Of a DNA stretch of 38,882 bases, positions 1 through 38,882 are shown in pieces. Position numbers and translations under genes: made by a program. The notes below the pieces were generated by a model. It searched no databases. It was not told the origin of the DNA and saw only the letters and a program-made list of their open reading frames with translations. Each line of letters opens with the position of its first letter. Position 1 is the first letter of the stretch. The stretch spans positions 1 through 38,882 of IMG/VR virus record IMGVR_UViG_3300027743_000057. One strand, written 5' to 3'. Origin of the DNA: a virus.

Positions 1-51
1 TCTCACCCGTAGAATTATTGCAATGGTATGAACATGACGCAGGGAGTTGTT

Positions 52-393
52 ATGGCGCGCGGTGGATTTCGCCCTGGTTCTGGTCCGCTGAAGGGCACCA
101 AGGAACCAAATCGCATGAAGCGTATGAAACTGGAAAATACCTTGCCGCCGCCAGATGTTGCGCGCGCAGCGGTTGATGCTGGGTTGACGCCGCTTGAGTA
201 CATGCTTGCGGTGATGAGAGATCCGGGTGCTGATGAGGTTAGACGCGATCGTATGGCGATGGCGGCCGCTCCGTACTGCCATGGGCGGATGTCCGATAAT
301 CGGGTTGGCAAGAAAGACCAGGCGCGGATCGATGCCGCCACGGCGAGTGAGGACAGCGATCTTGCCTATGATGGCGGCGGTCAGTTGAACTGA
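52..393 (+). CDS. Putative terminase small subunit
   Basis: A 113-residue basic protein directly upstream of the large terminase. Its start resembles the ARGG-RPG-G-KG opening common in small phage proteins next to TerL. The small subunit recognises the packaging site and recruits the large subunit. I chose ATG 52 because AGGGAG at 41-46 is well spaced before it; the in-frame ATG at 28 lacks a ribosome binding site. The stop overlaps the large-subunit start (TGATG), so the two are translationally coupled. The call rests mostly on position and size; I see no decisive helix-turn-helix motif. Confidence 0.6.
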   Translation: MARGGFRPGSGPLKGTKEPNRMKRMKLENTLPPPDVARAAVDAGLTPLEYMLAVMRDPGADEVRRDRMAMAAAPYCHGRMSDNRVGKKDQARIDAATASEDSDLAYDGGGQLN

Positions 394-2078
394 TGTGGGA
401 TACCGCGTGTCCGGACTGGGAGGAACGTCTTCTCGCCGGCCGGTCGCTGGTTCCGGATTTGCCGCTGTTTCCGGACGATGCGGCGAAGGCGTTGCGGGTC
501 TTCAAGCAGTTGCGGTTGCCGGACGTGATCGGCACACCAACGATGGAACAGGCTTGCGGCGAGTGGTTTTTTCCGATCGTTGCGGCGCTGTTCGGTTCGT
601 ATGATCGCACCACCAACACCCGGCATATTCAGGAGGTGTTTCAACTCATTCCGAAGGGCAATTCCAAGTCGTCGAATGGCGGCGCGGTGATGCTGACGGC
701 GATCATCCTCAATCAGCGACCCGAGGCGGAGTTTCTGTTCATCGCGCCGACGATCGAGATTGCATCGATCGCGTACAAGCAGGCGAAGGGCACGATCCGG
801 CTGCATCCGAAGCTGAGCAAGATTTTCCAGGTGCAGGATCACATCCGCAGGATCACGCACACGCAGAGCGGCGCGACGTTGTCGATCAAGGCGGCGGACA
901 CCGACGTCATCACCGGCTCAAAAGCCGTCGGCACGATGATCGATGAAACGCATGTTTTTGCAAAAAGGAGCAATGCGAAAGACGTGTTCATCGAACTGCG
1001 CGGTGCTCTGACCAAGCGGCCGGACGGGTTTCTGTTTCAGACGACGACGCAGAGCAAGCAGCCACCGAGCGGTGTGTTTGCGTCCGAGTTGTCGATGGCG
1101 CGGAAGGTGCGCGACGGTAAGATCAAGATGGCGCTGCTGCCGGTGCTGTATGAGTTGCCGGAACGGCTGGCGAAGAACAACGGCTGGAAAGAGCGCAAAT
1201 ACTGGCCGTTGGTGAACCCGAACCTGGGGCGCTCGACCAGTGCGGATTTTCTCGAGCGCGAGTTGTTGCGTGCCGAGGAGGAAGGCGCGGCATCGTTGGC
1301 GCTGATCGCATCGCAGCATTTTAACGTGCAGATCGGCATGGCGCTTCGGTCGGACGGCTGGGCCGGCGCCGAGGTGTGGGAGCGCGGCATCGAGGTCGGT
1401 CTGACGCTGGACGAGATCCTGGCACGTTCGGAAGTGGTGACGGTGGGCGTCGATGGCGGCGGGCTCGACGATCTGCTCGGTGTCGGATTGATCGGGCGCG
1501 AGAAGGGCACCAAGCGCTGGCTCGGCTGGGCGCATGCGCTGATTTCCGACATCGGGATCGAGCGGCGCAAGGCGAACGCGGCATATTACGAGCGGTTCGA
1601 GGCAGAGGGCTCGCTGACCAGGTTCGCGTACATGCGGCCGGACACGCTGTCGGTCGCGCAGCCGTTAAACATCCAGTACGTGGTCGACCTGGTGGAGAAG
1701 GTGCAGCGGCTCGGTTTGCTGGCGCAGGTTGGCGTTGACGCGGCCGGCATTGGCGCGATCGTGGATGCACTCGGCGAGATCGGCGTGACGCAGGACGCCG
1801 AGAAGCTCGACGCGGTGCGCCAGGGCATCGGGCTGATGGGTGCGGTCAAGACGATCGAGATCAAGCTCGCTGACTACTCTTTCCGGCACGGTGGCAGCGC
1901 GCTGATGGCGTGGTGTGTCGGCAACATCAAGGTGGTGCCGACGCCTACGGCCATGCGGATCGCGCGCGACGAGAGCGGCTACGGCAAGGTTGATCCGGCG
2001 ATGGCGCTGTTTAATGCCGCGCATCTGATGGGGCTGAACCCGAACCGCAAGCCCGAGTATCACCTGCACTTCGCCTGA
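393..2078 (+). CDS. terL: Terminase large subunit (packaging ATPase/nuclease)
   Basis: The 561-residue motor that pumps DNA into the prohead and cuts concatemers. The N-terminal ATPase carries a Walker A-like loop IPKGNSKSS at about residues 86-94 and a Walker B/DE box GTMIDETHVF at about 180-189. The C-terminal RNase H-like nuclease begins near residue 350 with VGVDGGGLDDLLGVG. A second acidic strand, VGVDAAGIG, lies near 449, and a late VDPAMALFNAAHLM segment is typical of HK97-like terminases. Length fits the Terminase_1 family. The start overlaps the small-subunit stop by one base. The HNH gene at the far end of the window fits the known partnership of HNH proteins with this terminase class. 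Confidence 0.95.
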   Translation: MWDTACPDWEERLLAGRSLVPDLPLFPDDAAKALRVFKQLRLPDVIGTPTMEQACGEWFFPIVAALFGSYDRTTNTRHIQEVFQLIPKGNSKSSNGGAVMLTAIILNQRPEAEFLFIAPTIEIASIAYKQAKGTIRLHPKLSKIFQVQDHIRRITHTQSGATLSIKAADTDVITGSKAVGTMIDETHVFAKRSNAKDVFIELRGALTKRPDGFLFQTTTQSKQPPSGVFASELSMARKVRDGKIKMALLPVLYELPERLAKNNGWKERKYWPLVNPNLGRSTSADFLERELLRAEEEGAASLALIASQHFNVQIGMALRSDGWAGAEVWERGIEVGLTLDEILARSEVVTVGVDGGGLDDLLGVGLIGREKGTKRWLGWAHALISDIGIERRKANAAYYERFEAEGSLTRFAYMRPDTLSVAQPLNIQYVVDLVEKVQRLGLLAQVGVDAAGIGAIVDALGEIGVTQDAEKLDAVRQGIGLMGAVKTIEIKLADYSFRHGGSALMAWCVGNIKVVPTPTAMRIARDESGYGKVDPAMALFNAAHLMGLNPNRKPEYHLHFA

Positions 2079-2090
2079 AGGATTAATCCC

Positions 2091-4049
2091 ATGCTCAACC
2101 GGGCTTACAGCCTGCTTGTCATCAAGCAGGTGGACGAGGACGCGCGCGTAATCACCGGCATGGCGACGACGCCTGCGGCTGACCGCATGAACGACGTCGT
2201 CGAGCCGATGGGCGCGCGGTTCACGTTGCCGATTCCGCTGCTGTGGCAGCATCGCAGCGACGATCCGATCGGCACGGTCACGCATGCCAAGGTCACCAAG
2301 GCCGGCATCGAGATCGTCGCGCAGATCGCCAAGGGCGTCACCGCCGAGATCGACCGCGCCTGGGCGCTGATCAAGGCTGGCCTCGTTCCTGGCCTCTCGA
2401 TCGGATTCAAGTCGATCGAGCATGAGGTTCTTCCGACCAAGGGCCTTCGTTTCAAGACGTGGAACTGGCTCGAGCTTTCGGCCGTGACCATTCCGGCGAA
2501 CGCAACCGCGACCATCACCACCATTCGTTCGATCGACACCGCGCAGCGGGCCGCGACAGGCCAGCACGCTCGCGACGGTGTGCATCTCAACCCACCGGGC
2601 GCCTCCGGACGATCTCAACCGATTGCCCTGGAGGGCACCAAAATGAAAACGACCGCAGAGCAGATCACGATGCTCGAAAACAAGCGCGCCGCGAGTGCGG
2701 CCCGCCAGGAAGCCGTGATGCAGAAGAGCCTCGACGAAGACCGCACCACCAGCGCGGAGGAGGCAGAAGAGATCGACAATCTCGGTCGCGAGATCGAGGC
2801 GGTTGACGCGGATCTGGTGCGGTTGCGCCAGATCGAGAGGACAAAAGCTGTCGAGGCCAAGCCGGTCACCAAGGCGCCCGAGACCGCCCGCGAAGGGAGC
2901 CTCGCGCGCGGCGGCCTGGCGGCATATGCGACGGTGGCACAGCAGATCCCGAAGGGCGATTACGTGCTGCGCGCGCTGGTCTGCAAGCTCAAGGCACACT
3001 TCACCAAGCAGTCGCCCTACGAGGTGATGAAGCAGGAATACGGCGACGACGAGCCGACCCGGGCCGTGATGAACGTGATCACGCGCTCGGCAACGGTGCC
3101 GGCTGATACCGTGACGTCGGGCTGGGCGAGCCAGTTGGTCAATACGTCGATCACGGAATTCTTTGCCGCACTGATGCCGAACTCGGTTTATCCGGCGCTG
3201 GCGTCGCGCGGCGGGAAATTCTCGTTCGGCCAATCGGGCATCGTGTCGATGCCGACGCGGGCGGCGACGCCGACGATCGCCGGCAGCTTCGTCGCGCAGG
3301 GAGCGGCTATCCCGGTGCGGCAGGGCGCATTCTCGGCGATCACCTTCACGCCGAAAAAGATGGCGGTGATCTCCGTTTTCACCCGAGACATCGCCGAGCA
3401 CTCCACGCCGGCGATCGAAGGCCTGATCCGCCAAGCCATCATCGAGGACACCGCGGTCGCGATTGACTCGGTGCTGCTCGATGCGACGGCGGCAACGACC
3501 ACCCGGCCGGCTGGCTTGAAAGCCGGCGTTTCCGCCACGACGGCAACGGCGGCCGGCGGCATCAATGCGCTGATCGGCGACATCCGCGGGCTGACTGGGG
3601 CGCTGATCACCGGCACCAACGGCAATCTGCGCGCGCCGGTCTGGATCATGAACCCGGCCGATATCCTGGCGGCGTCGCTGCTGCCGGCTACCGCAGGCGG
3701 CGGTGAATTCCCGTTCAAATCGGAACTGACGGGCGGAACGCTGCAAGGCATGCCGGTCATTTCGAGCAGCAACGTCACCGCCGACACGATGCTGCTGGTC
3801 GACGCTGCGGACTTCGTGTCGGTCACCGGTGACACGCCGCGGTTCGACGTGTCCGACCAGGCGACCATCCACATGGAGGATACGACTCCGCTGGCGATCT
3901 CGACCGTCGGTTCGCCGGCTACCGTCGCCGCGCCCGTGCGCTCGCTCTGGCAGACCGACTGCATCGGCGTGCGCATGCTGCTCGATCTCAATTGGGGTCT
4001 GCGTCGGACGGGCGTTGTTGCCTGGACGCAGACCATGACCTGGAACTGA
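2091..4049 (+). CDS. Prohead protease / scaffold / major capsid protein fusion
   Basis: A single 652-residue frame combining three head functions. Residues 1-150 are an HK97-type prohead protease: a DRMNDVVEP segment near 31, the likely catalytic His in LWQHRSDDPIG (about 54), the likely nucleophile Ser in GLSIGF (about 103), and WLELSAVTIPAN near 126. After a linker, residues 185-255 form a charged coiled-coil scaffold (delta) region. The remainder is an HK97-fold capsid protein. Protease-capsid fusions are known in some phages. An internal ATG at 2643 with a strong ribosome binding site could also yield a separate 468-residue capsid precursor. The ribosome binding site AAGGA lies just before ATG 2091. 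A hairpin follows the gene. Confidence 0.93.
   Translation: MLNRAYSLLVIKQVDEDARVITGMATTPAADRMNDVVEPMGARFTLPIPLLWQHRSDDPIGTVTHAKVTKAGIEIVAQIAKGVTAEIDRAWALIKAGLVPGLSIGFKSIEHEVLPTKGLRFKTWNWLELSAVTIPANATATITTIRSIDTAQRAATGQHARDGVHLNPPGASGRSQPIALEGTKMKTTAEQITMLENKRAASAARQEAVMQKSLDEDRTTSAEEAEEIDNLGREIEAVDADLVRLRQIERTKAVEAKPVTKAPETAREGSLARGGLAAYATVAQQIPKGDYVLRALVCKLKAHFTKQSPYEVMKQEYGDDEPTRAVMNVITRSATVPADTVTSGWASQLVNTSITEFFAALMPNSVYPALASRGGKFSFGQSGIVSMPTRAATPTIAGSFVAQGAAIPVRQGAFSAITFTPKKMAVISVFTRDIAEHSTPAIEGLIRQAIIEDTAVAIDSVLLDATAATTTRPAGLKAGVSATTATAAGGINALIGDIRGLTGALITGTNGNLRAPVWIMNPADILAASLLPATAGGGEFPFKSELTGGTLQGMPVISSSNVTADTMLLVDAADFVSVTGDTPRFDVSDQATIHMEDTTPLAISTVGSPATVAAPVRSLWQTDCIGVRMLLDLNWGLRRTGVVAWTQTMTWN
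2630..2645 (+). promoter_or_regulatory. Internal ribosome binding site and in-frame start inside the protease-capsid fusion
   Basis: GGAGGG at 2630-2635 stands seven bases before an in-frame ATG at 2643. Translation from here starts MKTTAEQ, which is how stand-alone HK97-type capsid precursors commonly begin. The site would let ribosomes make far more capsid than protease. The motif and spacing are seen directly; use of the site is inferred. Confidence 0.65.
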
Positions 4050-4067
4050 TCGACCAGGCTTAAGGCC

Positions 4068-4087
4068 AAGCCGCGCTAATGCGGCTT
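4068..4087 (+). terminator. Hairpin after the capsid gene, possible weak terminator or mRNA-stabilising element
   Basis: Arms AAGCCGC and GCGGCTT enclose the six-base loop GCTAAT, followed by the moderately T-rich GTTCGTTTC. It sits 18 bases after the capsid stop. The T tract is poor, so processing or protection of the capsid mRNA end is as likely as full termination. Confidence 0.55.
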
Positions 4088-4091
4088 GTTC

Positions 4092-4105
4092 GTTTCACAT
4101 GAAAC
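4092..4105. other. Palindrome matching 13 of 14 bases of the parS core
   Basis: GTTTCACATGAAAC differs by one base from the chromosomal ParB-binding core GTTTCACGTGAAAC. It lies between the capsid hairpin and the next gene and includes an unused ATG at 4099. It may be chance, a host ParB contact or an operator. A second near match is at 28357. Confidence 0.35.
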
Positions 4106-4119
4106 AGGAGGCCATGAGC

Positions 4120-4458
4120 ATGGCAAAGGAACTTCGCAAGACCAAAGACAGTCCCGACGTCAAGGCAATGCTGCAGGACGCGAACGAGGAACGTGCCGTC
4201 GCCAACGAAGAGGCGATGGAGCGCATGGACTCGGCACAACCGACACCGACGCAGGAGGAAAACGATCTCGCCCGACTCGGCATTCAGGTCGACGAGAAGG
4301 AGCCCGACGGCAGCGGGCCGACCGTCATCAGAAAAACCGTCGTGGCGAATGTGCCGCTCGGCTACGACACCAAGGCCGCGTTGGCCAAGGAAACGGAGGA
4401 GGGTCGGGCCGAGAGTCGGTCATTCTCACGGCCCAGGTCGGAACCGAAGACGTCATAG
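4120..4458 (+). CDS. Hypothetical phage protein, charged, between capsid and portal
   Basis: A 112-residue hydrophilic protein rich in Glu, Lys and Asp; the first 60 residues are probably helical. I recognise no domain. AGGAGG at 4106-4111 fits the ATG at 4120 (eight-base spacing) better than the ATGs at 4099 and 4114. It lies within the head gene cluster, so a head accessory or assembly role is possible, but only position suggests this. The end of the gene flows into the hairpin that covers the start of the next gene. Confidence 0.6.
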   Translation: MAKELRKTKDSPDVKAMLQDANEERAVANEEAMERMDSAQPTPTQEENDLARLGIQVDEKEPDGSGPTVIRKTVVANVPLGYDTKAALAKETEEGRAESRSFSRPRSEPKTS

Positions 4459-4464
4459 CGACAA

Positions 4465-4519
4465 CCGGCGGGGATTGACCTATGCCTCGAGTCGTCGTCA
4501 CAGCGACAATCCCCGCCGG
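4465..4519 (+). promoter_or_regulatory. 13-bp perfect hairpin covering the ribosome binding site of the next gene
   Basis: Arms CCGGCGGGGATTG (4465-4477) and CAATCCCCGCCGG (4507-4519) are perfectly complementary. The left arm contains the GGGGA ribosome binding site, and the 29-base loop holds the ATG at 4482. In mRNA this would hide the site and limit initiation unless an upstream ribosome opens it. The short repeat AGCGACAA precedes both arms. Confidence 0.6.
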
Positions 4520-4814
4520 CCAGTCTATTTCCAATTCGATCGATCTATCGGCTGGCGACGCAGCATTCTGCCATATGCCGTCCGGATGGACCCCTGCGCT
4601 GCTCTCGTTTCTGATTTCCTATGACGGCAATACGTTCGGCGATCTTTGCGATCAGAACACTCGCGAGGTCACGCTCAATGTCTTGCCGGGAACGGTGATC
4701 CGGGTGGATCTGCTTCCTGCCAATGTCGGCTGGCTCAAATTCCGTTCCGGCTCTCGCTTCGGTGCGGTGACACAAACAGCCAGCCGAGTTTTCACCATCA
4801 TAGCCGAGTCATGA
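4482..4814 (+). CDS. Hypothetical phage structural-region protein
   Basis: A 110-residue protein with alternating hydrophobic and polar residues suggesting beta strands (VVVTATIPAGQS, TREVTLNVLPGTVIRVDLL). No transmembrane segment or signal peptide is visible. The family is not recognised with certainty. The beta-rich character and the position between capsid and portal would suit a head decoration or accessory protein, which is inference. Its start codon sits in the loop of a strong hairpin, so its translation is probably restrained or coupled to the upstream gene. Confidence 0.6.
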   Translation: MPRVVVTATIPAGQSISNSIDLSAGDAAFCHMPSGWTPALLSFLISYDGNTFGDLCDQNTREVTLNVLPGTVIRVDLLPANVGWLKFRSGSRFGAVTQTASRVFTIIAES

Positions 4815-4824
4815 GCACAGTGGC

Positions 4825-5061
4825 ATGACTGATACAATCGATGTGTTTCTCGGTGAGATGCGGTGTGCTCTTCATCGCTTTCAGCCGAAGCCTGGAGACG
4901 TTTTTATTCTTACGGTCCCCGGTGAGTTGTCTGCGGAACACGCCAAGCTTATTGAGGCCGGGTGGAAGAGAAACTTTCCAGACTCTGATCTGAAACTGTG
5001 CATTCTTGCTGGCGGTGCGACCGTCGAGTTGGCTCCTGCTGCGCAGTTGACTACCCAATGA
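4825..5061 (+). CDS. Hypothetical small phage protein
   Basis: A 78-residue protein, unrecognised. It reads as one compact alpha/beta domain with the segments GDVFILTVPGELS and HAKLIEAGWKRNFP and two well separated Cys residues. The stop overlaps the portal start as ATGA (5058-5061), so it is cotranslated with the portal gene. The spacing and overlap make it a credible gene, but its role is unknown. Confidence 0.55.
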   Translation: MTDTIDVFLGEMRCALHRFQPKPGDVFILTVPGELSAEHAKLIEAGWKRNFPDSDLKLCILAGGATVELAPAAQLTTQ

Positions 5062-6443
5062 AAATCCTCGGCCTGCCGATCCCGTTCACCGGCGAAAGCC
5101 AGAAGGCGCTCAGCTCTGTGCCCTATGGCAGCAGTGGCTGGTATCCGGTCATCCACGAGCCGTTCCCCGGCGCCTGGCAGCGCAACCTCCCGATCAATAC
5201 CGACAGCGCGGCGTCATTTCACGCGGACTTTGCCTGCAAGACGCTGATCGCGCGCGACATCGCCAAGATGCGCGTGAAGCTGGTCGAGACAATCGACGAC
5301 ATCTGGTCGGAGACGACCAATCCGGCCTATTCCCCGGTGCTGCGTCGGCCGAACGACTATCAGACGCGCAACCAGTTCTGGGAAAACTGGATGCTGTCGA
5401 AACTGTCCCGCGGCAACACCTACGTGCTCAAGGTACGCGACAACCGCAACGTTGTAATCGCGTTGCATGTGCTCGATCCGACGCGGGTGCAGCCGCTCGT
5501 CGCTGATGATGGCAGTGTGTTCTATCGTGTGAATGGCGACAATCTCGCCGGCACCCGCGAGATCACCGTTCCGGCGCGCGAGATCATTCACGACCGGATG
5601 AACTGCCTGTTTCATCCGCTGTGCGGGACACCGCCGGTGTTTGCTTCCGGGCTGGCCTCGATGCTCGGTCTTAATGCCCAAAAGGCGTCGGCGCTGCTGT
5701 TCGAAAACTCGTCCATGCCGGGCGGCATTCTCACCGCGCCCGCCGAGGTAAGCGATCAGGTCGCGCAGTCGATCAAGACGAAATGGGAGGCCAATTTCTC
5801 CAAGATCAATCTTGGCCGCGTCGCCATTCTCGACAACGGGATGAAGTACGAAAAGATCGCCATGACCAACGTCGAAGGCCAGATGGTCGAGAGCCTGAAA
5901 TGGTCGGCCGAGGTGGTGTGCAGCGTCTATCACGTTCCGCCCTACAAGGTCGGCGTCGGTGCGCTGCCGAGCTACAACAACGTGCAGGCGCTCAACGTCG
6001 AATATTATTCACAGGCGCTGCAGTCGCACATCGAGGAGGCCGAGGAGTTGCTCGATCACGCGCTCGGTATTGGTTGGGGCATCGGCATCGGGACCGAGTT
6101 CGATACCGAGACACTGCTGCGCATGGATAGCACGACGCAAATCGCAGCCATCCGCGATGCGGTCGGCGCCGGTGTGATGGCGCCGAACGAAGGCCGCGGC
6201 AAGCTCGATTTGAAACCGGTCAAGGGCGGCGAGTCGCCATACCTGCAGCAGCAGAACTACAGCCTGGCCGCGCTCGCCAAACGCGATGCGCAGGACGATC
6301 CGTTCAAGCCGAATACACCGGCAGCACCTCCCGCGCCGGCCAACGACGACAGCGCCGACGCGCCGGACGAAATGGACGACGAGAAACTTGCCGCGATCAA
6401 GAACATCGCGCGCTGGGGCGCGAAGTCGATGCTGACTGCGTGA
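5058..6443 (+). CDS. Portal protein (HK97 family)
   Basis: A 461-residue protein forming the dodecameric ring at the unique capsid vertex, through which DNA enters and leaves. Typical HK97-portal features are the early CKTLIARDIAKM helix, the RPNDYQTRNQFWENWMLSKL segment followed by GNTYVLKVRD, a VPAREIIHDRM strand and a GLNAQKASALLFENSSMPGG segment. A VYHVPPYKVGVGALPSYNNV loop follows near residue 300. The C-terminal 60 residues are low-complexity, rich in Pro, Ala and Asp. ATG 5058 is chosen because it overlaps the upstream stop; an upstream in-frame start at 4998 would run deep into that gene. Portal after capsid is a less common order. Confidence 0.93.
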   Translation: MKILGLPIPFTGESQKALSSVPYGSSGWYPVIHEPFPGAWQRNLPINTDSAASFHADFACKTLIARDIAKMRVKLVETIDDIWSETTNPAYSPVLRRPNDYQTRNQFWENWMLSKLSRGNTYVLKVRDNRNVVIALHVLDPTRVQPLVADDGSVFYRVNGDNLAGTREITVPAREIIHDRMNCLFHPLCGTPPVFASGLASMLGLNAQKASALLFENSSMPGGILTAPAEVSDQVAQSIKTKWEANFSKINLGRVAILDNGMKYEKIAMTNVEGQMVESLKWSAEVVCSVYHVPPYKVGVGALPSYNNVQALNVEYYSQALQSHIEEAEELLDHALGIGWGIGIGTEFDTETLLRMDSTTQIAAIRDAVGAGVMAPNEGRGKLDLKPVKGGESPYLQQQNYSLAALAKRDAQDDPFKPNTPAAPPAPANDDSADAPDEMDDEKLAAIKNIARWGAKSMLTA

Positions 6444-6447
6444 GGGC

Positions 6448-6888
6448 ATGATGGATCATCGGGTCGTCACCGCATTGCTGGAAGCCATCATCCCCGAGGT
6501 GAAGGACCATTCGGCCAATCTCGTCGCGCCGATCAAAGACGAGCTCGAGAAGCTCGCCGGCCGTCTCGGCGAGCTCGAGGTGCGCGCGCCCGAGCGCGGT
6601 GAAAAGGGCGAGCCCGGCGCACCGACCCTCGAGCAGATCACCGAGGCGATCGGCGCGCTGCATGTCGAGGCGATCGTGCGCGACGCGCTGACCGCGGAAA
6701 GCCACAAGGGCGGCATCGACGTGCTGGCGCCGGGCGATGTCGCGGCGGAAATGGCCAATGCCACCGCAATGCTCGCCGAGCCGTTCACCGGCCGCACGGC
6801 AGGCGCCGAGAAGCAGTTCGCCCGGCCGCGCAGTTTCCGATTCGAGCGCGATGCCGAGAACCGCATCGTCGCGGCGTTCGAGGAATAG
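6448..6888 (+). CDS. Hypothetical phage protein with a short collagen-like motif
   Basis: A 146-residue protein. Residues 1-50 are a likely coiled coil (DELEKLAGRLGELEVR). A short GEKGEPGAPT collagen-like stretch follows, then an Ala/Glu-rich helical part ending in FRFERDAENRIVAAFEE. ATG 6451 is an equally possible start because GAGGG at 6442-6446 is very close. The coiled coil plus collagen-like motif suggests an oligomeric virion accessory protein, possibly portal-associated by position; this is inference. Confidence 0.6.
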   Translation: MMDHRVVTALLEAIIPEVKDHSANLVAPIKDELEKLAGRLGELEVRAPERGEKGEPGAPTLEQITEAIGALHVEAIVRDALTAESHKGGIDVLAPGDVAAEMANATAMLAEPFTGRTAGAEKQFARPRSFRFERDAENRIVAAFEE

Positions 6889-6890
6889 CG

Positions 6891-7271
6891 ATGCAGATCA
6901 GTCTGTCCGACGCGGCGCGCAATGCGATGGTCGACGAGGTGGCAACCCTGATCGACGGCGAGCGCGGCAATGGCCGGATCGAGCTGCTCGCGTCGTCCGG
7001 CCTGGTGCTCGCCTCGCTCGAATGCTCCAAGCCGTGCGCGCAACCGCCGGTCAACGGCACCGTCACGTTCAACACCATTGCCGAGGATCCATCCGCCAAG
7101 GCGTCGGGCACCGCCGTCAAGGCGCGCATCGTCGATGCGGCGGGCGGCATCGTGTTCGAGTGCGACGTGAGCGACACCAAAGGCGACGCAGTCATCCGCC
7201 TGAACAGCAACCGGATCGTGGTCGGCGGTCCCGTGCGAATCCGGGAGTTCGTTCTGGTCATGCCGGCTTGA
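6891..7271 (+). CDS. Beta-rich phage protein of a family common in proteobacterial phages
   Basis: A 126-residue protein starting MQISLSDAARNAMVDEV and ending in a strand pattern VGGPVRIREFVLVMPA. This start and end recur in many small phage virion-region proteins that lack a fixed name. The middle is a chain of short beta strands (GTVTFNTIAEDPSAKASGTA). No catalytic motif is visible. It follows the upstream gene by two bases. Its last 14 bases overlap the end of the reverse-strand HNH gene, which suggests that element landed at its 3' end. Confidence 0.65.
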   Translation: MQISLSDAARNAMVDEVATLIDGERGNGRIELLASSGLVLASLECSKPCAQPPVNGTVTFNTIAEDPSAKASGTAVKARIVDAAGGIVFECDVSDTKGDAVIRLNSNRIVVGGPVRIREFVLVMPA

Positions 7272-7854
7272 GTTGGGCCTCAAGTTCTCTGATCTTGGTT
7301 AAGGCCATCTGCCATTCGTGATAATAGGTGCCGTAGCCATACGTTGATCCCGGCTGCTGCTTGCCTTTCACGTAGATGCGCAAGTTCTCGATGGCGTTGT
7401 TTTGTTTGTTGCCATCGAGATGATCGACACACTCGCGACTTGTCAGCGGTCTGCCGAGGTGAAGCGCCATCACCCATCGGTGTTCTAAGACGGGTTGTTG
7501 AGATCGCTGCATCGCTCGGTACATCTGGATGAACTCATCAGGCACACTGCGAGATGGACGCAATACGTAGCCATTGTTATGTGCAAGGCTTGCTCGAGGC
7601 TTGCGGCCCCAAGTGTTCCACCGGTGCGAACCATCCGCTACGGCAGCGACTGCGCATGGTCTGCAGTAGCCTCTGAAGCTAGGTCGTCTACTTTCGTTGC
7701 GGATCTCGTTGGCAGGCCGGTCTCTCGTTTGTTCGCATCGCGGACATTTAACCGTGACCATTGTCCGCAACGCCTTAAAATAACGGCCCATGAACGGCTG
7801 GCTAACAACTGCTGAGTGGTCAATCGGGGTCGTATCTCTCTGCCATCTAGGCAT
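7258..7854 (-). CDS. HNH endonuclease, probable homing-type moron
   Basis: A 198-residue protein on the strand opposite to the surrounding late genes. The N-terminal part has a CPRC...CRPC pair about 30 residues apart, likely a zinc finger. The C-terminal part is an HNH domain: EHRWVMALHLGRPLTSRE, then CVDHLDGNKQNNAIENL and the closing RIY strand, with His, Asn and Asn in the expected order. A probable DNA-contact tail follows (KGKQQPGSTYGYG). Codon use is less GC-rich than its neighbours. Free-standing HNH genes of this sort spread between phages by homing. An upstream ATG is used here; a later start at MGRYF is possible. Confidence 0.85.
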   Translation of the reverse strand: MPRWQRDTTPIDHSAVVSQPFMGRYFKALRTMVTVKCPRCEQTRDRPANEIRNESRRPSFRGYCRPCAVAAVADGSHRWNTWGRKPRASLAHNNGYVLRPSRSVPDEFIQMYRAMQRSQQPVLEHRWVMALHLGRPLTSRECVDHLDGNKQNNAIENLRIYVKGKQQPGSTYGYGTYYHEWQMALTKIRELEAQLKPA

Positions 7855-7894
7855 AACACGTCATCCATAAACCCTTAAAAAGGAAGGATAAAAC

Positions 7895-8323
7895 ATGTCA
7901 ATTTCGGACTCAACCGAAAATTCGATCCTGAATTTAGTCTTCTCCGCCACGACCTGGGCGAACTATGCCGTCAATGCGACGGCCTCGCCCGAGACCAACA
8001 TCCACGTCGCGCTGCAGACCGCTGACCCGACCGACAGCGGCACGATGTCGTCGAGCGAGACGACCTACACATCGTATGCCCGGGTCAACGTCGCGCGCTC
8101 GACCGGCTGGTCAACGGCGACCACCGGCGTCGTCAGCCCGGCGTCGAATATCGATTTCCCGGCCGGCACCGGCGGCAGCGGCACCATCTCATTCTTCTCC
8201 ACCGGCAAGACCGGCGGCGGCACCACGGCCATCCTGTGGAGCGGCGCCGTCTCGCCGACCATCGCCGCGGGCAACGGCGTGACGCCGCGCCTCACCACGG
8301 CGACGACGATCTCGCTCGACTGA
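7895..8323 (+). CDS. Phage minor virion / tail-fibre-like protein
   Basis: A 142-residue protein preceded by a strong AGGAAGG site. It begins with a short amphipathic stretch (ENSILNLVFSATTWAN) followed by a Thr/Ser/Gly-rich beta region (IHVALQTADPTDSGT, VNVARSTGW, ISFFSTGKTGGGTTAILWSG). This pattern matches a widespread family of small phage proteins often labelled tail-fibre or minor structural protein. No enzyme motif is seen. It is the first gene downstream of the HNH insertion and resumes the late operon. Confidence 0.65.
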   Translation: MSISDSTENSILNLVFSATTWANYAVNATASPETNIHVALQTADPTDSGTMSSSETTYTSYARVNVARSTGWSTATTGVVSPASNIDFPAGTGGSGTISFFSTGKTGGGTTAILWSGAVSPTIAAGNGVTPRLTTATTISLD

Positions 8324-8327
8324 ACGC

Positions 8328-8774
8328 GTGTATCACTCGCGCGAACTGGTCGCTTGCCTGGAGGCAGTCGACGTTGAGGGCATGCGCCGGCTGTGGGGCC
8401 AGGTGGCGCCGCAGTTTCCGCAGCACGACGACGCCGGCATGGTTGCGGCCATTCACCTGGCGCGCACCAAGTCGGAGCTGGTGCGCTTCAGACTGCGCGC
8501 CTACTCGCATGCCTGGCTGATCGATCACGGCTATCCGTCGTTGTTGCCGGATGAACTCAAACCGCGGGCGCAACGCATCTATCCGGTGATCGCATCGGGC
8601 GTCGGTATCTCGGTCAACTCGCGATACCCGGAGGTCAAATCCGCGGTGACGCTGGCGATGACCGGTGCGGTGCTCGAGGCCGAGGCGGACGGGCGGCTGA
8701 CCGATGCGCCGTTCGTGCGGGGCCGCATGCAGGAAGCGCGGCGGTACGCGGTGAAAAAACTGTTCGGGCGATGA
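8328..8774 (+). CDS. Hypothetical phage protein, helical
   Basis: A 148-residue protein starting with GTG four bases after the upstream stop. It is mostly helical: HSRELVACLEAVDVEGMRRL, HLARTKSELVRFRLRAYSHAWL and a basic C-terminal RGRMQEARRYAVKKL. No transmembrane segment or signal peptide is visible and I do not recognise the family with a named function. It lies in a block of small virion-region genes, so a virion or assembly role is plausible but unproven. Confidence 0.6.
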   Translation: MYHSRELVACLEAVDVEGMRRLWGQVAPQFPQHDDAGMVAAIHLARTKSELVRFRLRAYSHAWLIDHGYPSLLPDELKPRAQRIYPVIASGVGISVNSRYPEVKSAVTLAMTGAVLEAEADGRLTDAPFVRGRMQEARRYAVKKLFGR

Positions 8775-8775
8775 C

Positions 8776-9111
8776 ATGGGCATTGTCGAGCAGATCGCCG
8801 CCATCCGCGCCGGCAAGAAGGATGAGCGTGCGCAGACGTTAGAGATCTATGCGCTGAAGACCAACGCGCTGCTCGGTGTGATCCGCTGTGGTCATGCCGT
8901 CGCGCACAAGGACTACACCTTCCGTATTAACGACGCGCGCATGGTTGGCGAGGGACGCCTGTTCCTCGACGTGACATTCGTGCGTGGCCCGCAAGAAGTT
9001 ACCCACCAGATCACCATCACCAACCCGCCGCTGCTGCCGCGCGAGAGGACCGGCAACGAGCGAGAGGACATGGCGACGGCCATCAGCGAGATGCTGGAAG
9101 GCTTCGTCTGA
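8776..9111 (+). CDS. Hypothetical phage protein
   Basis: A 111-residue protein whose ATG overlaps nothing but follows the upstream stop by one base. It starts with a helix (MGIVEQIAAIRAGKKDERAQTLEIY), then strands (LLGVIRCGHAVAHKDYTFRI, GRLFLDVTFVRG, HQITITNPP), then an acidic C-terminal helix. It is not recognised. The last base of its stop is the first base of the repeat-protein start, so the two are coupled; a chaperone or anchor for that large protein is one possibility. Confidence 0.55.
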   Translation: MGIVEQIAAIRAGKKDERAQTLEIYALKTNALLGVIRCGHAVAHKDYTFRINDARMVGEGRLFLDVTFVRGPQEVTHQITITNPPLLPRERTGNEREDMATAISEMLEGFV

Positions 9112-12044
9112 TGGCTGTTTATAATATCATCTATGTTGCTTCAGACCATGCTGCGCGTGTCTCTGGTGATACGTCGTATGCCTCCGCCCGAAACCTTAGC
9201 GGCGTAACGTCTGAGGACGCCGCTTCCGAATTAAAGATGGGGCATGGGTTTAATTCGCCAAACTTTAGTTTGTGGCAGTCGTTTTTATCTTTCGATACGT
9301 CCGCCGTTATTGGATCGGTTTCCTCTTGGTCGCTTGAATTAAAGAGAAGCACCACTACTACCGCATTCATAGGCAGTGTTACTGGTGCCGCGGGTACGGC
9401 TGTCGCACAGACCATTGAGTGGTACGTTTATCCTTGGACTGGTCAAGCTGCCTCCAATTTAAGAACCGGCACGCAATTGGCAGCCATGACGCCAATTGGT
9501 TCTGGTACGCTCCCAGCAGCTGCCACCACGCGCTATTCTCTTTCGGGGGCTGGTCAGACCAGCCAGTTTTTTGCAGCGTCAAATTTCAATATCATGGTGG
9601 CTGCGGAGGGTCAGCGCACTAACACAGCGCCAAGTTCGGCCTCTCAAAACGGACCCGGCGGAACATATCCGGAAAATGCTACGGGAACGACGAACGATCC
9701 GTTCCTCTCGATCACTCTCGACACCGCATGGCAATTCCTCGGCGTCTCCAACGAAGTTGCAGTCGCCACCACCGCGCACGCGCTGGTCACCACCGGCATC
9801 AGCGGTACGCTGGCGGCGGGCGATCTGCTGGTTGCTTGCATCACGTCGCGCATCGCATCGACCACCTCGGTCACGCTGCCGACCGGCGGCGAGTGGACGC
9901 TGGTCGCAGAGCAGAAGAACAACAACACTCTAACCACCAGCTCCGCCCTGCCTTCGGGGCTGATGGCCTACTGTGTGCGGGGTGCGTCCAACCCGAACCT
10001 GACGTTCACCCATCCGGTTGCTCCCAGTCAGGCGCAGGGGCGGATCGTCGCCTATCGCAATGTCAACACGTCCTCGCCGAAGGACACGCAGACATCGTTC
10101 ACCACGGCGACCGCTCAAACGGCAGTCACCGGCACCGGTCTGACGACGACGCAGATCGAAGACCTGATCGTCGCAATGGCGTGCGGCGGGCAGGAAGCGG
10201 CGTGGTCCGCGTTCAACGCGACCGATCCGGCGGGTGCGTCGGGTGCAACCGTCACCACCGCGCCAACGACGACGTGGTCCGAGCGCGCCGACTCTGCTGT
10301 CACAACGGGTGCTGACGGCTCACTCGCGATCTTCGACGCGGTCAAGCTGACCAGTGGCGCGACCGGCAACCTCACCGCCACGGCATCCGTCTCTGCCGGG
10401 CACGTCGTCATCGCGGGCGCGTTCAAGATCTATGCGCCGCCGGCCGGCGACGGTGTCGGCGACGCGGACGGTGTGGGTGCGGCCGCCGCCACGGGCGCGG
10501 CGATCACGTCGGCCGATGCGAGCACGGCGAGCGGCACCGGCTCGGCGAGTGCAACGGGCACCGGCATCGTCGACACGGTCGGCGATGCTGACGGCACCAG
10601 CACTGCGGCGGCGACCGGTTCGTCGATCACGATCCTCGAGGGCGTTGGTGATGCTGACGGCGTCGGCGCCGCGAGTGCGACCGGCACGGGTATTGCGACT
10701 GCAAACGCCAGCACGGCTGCGGGTGTTGGCGCGGCCTCTGCCACCGGTTTCGCCATTGCGGCGGGCGCGGGCACGGCTGCCGGTATTGGCGCCGCATCAG
10801 CCGCGGGCACAGGCATCGCGGTCAGTGTCGGCACTGCGGCTGGCATTGGCACAGCTACCGCGGAAGGCACGACCGTCGGCGTCACCTCGTCGGCGCAGGG
10901 AACGGCCACCGGCACCGGCGCCGCCGCTGCCACCGGCACCGGCATCAAGGCCGCCAACGCCAGCACGGCGAGCGGGATAGGCACTGCAACGGCCACCGCT
11001 ACGGCGACTGCGGCATCGGCTGGCGATGCTGACGGGATCGGCACTGCCACCGGCGCAGGTCATACCGTCAGGGTCGGCGCGGGTGATGCCGACGGTCTGG
11101 GTACAGCGTCGGCCACGGGCGCGCTCACTGGCGCAAGCGTTGGCACTGCGGCCGGCATCGGCAGCGCGACTGCCACAGGCGGCGGCACCGGTTCCGGCAT
11201 CGGCGACGCTGATGGCATCGGCGCGGCTACTGCGGCCGGCCGGGCAACCGGCGCGTCGGCGGGTGATGCAGACGGCGTTGGCACTGCGGCGGCAACGGCC
11301 ACAGCGACGGCGGTCTCGGTCGGAACGGCCGAAGGCGATGGCACCGCACTCGCACTTTCGGATCCTGGGACGACCACCGGCGAGGCAACCGGACAAGGCA
11401 CGGCGGCAGCAACCGGCCGGGCGATCACGGTTGGCGTCGGCGCTGCGTCTGGCGTTGGCACAGCCGCGGCAGTCGGTGGTGCCATCGCCACGGCGGTTGG
11501 ATCGGCCGCTGGCCTCGGCAGTGCATCGGCAACCGGCGCCCGCATTGCAGCAGGCGTCGGCACCGCGAGCGGGATCGGCACGGCTGCGGCGGTCAGCGCG
11601 GAAGCTGGCGTTATCGCTGAAGGTGTCGGCACCGCGACCGGTGTCGGCGAAGCCATCGGCCGATCGCTCGAGGAGCAGTTGCCGATCGCCGGCGGCGGCG
11701 GTGTTGGAATTCGGTTCCGGCCGCGCCCGGCGGTTATCGAAGGTGTCGGCTACGCTGTCCTGCCCGAGCTCATTGGGTTCGCGATCGGCGAGGTTGGCTA
11801 TCGTCCCAAGCTTATCGCCGGACGCGCCAAGGGTGTCGTTGCTCTCACTGGCCACGCTTCCGGCGACATTGGGGTCAAGGGCGCGGCCTACAGTATCGCG
11901 CGCCTGCCGCTGATGGCGTCCGCATCGATGGACGCGGGATCCGCCGGCCAGGCGCAAGTCAGTCTCTCGATCTGCAAGGGTGCCGCCATGGGCGATCACG
12001 ATCCAGACGAGCATTTGATCATCGCCTTGATGTTGGCGGCATGA
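9111..12044 (+). CDS. 977-residue repeat-rich fibre-like virion protein
   Basis: Four parts are visible. Residues 1-200 are a beta-rich domain with a DNRLRE-like stretch (FLSFDTSAVIGSVSSWSLEL). Residues 200-445 are a second beta domain with DLLVACITSR, VTLPTGGEWTLVAE and GRIVAYRNVNTSSP, a pattern known from phage tail and surface proteins. Residues 449-852 are about twenty imperfect 20-residue Gly/Ala repeats. The remaining 125 residues form a distinct C-terminal domain. The first 600 bases are clearly richer in A+T than the rest. It is probably a virion surface fibre or adhesin. It is coupled to the preceding gene by a one-base overlap and followed by the collagen-like gene. Confidence 0.7.
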   Translation: MAVYNIIYVASDHAARVSGDTSYASARNLSGVTSEDAASELKMGHGFNSPNFSLWQSFLSFDTSAVIGSVSSWSLELKRSTTTTAFIGSVTGAAGTAVAQTIEWYVYPWTGQAASNLRTGTQLAAMTPIGSGTLPAAATTRYSLSGAGQTSQFFAASNFNIMVAAEGQRTNTAPSSASQNGPGGTYPENATGTTNDPFLSITLDTAWQFLGVSNEVAVATTAHALVTTGISGTLAAGDLLVACITSRIASTTSVTLPTGGEWTLVAEQKNNNTLTTSSALPSGLMAYCVRGASNPNLTFTHPVAPSQAQGRIVAYRNVNTSSPKDTQTSFTTATAQTAVTGTGLTTTQIEDLIVAMACGGQEAAWSAFNATDPAGASGATVTTAPTTTWSERADSAVTTGADGSLAIFDAVKLTSGATGNLTATASVSAGHVVIAGAFKIYAPPAGDGVGDADGVGAAAATGAAITSADASTASGTGSASATGTGIVDTVGDADGTSTAAATGSSITILEGVGDADGVGAASATGTGIATANASTAAGVGAASATGFAIAAGAGTAAGIGAASAAGTGIAVSVGTAAGIGTATAEGTTVGVTSSAQGTATGTGAAAATGTGIKAANASTASGIGTATATATATAASAGDADGIGTATGAGHTVRVGAGDADGLGTASATGALTGASVGTAAGIGSATATGGGTGSGIGDADGIGAATAAGRATGASAGDADGVGTAAATATATAVSVGTAEGDGTALALSDPGTTTGEATGQGTAAATGRAITVGVGAASGVGTAAAVGGAIATAVGSAAGLGSASATGARIAAGVGTASGIGTAAAVSAEAGVIAEGVGTATGVGEAIGRSLEEQLPIAGGGGVGIRFRPRPAVIEGVGYAVLPELIGFAIGEVGYRPKLIAGRAKGVVALTGHASGDIGVKGAAYSIARLPLMASASMDAGSAGQAQVSLSICKGAAMGDHDPDEHLIIALMLAA
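10455..11666 (+). repeat. Tandem 60-base coding repeats (about 20 copies)
   Basis: The encoded unit is roughly VG-TorD-A-x-G-IorV-G-TorA-A-x-ATG-x-x-I-x-x-x, 20 residues long, repeated about 20 times with substitutions and a few 1-3 residue indels. Each unit has Gly at fixed spacing and a second half rich in Ala and Thr. The DNA units are diverged but share GGC/GCG-rich cores. This is protein-level repetition, not a CRISPR array: there are no conserved direct repeats separated by unique spacers. Confidence 0.9.
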
Positions 12045-12045
12045 C

Positions 12046-12579
12046 ATGAGCAAGCCGCCGCTCATTCCGCCACCGACCTACACATTGTGGCAATGCATCG
12101 GGACCGCGCTCGCGCTGTCGCGGCGTGCCGTCGAGGAAGTGCGGGCGCTGTCACGCCTGCCCGGGCCGCAGGGCGAACAGGGACTGGTCGGACGGCAGGG
12201 ACCAGCTGGTCCGGAGGGCGGCAGGGGCATCGCCGGCGTGCAGGGACCGCCCGGCCGCGATGCGATCCAGTTGGAAGACTTCGAGATCGAAGCCAAGGAC
12301 GGCGGTCGCTTCTTCGTACTGATCCTCAAGCGCGGCGAGACCGAAATCCGCCGTGAGGTCCGCACCGACCTGATGATCAACCGCGGCGTCTGGCGCGAGG
12401 GCGCGTTCCTCAAGGGCGACTGCGTCACGCACGGCGGCTCGCTGTTTGTCGCCGAGGAAGACACCAGCGACAAGCCCGAGCAGGGCAAGGCATGGCGTCT
12501 CGCCATCAAGCGCGGGCGCGACGGCCGGGACGCCAAGGCAGACGAGAAGCGCACGCTCGAGCCGGTGCGGTTTCGATAG
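12046..12579 (+). CDS. Collagen-like virion protein with C-terminal binding-type domain
   Basis: A 177-residue protein. An N-terminal helix (TLWQCIGTALALSRRAVEEVRAL) is followed by about ten Gly-X-Y triplets at residues 40-75 (GPQGEQGLVGRQGPAG then GVQGPPGRD). A beta domain follows, and a C-terminal segment GVWREGAFLKGDCVTHGGSLFVAEEDT...WRLAIKRG resembles small carbohydrate-binding modules of the ChiA/type 5/12 style seen on phage tails. It would trimerise through the collagen part. Its stop overlaps the GTG of the next gene, linking it to the glycan-enzyme cassette. Confidence 0.7.
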   Translation: MSKPPLIPPPTYTLWQCIGTALALSRRAVEEVRALSRLPGPQGEQGLVGRQGPAGPEGGRGIAGVQGPPGRDAIQLEDFEIEAKDGGRFFVLILKRGETEIRREVRTDLMINRGVWREGAFLKGDCVTHGGSLFVAEEDTSDKPEQGKAWRLAIKRGRDGRDAKADEKRTLEPVRFR

Positions 12580-13214
12580 TGGCATCGTATTGGACTGTCC
12601 CGCATGAATGGCCGGGCGAGATGGTATTCATTGTGGCCGGCGGGCCATCGGTGCTCGGGCAGGATCTTGAAGCACTGCGCGGGCGCCGGGTGATTGCGAT
12701 CAACTCCAGTGTCTTTACCGTGCCGTGGGCCGACATCCTGTTCTTCGGCGATTGGCGCTGGTGGAACGAACCCGAGAACCGTGCGGCGGTTGCAAGGTTT
12801 CCCGGCCGCGTCGTGACCACCTCGCGCACGGTGCCGGACAAGAAAGTGTATGTCTGCTGCAAGACCAAGCCGCCGGGGCTGGCGCTGGAACGCAACAGCC
12901 TGATGCAGCGATGGACCTCGCTGACGGCGGCGACCAACCTGGCGGCGCATCTTGTCGGGCCAGGCGGGACGATCGTGTGGCTTGGTGCCGACGGGCGGAA
13001 AGCCGCGGACGGCCGCACGCATCATCACCCGCCGCATCGCTGGGCGCACACACCCGGCTGCTACGATAAGCACCGCGCTGATCTTGCGACGATCGTTCCG
13101 TCGCTACGATCACTGAACATTGCAGCGTGTAACGCCTCGCCGGGCACAGCCTGGGCGGATCTGCTGCCGGTGATCGATCTGCAGGAAGCGCTCGGCGAGC
13201 GGTGCGCTGCTTGA
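12579..13214 (+). CDS. MptE/DUF115-like Rossmann protein, possible glycan-modifying enzyme
   Basis: A 211-residue protein starting at GTG 12579, which overlaps the previous stop (TAGTG). The opening MVFIVAGGPSVLGQDLE, then RVIAINSSV and ADILFFGDWRWWNE, follow the nucleotide-binding GGPS and INSS pattern of DUF115/MptE-like proteins. That group also contains sialyltransferase-like and flagellin-modification enzymes. A His-rich stretch (GRTHHHPPHRWAH) lies near residue 150. No signal peptide is seen, so it is cytoplasmic. Its exact substrate cannot be read from sequence. It is the first of four coupled enzymes between fibre and connector genes. Confidence 0.6.
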   Translation: MASYWTVPHEWPGEMVFIVAGGPSVLGQDLEALRGRRVIAINSSVFTVPWADILFFGDWRWWNEPENRAAVARFPGRVVTTSRTVPDKKVYVCCKTKPPGLALERNSLMQRWTSLTAATNLAAHLVGPGGTIVWLGADGRKAADGRTHHHPPHRWAHTPGCYDKHRADLATIVPSLRSLNIAACNASPGTAWADLLPVIDLQEALGERCAA

Positions 13215-14092
13215 GGACGATCATCCTCCGCGGAATGTGGGGATTCGGCGACAACATTTATGCGCGACCGTTCATGCGCGCAGCCGCATCGCAATACGAT
13301 CTCTGGCTCGAGACACCCTGGCCGGAACTGTTCGAGGATCTCGATATCCGGTTTGTGCGCGGGTCGCGCCGGCTGCGCACGCAGTTAAACAATGTCGCGC
13401 TGCAGCCGGAGGATCGCTGGTCGCGGCCGCCACTCTCGACCCGCGAGGTGATCCTCAACTACGGCAACCTAGCCGCAAGTTCGATCATCCGGTCACTGGA
13501 GACACGCTGGAGCACAAAACTGAGCGTCCGGTTCGACCCGGCGCTGTTCGATCTGCCGGATATGGGTCCGTCGCCTGTCGTGTCGGATCGGCCGATTGCC
13601 GTGATCCGGCCGGTCACGTTGCGTTCCGAATGGAAAAACCCGGCGCGCAACCCGAAGCCGGAATACGTCAACGCGCTGGCGGGTGAACTGATGGCGACCC
13701 ATACCGTGGTTGTGGTCGCCTCTCTCGCCGCGAACCAGGAATGGTTGGTCGGAGATCTGCCGCCAGCGCACCACCACTTTCTGTTCGGCGAACTCAAGAT
13801 TCGCCAGCTGCTCGCGCTGGTGCGCGATGCGGATATCGTGGTCGGCGGCGTCGGCTGGATCGTGCCGGCCGCACTTGCGCTGAAGACGCGGACCTTCATC
13901 GTGCTCGGTGGTAACGGCGCCCACAACGCGCCCGACAAGATCACAGATCGGCGCCTTGATTTGAGCCGCATTGGCTTTGCCGTACCGGAGAGGTTCTGCC
14001 GATGTGCGAGCATGCTGCATGCCTGTGACAAGACGATCGCAGATCCGCTCGGCCAGTTTGCCAGTTGGTCCGCCAGCATCTCCGCTGCCTAG
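13202..14092 (+). CDS. GT9/heptosyltransferase-like glycosyltransferase
   Basis: A 296-residue GT-B-like protein. It begins TIILRGMWGFGDNIYARPFM, which parallels the GIGD-----P opening of heptosyltransferases. It has a mid-protein IAVIRPVTLRSEWKNPARN strand and a C-terminal donor-site region, LLALVRDADIVVGGVGWIVPAALALKT, followed by FIVLGGN. GT9 enzymes add heptose-type sugars to LPS cores; the acceptor here is unknown. The start is GTG 13202 or TTG 13211, since both keep the first strand and overlap the upstream stop. The C-terminus carries several Cys residues (RFCRCASMLHAC), unusual for the family. Confidence 0.65.
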   Translation: MRCLRTIILRGMWGFGDNIYARPFMRAAASQYDLWLETPWPELFEDLDIRFVRGSRRLRTQLNNVALQPEDRWSRPPLSTREVILNYGNLAASSIIRSLETRWSTKLSVRFDPALFDLPDMGPSPVVSDRPIAVIRPVTLRSEWKNPARNPKPEYVNALAGELMATHTVVVVASLAANQEWLVGDLPPAHHHFLFGELKIRQLLALVRDADIVVGGVGWIVPAALALKTRTFIVLGGNGAHNAPDKITDRRLDLSRIGFAVPERFCRCASMLHACDKTIADPLGQFASWSASISAA

Positions 14093-14093
14093 C

Positions 14094-14675
14094 GTGCTGC
14101 AGTCGTCGCTCGAAGTGTGGCCGATCGACTGGACTGGCCTGCCGACACGGTTCATGTCTCATGACAATTGCGATTTGGAAGTCTTGATCGCGCTGGTGCG
14201 CAGCGTCAGCCCGCGTCATGTCATCGAGTTTGGCGTCAACGTTGGGCGTACCGCCAAGGCGATCATGGCAAACGTGCCGGGCATCGAACGCTATACCGGC
14301 ATCGATGTGCCGCTCGACTATGTGCCGATCCTGGCGCTGCAACTCGACAATGCCGTGCCGAACCCCGGCGAAATGGTTCTGTCCGATTCGCGCTTTCATC
14401 TGATCGTCAAGCCGCGCGGTTCGCTCGACCTGACCGTCGCGGATCTTGAGCCGTGCGATGCCGCATTCATTGACGGCGATCACGGCCGCGCAGCCGTGCT
14501 GCACGACACCATGCTGGCGCGCGCGCTGGTGCGTCCAGGCGGGATCATCGTCTGGCACGACTACCACGACATTGGAAACGTGGACGTGAAGGCCGTGCTG
14601 GACGAGATGCACCAGGCCGGTGCTGCAATTCAACGTGTCGACAATTCCTGGCTTGCGTTTGAACGGGTCGGCTGA
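14094..14675 (+). CDS. Class I SAM-dependent methyltransferase (Methyltransf_24-like)
   Basis: A 193-residue protein from GTG 14094, one base after the upstream stop. Motif I is HVIEFGVNVGRTAKAI, the acidic end of strand 2 is YTGIDVP, and the acidic strand 4 segment is CDAAFIDGDHGRAAV. After it come GGIIVWHDYHDIGNV and a closing NSWLAFERVG. The DGDH and WHDY motifs are typical of small sugar O-methyltransferase-like enzymes. An upstream ATG (14019) would overlap the previous gene by 74 bases and adds non-conserved Ser/Pro/Arg sequence, so I reject it. It may methylate the glycan built by the neighbouring enzymes. Confidence 0.75.
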   Translation: MLQSSLEVWPIDWTGLPTRFMSHDNCDLEVLIALVRSVSPRHVIEFGVNVGRTAKAIMANVPGIERYTGIDVPLDYVPILALQLDNAVPNPGEMVLSDSRFHLIVKPRGSLDLTVADLEPCDAAFIDGDHGRAAVLHDTMLARALVRPGGIIVWHDYHDIGNVDVKAVLDEMHQAGAAIQRVDNSWLAFERVG

Positions 14676-15364
14676 TGCACACATATGCTGCACAATTGCA
14701 TGAAGGACATCACCGATCCGGTCGGACAGTTTTTCCGCTGGTTGAACAGTTCTCGGCAGGCCGCCTGACCTGGTGGCCGCAACTTGGCCTCGGCTGGTAT
14801 CCGGTGACGGCCGGCGTCGAGCCATACGACCAGGAATACTTCGATCGGTTCGGCCGCGATGCGGCCACGCCGCTCGGGGGCGCGCTGATGCAGGGACGCC
14901 TCGCGTTCGTCGAGCAGCACTGGCAGAGCACGCTGGTCGATGTCGGCATCGGGTCGGGCGCCTTCGTCGAATTGCGGCGCGCGCACGGACAGACAACCTA
15001 CGGCTACGACGTCAATCCGGCCGGTGTGCGCTGGCTCGATGAGCGCGGGTTGGCGATCGACCCGTATCGTGTCCCGACTCCGGCGATGACGCTGTGGGAC
15101 GTGCTCGAGCACATTCCATATTACCCGGCGCTGCTCGCCAACGTGCGGCAGTGGCTGTTTGTCTCGACGCCGATCTATCGCGACGCTGAGCATGTGCTGC
15201 GCTCGAAGCATTTCCGGCCGACCGAGCACTGCTGGTACTGGACCCAGCCGGGCATCGTGTACGCGATGAAGTTGTGCGGTTTCGAACTGGTGGTGGAAAG
15301 CAATTTCGAGACCGAGCTCGGGCGCGAGGACATCGGGACGTTTGCGTTTCGGCGGGAGACCTGA
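14675..15364 (+). CDS. Class I SAM-dependent methyltransferase (Methyltransf_23-like)
   Basis: A 229-residue protein whose ATG overlaps the previous stop (TGATG). The SAM-binding motif I is LVDVGIGSGAFVELRRA, the following acidic strand is YGYDVNPAGVRWL, and MTLWDVLEHIP is the classic post-motif of ubiquinone-biosynthesis-like and sugar methyltransferases. Two nearby strands (WLFVSTPIY) and a C-terminal REDIGTFAF complete the fold. An N-terminal 60-residue extension includes TWWPQLGLGWYPV. It ends immediately before the connector gene. It is not related enough to the adjacent methyltransferase to be a recent duplicate. Confidence 0.75.
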   Translation: MHTYAAQLHEGHHRSGRTVFPLVEQFSAGRLTWWPQLGLGWYPVTAGVEPYDQEYFDRFGRDAATPLGGALMQGRLAFVEQHWQSTLVDVGIGSGAFVELRRAHGQTTYGYDVNPAGVRWLDERGLAIDPYRVPTPAMTLWDVLEHIPYYPALLANVRQWLFVSTPIYRDAEHVLRSKHFRPTEHCWYWTQPGIVYAMKLCGFELVVESNFETELGREDIGTFAFRRET

Positions 15365-16036
15365 ATGCTGATCGTCACCGAACCTGCCGAAGATCTTCAG
15401 TTGCTGACCGAGGAAGAACTGCGGGTGGCGGCTGGGCTTGAGCCGGACGATGACAGCCAGGATGAAGCGCTTGCGATCCAGGGGCTGCGCGCTGCATCTG
15501 CTCTGGCTGCAGCCTGCGGCGTTGCGAAGGCCGGCTATGATGCATCGCTGGCACCGCTGCGCGGCGCGGCACCGCGCACGCTGCACGCCGAGACGCTGGT
15601 GGAAACGATGCGCGTCAGGCCGGGCTACCAGTATGGGTCGCTATTCCTCGCGCGCTGGCCGGTGCTTGAGATCATCTCGGTGACTGAGGGCTCGACCGCG
15701 CTGACGACTGACGGCTGGGAACTCGACATTCCCGAGGGATCGATCACGCGCCTGTCCAGTAATGAGATGTGTTACTGGGCACGTGGCCGGGTGATCGTTG
15801 AATACGTGGCCGGCTATGATCCCATTCCGGATGACCTGAAAGCGTATGCTACCCAGCTTGTGGGCGGTTACCACCAGGTCACGACGGGCACCGACCCGAA
15901 TGCAAAGCACATTGAAATCCCCGGTGTGATCACGATTGACCGCTGGGTCGACCAGACCGCCACCGACAGCGTCGTACCGGACGACATCAAGTCTGCGCTG
16001 GTGCGTGACGGCTACCGCAGGCCGGTGCTGGCATGA
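15365..16036 (+). CDS. Head-tail connector protein (phiE125 gp8 / HK97 gp6-like)
   Basis: A 223-residue adaptor that docks under the portal. Family features are the N-terminal LTEEELRVAAGL segment, a helix of about 40 residues rich in Ala (ALAIQGLRAASALAAACGVAKAGYD), the WPVLEIISVTEG strand pair and GRVIVEYVAGYDPIPDDLKAYATQLVGGYH. That last motif matches the VRVTYVAGY-PADL pattern of phiE125 gp8-like proteins. ATG 15365 directly follows the methyltransferase stop. Placed here, it shows that the enzyme cassette lies inside the morphogenesis operon. Confidence 0.85.
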   Translation: MLIVTEPAEDLQLLTEEELRVAAGLEPDDDSQDEALAIQGLRAASALAAACGVAKAGYDASLAPLRGAAPRTLHAETLVETMRVRPGYQYGSLFLARWPVLEIISVTEGSTALTTDGWELDIPEGSITRLSSNEMCYWARGRVIVEYVAGYDPIPDDLKAYATQLVGGYHQVTTGTDPNAKHIEIPGVITIDRWVDQTATDSVVPDDIKSALVRDGYRRPVLA

Positions 16037-16377
16037 CGCTGGCTGCCGAGGCGCAGCAGCTCTATCGGGAAAACCTGCACGAGCCTGTCAGCATCCGCCG
16101 CATCAGCGGCACCGGCACCGGGCGGGTTGATACCAGCTATCCCACAGTCGGGCGCGTGTTTGATTCCCAGCGCAAGGAACTGACCGGCGGCATCGCGCAG
16201 CAGGATCGCACCGCGATCATCTATGCGGGCTATTTGTTCGACGCGGGCATGCCGTCCGATGTCGAGGTCGGTGACTATCTGATCGACCAGGGCGGGATTG
16301 AGCATTCGGTCTACGAGGTGAAGCATCGCCGGGTCGAAGGCGAGATGATCGCCTATGAACTGACTGTGCGGGCCTGA
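16033..16377 (+). CDS. Head closure / stopper protein
   Basis: A 114-residue beta-rich protein overlapping the connector stop by four bases (ATGA). The pattern FDSQRKELTGGIAQQDRTAIIYAG, then VGDYLIDQGGIEHSVYEVKHRRVEGEMIAYEL fits head-closure (SPP1 gp16-like) proteins, which cap the connector and keep DNA in. The position between connector and neck protein supports this. Identification is by pattern and gene order. Confidence 0.75.
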   Translation: MTLAAEAQQLYRENLHEPVSIRRISGTGTGRVDTSYPTVGRVFDSQRKELTGGIAQQDRTAIIYAGYLFDAGMPSDVEVGDYLIDQGGIEHSVYEVKHRRVEGEMIAYELTVRA

Positions 16378-16976
16378 TGGCGCTGCAGGCGAAGGTGCAA
16401 CCGATCAGCCGTGAGTTTGAACTATTCATGGCGCAGGATCTCGGGCCGAAGGCGCGCTCGGCCATGCTCGCCGCATTCGCCGCCGAGACGATCGAGGAGG
16501 CCAAGCAGGCGAACAAGCAGGTGCTCGGCGTCGTGCCTCCGTATGACGTATTCGTCGACGGGCAAGAGGGCGCAGCACTCACCAGCGTCAAGCCGGACGG
16601 TGTCATCCGCGCCGAGTTCGAACTGGTGAACGAGGCGCTCGCCTGGATCTATCAGCAACTGGAAACGCACTCGCCGCGGCTGACCGGGCAGTACGCCAGC
16701 TCGCACGTTCTGTTCGCGGACGGGCAGGAAGCGAGCGTGACCAACCCACCGCCCGCGCAGGAATATGTTTTCGTCAACACCACGCCCTACGCGCGCAAGA
16801 TCGAGGGCGACAAGAAATCGGGACGGCCGCCGTCATCGCCGCAGGCGCCCGACGGCGTCTATCAGGCGGTTGCCACGCTCGCGCGGAAATTCAGCAACGT
16901 TGCCAAGGTCACGTTCTCTTACCAGACCGTAATGGGTGGTGAACGCAACCCGGCGATCATCGTGAGGCTGCGCTAA
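16377..16976 (+). CDS. HK97 gp10-like neck / tail completion protein
   Basis: A 199-residue protein with a long N-terminal helix (EFELFMAQDLGPKARSAML). A core with THSPRLTGQYASSHVLFADG, then FVNTTPYARKIEGDKKS is the typical gp10-like pattern of Ser/Gly followed by a strand and TPYA-xIE. It is somewhat longer than the usual 120-150 residues because of an inserted VDGQEGAALTSVKPDG segment. The ATG overlaps the previous stop (TGATG). It joins the head connector to the tail end. Confidence 0.8.
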   Translation: MALQAKVQPISREFELFMAQDLGPKARSAMLAAFAAETIEEAKQANKQVLGVVPPYDVFVDGQEGAALTSVKPDGVIRAEFELVNEALAWIYQQLETHSPRLTGQYASSHVLFADGQEASVTNPPPAQEYVFVNTTPYARKIEGDKKSGRPPSSPQAPDGVYQAVATLARKFSNVAKVTFSYQTVMGGERNPAIIVRLR

Positions 16977-17377
16977 TGCCATCCGCCGTCGTCGAGGCTG
17001 CGTTCCAGGCGCGGCTGTACGAATACACATTGGGCGATCCGCCGGTCATCCCGGCGATCGCGTCCGGCCAGCCCTCCAAGGACCAGGACGCATTCATCGT
17101 GCTGCAGTACCCGGTGGTCAACGGCAACAAGCCGGTGATCGGGCGACACTACTTCGAGGAGGGTGCGGCACGCCTGGTGCTTAACGTGCGTCGCACCGCC
17201 GAGATGGAAGCCGCGCTCGATATCGCCGACAACCTGGCGAGCATCTTCCGCGACCGCAAGTTCCACGACATCGAGACGTTCACACCCTCGCCGCCGATCG
17301 TCAACGACACCAGCAACGACGGCAACTGGTTCAGCCTCTCGGTGATCGTGCCGTATCGCTACCAGTTCTACGATTGA
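16976..17377 (+). CDS. Tail terminator protein
   Basis: A 133-residue alpha/beta protein: FQARLYEYTLGDPPVI, FIVLQYPVVNGNKPVIGRHYFEEGA, LVLNVRRTAEMEAALDIADNLASIFRD and the closing strand FSLSVIVPYRYQFYD. The order of strand, helix and aromatic end fits tail terminators (lambda gpU / SPP1 gp17 class), which cap the finished tail tube. It lies just before the tube protein, as expected. A strong terminator follows. Confidence 0.75.
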   Translation: MPSAVVEAAFQARLYEYTLGDPPVIPAIASGQPSKDQDAFIVLQYPVVNGNKPVIGRHYFEEGAARLVLNVRRTAEMEAALDIADNLASIFRDRKFHDIETFTPSPPIVNDTSNDGNWFSLSVIVPYRYQFYD

Positions 17378-17409
17378 CTGAAACTTAACCCCTAACCCCA
17401 ATCCGACAG

Positions 17410-17440
17410 CCCGCCAGCGCCCCTGGCGGGTTTTTCTTTT
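17410..17440 (+). terminator. Intrinsic terminator between tail terminator and tube genes
   Basis: Perfect arms CCCGCCAG and CTGGCGGG with loop CGCCC, followed by TTTTTCTTTT. This is a textbook rho-independent terminator lying inside the late operon. Confidence 0.9.
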
Positions 17441-17503
17441 CCCGCTGCAGGGGCGGCAGCTTCAGGCGCGTCGCGAGGCGCCCATTCTCAAAGGAGATGC
17501 GCC

Positions 17504-17986
17504 ATGGCTGGCGACATCCAAACCACGTCTGGAACCAAGTTCTACATCAGCAGCACTGCCGCAGCATCGACGGTGGACTCCCTTATCGAATACGAGGCTC
17601 TGACCTGGACAGAGGTCGCCGAGGTCGAGGATCTCGGCAACATCGGCGACGTATCGTCCGAAGTCACCGGTGCGGCGATCGGCGATAGTCGTGTTCGCAA
17701 GGCCAAGGGCGCACGCAACGCCGGCACCATGAATGTGATCTGTTTCGATACGGTGCCGCTCGACGCCGGACAGGAGGCCGTGATTGCGGCCGAGGCGTCC
17801 AATAGCAACTACGCATTCAAGATTGAATTGCCGGAACCGGCCGTAGGCACGGCTGGGACCATTTATTTTCGCGGACTCGTGATGTCGAACGAGTACAGGC
17901 TCGGCACCAACGACAACATCAGGCGGCGGGCCTTCAACATCGGGGTCAACAGTGCCTTGACGGAAGAGCCTGCCACGACTGCGTGA
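17504..17986 (+). CDS. Major tail protein (tail tube)
   Basis: A 160-residue tube protein with a strong AAAGGAG site before ATG 17504. Features are GDIQTTSGTKFYIS, a WTEVAEVEDLGNIGDVSSEV segment, an ARNAGTMNVICFDTVPLDAGQEAV core and IYFRGLVMSNEYRLGTNDN followed by a final strand. This layout matches short phage tail tube proteins, which stack as hexamer rings around the tape measure. It is framed by terminators on both sides, which may set its transcript level apart from neighbouring genes. Confidence 0.85.
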   Translation: MAGDIQTTSGTKFYISSTAAASTVDSLIEYEALTWTEVAEVEDLGNIGDVSSEVTGAAIGDSRVRKAKGARNAGTMNVICFDTVPLDAGQEAVIAAEASNSNYAFKIELPEPAVGTAGTIYFRGLVMSNEYRLGTNDNIRRRAFNIGVNSALTEEPATTA

Positions 17987-18008
17987 TCCTTAGTCGAGGC
18001 AAACGTGC

Positions 18009-18039
18009 GGGGCGGCAGCGATGCCGCCCTTTTTCTTTT
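18009..18039 (+). terminator. Intrinsic terminator after the tail tube gene
   Basis: Arms GGGCGGC and GCCGCCC around AGCGAT, followed by TTTTTCTTTT. It is separated from the tube stop by 23 bases. Together with the terminator at 17410 it brackets the tube gene. Confidence 0.9.
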
Positions 18040-18063
18040 GGCGCAACAGACAATGGTTGTTTC

Positions 18064-18474
18064 ATGAAACTAAGCGATCGCAGGATTGATTTGAAGAAGC
18101 GCGAGGAAGGCGACTGGGTTAAAGACATTCCCGAGTTCGGTGACCTTGAGCTTAAGGTTCGCGGCGTTGGCAACAAGGACTGGGCGCGCATGGAACAGAA
18201 GCTCATCGCCGCCGTTCCGCGCCAGCGCAGGCTCAACGGCCTCGAGCCAGAGGACCGGGTGCGCATCAACGCTATTCTTATTCGTGAAACATCGCTGCTC
18301 GATTGGCGCGGTATGGAGAATGGGAACGGTGAGCCTGAACCGTACAGCAAGGAAGCGGCTAACAAATACCTGACCGATCCGGAACTAGAGTCGTTTCTTT
18401 GGGCCTGCATGCAGGCGGCCACCTCAGTGGCCGAGCAGCGCCGGGAAGAGATCGAGCAAGACGCAAAAAACTGA
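18064..18474 (+). CDS. Tail assembly chaperone (gpG-like, zero-frame product)
   Basis: A 136-residue protein that helps load the tape measure during tail assembly. It is charged and helical: SDRRIDLKKREEGDWVKDIPEF, then LELKVRGVGNKDWARMEQKLI and a C-terminal acidic AEQRREEIEQDAKN. ATG 18064 lies within the palindrome GTTTCATGAAAC. The last codons are GCA AAA AAC TGA, which contain the slippery heptamer A AAA AAC. A -1 shift there extends the protein into the next frame, as with lambda G/GT. Confidence 0.8.
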   Translation: MKLSDRRIDLKKREEGDWVKDIPEFGDLELKVRGVGNKDWARMEQKLIAAVPRQRRLNGLEPEDRVRINAILIRETSLLDWRGMENGNGEPEPYSKEAANKYLTDPELESFLWACMQAATSVAEQRREEIEQDAKN

Positions 18475-18506
18475 TTGACGCCCTGCGGTGGCAACACCAG
18501 TGGGGC
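18465..18506 (+). promoter_or_regulatory. Programmed -1 ribosomal frameshift signal
   Basis: The slippery heptamer A AAA AAC at 18465-18471 is in the correct phase, directly before the zero-frame TGA at 18472. Eight bases later a stem-loop starts: GCCC (18480-18483) pairs with GGGC (18503-18506), and inside it GGTG (18487-18490) pairs with CACC (18495-18498) around a GCAA tetraloop. Spacing and structure fit known bacterial and phage -1 frameshift stimulators. Confidence 0.85.
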
Positions 18507-18896
18507 GGCCAGATCAAGCACTGGCAGTTCATGATCGAGCGGGGCCGCGAGGCACCGGCGGAATTCTACGATTGCCCTGAGGTCGAGCCGCATCTGGTCT
18601 GGCTGTGGAATGCGTTCTGGGAATTGGGCACCGAACGCCAGCTTGGCATGTCGATCGGGCCGATCCCCGGATCGAAGATCCGCGAATACCTTCGCGACGA
18701 ATTGGATCTGTATGGCGCCGACTACGACCGCGCCAAGGCGATCATCCGCAAGGCCGACGATGCCTATGTCGGAATGCTGAACCGCCGCAAGGATGACGAG
18801 CCGAAACTGTCGGACCAGGCCAAGGCCACCGACAGCGAAGGCGTCAAGCGCGTGTTGCGCGGACTGGGCAAGGCGAAGCCGGGAAAACGACAATGA
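18471..18896 (+). CDS. Tail assembly chaperone extension (gpT-like, made by -1 frameshift)
   Basis: This 141-codon frame joins the chaperone after the slippery site to give a 277-residue fusion. It begins LIDALRWQHQWGGQIKHWQFMIERG and continues with WLWNAFWELGTERQLGMS and IPGSKIREYLRDELDLYG, all helical and aromatic-rich, like GpT-type tails of phage chaperones. It has no good start codon or ribosome binding site of its own: only a TTG at 18399 precedes it in frame. Its stop overlaps the tape measure start (ATGA). Confidence 0.8.
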   Translation: MIDALRWQHQWGGQIKHWQFMIERGREAPAEFYDCPEVEPHLVWLWNAFWELGTERQLGMSIGPIPGSKIREYLRDELDLYGADYDRAKAIIRKADDAYVGMLNRRKDDEPKLSDQAKATDSEGVKRVLRGLGKAKPGKRQ

Positions 18897-21724
18897 ACGG
18901 CAACGTTATTCGCACCATCACCATCAAGGGCACCAGTGAGGGGCTCGAGAAGCTCACCGCCGATGTCAACAAGCTTGCCGCGGCGGAACAGAATGTTGCC
19001 GGCATGTCCGCTAAAAGCGGCAAGTCGATGGAGGATCTGGTCGTCGTAACCGAGCGGTCGGCTAAGAGCGTCCTCTCGCTCGAAGATGCCTGGAAGAAGC
19101 AGACGTTGAAACTGGACGAGGCGGCGCGCGCGCAGGCGAACTACTCGCGCGAAGCCAAGATCGCCGACGCGGTGCTGCGCCAAAATCTTATCTCCCAGCA
19201 GGAGCACGCCGCGCGGCTCGACCTGATCGCCCAGAAATACAATCAGGGCTCGGCTGCACAGAAAGCCTTTGCAACGGCGACCTCGGGCGTGTCGGCCCAG
19301 CTTGTGGCGATGAGTGCCGGTGCTGGGCCGGTCGGCGTGTTCCTGTCGGCGCTCGGTCCGTGGGGCATGGCTGCGGCGGTCGGACTCGGTGCCGCTTCAT
19401 CGGCATTCAACTATCTGATCGACGGTGCCAATCATCTCGGCGACAAGTCGATCGAGGTTCGCAAGTTTGCCGAAGTCACCGGTCTCACCGTCACGCAGAT
19501 CAAGGCATTGACATCTGAGGGCGGCAAGCTCGGCATTGGCTCGGACCAGATCACGAGCGGCGTTGAAAAGTTCACCGTTGGTCTGGCCGAGGCTCGCAAG
19601 GGGACCGGCGCGCTGTTTGAACAGGTGCGCGCGATCAATCCGGTGCTTGCACAGCAGCTCGCCGCCACGACCAATGCGGCTGAGGGCTGGGATGTTCTCG
19701 GCCAGGCGATGAAAGCCACGACGGACCAGTCGCAGAAGGCGGCATTGGCGCGCGCGGCGTTCGGTCGTGGTGGTGTCGAGATCGGGCTGCTTGCCGGACA
19801 AACCGCGGACGCTGGCGGCATCGTCGCAATGGGCACAGCCATTGCCAGAAATACCGGGCTCACCGACGAGTGGGTGAAAAAGACCGCGCAACTGCGCGCA
19901 GAGAACCTTCAACTGGAAAAGCAGATCCAGACGATGAAGGAGTCGGTTTATGCAAAGGAAATCCTGCAGCGTCAGAACGATTTCTTAAAGACCGAAAAGG
20001 CAATCACCGAGGAATTCCTGCGGCGCCGATCCGTCATGGGCCGCGGTGGCCAGGGCGTCGGCGGGGACGATGATGCCGCCGCGGCTCGCGAAGCAGCCGC
20101 CAATCGTCTTGGTGGGCGCCGCGGTCGCGAGGCTGGAGCAATTAAAGCCGCACTCGATCCGGCCGTGATCGCGGGCTGGCAACAGCTCGACGATGCAATC
20201 GCAGCCGCGGCGGACCAGTCCGAAGTGGCCGCGCGGTCTCTCACCAAACTGCAAAATGAGTCAGCCGCGGCGTTGAACAAGGAGCGCGAGCGCATTGGTC
20301 TGCTCGGGGATGCGGCGACCGAACAGGAAAGACTTAACGTCAAAACACTTGAGTTGAATGCTGCGCTTCTGGCGAACAAGATTTCGCAAGAGGATTTCAA
20401 CCGCGCGTTGGCGGCGCAGACAACAGCATCGGACCAGATGCTGAAAAATCTGCGGCAAGAGGGCGAGCTGATCCGTGCCGATACCCAGGAGGAAAGGGAC
20501 CGCATCTCAGCGCGCCAGACATATCAGAGATTGATCGACAAGACCGTGGACAGCACCAAGGCCGCGGCTATTGCCAGTCAGCAGTTGAGCAACGCAAACG
20601 AAACGCGATGGAGGGCAGAGGAAAAAGCAGCGGACGATGCAGTCAAGAGCATCAAGTCTGCCGAGGATGCATGGAGAGCGTATGCGAGTGGCATCATCAG
20701 TTGGTCTGTTGCGAACGACGAAGCCGGCGCGGCAGCCCGACGGCTCAAGGTCGAGATCACCGGGATCACGCAAGCAATCAAGAACAACAATGCGGCATTG
20801 CTGGAAGCCACGAAATTTATTCCGTTTGGCACGACGTGGGCGGGCATGTCGCCGACCGGTCTCGGGACCGGCGACAGTCAGTTCAAGAGCAACCAGGGCG
20901 GCCTCTCGCAATTCAATCCTCAAGGCTATCAGTCAAACACCTCGCAGGGGCAGGCAGCTCTATTCGCGGCGGCAGCTGCGTATGGCGAGGGCGGCTTTGA
21001 GAAGGACAGCAGCAACCAGTTTTCGAACATGTTTGCGCAGTTCGTTCCTAACACGCAGGGGCTCGAGACGCAGGTCAATGCGTCGATGGCCGCCGGTTCT
21101 GCCAGCGCAATCAGCGGGCTCCTGACTGGCCTGACATCTGCCAACTCCAGCCTGGTGCAGAGCACGGCGGGGATACTATCGCGCCTGACCGCCATGTTGC
21201 CGGACGACCAGAAAGCCGGCGCCATCCAGCAGCAGCTCGATGCCCTGAAGGGTGCGCCGGCCACGCTCGCGCGCAGCGAACTTGTCCAGCAGTTGAACGA
21301 GCAGCTCAAGCAGTTGACCGAGGCCACGCAGGAGAACACGTCTGCCACATCGACAATGACCGATGTGCTGTCGCCCTACTACTCGTCCGATCCGCGCCGG
21401 ACGCATTTGGGTTTCCGCGCTTTTGCCGGCGGCGGGATCATGAGCCAGTTCGGTGAACTGCCGATCCGGCATTACCAGGGCGGCGGTATGGCGACCTCGC
21501 CACAAGTTGCTGTGTTCGGCGAGGGTTCGACACCAGAAGCATATGTGCCGGTTCCGTCCGGCCGCATTCCGGTTGAGGTGAAGATGCCGGCCAACGCCAA
21601 CCAGAAACAGCGGCCGGTGAACGTGAACATCGTCGTCCAGGGCAACGCTGACCAGAACACGGTGGCAGCGCTGCGCGCGACGGCATTCCAGCAGGCGCAG
21701 GCGATGCGCCGCGTGATGTCCTGA
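18893..21724 (+). CDS. Tail length tape measure protein
   Basis: A 943-residue protein that sets tail length and occupies the tube lumen. The N-terminus ITIKGTSEGLEKLTADVNKLA is followed by coiled-coil stretches. A Gly/Ala hydrophobic segment (SAGAGPVGVFLSALGPWGMA, then AAAVGLGAASSAF) lies at about residues 140-170. Long Glu/Lys/Gln-rich helices fill 300-620, and a Gly/Phe-rich C-terminus (FRAFAGGGIMSQFG, HYQGGGMATSPQVAVFGEG) is typical of tape measures. At about 1.5 angstroms per residue the tail would be around 140 nm, a siphovirus. Confidence 0.93.
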   Translation: MNGNVIRTITIKGTSEGLEKLTADVNKLAAAEQNVAGMSAKSGKSMEDLVVVTERSAKSVLSLEDAWKKQTLKLDEAARAQANYSREAKIADAVLRQNLISQQEHAARLDLIAQKYNQGSAAQKAFATATSGVSAQLVAMSAGAGPVGVFLSALGPWGMAAAVGLGAASSAFNYLIDGANHLGDKSIEVRKFAEVTGLTVTQIKALTSEGGKLGIGSDQITSGVEKFTVGLAEARKGTGALFEQVRAINPVLAQQLAATTNAAEGWDVLGQAMKATTDQSQKAALARAAFGRGGVEIGLLAGQTADAGGIVAMGTAIARNTGLTDEWVKKTAQLRAENLQLEKQIQTMKESVYAKEILQRQNDFLKTEKAITEEFLRRRSVMGRGGQGVGGDDDAAAAREAAANRLGGRRGREAGAIKAALDPAVIAGWQQLDDAIAAAADQSEVAARSLTKLQNESAAALNKERERIGLLGDAATEQERLNVKTLELNAALLANKISQEDFNRALAAQTTASDQMLKNLRQEGELIRADTQEERDRISARQTYQRLIDKTVDSTKAAAIASQQLSNANETRWRAEEKAADDAVKSIKSAEDAWRAYASGIISWSVANDEAGAAARRLKVEITGITQAIKNNNAALLEATKFIPFGTTWAGMSPTGLGTGDSQFKSNQGGLSQFNPQGYQSNTSQGQAALFAAAAAYGEGGFEKDSSNQFSNMFAQFVPNTQGLETQVNASMAAGSASAISGLLTGLTSANSSLVQSTAGILSRLTAMLPDDQKAGAIQQQLDALKGAPATLARSELVQQLNEQLKQLTEATQENTSATSTMTDVLSPYYSSDPRRTHLGFRAFAGGGIMSQFGELPIRHYQGGGMATSPQVAVFGEGSTPEAYVPVPSGRIPVEVKMPANANQKQRPVNVNIVVQGNADQNTVAALRATAFQQAQAMRRVMS

Positions 21725-21725
21725 T

Positions 21726-22373
21726 ATGGCGTTCACCTATCGCCTGCCTTCCGACATCGAGGAAGGAGCCCAGGGCGGCCCCGAATTCTCGACGGTCATT
21801 CAGGAGGCCGTGTCCGGACAAGAGCAGCGCGTCAAGCTGTGGGCGAAGTGTCGGGCGCGATACGACATCGGCTATTCCGTTCTGCACTCGGATGATCCGG
21901 TCGGCAGCTACCAGGCCATCCTGGCGCTGTTCTATGCGCACAACGGTCGCTTCCGTCCCTTTCGGTTCAAGGACTGGGCGGACTACCAGGCGACCGACAC
22001 GAAGTTCGGAACCGGCGACGGCTCGGACACAACCTTCCAACTGTCCAAGACATATGACCCAAGCCTGGTCCTGCTCAACACGCCGGGATCGCTGACATAC
22101 ACGCGCGAGATCTATCTGCTCGCGACGACGCCGACCATCAAGGTGAACGGCGTCACGCAGACACTCACCACGCACTACACGATTTCTGCAACCGGTCTGG
22201 TCACGTTCGTGTCGCCGCCGACGACCGGGCATGCGCTGACGTGGAGCGGCGAGTTCGACATTCCGGTGCGCTTCGACGTGGATTATTTGCCGGTGGCGAT
22301 GAACGTGAACAGCATCGCGGAGATCGGCAGCATCTCGCTGCGTGAAGTCATCGGGTCGGCCGAGTTGGCCTGA
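21726..22373 (+). CDS. DUF2460 family distal tail protein (GTA gp12-like)
   Basis: A 215-residue protein with the DUF2460 hallmarks: RLPSDIEEGAQGGPEFSTVI, AKCRARYDIGYSVL, ALFYAHNGRFRPFRFKDWADYQA, a beta insertion, and the final GEFDIPVRFDVDYLPVAMN. In gene transfer agents and related phages it forms the distal tail ring between tube and hub. The next gene follows with a one-base overlap. Length is normal for the family. Confidence 0.92.
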   Translation: MAFTYRLPSDIEEGAQGGPEFSTVIQEAVSGQEQRVKLWAKCRARYDIGYSVLHSDDPVGSYQAILALFYAHNGRFRPFRFKDWADYQATDTKFGTGDGSDTTFQLSKTYDPSLVLLNTPGSLTYTREIYLLATTPTIKVNGVTQTLTTHYTISATGLVTFVSPPTTGHALTWSGEFDIPVRFDVDYLPVAMNVNSIAEIGSISLREVIGSAELA

Positions 22374-23200
22374 TGCGCGATTACAATATCGCGCTTGCAT
22401 CCACGACGCTGTTCCTGGCGCGCGTCGTCAAGATCACCCGCCTTGACGGTGTGGTTCTGCGTATTGCCGAGGCCGAGGAAGCGATCGCCGCTTCGGCACA
22501 GACGTTCCTGCCGCTGCCGGGCGCCACGATCTCTGCCGTCAGGCACATCATCGGCGGCGAAGTCGGGTCGATGGAGATCACGTTTGCCCATAGTGCGGGC
22601 GGTACGCTCGACACGGCAGAACTCAACACCGGGTTTTGGGATGGCGCGACTGTCCAGATGTATCTGGTGGACAGGTCAAGTGCCACCACGCTCGGCGATC
22701 CGGTCTTCACCGGATTGATCGACATCGTTTCGCTTGACCCGATCGGCGGGTCCGGCTCGTTCGATATTCGCGGGCTTGCGGCGCAGGCCGAAGCATTCAT
22801 TCAGACGTTCCAGCCGATGTGCCGGACGGACCTGTTCAGTCCGCTGTGTCAGCTCAACGAAACTGATTGGGATCACGCCGGAACGGTGGGCACGATCATC
22901 GACCGGTTTAACTTCACGGTCGCCGGGCTGGGCGCGCCGCCGGTTGATGGATGGTTCAACCAGGGCACGTTCGTCACCGCGTCCGGCTTCAAGGCCGTCA
23001 CGGCGAACTGGGTCCAGAGTTCGCTGAAGATCACGACCTATCAACCGGTGTGCATAGCGCGTCTGACCGCGGGCGAGACGATCACGTTGTATCCTGGCTG
23101 CGACAAGACGGGCGCTATGTGCCGGGACCGCTTCAATAACAAGATCAACTTCCAGGGTGAGGACCACTTTCTTGGCATCAACTCCATCGTGGGCGTATAG
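22373..23200 (+). CDS. DUF2163 / BR0599 family baseplate protein (GTA gp13-like)
   Basis: A 275-residue protein. The N-terminal DUF2163 part has TLFLARVVKITRLDGVVLR, FLPLPGATISAVRH and FTGLIDIVSLDPIG. The C-terminal BR0599 part has LTAGETITLYPGCDKTGAMC and RDRFNNKINFQGEDHFLG, the usual Cys-rich GCDK---CRDRF signature. In GTA-type tails this protein builds the hub region with an iron-sulphur or metal site proposed for the Cys residues. The usual neighbour, an NlpC/P60 peptidase, is absent here. Confidence 0.92.
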   Translation: MRDYNIALASTTLFLARVVKITRLDGVVLRIAEAEEAIAASAQTFLPLPGATISAVRHIIGGEVGSMEITFAHSAGGTLDTAELNTGFWDGATVQMYLVDRSSATTLGDPVFTGLIDIVSLDPIGGSGSFDIRGLAAQAEAFIQTFQPMCRTDLFSPLCQLNETDWDHAGTVGTIIDRFNFTVAGLGAPPVDGWFNQGTFVTASGFKAVTANWVQSSLKITTYQPVCIARLTAGETITLYPGCDKTGAMCRDRFNNKINFQGEDHFLGINSIVGV

Positions 23201-23202
23201 CG

Positions 23203-25257
23203 ATGGCGTGGCTCTACAAGCATCTGGATCGGTACGGCAACCGGCAGATCAGTACGTTCACGGGCGATCGTTCCATCAATACGCACTTTGAGTGGGTTGA
23301 TGACGCGCCGACATCCGCGCCGACTTTATCCGCGCCGAACCCCACTCCGGTTTCCCCGACGTTCGATCCGAAGATCGAAGCGAATGCACTCTACGGAAAA
23401 GCGATGGGTCTCTATACGGGCGGTTATGCCCGCATGGGTGCCTCGCCTGCTCCGATCGTCGGGCCATACATCAACGGCAGCACGGTTGATTTCATTGTGT
23501 CGTTCGGTGTTCCGTCCAACCCGGAGGGCGACCGGAAAATCTACAACATCTGGCTCGACAATGAGTGGGCATGGACCTCGGCGAGCGGTGGCACACTGCC
23601 GGGCGATGGCACCTTCAAGGCTGAGGTATTCGACTTCGTCTTCAAACCGGGGCGGCTCGATCAAACCGTCTGCAGTCTCGAGACCGAGAAATTTTCCGGC
23701 GATGAGAACGCCTACCGCCCGCAGATGTTGCTGCAGATCCGCGGGTTGCCCTATGCGCGATTCATGTCGATTACCGGCAAGCCGGTCCCTTATGTTGCAG
23801 CAGATATCGGTGACGTGACTGACGGCGCCGATCCGCTTGACGGTATCAACCTCGGCGAAGGTCTGGAGCGCATCGCGTTCAGTCCGTGGATTGGCTGGAC
23901 CTCGGCCAAGTTCGAGGCGTCGAACGTCACCGACGTTGTTGATGCGATCCTCATCAAAGACAATTTCACCATCATCCAGCTTTGCCAGAACGTGACCGGC
24001 GAATACCGCAACCTCGATCTGGTTGTTTCCGACAAGGTGCGGGTGAAGGATCGTGGAGCGGACGTCACGCCGGACCTGGTGCTCGACCGGGACACAATCA
24101 TCGGCGACGACGATGCTGTCTCGGTCACGCGCGGCAGCGCCACAGGGCAGCGGCGCGAGCACGAGTTGATCGCGATCGATCCCGACCAGGACTACACGGC
24201 GGTTCCGTCGCTGTCGAAGATTCCGCGCAATCCGATGGTTATCTCTGCTGCGGTCGGCAAGGAAACCGTCACATCCCCGCTCGTCATAGATGCCGACACC
24301 CGGCAGGCGCTGGCAACCTTCTCGCAGAACTATCAGGAGAACGCGCGCCGCAGGGTTGCACTCAAGACCGGCGCTTCCGGATATGAGATCGAGCCGGGCG
24401 ACCTGTTCGCCCTGACCGGCATTGCGGACGGCTTTGATAACGAAGTGTTCAAATGTACGGCGACCACGCACGGCGCCAACTGGGTCGTGGAGCTCGAGGG
24501 CGAGGCGATCCTGCGGTGCGCGATCTATGGTGGCGACCTTGATCCGTTCCTGATCTATGTGGTGCTGCTGCTAGGTTTTGAGGGCACCGACGCATCAACC
24601 ACTATCACGGACGAAAGTCCGGCCGTGCATGGGAATGCCACCGTTGTCGGCGCGGCACAGATAGACACGGCACAATTCAAGTTCGGCGGCTCGTCTCTCA
24701 AGTTGGTGGACGCCGGCGACGCTGACGGTATTAGCTGGGCGACGGACACCGATTGGGACTTGTCTGATGCCAACAGCGATCAGTTCACTATCGAGGCATG
24801 GGTTAGACCCAGCGACAACACGCCGCTCGACTCCGCGATCATTGCCAACCATGGCGGCGGATCGCCGAATTTGTCGTGGATGGTCTACGTCAACACGACA
24901 GGCAACGGTGAGCTTGAGTTTCTCGGCACCACGACCGGCGGCACTTATGACTGGTCCGATCATCCCGTCTCATCTGGCCTCATATGGAATACCAGCACTT
25001 GGTACCACGTCGCGGTTGACAAGGACGCCACCGGGAAGGTTCGCCTGTATCGTGATGGTGTGATGCTCGACTCGGCAACGCCATCCAATAGCGCGCTCAG
25101 TGGCGGCGGCGGCGGCATTTCAGTCGGGGCTAATAGCGCTTCTGGCGGGCGTACATGGCCGGGATGGATCGATGAGGTCCGCGTGACAAAGGGAATAGCG
25201 CGATATGCTTCCGACTCTGGATATGTCGTGCCAACCGCAGCATTCCCGAGAACCTGA
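23203..25257 (+). CDS. Tail tip / baseplate hub protein with C-terminal LamG-like domain
   Basis: A 684-residue protein. Residues 1-460 match the phage tail hub (phage-tail_3-like) pattern: YKHLDRYGNRQISTFTGDRS, IVSFGVPSNPEGDRKIYNIW, LIKDNFTIIQLCQNVTGEYR, DAVSVTRGSATGQRREHELI and ALATFSQNYQENARRRVALK. Residues 465-684 are a LamG/concanavalin-like fold: FTIEAWVRPSDNTP, STWYHVAVDKDATGKVRLYR and WIDEVRVTKGIARY, all standard strand motifs. Such domains bind glycans, so this protein could touch the host surface. It is the last large tail tip protein. Confidence 0.88.
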   Translation: MAWLYKHLDRYGNRQISTFTGDRSINTHFEWVDDAPTSAPTLSAPNPTPVSPTFDPKIEANALYGKAMGLYTGGYARMGASPAPIVGPYINGSTVDFIVSFGVPSNPEGDRKIYNIWLDNEWAWTSASGGTLPGDGTFKAEVFDFVFKPGRLDQTVCSLETEKFSGDENAYRPQMLLQIRGLPYARFMSITGKPVPYVAADIGDVTDGADPLDGINLGEGLERIAFSPWIGWTSAKFEASNVTDVVDAILIKDNFTIIQLCQNVTGEYRNLDLVVSDKVRVKDRGADVTPDLVLDRDTIIGDDDAVSVTRGSATGQRREHELIAIDPDQDYTAVPSLSKIPRNPMVISAAVGKETVTSPLVIDADTRQALATFSQNYQENARRRVALKTGASGYEIEPGDLFALTGIADGFDNEVFKCTATTHGANWVVELEGEAILRCAIYGGDLDPFLIYVVLLLGFEGTDASTTITDESPAVHGNATVVGAAQIDTAQFKFGGSSLKLVDAGDADGISWATDTDWDLSDANSDQFTIEAWVRPSDNTPLDSAIIANHGGGSPNLSWMVYVNTTGNGELEFLGTTTGGTYDWSDHPVSSGLIWNTSTWYHVAVDKDATGKVRLYRDGVMLDSATPSNSALSGGGGGISVGANSASGGRTWPGWIDEVRVTKGIARYASDSGYVVPTAAFPRT

Positions 25258-25452
25258 ATGCCGCTCAATCTCGACTCATGCATTACGGGTGTATTCACAC
25301 CCGGCAACATCGGCGCATCGTCTGGGCAGACACCCGTTCAACCAATCGTGCCTTCGTTTCTTGATCCAGAAGACTATGACCCCGATGTGGAATGGTCCCT
25401 AGATTATTCAAAGTTTTACAATAGTGCCTACCTACTCCTACTGATGGTGTGA
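25258..25452 (+). CDS. Hypothetical small protein
   Basis: A 64-residue protein whose ATG directly follows the hub stop. It contains GVFTPGNIGASSGQTPVQP and an acidic aromatic end (DPEDYDPDVEWSLDYSKFYN). I do not recognise it. The tight spacing on both sides (the next ATG follows its stop by one base) supports a real gene. Base use is less GC-rich than in the tail genes upstream. Confidence 0.5.
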   Translation: MPLNLDSCITGVFTPGNIGASSGQTPVQPIVPSFLDPEDYDPDVEWSLDYSKFYNSAYLLLLMV

Positions 25453-25453
25453 C

Positions 25454-26035
25454 ATGGCTGACAACACTGCCATTAAAAACGCTGCCGGCTCTACCGTTAA
25501 CGCATCAACCGAAGAGCAGACAGATGGCGCGTTTGCGCCGCGCATAGCAGGCACGAAAGACCATGACGCGGCCGATGACGGCTCGCCAGTCAAAGTAGGC
25601 GGCAGGGCGCGCAGCTCGGAAGTCACGGCGGTCGCCAACAACGACAGGACGGACTTCATCACCGACCTCGTCGGCAAGCTGATTACGCTGCCGTATGCCA
25701 ACCCCGAGAACTTCGTATCGGGCGCGATCACCACGGCAATGACCGGCACGACCAGCACATCATTGATCGCTGCGCCGGCCTCGGGCTTGAGAAACTACAT
25801 CACGCAGATCACGGTATCGAATGCCCACGGTACCGTCGGCACGGATGTCGTCATTCAGGACGGCTCTGGCGGAACAACTCTATATACAATCCCGGCTGCG
25901 GCACTTTACGGCGGGGCTGTGCTGACGTTCCCTGTGCCGCTGCGCCAACCAACGACGGCAACAGCGATCTATTGCGCCAATGTGACGACTGGCGCGAGCA
26001 CGAAAGTTAGTGCCAGCGGTTATAAGGGCTCTTAA
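25454..26035 (+). CDS. Phage virion-associated protein, function unknown
   Basis: A 193-residue protein starting with an unstructured polar segment (STEEQTDGAFAPRIAGTKDHD). It is followed by a compact beta domain: GLRNYITQITVSNAHGTVGTD, VVIQDGSGGTTLYTIPAAAL, LTFPVPLRQPTTATAIYCAN. The beta domain resembles small virion or fibre-associated proteins seen downstream of tail tip genes in many phages. No enzyme motif is seen. It directly abuts the next gene. Confidence 0.6.
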   Translation: MADNTAIKNAAGSTVNASTEEQTDGAFAPRIAGTKDHDAADDGSPVKVGGRARSSEVTAVANNDRTDFITDLVGKLITLPYANPENFVSGAITTAMTGTTSTSLIAAPASGLRNYITQITVSNAHGTVGTDVVIQDGSGGTTLYTIPAAALYGGAVLTFPVPLRQPTTATAIYCANVTTGASTKVSASGYKGS

Positions 26036-26584
26036 ATGAATCGCCTTACGTTGCTGGGCGGCGGCGGTGGCGGTGCCGTCTCCTATACGTGGACGACTAC
26101 GTTTTTACAAGCCCTTGACGCCAATGGCACCGGCTTCACAAATCGTAACGGAAGAACCTATATTAGTACTACACTGTTTTCAACCAGTGGAGTGCAGACG
26201 CGCCTGACTTTAAGCGCATCATCTACTGAAGATACGGATATAGTTGAATCTTGGATTGGTGATAACTCTGACGTTGACGGGGGGGTTGGATTTATTCCCG
26301 GTACCAAAGTTCAAGTAAAGGTTGGAGGTAATGGTACATTTACAATCCCAGCGGGGACTTCAGTTGTGACCGATGATCTTCCTTTTGTTTTCGATAAAAC
26401 AAAAAGTAAGACGTTTTCATTTTGGGCTCCAGCTCATGATACCGTTAGGATGAAAACAGGCATTTCGTTTACCTCGACGTGGCACAAAGTCGGAACTAAC
26501 GAGGCGAACGTTGACGCGCCGACAGGGTATTCTGAATTAGGGGCACGTGTATCCGTCCTTAGCAAGATAGAAGTCGCCAACTGA
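26036..26584 (+). CDS. Putative tail fibre or receptor-contact protein
   Basis: A 182-residue protein beginning MNRLTLLGGGGGGAVSYTW: a short anchor, a polyglycine linker, then a beta-rich domain (RTYISTTLFSTSGVQTRLTL, VQVKVGGNGTFTIPAG, KSKTFSFWAPAHDTVRMKTG). The layout (anchor, Gly run, beta head) suits a virion surface protein. DNA composition is strikingly A+T-rich compared with flanking genes, which points to recent exchange, common for receptor-binding genes. The function is inferred from layout and place. Confidence 0.5.
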   Translation: MNRLTLLGGGGGGAVSYTWTTTFLQALDANGTGFTNRNGRTYISTTLFSTSGVQTRLTLSASSTEDTDIVESWIGDNSDVDGGVGFIPGTKVQVKVGGNGTFTIPAGTSVVTDDLPFVFDKTKSKTFSFWAPAHDTVRMKTGISFTSTWHKVGTNEANVDAPTGYSELGARVSVLSKIEVAN

Positions 26585-26622
26585 TGAATGCCGCATTCCC
26601 CATCGGGAGTTGAGCCGGCGCC

Positions 26623-26676
26623 ATGACCGAGCTCCGATCATGGTTCAGGGAAAACCAGACGCTGGTGGCGTTCTGA
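26623..26676 (+). CDS. 17-residue minigene resembling the start of the next gene
   Basis: ATG 26623 encodes MTELRSWFRENQTLVAF and stops at 26674-26676, where TGATG restarts translation. The peptide aligns with the start of the next protein, MVDQLKSFWQQNHTLIAF, sharing Leu, Ser, Asn, Thr-Leu, Ala-Phe and similar residues. It is either a truncated duplicate of the membrane gene or a coupling leader. No strong ribosome binding site is visible; GGGAG lies 13 bases upstream. Confidence 0.4.
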   Translation: MTELRSWFRENQTLVAF

Positions 26677-26957
26677 TGGTCGATCAACTCAAATCGTTCT
26701 GGCAGCAGAACCACACCCTGATTGCATTCCTTGGGGCGCAGCTCGTGACCTTGGGCGCAGCGGCAGCCTGGATGATCAGTTACAGTGTTAAGTTGGAACA
26801 GCGCGTGATGACTCTTGAGACAAGGGGGGCAGAGTACAGCGTGGCCCGTCTTAACAATATCGATCAGAAGCTAACCGCGATGGAGGGAGGTCTCAAAGAA
26901 CACGAGGCGCGTATCAACCGGATGCTCGCTGAAATCCTGAAAGACAGACGACCATGA
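26676..26957 (+). CDS. Membrane protein with coiled coil, holin- or spanin-like
   Basis: A 93-residue protein from ATG 26676 (weak GGTGG site, coupled to the minigene stop). Residues 14-34 are one transmembrane helix (TLIAFLGAQLVTLGAAAAWM). The rest is a charged coiled coil (KLEQRVMTLETRGAEYSVARL, then QKLTAMEGGLKEHEARINRM split by short turns). It lies directly before the endolysin with an ATGA overlap, so a role in lysis is likely. Whether it is a holin or a spanin-like protein cannot be decided. An upstream start at 26610 is poorer. Confidence 0.65.
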   Translation: MVDQLKSFWQQNHTLIAFLGAQLVTLGAAAAWMISYSVKLEQRVMTLETRGAEYSVARLNNIDQKLTAMEGGLKEHEARINRMLAEILKDRRP

Positions 26958-27673
26958 GTTTCGATGAGAAAATCTACTTCGACATGGTGCGCAAATCGCT
27001 GTTCGGCGGTGAGCTGAACCAAGGGCAGGTCAACGGGCAGAAATTCATTCTGGCCTCGTGGACCAAAGACCCAACCACCACGGACCTGCGCTGGCTGGCT
27101 TACGCGCTCGCGACCACCAAGCACGAGACCGCATCAACGATGCTGCCGATCGAAGAGTACGGCAAGGGCAAGGGCATGCCCTACGGCAAGCCGGACCCGG
27201 AGACGAAGCAGACGTATTACGGGCGCGGGTTCGTGCAGCTGACCTGGCGCGACAACTACGCCAAAGCGACCAACGAGCTAAACCTCGAGGGTCCCGATGA
27301 TCTGGAATGGCACGCCGAGCGTGCGCTCGATCCTGAGATCGCTGCCGACATCATGTTTCTCGGCATGGCCGAGGGCTGGTTCCGGGGCGACAAGAACGGC
27401 CGCCAGACGCTGCCGCGCTACTTCGATGACGACACCGACGATAGCTATGGCGCACGCGAGATCATCAACGGCGATAAGCACATCGTCCCGAGCTGGTCCG
27501 GCGGCAAGTCGATCGGCAAGCTGATCGCCGACTACCACACCGACTTTCTGAGCGCGCTGACCGCCGCCTATCTGCCGGACGAAATGCCGACGCTGCCGGA
27601 ACCCGAACCGCTGGTCGTCACGGTGCGGATCACGGTGCCGCCCGGTGTCGTCGTGAAGGTGGAGCAAGATTGA
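26954..27673 (+). CDS. GH19-type endolysin
   Basis: A 239-residue peptidoglycan-degrading enzyme of the chitinase/GH19 lysozyme type. The catalytic region has AYALATTKHETASTMLPIEE (the Glu after KH is the likely acid), GKGKGMPYGK and YYGRGFVQLTWRDNYAKA, the classic GRG-x-QLTW motif. Then come ALDPEIAADIMFLGMAEGWF and a REIINGDKHIVP segment. The C-terminal 35 residues are a Pro/Val-rich tail (PTLPEPEPLVVTVRITVP) that may be a spacer. There is no signal peptide, so export relies on a holin. A strong terminator follows. Confidence 0.9.
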   Translation: MSFDEKIYFDMVRKSLFGGELNQGQVNGQKFILASWTKDPTTTDLRWLAYALATTKHETASTMLPIEEYGKGKGMPYGKPDPETKQTYYGRGFVQLTWRDNYAKATNELNLEGPDDLEWHAERALDPEIAADIMFLGMAEGWFRGDKNGRQTLPRYFDDDTDDSYGAREIINGDKHIVPSWSGGKSIGKLIADYHTDFLSALTAAYLPDEMPTLPEPEPLVVTVRITVPPGVVVKVEQD

Positions 27674-27723
27674 TGGATTGAGATCCGTGCTGCGAGGCAC
27701 GGTGTTCCTGCCACTCTCGACTT

Positions 27724-27757
27724 AGCCGCCCGGTCCCCGCCGGGCGGCTCTTTTTTT
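27724..27757 (+). terminator. Intrinsic terminator at the end of the late operon
   Basis: Ten-base arms AGCCGCCCGG and CCGGGCGGCT around TCCCCG, followed by CTTTTTTT. It ends rightward transcription after the endolysin and protects the reverse-strand genes from read-through. Confidence 0.95.
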
Positions 27758-27762
27758 GTGGC

Positions 27763-28203
27763 TTATCGATTCTCGATCAGTTGGGCCGAGGTGTTGTTGT
27801 AAACCCGACAGATCCATTGATAGCCGCCTTGGCGGCCGTTGAGATCTACCGAGATCATCACATTCCAGAATTCGAATTGTTTGTGCGCGCTGCGGAATTC
27901 GTATGAGGTGTTTGTCACGCGCAGACCATCTGCTTTCGGAAGCCGGCCGACCGCGGCGATCACGCAGCCATCTAGCAGCGAGTTGCTGTTACTGACGGGT
28001 GCCGGTGCGAGAGGCGTTCTGGTGAAGTTAGGTCCGGCCGGTTGGTCGGGTGGAGGCGGTGCATTCGGGTCGCCCGGTGTCGTCTTCGCGTAGTAGGGTT
28101 TCACCATCTCCCTGTAGTACTTGTACGGGTCGGCCAAGGTATCTTGTGCGGTTGCGCTTGTTGTGGCGATGGCGAGCGCGAGCAAGGCGAGCGTGATCTT
28201 CAT
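27763..28203 (-). CDS. Secreted protein of unknown function, probable lysogenic moron
   Basis: A 146-residue protein with a clear Sec signal peptide: MKITLALLALAIATTSATAQ, probably cut after the ATA before Q. The mature part starts DTLADPYKYYREMVKPYY, has a Pro-rich linker (PNAPPPPDQPAGPNF), then a folded domain with two Cys (DGCVIAAVGRL, YQWICRVYNN) that could form a disulphide. GAGAGGA precedes the ATG. It stands alone between the lysis block and integrase, on the lysogenic strand, which suggests expression in the lysogen and a role in the host envelope. No known family is recognised. Confidence 0.75.
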   Translation of the reverse strand: MKITLALLALAIATTSATAQDTLADPYKYYREMVKPYYAKTTPGDPNAPPPPDQPAGPNFTRTPLAPAPVSNSNSLLDGCVIAAVGRLPKADGLRVTNTSYEFRSAHKQFEFWNVMISVDLNGRQGGYQWICRVYNNTSAQLIENR

Positions 28204-28233
28204 GGGAGGGTTCCTCTCCGTAACGAGGGTGTA

Positions 28234-28302
28234 CCGGACACGGCGTGGCCGGTTACGGCCGGCTGTTCAGGTTGGGAGCTACCCAACCCTAACCGCGTCC
28301 GG
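28234..28302 (-). other. Three-way-junction structured element: candidate attP or leader RNA
   Basis: An outer stem CCGGAC-x-CGG (28234-28243) pairs with CCG-x-GTCCGG (28293-28302). Inside it are two perfect hairpins: GGCCG/CGGCC (28247-28260, loop GTTA) and GGTTGGG/CCCAACC (28270-28288, loop AGCTA). It lies beside the integrase gene, where a serine-integrase attP is expected, and also in the 5' leader of the secreted-protein gene. Either role is possible. It is not a tRNA: arm lengths do not fit. Confidence 0.45.
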
Positions 28303-28310
28303 CGGGGAAA

Positions 28311-28339
28311 CCTTGCACCGGCGCGCGCGGGACGCAAGG
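28311..28339 (-). terminator. Possible terminator after the integrase gene
   Basis: CCTTGC (28311-28316) pairs with GCAAGG (28334-28339). On the reverse strand the hairpin follows the integrase stop by 34 bases and is followed by TTTCC. The T run is short, so termination is probably partial. Confidence 0.35.
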
Positions 28340-28356
28340 CCTGAATTTTGGACTGG

Positions 28357-28370
28357 CTTTCACGTGAAAC
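28357..28370. other. Second palindrome matching 13 of 14 bases of the parS core
   Basis: CTTTCACGTGAAAC differs by one edge base from GTTTCACGTGAAAC and contains the perfect 12-base palindrome TTTCACGTGAAA. It lies four bases past the integrase stop, not at a start codon. Confidence 0.4.
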
Positions 28371-28373
28371 CGC

Positions 28374-30098
28374 TCACGCCGCCATGCGGTAACGGCCGAA
28401 TGAAACGATCTGGCCGGGGTTTGCTTCAGCCAAATCAGGGTTCGCTGGTTTGGCGGAAGCAAACCTCACGTTTCCGCCGTTTTCTCTAATGATTTCAGGC
28501 ACCGAACGGCTTGCCGGGAACAGGTCGGCGCCGATCAATGCCTGCATCCGGTGATACGGCGTGAACTGGTACGGCGCGCGGTCCTCGGTCTTATGCACCA
28601 CGATGGAGTCGATCAGGGTGCGGAACGCCTGCATGGCCTCGGCGTCGTGGCGGTTGGCCTCGAGGGCGGCGTGCAGCTTATCCATGCTGGCGCAATACGC
28701 GGTCATGGCGGTCGGGTGTAGGTCGACCACTTTGGTGTCGGCATCGAGCAGGCGCATGCGCTCGGCCACGCCGGTGCGCTCGGTTTCCAATGCCTGCAAT
28801 CGGGTGATGATCAGTTCCTCGGGCATGGTTCCGCGCTCAAGGGCGCTCACGAAGCGGACGGTCGCCGCCTCGATGTCCCCGAGCCGCCGCTTGAGTGTCG
28901 CGTGCTCGGTCAGGCAATGCTTGCGCTGCTTTACCCATTCGGCATGAAACGCCTTGAGGGCTTCCTTGAGCAGCTCCGGCTCCGCGAGCCGCGTCCGCAT
29001 GCATTCCAGGATGCCGCGCTCGAGCGTTTCCAGGTGATAGGTCTTGGTGTGCTCGCAGGTCGATCGATCCTTGGCGCCGGCGCAGGCCACGCGCGTCCCC
29101 TTGGTGGCTGACGTCACGTAGATCCGCATCTTGCCGCTGCACTCGCCGCAGCGCAGCAATCCGGCCAGCAAGTGTTCCTTGCGTGCGGGTGCCGAGGTCG
29201 TCCGCGTCACCTTGCCGGTGGGTCCGAATTTCTGAATGGCGCGCTGACTGCGTACGGCGTTGGCGACATCCCATAGCTTTTGCGGAACGATGCGGAGATG
29301 CGGAACGGGGACGAGCATGTGATCCTCGGCGGGCGTTGCGCGCCGCACCTCGAGCTCTGTGTCTGGATCCCTGTGAATGCGTGTCCGGTTCCAACGGATC
29401 TCGCCGATATAGAGCCGGTTACCGAGCATGCCTTGGCGCAGCCGGCCGCCGGTGAGGCATTGGTTTGACCATACTGCCGTGCCGCTCGGCGAGACGACGC
29501 CTTCGCGTGATAAGTCGGCGGCAATCGTTCGCGGCGATTTGCCGGTGGCATATTCGCGGAAGATACGGACGACGATCGCGGCTTGCTCGGGATCAATCTC
29601 ACGTTCGCCCGGCTTGCCGGGAATGCACCGGTACCCATAGACGCGCGCGCCGGGAAACTTGCCTTCGCGCACGCGGCCGCTCGCGCCGCGTCGACACTTG
29701 TCGGCCAGGTCGCGTAGGAACATCGAGCCGACCATGCTGCGGAGTCCAACATGGATATGGCTCGCCTCACCTTCGTTCACCGTTTCGATGGCGACTTGGG
29801 AAAACACCAGGCGCTTGTGCAGCGCCGGCAGATCGGCCTGATCGCGCGAGAGGCGATCCAGGCTCTCCATCACGATCACATCGAAGTCGCCGCGTTTGGC
29901 GGCGTTCATCATCTCCCACAAGCCGTCACGGTTGTTCATGCTCGCGCCGCTCTTGGCGCGATCGACGAACGAGGTGACAATCTCAAAGTCCTTTCGGATT
30001 GCGTGGGCGCGGCAAAGCGCGAGCTGATCGTCGATGCTTCGATCTTTTTGCAAGTCGCTGCTGAATCTCGCGTAGAGTGCCGCTCTCTTTTTCGTCAT
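28374..30098 (-). CDS. int: Large serine recombinase (phage integrase)
   Basis: A 574-residue site-specific recombinase. The N-terminal resolvase domain has the catalytic Ser in ALYARFSSD (about residue 13), then DQLALCRAHAIRK, SGASMNNRDGL and the SLDRLSRDQADL helix. The recombinase domain holds KCRRGASGRVREGKFPGARV, VYGYRCIPGKPGEREID and SGTAVWSNQCL. A zinc ribbon (LLRCGECSGKM ... ACAGAKDRSTCEHT) is followed by a long coiled coil (about 380-490) that aligns attachment-site partners. It should integrate phage DNA between attP and a host attB without supercoiling. The start overlaps a small upstream gene. Confidence 0.95.
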   Translation of the reverse strand: MTKKRAALYARFSSDLQKDRSIDDQLALCRAHAIRKDFEIVTSFVDRAKSGASMNNRDGLWEMMNAAKRGDFDVIVMESLDRLSRDQADLPALHKRLVFSQVAIETVNEGEASHIHVGLRSMVGSMFLRDLADKCRRGASGRVREGKFPGARVYGYRCIPGKPGEREIDPEQAAIVVRIFREYATGKSPRTIAADLSREGVVSPSGTAVWSNQCLTGGRLRQGMLGNRLYIGEIRWNRTRIHRDPDTELEVRRATPAEDHMLVPVPHLRIVPQKLWDVANAVRSQRAIQKFGPTGKVTRTTSAPARKEHLLAGLLRCGECSGKMRIYVTSATKGTRVACAGAKDRSTCEHTKTYHLETLERGILECMRTRLAEPELLKEALKAFHAEWVKQRKHCLTEHATLKRRLGDIEAATVRFVSALERGTMPEELIITRLQALETERTGVAERMRLLDADTKVVDLHPTAMTAYCASMDKLHAALEANRHDAEAMQAFRTLIDSIVVHKTEDRAPYQFTPYHRMQALIGADLFPASRSVPEIIRENGGNVRFASAKPANPDLAEANPGQIVSFGRYRMAA

Positions 30099-30201
30099 GG
30101 TGGACTACCCCATAAGTCCGCTGAAATAGATCTCGCGCCGCCGCCCGCCCGATGGCTCTTGCCAGTTCTAGCCAAGCCTCGGATTCGGACTCACGCGACA
30201 T
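29983..30201 (-). CDS. Small gene overlapping the integrase start
   Basis: A 72-residue frame starting MSRESESEAWLELARAIGRA and running 116 bases into the integrase gene in another frame. The first 30 residues look like a genuine helix (AWLELARAIGRAAARDLFQR); the rest is basic (QQRLAKRSKHRRSARALPRP). It could be a recombination directionality factor or a regulator of the integrase, but only its position suggests this. The overlapping part may be partly constrained by the integrase frame. A GGTTAA/TTAACC inverted repeat precedes it. Confidence 0.45.
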   Translation of the reverse strand: MSRESESEAWLELARAIGRAAARDLFQRTYGVVHHDEKESGTLREIQQRLAKRSKHRRSARALPRPRNPKGL

Positions 30202-30216
30202 TGCTATAGTTCCGGC

Positions 30217-30235
30217 GGTTAAGGAAGCGTTAACC
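30217..30235. promoter_or_regulatory. Inverted repeat upstream of the integrase pair
   Basis: GGTTAA and TTAACC separated by GGAAGCG. It lies 16 bases before the small gene that leads into the integrase, in a short A+T-rich gap, so it may be an operator. Confidence 0.35.
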
Positions 30236-30262
30236 AATTGACGCAGCGTCCATTTCGACGGT

Positions 30263-30559
30263 TCATTGCTCGTTTTCGCCGCGTTTGTGGGATGACAACG
30301 CGGCTTGAGCGGCATTCGCCGCGGCGCCGCCGACGAGTTCGAGAGAGGCAATCTTTTGAAGCACACTCGTCAGCCGATCGATCTCAGCATTCTTCTCGGT
30401 GACTGTCTTGTTGTTGTGCTCAACGGTGAGCTTCAGCGCTTCTAGAATGAAATCCACCTTCCCGGTGTTCACGTAGTCGGCCGCCAAGACGCAGCCTTCG
30501 TCATCACGAAGGTGCGGGTATGGCTCATATTCAATCGTGAGATTTTTCGGGGCTTTCAT
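30263..30559 (-). CDS. Hypothetical early phage protein with coiled coil
   Basis: A 98-residue protein. The first 35 residues are compact (IEYEPYPHLRDDEGCVLAADY); residues 45-70 are a coiled coil (KTVTEKNAEIDRLTSVLQKI). The end is Ala-rich (AAANAAQAALSSHKRGENEQ). No known domain is seen. The start overlaps the stop of the upstream gene as ATGA, placing it firmly in the reverse-strand early operon. Confidence 0.6.
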   Translation of the reverse strand: MKAPKNLTIEYEPYPHLRDDEGCVLAADYVNTGKVDFILEALKLTVEHNNKTVTEKNAEIDRLTSVLQKIASLELVGGAAANAAQAALSSHKRGENEQ

Positions 30560-30810
30560 GTCTCACCTTTATTCGTGCTTAGTGCGGTCGCGTATTCCTC
30601 CGGTACGATTATTTTCACGACACCATACCGGACCTCGGTTGGCATTTGGTCCCTCCACCGGGGCTCCCATTTTCCGTAGCAGACGACATAGCCCTGCTCT
30701 TCGTCAGCCGTGCGGCAATCATGGATCGTCACGCCATCGAGCGTTACCGAACAGCGGATTGCAGCCGGGTGATAGCCGGGGTCATCTTGGTCAACGGACA
30801 GGCGCATCAT
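30556..30810 (-). CDS. Hypothetical early phage protein, beta-rich
   Basis: An 84-residue protein with strands IRCSVTLDGVTIHDCRTADE, EQGYVVCYGKWEP and VRYGVVKIIVPEEYATAL. The IHDCRTADEEQGYVVCYG segment recurs in small unnamed phage proteins. Its three Cys residues might bind a metal. Start and stop overlap the flanking genes (ATGA). Function unknown. Confidence 0.6.
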   Translation of the reverse strand: MMRLSVDQDDPGYHPAAIRCSVTLDGVTIHDCRTADEEQGYVVCYGKWEPRWRDQMPTEVRYGVVKIIVPEEYATALSTNKGET

Positions 30811-31079
30811 TCGTCACCGCGTTTAGATGTGGACAGTGCGGTGCCGGTCAGCCATTCGAGAATGATGTCTCTGGTGTCGAAACCGCCGCACCAGATTTCG
30901 ATCCTCTTCCCGACCGACGAGACGGTGGTGTCAAGCAACGCCTCGCGCAGCCGCTTGTTTTGCTGCGTCAGCCGCTCGATCTCGTCGGCGGCCTTGTCCA
31001 TGAGTTCTTCTGCGTCGCGCACGTCTTCAGGGCTTCCAGTTCCAACGCCTCGGCGCAGCAAATGAGGGAAGTCAGTCAT
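30807..31079 (-). CDS. Hypothetical early phage protein
   Basis: A 90-residue protein. Residues 18-50 form a helix/coiled coil (DVRDAEELMDKAADEIERLT, QQNKRLREALLD). The C-terminal part is a short domain with a Cys and Trp (IEIWCGGFDTRDIILEWL). Its end, ALSTSKRGDE, resembles the end of the neighbouring protein at 30263 (ALSSHKRGENE), suggesting shared origin or shared linker usage. Function unknown. Confidence 0.6.
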   Translation of the reverse strand: MTDFPHLLRRGVGTGSPEDVRDAEELMDKAADEIERLTQQNKRLREALLDTTVSSVGKRIEIWCGGFDTRDIILEWLTGTALSTSKRGDE

Positions 31080-31341
31080 CGCATTTACCTGCGGTTAATG
31101 CGGCAATAACGGCGTTGGCCGTCTTCATGATGGTTGCGTGTGCCTCCGGGCCTAGATGCCCCCACCTATAGAAACTGATGTCGATATTGTTGCAGATCGT
31201 CTCGGCCACCAGCCGCCGCAACTCGGTGTGCTCGTCATCGCCCGGGACCGTTGGACGGGCTAGCGTCGCGATCCCGGGCGCGGTGGCGGTCGCGACCGCG
31301 CGTGGGGGGCTGTGACGCGACCGCAACGTCATCTCCTGCAT
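31072..31341 (-). CDS. Hypothetical early phage protein
   Basis: An 89-residue protein from ATG 31341 (ATG 31332 is an alternative). The N-terminal half is low-complexity and basic (RSRHSPPRAVATATAPGIAT). The C-terminal half looks folded: ELRRLVAETICNNIDISFYR, then HATIMKTANAVIAALTAG. It overlaps the end of the upstream membrane protein gene by 13 bases and the start of the next gene by 8. A longer in-frame reading to 31749 would be antisense-like arginine-rich sequence, so I reject it. Confidence 0.5.
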   Translation of the reverse strand: MQEMTLRSRHSPPRAVATATAPGIATLARPTVPGDDEHTELRRLVAETICNNIDISFYRWGHLGPEAHATIMKTANAVIAALTAGKCDD

Positions 31342-31736
31342 CGCCAAGATTTGCCGCCACGAGTTATAACCTTGCGCTGTCCATGCCGGGCGCAGACATC
31401 GAGGCGCACCGCTCGCGTGCGCAGCCGGTGCCGAGGCGGGGGCTCTACCGCCTCGGGCACCGTGCCCGCCACCTCGCGCTCGCTCACGAGATAGCGGACT
31501 TGCGTTGCCGCCGGCATGTCGGCGATCGGCGACCACCGTCGGCGAAATGTGCTGTCGTCCATCCGGCGCATCGTCACGCCCTCGGTGATCACCGGCTTTG
31601 CGATCACTGGCGGTGCGGCTGGCGCCGGCCGTGACACCGCGGCGGCCCCAAACACCAGCAGCGGAACGCCGCCGAGTGCGAGCATCATGGTGTGTCGGCG
31701 CAAGAGCGCGCGTGTGCCCAACCAGGTCAGCTTCAC
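31329..31736 (-). CDS. Membrane-anchored small protein, early operon
   Basis: A 135-residue protein. A basic start (MKLTWLGTRALLRRHT) is followed by one hydrophobic helix at about residues 17-33 (MMLALGGVPLLVFGAAA), then a Pro/Ala linker and a soluble part. It ends in VRLDVCARHGQRKVITRGGK and SWRCRR. That Cys/His/Arg-rich end recurs in small phage and rhizobial proteins and may bind metal or nucleic acid. Probably inner-membrane anchored. ATGA overlap with the upstream gene supports it. Confidence 0.6.
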   Translation of the reverse strand: MKLTWLGTRALLRRHTMMLALGGVPLLVFGAAAVSRPAPAAPPVIAKPVITEGVTMRRMDDSTFRRRWSPIADMPAATQVRYLVSEREVAGTVPEAVEPPPRHRLRTRAVRLDVCARHGQRKVITRGGKSWRCRR

Positions 31737-31930
31737 GACTCGGCCTCAAACAAGTTTGTTTGCGCGGCCTTGACCCGGTAGTCCTCCGCGATCTGCTGCA
31801 TGATCGCGATCCGCTGCTCTGCTGCGCCGATCGACAGTGAGCCGCGCGCGATCAGGCCGGGATAGACTTTGCGGCGCATGATGACCTCGCGCTCGATCTC
31901 CTTCAGCTTTTCCGCCGCCGAGTAGTTCAT
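31733..31930 (-). CDS. Hypothetical small helical phage protein
   Basis: A 65-residue all-helical protein: SAAEKLKEIEREVIMRRKVY, PGLIARGSLSIGAAEQRIAI, MQQIAEDYRVKAAQTNLF. This pattern (a basic helix, a short turn, then MQ-IA-DYR) recurs in small phage proteins in rhizobia without known function. Overlaps both neighbours by four bases. Confidence 0.65.
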   Translation of the reverse strand: MNYSAAEKLKEIEREVIMRRKVYPGLIARGSLSIGAAEQRIAIMQQIAEDYRVKAAQTNLFEAES

Positions 31931-32196
31931 GGGCTTGCCCCGCTCGTTCTGCTCGGTCGTGCGCTCCCATTGGATTTTCTCTTCAGCTTGCGCTCCCTGA
32001 CGGTGGGCGCGGCAATCTCGCAGGTGACGTAGGCGATCGCTTCCGCCACGACGCAGGTGTGACCCGGCTCTGACTTGGCCAGTTGCCGGGCGCGGACCAG
32101 CGCGCTCTTCTGGGTGGTGAACGCCTCCGCCGTAAAGTCCTTGTCGAGCGATGCTTGGTTGTTTTCACCCAATACAAAATATTCCCGACTCACCAT
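31927..32196 (-). CDS. Hypothetical early phage protein
   Basis: An 89-residue protein from ATG 32196 (GAGGG site upstream). The fold seems alpha/beta: REYFVLGENNQASLDKDFTA, FTTQKSALVRARQLAKSEPG, TCVVAEAIAYVTCEIAAP, then a strongly basic tail (RERKLKRKSNGSARPSR). The domain looks like a small substrate- or nucleic-acid-binding unit of unknown family. A longer in-frame start at 32247 has no ribosome binding site and runs into the upstream gene. Confidence 0.55.
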   Translation of the reverse strand: MVSREYFVLGENNQASLDKDFTAEAFTTQKSALVRARQLAKSEPGHTCVVAEAIAYVTCEIAAPTVRERKLKRKSNGSARPSRTSGASP

Positions 32197-32207
32197 GTCA
32201 CCCTCAT

Positions 32208-32384
32208 CTAGTGCACTGTCTGGATCGTCTCGATCGCCGCGGCGCACTCTGCCTGGTGCAGGCGAATGTCGTGCCTCATCTCCTCGGCGGCACGCTGCAG
32301 CGCGGCCTCCAGATCCAGCCCGGCGTCGACGTGGTCGGCCATGCGCGTGAACAGCTCGAGCATGATTTCCTGGCGCAGTGTCAT
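32208..32384 (-). CDS. Hypothetical small helical protein
   Basis: A 58-residue protein starting MTLRQEIMLELFTRMADHVD and continuing AGLDLEAALQRAAEEMRHDI with a short acidic tail. GGAGGA lies a few bases before ATG 32384, the best start in this frame. The ATG overlaps the stop of the upstream gene as ATGA. All helical, unrecognised. Confidence 0.6.
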   Translation of the reverse strand: MTLRQEIMLELFTRMADHVDAGLDLEAALQRAAEEMRHDIRLHQAECAAAIETIQTVH

Positions 32385-33145
32385 GATTCCTCCGCCATGT
32401 AGCGTTGCGTTTTGAGATCCGGCTGCTTCAATTCCTGAATTCTGCGCGTGACCGACTCGAGCAACCGCGAGTGCGTGATGCGATCGGCCCAGTCGATATT
32501 GTTGCGCAGTGCCTTCTCGGCGTTCCATTTCATGGCGACCTCGTCGGACGACACGGCGTCCTCGAGGAAGATCATCCAGCGCTCGACGTAGTCGTCGCTC
32601 GATGGAACTTTGTTCTCGGGTGTTGTGGTCTTTGGTGGTGCAAGCGTGATGTCTTCCCGCACCGCATCGGGAATATCCTCGACCTCCGTCTCGTCGAGAA
32701 AGCCGAGGCCGCAGATCGAGAGCGTGACGCGGCGCTTGGCCTTGGTGACAGCCTTCATCACCGCATTGCTAGCGGCCTCGCCGCGCAGGCCGGCGATCGA
32801 CACGACACCGAGATCCTCATCGGTGCGGCCGGTCTTGTCCGTCGCCTTGGCGTGAACGGTCAGCAGTCCGTCATGGACCGTTCGATCGGGGATCTGGATG
32901 TTGATGCCGTGCAACTTGCGCAACTGGTCGCAGGCGTCGCGCTTGGCATACAGGGTGAGTTTGCCGGAGAGCGTGATGTAGGCAAACGGCTGCGTGACGG
33001 GATTGAGCCCGAGGCTGCGGCAGACATTGTGATAGTGGACGACCCGTTGTTCGGCCGACAGGTTCGACAAGTCACCGCGGGCAATCACGTCGTCGACCGT
33101 CTGGGCAGTGGGCAGTTGCGGTGTGGCCTTCTCGATGGCGTTCAT
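32381..33145 (-). CDS. Possible single-strand annealing recombination protein
   Basis: A 254-residue protein. Residues 33-75 (EQRVVHYHNVCRSLGLNPVT, QPFAYITLSGKLTLYAKRDA) resemble the LNP--QPF-YI and lysine-strand region of RecT/Bet-type annealing proteins. Residues 115-150 carry VVSIAGLRGEAASNAVMKAV and TKAKRRVTLSICGLGFLDE, a conserved basic helix typical of Rad52-like annealing proteins. The C-terminal third is acidic and helical, as expected for a protein-interaction tail. It lies in the early operon beside Gp157. The assignment is pattern-based and not certain. Confidence 0.5.
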   Translation of the reverse strand: MNAIEKATPQLPTAQTVDDVIARGDLSNLSAEQRVVHYHNVCRSLGLNPVTQPFAYITLSGKLTLYAKRDACDQLRKLHGINIQIPDRTVHDGLLTVHAKATDKTGRTDEDLGVVSIAGLRGEAASNAVMKAVTKAKRRVTLSICGLGFLDETEVEDIPDAVREDITLAPPKTTTPENKVPSSDDYVERWMIFLEDAVSSDEVAMKWNAEKALRNNIDWADRITHSRLLESVTRRIQELKQPDLKTQRYMAEES

Positions 33146-33149
33146 TGGG

Positions 33150-33392
33150 CTAGTTCCTCTCTGCTCGGCACGGCGGCGGGAACGTGACGCCGGCGCCGTG
33201 GCGCCATTCGAATACGGTGAAGTCGCCGCCGTCGGTGATGATCACGCGCTGGATCGTGCCCAGGAGCGCCGCAGGCCGGTCGGTGAGCGCCTTTGCTGCG
33301 TGCACTGCGGTTCCGGCATCGACAAAGCATGCGTCGCGGTAGGACAGACCGAGCTCGTCCCACCAGAAGACGGAAAATTCGGGCGCGCTCAT
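33150..33392 (-). CDS. Hypothetical small phage protein
   Basis: An 80-residue alpha/beta protein: EFSVFWWDELGLSYRDACFV, a helix DAGTAVHAAKALTDRPAALL, then a strong TIQRVIITDGGDFTVFEWRH end. The SVFWWD start and IITDGGDFTVFEW end recur in small proteins of rhizobial phages and prophages. No catalytic motif. Start overlaps the Gp157 stop as ATGA. Confidence 0.65.
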   Translation of the reverse strand: MSAPEFSVFWWDELGLSYRDACFVDAGTAVHAAKALTDRPAALLGTIQRVIITDGGDFTVFEWRHGAGVTFPPPCRAERN

Positions 33393-33895
33393 TTCACCCG
33401 CACCGCTAGTGTCGGTTCCGCGTTCGATAGTTCCGCGCCGCTGATCGGTTCCCCGCGCGCGAGGTGTTCCTTGATCGCGATCTTGTCCGGTTCCCGTTTG
33501 ATGCGGATGCAGTTTTCCGGTAGCGCGGCCTCGTCGGTGACGATCACCTTGGGCTGACCGGCGCGGATCGAGAGCGTCGCCTGCGCAAGCTCGAGTTTCC
33601 GAACGTCGGCCGCGGTCATGACCTTGAAAGCCAGTGTTCGCATGGCTTCGTACCGGTCATTGAACCGGTCGCGCCGTTCCTTCAGATCATTGAGCATCGC
33701 GTTGAGGCCCACGGCGAAAGCATCGGCGTCGCACATACGGGCAACTACGACGGCCAGGAATTCGTGCAAATGCGTCTCGCCTTCGAGTGAATCGGCGAGC
33801 AGAACCTCGTCATCCTCATCCCAGATATTCGGATAGCGCAGGCGCAGCAGCTCGATCTGCGCAAGGACGAAGGTCGGATCGAGGCGGCTGCTCAT
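33389..33895 (-). CDS. Siphovirus Gp157-type protein
   Basis: A 168-residue protein from ATG 33895 (GGGAA site). The N-terminal half is helical and acidic (LLRLRYPNIWDEDDEVLLAD, then LKERRDRFNDRYEAMRTLAF). The C-terminal half is the Sipho_Gp157 signature: KLELAQATLSIRAGQPKVIV, TDEAALPENCIRIKREPDKI, AIKEHLARGEPISGAELSNA. Gp157 proteins are known from dairy siphoviruses, where overexpression affects phage resistance, and often neighbour annealing proteins. It is first in the reverse-strand operon. Confidence 0.88.
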   Translation of the reverse strand: MSSRLDPTFVLAQIELLRLRYPNIWDEDDEVLLADSLEGETHLHEFLAVVVARMCDADAFAVGLNAMLNDLKERRDRFNDRYEAMRTLAFKVMTAADVRKLELAQATLSIRAGQPKVIVTDEAALPENCIRIKREPDKIAIKEHLARGEPISGAELSNAEPTLAVRVK

Positions 33896-34107
33896 GCGCG
33901 GTTCCCGCTTGCCATACCGCGTTACCAAAGTTGCAGTTGGCGGAGTTGTCGCGTTGCGTCCGGGCAGGGTTTGCAGCATATTTCAATTTCGGAAAGGCGC
34001 AAGCCGCCAACTTGCTGAATTGGAAATTTTTCCCCACCATTCAGTGACGATCGCGGAACGGGGGACACGGGCTTACGTTGATGGAGATGTGTACAAAGGA
34101 AGTGCAA
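33896..34107. promoter_or_regulatory. Divergent control region between leftward and rightward early genes
   Basis: About 210 bases, A+T-rich near 33980-34035, with no gene. On the reverse strand a possible promoter for the Gp157 operon reads TTGCGC, 16 bases, TATGCT (about 34001-33974). GGAAA-TT-TTTCC near 34021 is a small dyad. The rightward small gene has AAAGGAAG at 34095-34102. Promoter calls here are weak. Confidence 0.35.
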
Positions 34108-34287
34108 ATGCGCAGCGAACGAGAACTGCGACGAGTGGCGCAACATATTGCAACGTTGCTGCCGGAAGACATGGGCGACGCAAAGCGCGTCTGTGATCTT
34201 GCGATGGAACTGCAGCAGTGGGCGGATAACGCGCCGGAAAATGATCCCGGCCAGGGGGAAAGGGTTTCAGTCCTCAGGCGGAAGTAA
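34108..34287 (+). CDS. Hypothetical small helical protein
   Basis: A 59-residue protein from ATG 34108, supported by AAAGGAAG five bases upstream. Helical: MRSERELRRVAQHIATLLPE, DMGDAKRVCDLAMELQQWAD, then an acidic and basic tail. Its last 21 bases overlap the end of the convergent repressor gene, so the two transcripts collide or are antisense at their ends. Unrecognised; an upstream ATG at 34081 is possible but lacks a ribosome binding site. Confidence 0.5.
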   Translation: MRSERELRRVAQHIATLLPEDMGDAKRVCDLAMELQQWADNAPENDPGQGERVSVLRRK

Positions 34288-34581
34288 TTTCACCGTCTCG
34301 GGCGACAACCCCTCGCGACTACCATACAAAATATACATGGCGGTGAGCCCGGTGGCGCGCGCGATGCGCCATGCCTCGACCGGGTGAATGCCGCCTTTCG
34401 TCTCGCCATTCAGCATCTTCGAGACTTGCGGCTCGGACTGGCCAATCTGTTCGCCGAGCCATTTTGCCTTCAGTCCTGCAGCATCGAGCCAAGCTCGCAC
34501 ACGCTGACCCTGCGCGGCTGGCAACATGCTCGGCGGCGGCGGCGCTTTCGTCACGGCGTTACGTTTACGCCTTATCCCCAT
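34267..34581 (-). CDS. XRE-family repressor (CI-like)
   Basis: A 104-residue DNA-binding protein. A basic, Pro-rich N-terminus precedes a helix-turn-helix domain: RVRAWLDAAGLKAKWLGEQI, GQSEPQVSKMLNGETKGGIH, PVEAWRIARATGLTAMYILY. The recognition helix is SEPQVSKMLNG. There is no cleavable C-terminal peptidase domain, so induction would not be by direct RecA self-cleavage. Placed opposite a Cro-like gene with a shared promoter region, it is probably the lysogeny repressor. Confidence 0.8.
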   Translation of the reverse strand: MGIRRKRNAVTKAPPPPSMLPAAQGQRVRAWLDAAGLKAKWLGEQIGQSEPQVSKMLNGETKGGIHPVEAWRIARATGLTAMYILYGSREGLSPETVKLLPPED

Positions 34582-34608
34582 TGGCTCGCCACATCCACTT
34601 TGGAAACC

Positions 34609-34632
34609 CTTGCTACTTTCCAGAATAGCAAG
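34609..34632. promoter_or_regulatory. Operator-like inverted repeat in the genetic switch
   Basis: CTTGCTA (34609-34615) and TAGCAAG (34626-34632) are perfect seven-base arms around ten bases. The repeat covers the -35 of the rightward promoter and touches the -10 of the leftward one, so a bound repressor would affect both. Confidence 0.65.
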
Positions 34633-34639
34633 TTATACT
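34610..34639 (+). promoter_or_regulatory. Rightward promoter for the Cro-like gene
   Basis: TTGCTA (34610-34615), an 18-base spacer, and TATACT (34634-34639). Four and five of six bases match the sigma-70 consensus. Transcription would start about 30 bases before the Cro-like ATG. Confidence 0.55.
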
Positions 34640-34659
34640 ACCTCGCATCCACTGATCAA
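34632..34659 (-). promoter_or_regulatory. Leftward promoter for the repressor gene
   Basis: On the reverse strand TTGATC (34659-34654), a 16-base spacer, and TATAAC (34637-34632). It overlaps the rightward promoter head-on, as in lambdoid switches. Confidence 0.5.
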
Positions 34660-34677
34660 GCGTTACAACATTACCAC

Positions 34678-34908
34678 ATGGCAAGGGTGCTGACGCGCTT
34701 CGACGACGTGATCAAGGCGCTCGGTGGGGTGACCGAGGCCGGACGGCTGATCGATCGCCAAGCCGCAAATATCTGCCAGTGGCGAGCCAAGTACGGCCGG
34801 TTCCCTGCGGGCTTGTACTTTCGGATCAACGAGGTGCTGGCGCAGCACGGCTGCGAGGCATCGGCGAGAGTGTTTCGGTTTGAAGAGAAGCGCGCCAAGC
34901 GCGGGTGA
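34678..34908 (+). CDS. Cro-like regulator
   Basis: A 76-residue DNA-binding protein: FDDVIKALGGVTEAGRLIDR, QAANICQWRAKYGRFPAGLY, FRINEVLAQHGCEASARVF, ending in a basic tail. The pattern of a short first helix, a recognition helix (ANICQWRAKYG) and RFPAGLYFRI matches small Cro-type proteins that act opposite CI. ATG 34678 lacks a strong ribosome binding site, and the message may be nearly leaderless. An in-frame extension upstream to 34384 runs through the promoter and repressor gene and is rejected. Confidence 0.75.
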   Translation: MARVLTRFDDVIKALGGVTEAGRLIDRQAANICQWRAKYGRFPAGLYFRINEVLAQHGCEASARVFRFEEKRAKRG

Positions 34909-34977
34909 CTACGTGGCCGTGGGCTAGCCGGCCGCTTCCTGACTGACGACCAACGATCAGAATGGAGAGCGCGGCCT

Positions 34978-36075
34978 ATGCCACGCGCAAGCATCGATGA
35001 TCCGAAACTACCGGCGCAGTACAGCGCAGCAAAGCGAGCTCTCGCCGTTGCGGTGAAGGTCGAGCAGGCCAAGCACGTGCACGACGTTGCGAGCACGATG
35101 GCGGTCTATGCCTACAAGGCCAAAGATCCGGACATGGCTGGCGACGCTGCCGAGATTGTGGCGCGCGCGACCCGCGTGATCGGCGAGATCAACGATGCGG
35201 AGAAGCGCGCCGGCAAGCAAGCAAAGGGAACGCGCGGGCGCATCATCGGACCAGGTCGAGGAAAGAAAACGGTGGGTCCGTCGGCGACCCGCCGTTTTGA
35301 CGAAGAATCGTTGTTCAAGCGGGGCGTCGACAAGCATCTCGCCGATCGAGCTCGTCGACTCTTTGGGATGACGGAGCCTGCGTTCGAGCGAGAGGTCGCG
35401 AGAGTGCGGCGGCTGGCAGCGGCGGCGGCGCAAGGCGACCGCGAGATCGTGCAGGCCGCCAAAGCGGAGCGGCATGCCAAGGCCAGGGCGCGGCGTGCGG
35501 AGCGCGAGACTGCAGTCGCCGGCAAGATCGCAGCGCTTCCCGACAAAAGATATGGCGTGATCTACGCCGACCCAGAATGGAAGTTCGAAACCTATAACGA
35601 CGACAGCGGCAAGCTCGAAGCGTCGGCCGACCTTCACTATACGACCTCGAGTCTGGATGAGATCAAGGCGCGCGATGTGCCCTCGATCAGCGCATCGGAT
35701 TGCGTGCTGTTCCTTTGGGCAACGGTGCCAATGCTACCGCATGCGCTTGAGGTGATGGGCGCGTGGGGTTTCGATTACGTCTCACATCTCATTTGGAAAA
35801 AAGACAAGGGCGGCACTGGTTACTGGTTTCGCAATTGGCACGAGCTACTGCTGGTCGGTACCCGCGGCAGCATTCCTGCACCGGCGCAGGGATCGCAATG
35901 GGCGTCGGTAATCGAGGCACCGCGTGGTCGACACAGCGAGAAGCCGGATCGGTTTTATGAACTGATCGAGGAGTATTACCCGAACATACCGAAGATCGAA
36001 TTAAACCAGCGCAAGGCGCGGCCTGGTTGGGATGGATGGGGATTCGAGGCACCTCTGTCGGAGGCGGCAGCATGA
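34978..36075 (+). CDS. MT-A70 family adenine methyltransferase with N-terminal helical domain
   Basis: A 365-residue protein. Residues 1-185 are a basic helical region (KVEQAKHVHDVASTMAVYAY, AERHAKARARRAERETAVAG) perhaps for DNA binding. Residues 190-360 are an MT-A70 methyltransferase: RYGVIYADPEWKFETY, DCVLFLWATVPMLPHALEVM, NWHELLLVGTRGSIPAPAQG, EAPRGRHSEKPDRFYELIEE and ARPGWDGWGFEA. The catalytic motif reads DPEW instead of the common DPPW; I recall this variant in rhizobial relatives. It likely makes N6-methyladenine in DNA, protecting the phage from host restriction or tuning expression. GGAGAG precedes the ATG. Confidence 0.88.
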   Translation: MPRASIDDPKLPAQYSAAKRALAVAVKVEQAKHVHDVASTMAVYAYKAKDPDMAGDAAEIVARATRVIGEINDAEKRAGKQAKGTRGRIIGPGRGKKTVGPSATRRFDEESLFKRGVDKHLADRARRLFGMTEPAFEREVARVRRLAAAAAQGDREIVQAAKAERHAKARARRAERETAVAGKIAALPDKRYGVIYADPEWKFETYNDDSGKLEASADLHYTTSSLDEIKARDVPSISASDCVLFLWATVPMLPHALEVMGAWGFDYVSHLIWKKDKGGTGYWFRNWHELLLVGTRGSIPAPAQGSQWASVIEAPRGRHSEKPDRFYELIEEYYPNIPKIELNQRKARPGWDGWGFEAPLSEAAA

Positions 36076-36665
36076 ACAATCTCGCCTACGAGAAATACCG
36101 TGCAGTAAAAATTGAGAACGGGAAAGTTTATCAGGACTTCGTTGTCGATGCTTGCTGGAACCTGCTCGGGCTTGCGATCGTCCAGTATTCCAGCGTGCTT
36201 TATCAGCAGACTGTTGGGGAGAGTAAGACCGGCGCCGAGATCAAGCATGACGAGCAGTTTGCACGAACTGGCAATTTGTGGATTGAGGTCGAGGAGAAGG
36301 CCAGACCACGGCCAGGACCATACGTACCGTCAGGAATCTATCGCAGCGATAATACTTGGCTGTATATCATCGGCAATTACGACCATGTCTTCATTTTTCA
36401 AAAGACGTTGCTGCAAGCATTATATCAGTCCGGGAAGTGGCGGATAATCGAGAATAACACGAAGACTTCGCGCGGTTTTCTCTTATCCGAACAGGAGGCC
36501 AACAAATGGTCTGCGGCGATATTGCATCCGCTTGCTGCGGACAAGATCGCCAAGGTCATTGGAAACATGAGTAAGTTAGGCCACGAACTGCACGAAGCAA
36601 CAAAGCGCAATCTGGCACAACTCGATTTGTTTCAGGACATTGCACATGGCTCACGCAGTGCATGA
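36072..36665 (+). CDS. Possible PD-(D/E)XK nuclease-like protein
   Basis: A 197-residue protein from ATG 36072, overlapping the methyltransferase stop as ATGA. Residues 45-80 read QTVGESKTGAEIKHDEQFAR, then TGNLWIEVEEKARPRPGPYV. The Asp in KHDEQ followed by the E-E-K of EVEEK on a strand fits the D...(D/E)XK nuclease layout. Later strands are WLYIIGNYDHVFIF and a helix. Related unnamed proteins occur in many phages. Nuclease activity is inferred from the motif only. Its direct coupling to a DNA methyltransferase is suggestive. Codon use is more A+T-rich than upstream. Confidence 0.5.
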   Translation: MNNLAYEKYRAVKIENGKVYQDFVVDACWNLLGLAIVQYSSVLYQQTVGESKTGAEIKHDEQFARTGNLWIEVEEKARPRPGPYVPSGIYRSDNTWLYIIGNYDHVFIFQKTLLQALYQSGKWRIIENNTKTSRGFLLSEQEANKWSAAILHPLAADKIAKVIGNMSKLGHELHEATKRNLAQLDLFQDIAHGSRSA

Positions 36666-36858
36666 CGACGACTACAACGCCGAAGACGATTTCAGTCGTT
36701 CGATCGACGAATGTTACCGCGTGATCCGCGAACGCGTAGCGCGCGGTGGGCCGACCTGGGAGCCACAAATACCGAAATCCGTGAAGGTTGACGAATGGCA
36801 GAACTTCCTGTCCTGCCGCTCAAAACCGATGCCCTCATTGCGGATACGACGCACATGA
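36646..36858 (+). CDS. Hypothetical small acidic protein
   Basis: A 70-residue protein from ATG 36646, overlapping the previous gene by 20 bases. The start MAHAVHDDDYNAEDDFSRSI is strongly acidic, continues DECYRVIRERVARGGPTWEP and ends basic. Its last 64 bases overlap the start of the DUF1376 gene in another frame, so the true end could be shorter in function. Unrecognised. Confidence 0.45.
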   Translation: MAHAVHDDDYNAEDDFSRSIDECYRVIRERVARGGPTWEPQIPKSVKVDEWQNFLSCRSKPMPSLRIRRT

Positions 36859-37148
36859 CGGCGGAGGAGATGGGCGTTTATGTCCGGCTGCTGGTCGCCA
36901 TGTGGCGCCACGGTGCGCGGCTGCCGGACGACCCGCGGGAACTTGCGCGGATCGGTGGCGTGTCACTCAAGCGATGGAACAAAATCAAGGAACCGGTGCT
37001 GCGGCCGATGACGGCAATCGGCGGTTTATTGACCCAGAAGCGGCTCTCTCAAACGTATTTGACGGTGCAAAAAGTGCGTCGGCTCCGAGCGGTTGCGGCG
37101 TTGAAAAGATGGGAGAAACCCAGAGCACATGGATATGCAAAACAATAG
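36795..37148 (+). CDS. DUF1376 (YdaU-like) replication-associated protein
   Basis: A 117-residue protein with the DUF1376 signature: LPVLPLKTDALIADTTHMTA, EEMGVYVRLLVAMWRHGARL, PDDPRELARIGGVSLKRW, followed by IGGLLTQKRLSQTYL. Such genes sit at phage replication loci and the domain is winged-helix-like. A GAAGG site precedes ATG 36795. It is short: many relatives have a longer C-terminal tail, whereas this one stops just as the AT-rich repeat region begins. It is therefore a likely partner of the origin at 37.2 kb. Confidence 0.8.
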   Translation: MAELPVLPLKTDALIADTTHMTAEEMGVYVRLLVAMWRHGARLPDDPRELARIGGVSLKRWNKIKEPVLRPMTAIGGLLTQKRLSQTYLTVQKVRRLRAVAALKRWEKPRAHGYAKQ

Positions 37149-37265
37149 CAAACCTATGCATATGCAAAAGGCCCGTTTTGCATATGCTAACCAAATAAGA
37201 AGAAGATAACTTCTTCCTGAGTATGTAGCTCCGCGCGAGGAACTCCTGTGGATTAGTGTGGATAA
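37133..37265. other. Candidate replication origin
   Basis: Three copies of ATATGCAAAA (37133-37142, 37160-37169, and inverted at 37176-37185) include a perfect 12-base inverted repeat, GCATATGCAAAA / TTTTGCATATGC (37158-37187). A second hairpin GAAGAAG/CTTCTTC spans 37199-37216. TGTGGATTA (37247-37255) and TGTGGATAA (37257-37265) follow; the latter is a perfect DnaA box on the reverse strand. AT-rich repeats plus tandem DnaA boxes beside a DUF1376 gene fit an origin. Confidence 0.6.
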
Positions 37266-37321
37266 GCGGAAAAACGAAGCCTAAAAGGGGTTGGCCGATA
37301 AAAGCGCAGGAACACACCGAG

Positions 37322-37426
37322 ATGCCCGAAGACCGCACTCTGATGTGGTTTTGCATCATCTCGGCGATCACATCGTTGGCCGTGCTATACGTTTTGCTGC
37401 ACTTTCCTCGATGGATGGCACCATGA
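37322..37426 (+). CDS. 34-residue membrane microprotein
   Basis: ATG 37322 encodes a short acidic start (MPEDRTLMWF), one transmembrane helix (about residues 9-27, FCIISAITSLAVLYVLLHF) and a basic/aromatic end (PRWMAP). The stop overlaps the next start as ATGA (37423-37426), which argues for a real translated gene. AGGA at 37308-37311 is ten bases upstream. It may be a small toxin, an exclusion peptide or a membrane regulator; nothing in the sequence decides. Confidence 0.5.
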   Translation: MPEDRTLMWFCIISAITSLAVLYVLLHFPRWMAP

Positions 37427-38052
37427 GCCGCAGCCAGGCCACATTCGCCAAAATGCAGCGCGAAATCCGCAAGGCCGAAGCCGTCGCCCATGAAGCCAAC
37501 CTGAAAAAACTGCGTGCGCAGGAAATCACCGGACCCGTACAAGATTCAGGAACCGGCCAAACGATCCTGAAGTTGCAACGGCATCAGCCGCCCCTGCGGA
37601 CGCTCGTGGAAGCGAAAAAAATAGGTGCGGTGGAATTAGCCGCTGCCGACCAAATCGCACAGGCGGTCACGGCTGTTTGTTCTAGAGGCCATCTAGCGGC
37701 AGCTATGCTCGAGCGCGTCGCCCACGGCCGCCAGGGCGACAATCCATGGCCAGCCGAAATCGCCCTTGCTGTACGGAATTACCAACATTGGCAGAACCAT
37801 TGGTCGGATGAATGGAAGCGCACCCGCAACCCGATGATGCAGGTGGTCTGGTCCGCGGTGATCGATGAACACCCGATTTCGGTCATTGCCAACGATATCG
37901 GCTACGGCAGAACCCGAACCTCCCGCGCCATCATCTGCGGTATTCGCCACTATGCCGCCTGGGCCAACATGGTTGTCGGAATTCAGCGCGCGGCATGGAT
38001 CGCAGCAGCACAACAGGTATTCAACCGGACGGCTGCTGCTACCACTAATTGA
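37423..38052 (+). CDS. Putative late-gene regulator (Q-like position)
   Basis: A 209-residue basic protein from ATG 37423. The N-terminal 35 residues are a charged helix (FAKMQREIRKAEAVAHEANL). The C-terminal part has a helix-turn-helix-like region: VVWSAVIDEHPISVIANDIG, YGRTRTSRAIICGIRHYAAW. It ends just before a structured noncoding leader with a terminator upstream of the late genes. This is the place and type of gene held by lambda Q-type antiterminators or late activators, so I infer a late regulator. An upstream in-frame start at 37411 is possible; one at 37291 would enclose the microprotein. Confidence 0.55.
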   Translation: MSRSQATFAKMQREIRKAEAVAHEANLKKLRAQEITGPVQDSGTGQTILKLQRHQPPLRTLVEAKKIGAVELAAADQIAQAVTAVCSRGHLAAAMLERVAHGRQGDNPWPAEIALAVRNYQHWQNHWSDEWKRTRNPMMQVVWSAVIDEHPISVIANDIGYGRTRTSRAIICGIRHYAAWANMVVGIQRAAWIAAAQQVFNRTAAATTN

Positions 38053-38157
38053 CAAGACCGCACAGTTATGTGCATTTTCGTGGTAGGTGCGATTTGCGCG
38101 TCCTAGCGCAAAGCATGTACCGAGTGCTTCCCTGCACCTCCTTGCCGCAACAAGGAT
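38049..38157 (+). promoter_or_regulatory. Late leader region with possible promoter and hairpins
   Basis: TTGACA at 38049-38054 is a perfect -35 hexamer overlapping the upstream stop; a matching -10 is poor (GCATTT at 17-base spacing), suggesting an activated promoter. The region holds a hairpin TTTGCGC/GCGCAAA (38093-38112) and a GCAC/GTGC dyad near 38060. No gene is seen. It leads into the terminator at 38158. Confidence 0.4.
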
Positions 38158-38188
38158 AAACGCCACCAGCCCCAACTGGTGGCGTTTT
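38158..38188 (+). terminator. Intrinsic terminator in the late leader
   Basis: Twelve-base arms AAACGCCACCAG and CTGGTGGCGTTT around CCCCAA, followed by TTGCGTTT. A strong stem with a moderate T tract, directly upstream of the holin-like gene, in the place of a lambda tR'-type terminator. Confidence 0.85.
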
Positions 38189-38222
38189 GCGTTTCGCCTC
38201 GTCCCCATGAGGGAGGCTGGCT

Positions 38223-38489
38223 ATGCTGGAAAGCCTGCTGATCGGGCTGCTGTACATCCTGCTGTATGCAGTGGTCGCATCGATCATCGTCTATGTGATC
38301 ATCTATGCAGCAGCGGCATTCGGTTTCCCGTTGCCACATCCCATTCCCAAACTGCTTTGGGCCATTGTCGCCATCATCGTGCTGATCATGCTGATCTCAC
38401 TCTTGATGGGTTGGAACCCGAGGTTTCGGGTTGATGCAGAGCCAGGTCGATCCATCGCAAATACCCTTGCCGCGCCCTCGCCCACCTGA
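38223..38489 (+). CDS. Two-helix membrane protein, holin-like
   Basis: An 88-residue protein with two transmembrane helices: residues 3-33 (LLIGLLYILLYAVVASIIVY, VIIYAAAAF) and 44-62 (LLWAIVAIIVLIMLISLLMG). A short soluble tail follows. Size and topology suit a small holin, and it is the first gene of the late operon. However, similar two-helix proteins are common in rhizobial phages without proof of lysis function. A role distinct from the membrane gene at 26676 (antiholin versus holin) is possible. Confidence 0.55.
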   Translation: MLESLLIGLLYILLYAVVASIIVYVIIYAAAAFGFPLPHPIPKLLWAIVAIIVLIMLISLLMGWNPRFRVDAEPGRSIANTLAAPSPT

Positions 38490-38519
38490 GCTAGACCAAC
38501 CCTCCATCTGTGTCCCGCC

Positions 38520-38852
38520 ATGCTGAAGCCTGCCGTTCTGCACAAGCTGCGCCCTGGTCGAGCCAAGCTGAACCTCCCAGCTAAACGTGCTGCACCATTC
38601 TATCTCTCACCCGAATGGAAAGCGTTGATCGCTTCGATCAAGCAGAAGCGTGGTGCGTATTGCCAAGACCCACAGCACCCGGTGGGGGTGCCACGATGGA
38701 AGGGCCGCATGTTCGGTGACCACGTTGTGGAATTGAAAGACGGTGGTGCATCACTCGATCCGTCGAACATCATGCTGCGATGTGGTGCATGCCACACGCG
38801 CAAGACGATGCAGCAACGCGGGGTGCGCTATCACGGCGCCCGGGGGGTCTGA
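38520..38852 (+). CDS. HNH endonuclease adjacent to the packaging site
   Basis: A 110-residue HNH nuclease. It has SPEWKALIASIKQKRGAYCQ, then the core MFGDHVVELKDGGASLDPSN and IMLRCGACHTRKTMQQRGV. The DH of GDHVVELKDGG, the Asn of DPSN and the His of CGACH are the HNH residues; Cys in AYCQ and CGACH bind a structural zinc. In HK97-type phages such a protein works with the terminase in cutting cos and boosting packaging. It lies just before the terminase genes once the window ends are joined, as expected. Confidence 0.92.
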   Translation: MLKPAVLHKLRPGRAKLNLPAKRAAPFYLSPEWKALIASIKQKRGAYCQDPQHPVGVPRWKGRMFGDHVVELKDGGASLDPSNIMLRCGACHTRKTMQQRGVRYHGARGV

Positions 38853-38882
38853 AAAGATATATGGGATCAAGGGGTTGGCTAC

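Follow-up and report, generated by a model that had tools for sequence, protein, structure and literature searches.

Known and predicted glycosylation of virion proteins by phages

Phage-encoded glycosylation of the virion is documented, in the literature consulted, for mycobacteriophages. Phage Corndog has a block of O-methyltransferase and glycosyltransferase genes between the portal and protease genes (PMC4351075), and glycans are present at the C-termini of mycobacteriophage capsid and tail-tube proteins, as cited in PMC12619734. In these systems, which include Corndog gp35-38 and its relatives (Freeman et al. 2023, as cited in later papers), glycosyltransferase and O-methyltransferase genes lie in the virion operon and the modification is proposed to be at the C-termini of tail-tube subunits and, in some clades, of capsid subunits also. 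In bacteria, Maf O-glycosylates Ser/Thr residues of flagellin (PMC11339370).

The window analysed here, 38,882 nucleotides of IMG/VR virus record IMGVR_UViG_3300027743_000057, contains a cassette predicted to be functionally like the mycobacteriophage systems but built from different enzymes. Those systems are from actinobacteriophages and have their own glycosyltransferases, whereas this cassette combines a Maf-fold and a GT9-fold enzyme, in phages of Gram-negative hosts. We found no description of it in the literature searched. If the prediction is correct, virion glycosylation extends to phages of Gram-negative hosts, the laboratory phage D3 included, with a different set of enzymes, and D3 orf7 (A), orf12 (B) and orf13 (D) gain a function.

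Organization of the cassette

Positions 12579-15364 hold four consecutive + strand genes, designated A to D, that overlap or abut (Table 1). The GTG start of A has one base in common with the stop codon of the collagen-like gene (TAGTG), A and B overlap by 13 nt, C starts one base past the B stop codon, and C and D are joined by a TGATG coupling. The collagen-like gene is upstream, and genes for the head-tail adaptor, Hc1, neck and tail terminator follow downstream. The glycosyltransferase and methyltransferase genes are located within an operon for virion morphogenesis, among the head-to-tail genes. An earlier note on this DNA had described such a coupled block, which is confirmed here; the starts of A and C were read from the DNA. 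The cassette is presumably expressed late, as judged from the operon structure; a search for sigma-70-like promoters in 8000-18500 returned 0 sites, with 1.6 expected.

Table 1. Cassette genes and neighbouring features, with positions in the window
Feature	Position	Strand	Description
Repeat-rich fibre-like gene	9111..12044	+	977 aa; ORF and translation; cassette neighbour; no match in Pfam and PHROG searches
Collagen-like gene	12046..12579	+	~11 G-X-Y triplets; Pfam Collagen 1.6e-4, below cut-off
Gene A	12579..13214	+	GTG start, 211 aa; phrog_4603; predicted Maf/GT42-fold glycosyltransferase
Gene B	13202..14092	+	GTG start; phrog_6804; predicted GT-B/GT9 (heptosyltransferase-fold) glycosyltransferase
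Gene C	14094..14675	+	GTG start; Methyltransf_24; SAM methyltransferase
Second B 3′ end (remnant)	14661..14765	+	tblastn of B tail
Gene D	14675..15364	+	Methyltransf_23, phrog_6564; SAM methyltransferase
Head-tail adaptor gene	15365..16036	+	phrog_442 6e-13
Major tail protein (MTP) gene	17504..17986	+	phrog_158 5e-17

Predicted folds and families of the cassette proteins

Searches for sequence relatives of A gave a match to phrog_4603, annotated as alpha-2,3-sialyltransferase (E 1e-20), no match in Pfam and only chance-level matches in NCBIfam. The window A was assigned to no Pfam family, PF01973 included, and the PAJU2 A scored 17 bits against a PF01973 gathering cut-off of 34.6. Sequence searches of the PDB, whether the query was one protein or a profile, gave nothing usable, and only fold comparison, with models built from the window and IMG/VR sequences, was informative; Foldseek by itself was uninformative for A. 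The AlphaFold model of A (pLDDT 86) aligned best, and by a clear margin, with Maf (5mu5; Z 14.9 in VIA-align, with an rmsd of 3.6 over 189 residues), followed by the GT42 sialyltransferase Cst-I (Z 11.0), and it has the central Maf_flag10 (Cst-II-like) fold. The predicted fold of A is that of Maf, which glycosylates flagellin (PF01973), although Maf has three domains and the 211 aa A only one.

B matched phrog_6804 (E 2e-93), with no match in Pfam. Its model (pLDDT 92) has a heptosyltransferase-type GT-B fold over the whole chain, with Z scores of 18.3 for the protein heptosyltransferase TibC, 17.6 for 3tov, 16.2 for WaaC and 15.6 for WaaF, so that, as modelled, TibC is tied with a generic GT9 fold (3tov) as the best match. 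At the level of fold, the MptE/DUF115-like and GT9-like assignments made earlier for A and B were therefore upheld.

Besides the fold, B shares with the BAHT protein heptosyltransferases (TibC, AAH; TIGR04414) a cysteine-rich element towards the C-terminus, and it has an Asp and a Trp that may correspond to their catalytic Asp and heptose-binding Trp. D17, W219 and a CxCx4HxC motif near the C-terminus are invariant in 31 B sequences. D17 and W219 line up with TibC D110 and W305 in an hhalign comparison that is not significant (E 0.03, probability 1.7 against three BAHT proteins), and only the correspondence of the residues is therefore noted. There are also differences. None of 29 B proteins matched a family in NCBIfam, TIGR04414 included, at E up to 5. 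In place of the TibC-type iron finger, in which four Cys (C339, C342, C358, C370) are spaced over 32 residues, B has the shorter CxCx4HxC. The N-terminal beta-barrel of TibC (residues 1-97) is absent from the 296 aa B, whose first residue aligns to TibC residue 92, and there is no space for it.

The two methyltransferases are, as first described, unrelated: C matched Pfam Methyltransf_24 (1.8e-10, in a scan from 14118) and D matched Methyltransf_23 (1.5e-12) and the phrog_6564 methyltransferase (2e-61).

Distribution of the cassette

A core of A, B and D is present in dozens of related IMG/VR phages and in the Pseudomonas phages PAJU2, D3, Psp6 and P7869, in every case in a setting of head and tail genes. 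In D3, PAJU2, Psp6, PP9W2 and P7869, A, B and D are homologous but there is no C, and no collagen-like gene nearby. The D3-type genes are annotated as hypothetical, sialyltransferase or methyltransferase, and no tested function was found for the homologues in these five phages in the literature searched.

Co-variation of the cassette with the MTP C-terminus

A distance of ~2 kb (range 1.5-5.7 kb) separates B from the MTP gene downstream. Among the proteins of the sister MTP family, 57 of 60 from cassette-containing phages end with -[S/T]-[A/V/G], versus 0 of 22 from cassette-less phages. As this motif was spotted prior to testing, a hold-out set was used, in which the counts were 17/17 and 0/10; with 90% clusters they were 26/28 and 0/15. 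On a tree of the MTP core without its tail, on which the cassette changed at least six times, a model of dependent evolution of tail and cassette was favoured (LRT 31.4, 4 df, p 2.6e-6). The C-terminal motif gave the strongest signal among the columns tested, and seven neighbouring proteins had no C-terminal co-variation with the cassette. An internal region of the MTP (alignment columns 99-107) likewise tracks the cassette.

The motif is retained in MTPs of A-containing variants that have a divergent B or lack B and D, and one MTP from a cassette without A ends -AGP. Two MTPs from cassette-containing phages, L032 and L132, are without the motif, and so is that of Mulvp2. In the D3 group, MTPs of cassette-containing phages end KSA (...WIPKSA in the D3 MTP, the orf16 product), KTA, KSTS or VSTS; those of the cassette-less HK022 and mEpX2 end VTP, and some other cassette-less MTPs end -KTT. 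The MTP of the window ends ...TEEPATTA, with Thr159 (codon 17978-17980) as the candidate site, and it belongs to a family in which the C-terminal test does not discriminate, three cassette-less phages (L289, L290, L296) also having MTPs that end -ATA.

From these sequence comparisons, the MTP, the tail-tube protein, appears a better acceptor candidate than the collagen-like protein or the repeat fibre, and a specific acceptor, its C-terminal Ser/Thr, is named from co-variation alone. We consider it probable, with some reserve, that the cassette is a module for glycosylation of virion proteins with the penultimate Ser/Thr of the MTP as the likeliest acceptor.

Alternative acceptors and explanations

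The earlier note had proposed a machine that glycosylates and methylates the phage's own collagen-like and repeat fibre proteins. The predicted folds of A and B, which are those of enzymes including protein glycosyltransferases, the head and tail setting and the co-variation with the MTP C-terminus support such a machine directed at the phage's own virion, which very probably receives a methylated sugar; a fibre acceptor is not supported. That another virion protein (collagen-like, repeat fibre or capsid) is glycosylated and the MTP C-terminus is incidental seems unlikely. A collagen-like gene is indeed upstream of the cassette in 34 of the 44 loci of the same lineage with enough upstream sequence, but there is none near the D3, PAJU2 and Psp6 cassettes, and no G-X-Y protein in the stretches examined of D3, PAJU2, Psp6, Mulvp2 and L148. 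When cassette-containing and cassette-less relatives were compared, both had the collagen-like gene, and its C-terminus did not co-vary with the cassette (motif in 0/57 and 0/22, respectively). Since cassette-less relatives retain the gene and D3, PAJU2 and Psp6 have none nearby, a collagen-like target is not supported. Major capsid proteins (MCPs) of one clade of cassette-containing phages end -HTA or -PTA, and the sampled cassette-less MCPs never end [ST][AVGT], but this pattern is confined to that single clade and the MCP of the window ends TMTWN, without the motif. The raw association for the capsid C-terminus is strong but corresponds to one evolutionary change (LRT p 0.017), and a capsid acceptor is consequently not claimed.

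Rather more doubtful is that common descent or recombination is all that links the MTP tail to the cassette, with something unrelated as the true acceptor. With the MTP gene so near to B, both can travel together, and the internal MTP region fits such linkage; however, the tail changed along with the repeated changes of the cassette on the tail-free tree, and the tail terminator and chaperone, just as close, are without signal. That the cassette acts, during late infection or lysogeny, on lipopolysaccharide or some other glycan of the host surface is very improbable. The GT9 fold of B is common to the LPS heptosyltransferases WaaC and WaaF and the phage is temperate, encoding a serine-recombinase integrase, but the closest fold of A is a protein glycosyltransferase, and the cassette shows coupling to structural genes, while the promoter search found no candidate site and none of the adjacent genes encodes a flippase or a polymerase. 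B turned up in 4 of the 297 genomes examined from a single host family and at 3 loci of genome contigs, and the MTP co-variation would be left unexplained.

Proposed pathway

With the MTP as the favoured acceptor, the cassette proteins would be made together with the late structural proteins. A, with its Maf fold, would carry out the acceptor-specific step, the O-linkage of the first sugar to a virion-protein Ser/Thr, with the penultimate residue of the MTP as the likeliest site and Thr159 as the candidate in the window phage. B, with its heptosyltransferase fold, would add a further sugar, and the glycan would then be O-methylated by D and, where present, C. The sugar donors would be drawn from the pools of the host, with ADP-heptose and CMP-Kdo, both made by the likely host genera, as candidates. 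A more detailed scheme, which we put forward only tentatively, is that A recognises a C-terminal -(Ser/Thr)-Ala and that copies of the tail-tube protein receive a methylated glycan assembled from the LPS-core donors CMP-Kdo and then ADP-heptose, by a route common to the soil phages and D3.

Acquisition of gene C

Homologues of C are present in only a subset of the cassettes, at two positions, between B and D or between A and B. An overlap of B and D, by 66-88 bp, is the usual state in other loci, and B and D also overlap in D3, PAJU2, Psp6 and PP9W2; D is the ancestral partner of B. In the window, C has broken up this older overlapping pair, leaving behind a remnant of B. In a tblastn search with the B tail, 30 residues of the remnant aligned with the consensus at 77% identity; the remnant reads in the C frame through the C stop codon and overlaps the start of D.

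Gene block and enzyme families

The 38.9 kb IMG/VR virus record belongs to a temperate tailed phage. It encodes a terminase, a portal, a protease fused to the capsid protein, connectors, the major tail and tape-measure proteins, and a serine-recombinase integrase. The coupled block of four genes (A to D) described in the earlier note at 12579-15364 was confirmed, and the genes are real and tightly coupled. No promoter-like sites turned up in positions 8000-18500, where 1.6 are expected, and late expression of the cassette is therefore argued from operon structure. A 977-aa repeat protein with GVGDADGVGTAAATG-like units, encoded at 9111-12044, matches nothing in PHROG or Pfam.

Features of the cassette and the major tail protein gene
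Feature	Position	Strand	Remarks
Gene A	12579-13214	+	GTG start; one base common with collagen-like gene stop
Gene B	13202-14092	+	
Gene C	14094-14675	+	GTG begins one base past B stop
Gene D	14675-15364	+	TGATG junction with C
Decayed duplicate of B 3′-end	14661-14765	+	within C/D junction
Major tail protein	17504-17986	+	ends ...TEEPATTA

Neither A nor B has a Pfam match, whereas C and D fall in Methyltransf_24 and Methyltransf_23, respectively, in agreement with the two unrelated SAM methyltransferases already noted. In PHROG, A is assigned to phrog_4603 ('alpha-2,3-sialyltransferase'), B to phrog_6804 (unknown) and D to phrog_6564 (methyltransferase). A predicted DNA methyltransferase (phrog_359) is encoded at 34978-36075, apart from the structural genes. 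Structure models of A and B, for which 32 and 29 relatives, respectively, were aligned, are confident (pLDDT 86 and 92). The A model best matches Maf (5mu5; Z 14.9, 189 residues), followed by Cst-I (Z 11.0), MptE-like HPPK (10.4) and then other sialyltransferases. The B model matches TibC (Z 18.3), tied with a Veillonella GT9 protein at 17.6, ahead of WaaC (16.2) and WaaF (15.6), and so bears out its earlier description as GT9-like. Maf O-glycosylates flagellin Ser/Thr (PMC11339370) and TibC heptosylates a protein (PMC4358343). Asp17, Trp219 and CxCx4HxC are invariant in B, with the first two paired, in a weak profile alignment, with the BAHT Asp and Trp. Membership of B in BAHT was rejected, as B does not match TIGR04414, differs in cysteine spacing and has no room for the beta-barrel.

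The C-terminus of the major tail protein tracks the cassette in one protein family

A motif was spotted when the C-termini of the major virion proteins were listed. With the cassette, the major tail (tail tube) protein, MTP, ends in -[DE]E-x-[ST]-[AVG]; without it, in -TP, -GP or -HG. One MTP family was then sampled more widely, to 107 distinct proteins, and the [ST][AVG] ending is present in 57 of 60 cassette-positive and 0 of 22 cassette-less phages (Fisher 5e-17). Profile HMMs for all four cassette genes confirmed the cassette-less status. A hold-out of phages added only once the motif had been seen, each with less than 95% identity to those of the first set, gave 17/17 versus 0/10 (p 1.2e-7), and 90% clusters gave 26/28 versus 0/15. 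When a tree is built from the MTP core, tail excluded, it requires six or more changes in cassette status, and a model of dependent evolution fits better (LRT 31.4, 4 df, p 2.6e-6). The tail motif exceeds all other tested columns in signal, and no association with the cassette was found for the tail terminator, Hc1, a further tail-operon gene, chaperone, adaptor, portal or, in the C-terminus comparison, the collagen-like protein. As -TP and -TA can differ by one base, the change is easily reversed. An internal loop (alignment columns 99-107; e.g. L006:11030-11554) likewise tracks the cassette, TDTDGN-like versus TTVPGA-like, and could be a second acceptor or recognition site. In the D3 group, cassette-positive MTPs end in KSA, KTA, KSTS or VSTS, and those of the cassette-less HK022 and mEpX2 in VTP.

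The window MTP belongs to a different family, in which the motif occurs in six loci containing A or C/D. Cassette-less members L289, L290 and L296 also end in -ATA, on a different, longer tail, an ending that may be due to chance or to some other modifier. Capsids of one clade carry the motif ending when the cassette is present, a single evolutionary change; the window capsid lacks it.

Judged from these patterns, MTP appears a better candidate target than the collagen-like protein, which, with the repeat fibre, had been the substrate proposed in the earlier note. A collagen-like gene lies upstream of the cassette in 34 of 44 testable loci, yet is equally kept without it (L098, L101, L103, L105, L109, L110 and others, in a portal-based sample), and no G-X-Y protein turned up in the stretches read of D3, PAJU2, Psp6, Mulvp2 and L148. 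The gene is characteristic of the phage lineage rather than of the cassette, and neither the proposed target nor the linkage was upheld.

Proposed mechanism

MTPs keep the motif in variants where B has diverged next to A, where D is missing, and where A stands alone (L117). One cassette was found that has lost A and retains B, C and D (L293/L294); this natural deletion of A accompanies an MTP ending in -AGP (-DPAGP). Together, these fit A as the acceptor-specific enzyme. Most likely, the glycan would be made in the cytoplasm, either ahead of virion assembly or while it proceeds: A would join the first sugar to the Ser/Thr at the MTP C-terminus, B would lengthen the chain, and D and C would methylate it. 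Bradyrhizobium and Mesorhizobium genomes with related B genes have ADP-heptose and CMP-Kdo synthesis genes above curated cut-offs, so both candidate donors should exist in these genera. The nearest known parallel is Corndog, in which three glycosyltransferase genes and one for an O-methyltransferase occupy the portal-protease interval (PMC4351075); for its group, PMC12619734 and PMC11600133 cite Freeman et al. 2023 for glycans on the C-termini of capsid and tail-tube proteins. The present cassette would be of the same sort, with other enzymes and other hosts.

Distribution and history of the cassette

A scan of IMG/VR identified 65 loci of B. The conserved core is A-B-D, and B and D overlap by 66-88 bp in most. 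C homologues take one of two places: some phages have them in the B-D interval, whereas others have more diverged ones in the A-B interval. The window and L042/L045 have the B 3′-end twice, and the second version, which has decayed, directly precedes D, partly beyond the C stop. C was therefore inserted into a B/D pair that already overlapped, and the duplicate marks the insertion. In sequence, the window copy is almost identical to the L005 B tail.

The gene complement around A varies in the manner of a glycan-building island. In D3, A follows the capsid gene and B-D follow Hc1; in PAJU2, A-B-D follow Hc1; and in Psp6, A, B and D lie between capsid and adaptor. A is accompanied by divergent B and C in L092, L107 and L112. 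At the corresponding genome site in L136 (8025-12220) and L143 (14103-17800), A occurs with phosphomannomutase-like, cytidylyltransferase-like and FkbM methyltransferase genes, and in L136 also a GT8-like gene, which suggests phage-encoded donor synthesis. An HNH-endonuclease-like gene, recognised by eye from the translation, separates A and B at L040:1843-2394, L043:6789-7340 and L052:4599-5021, and is possibly a homing element within the cassette.
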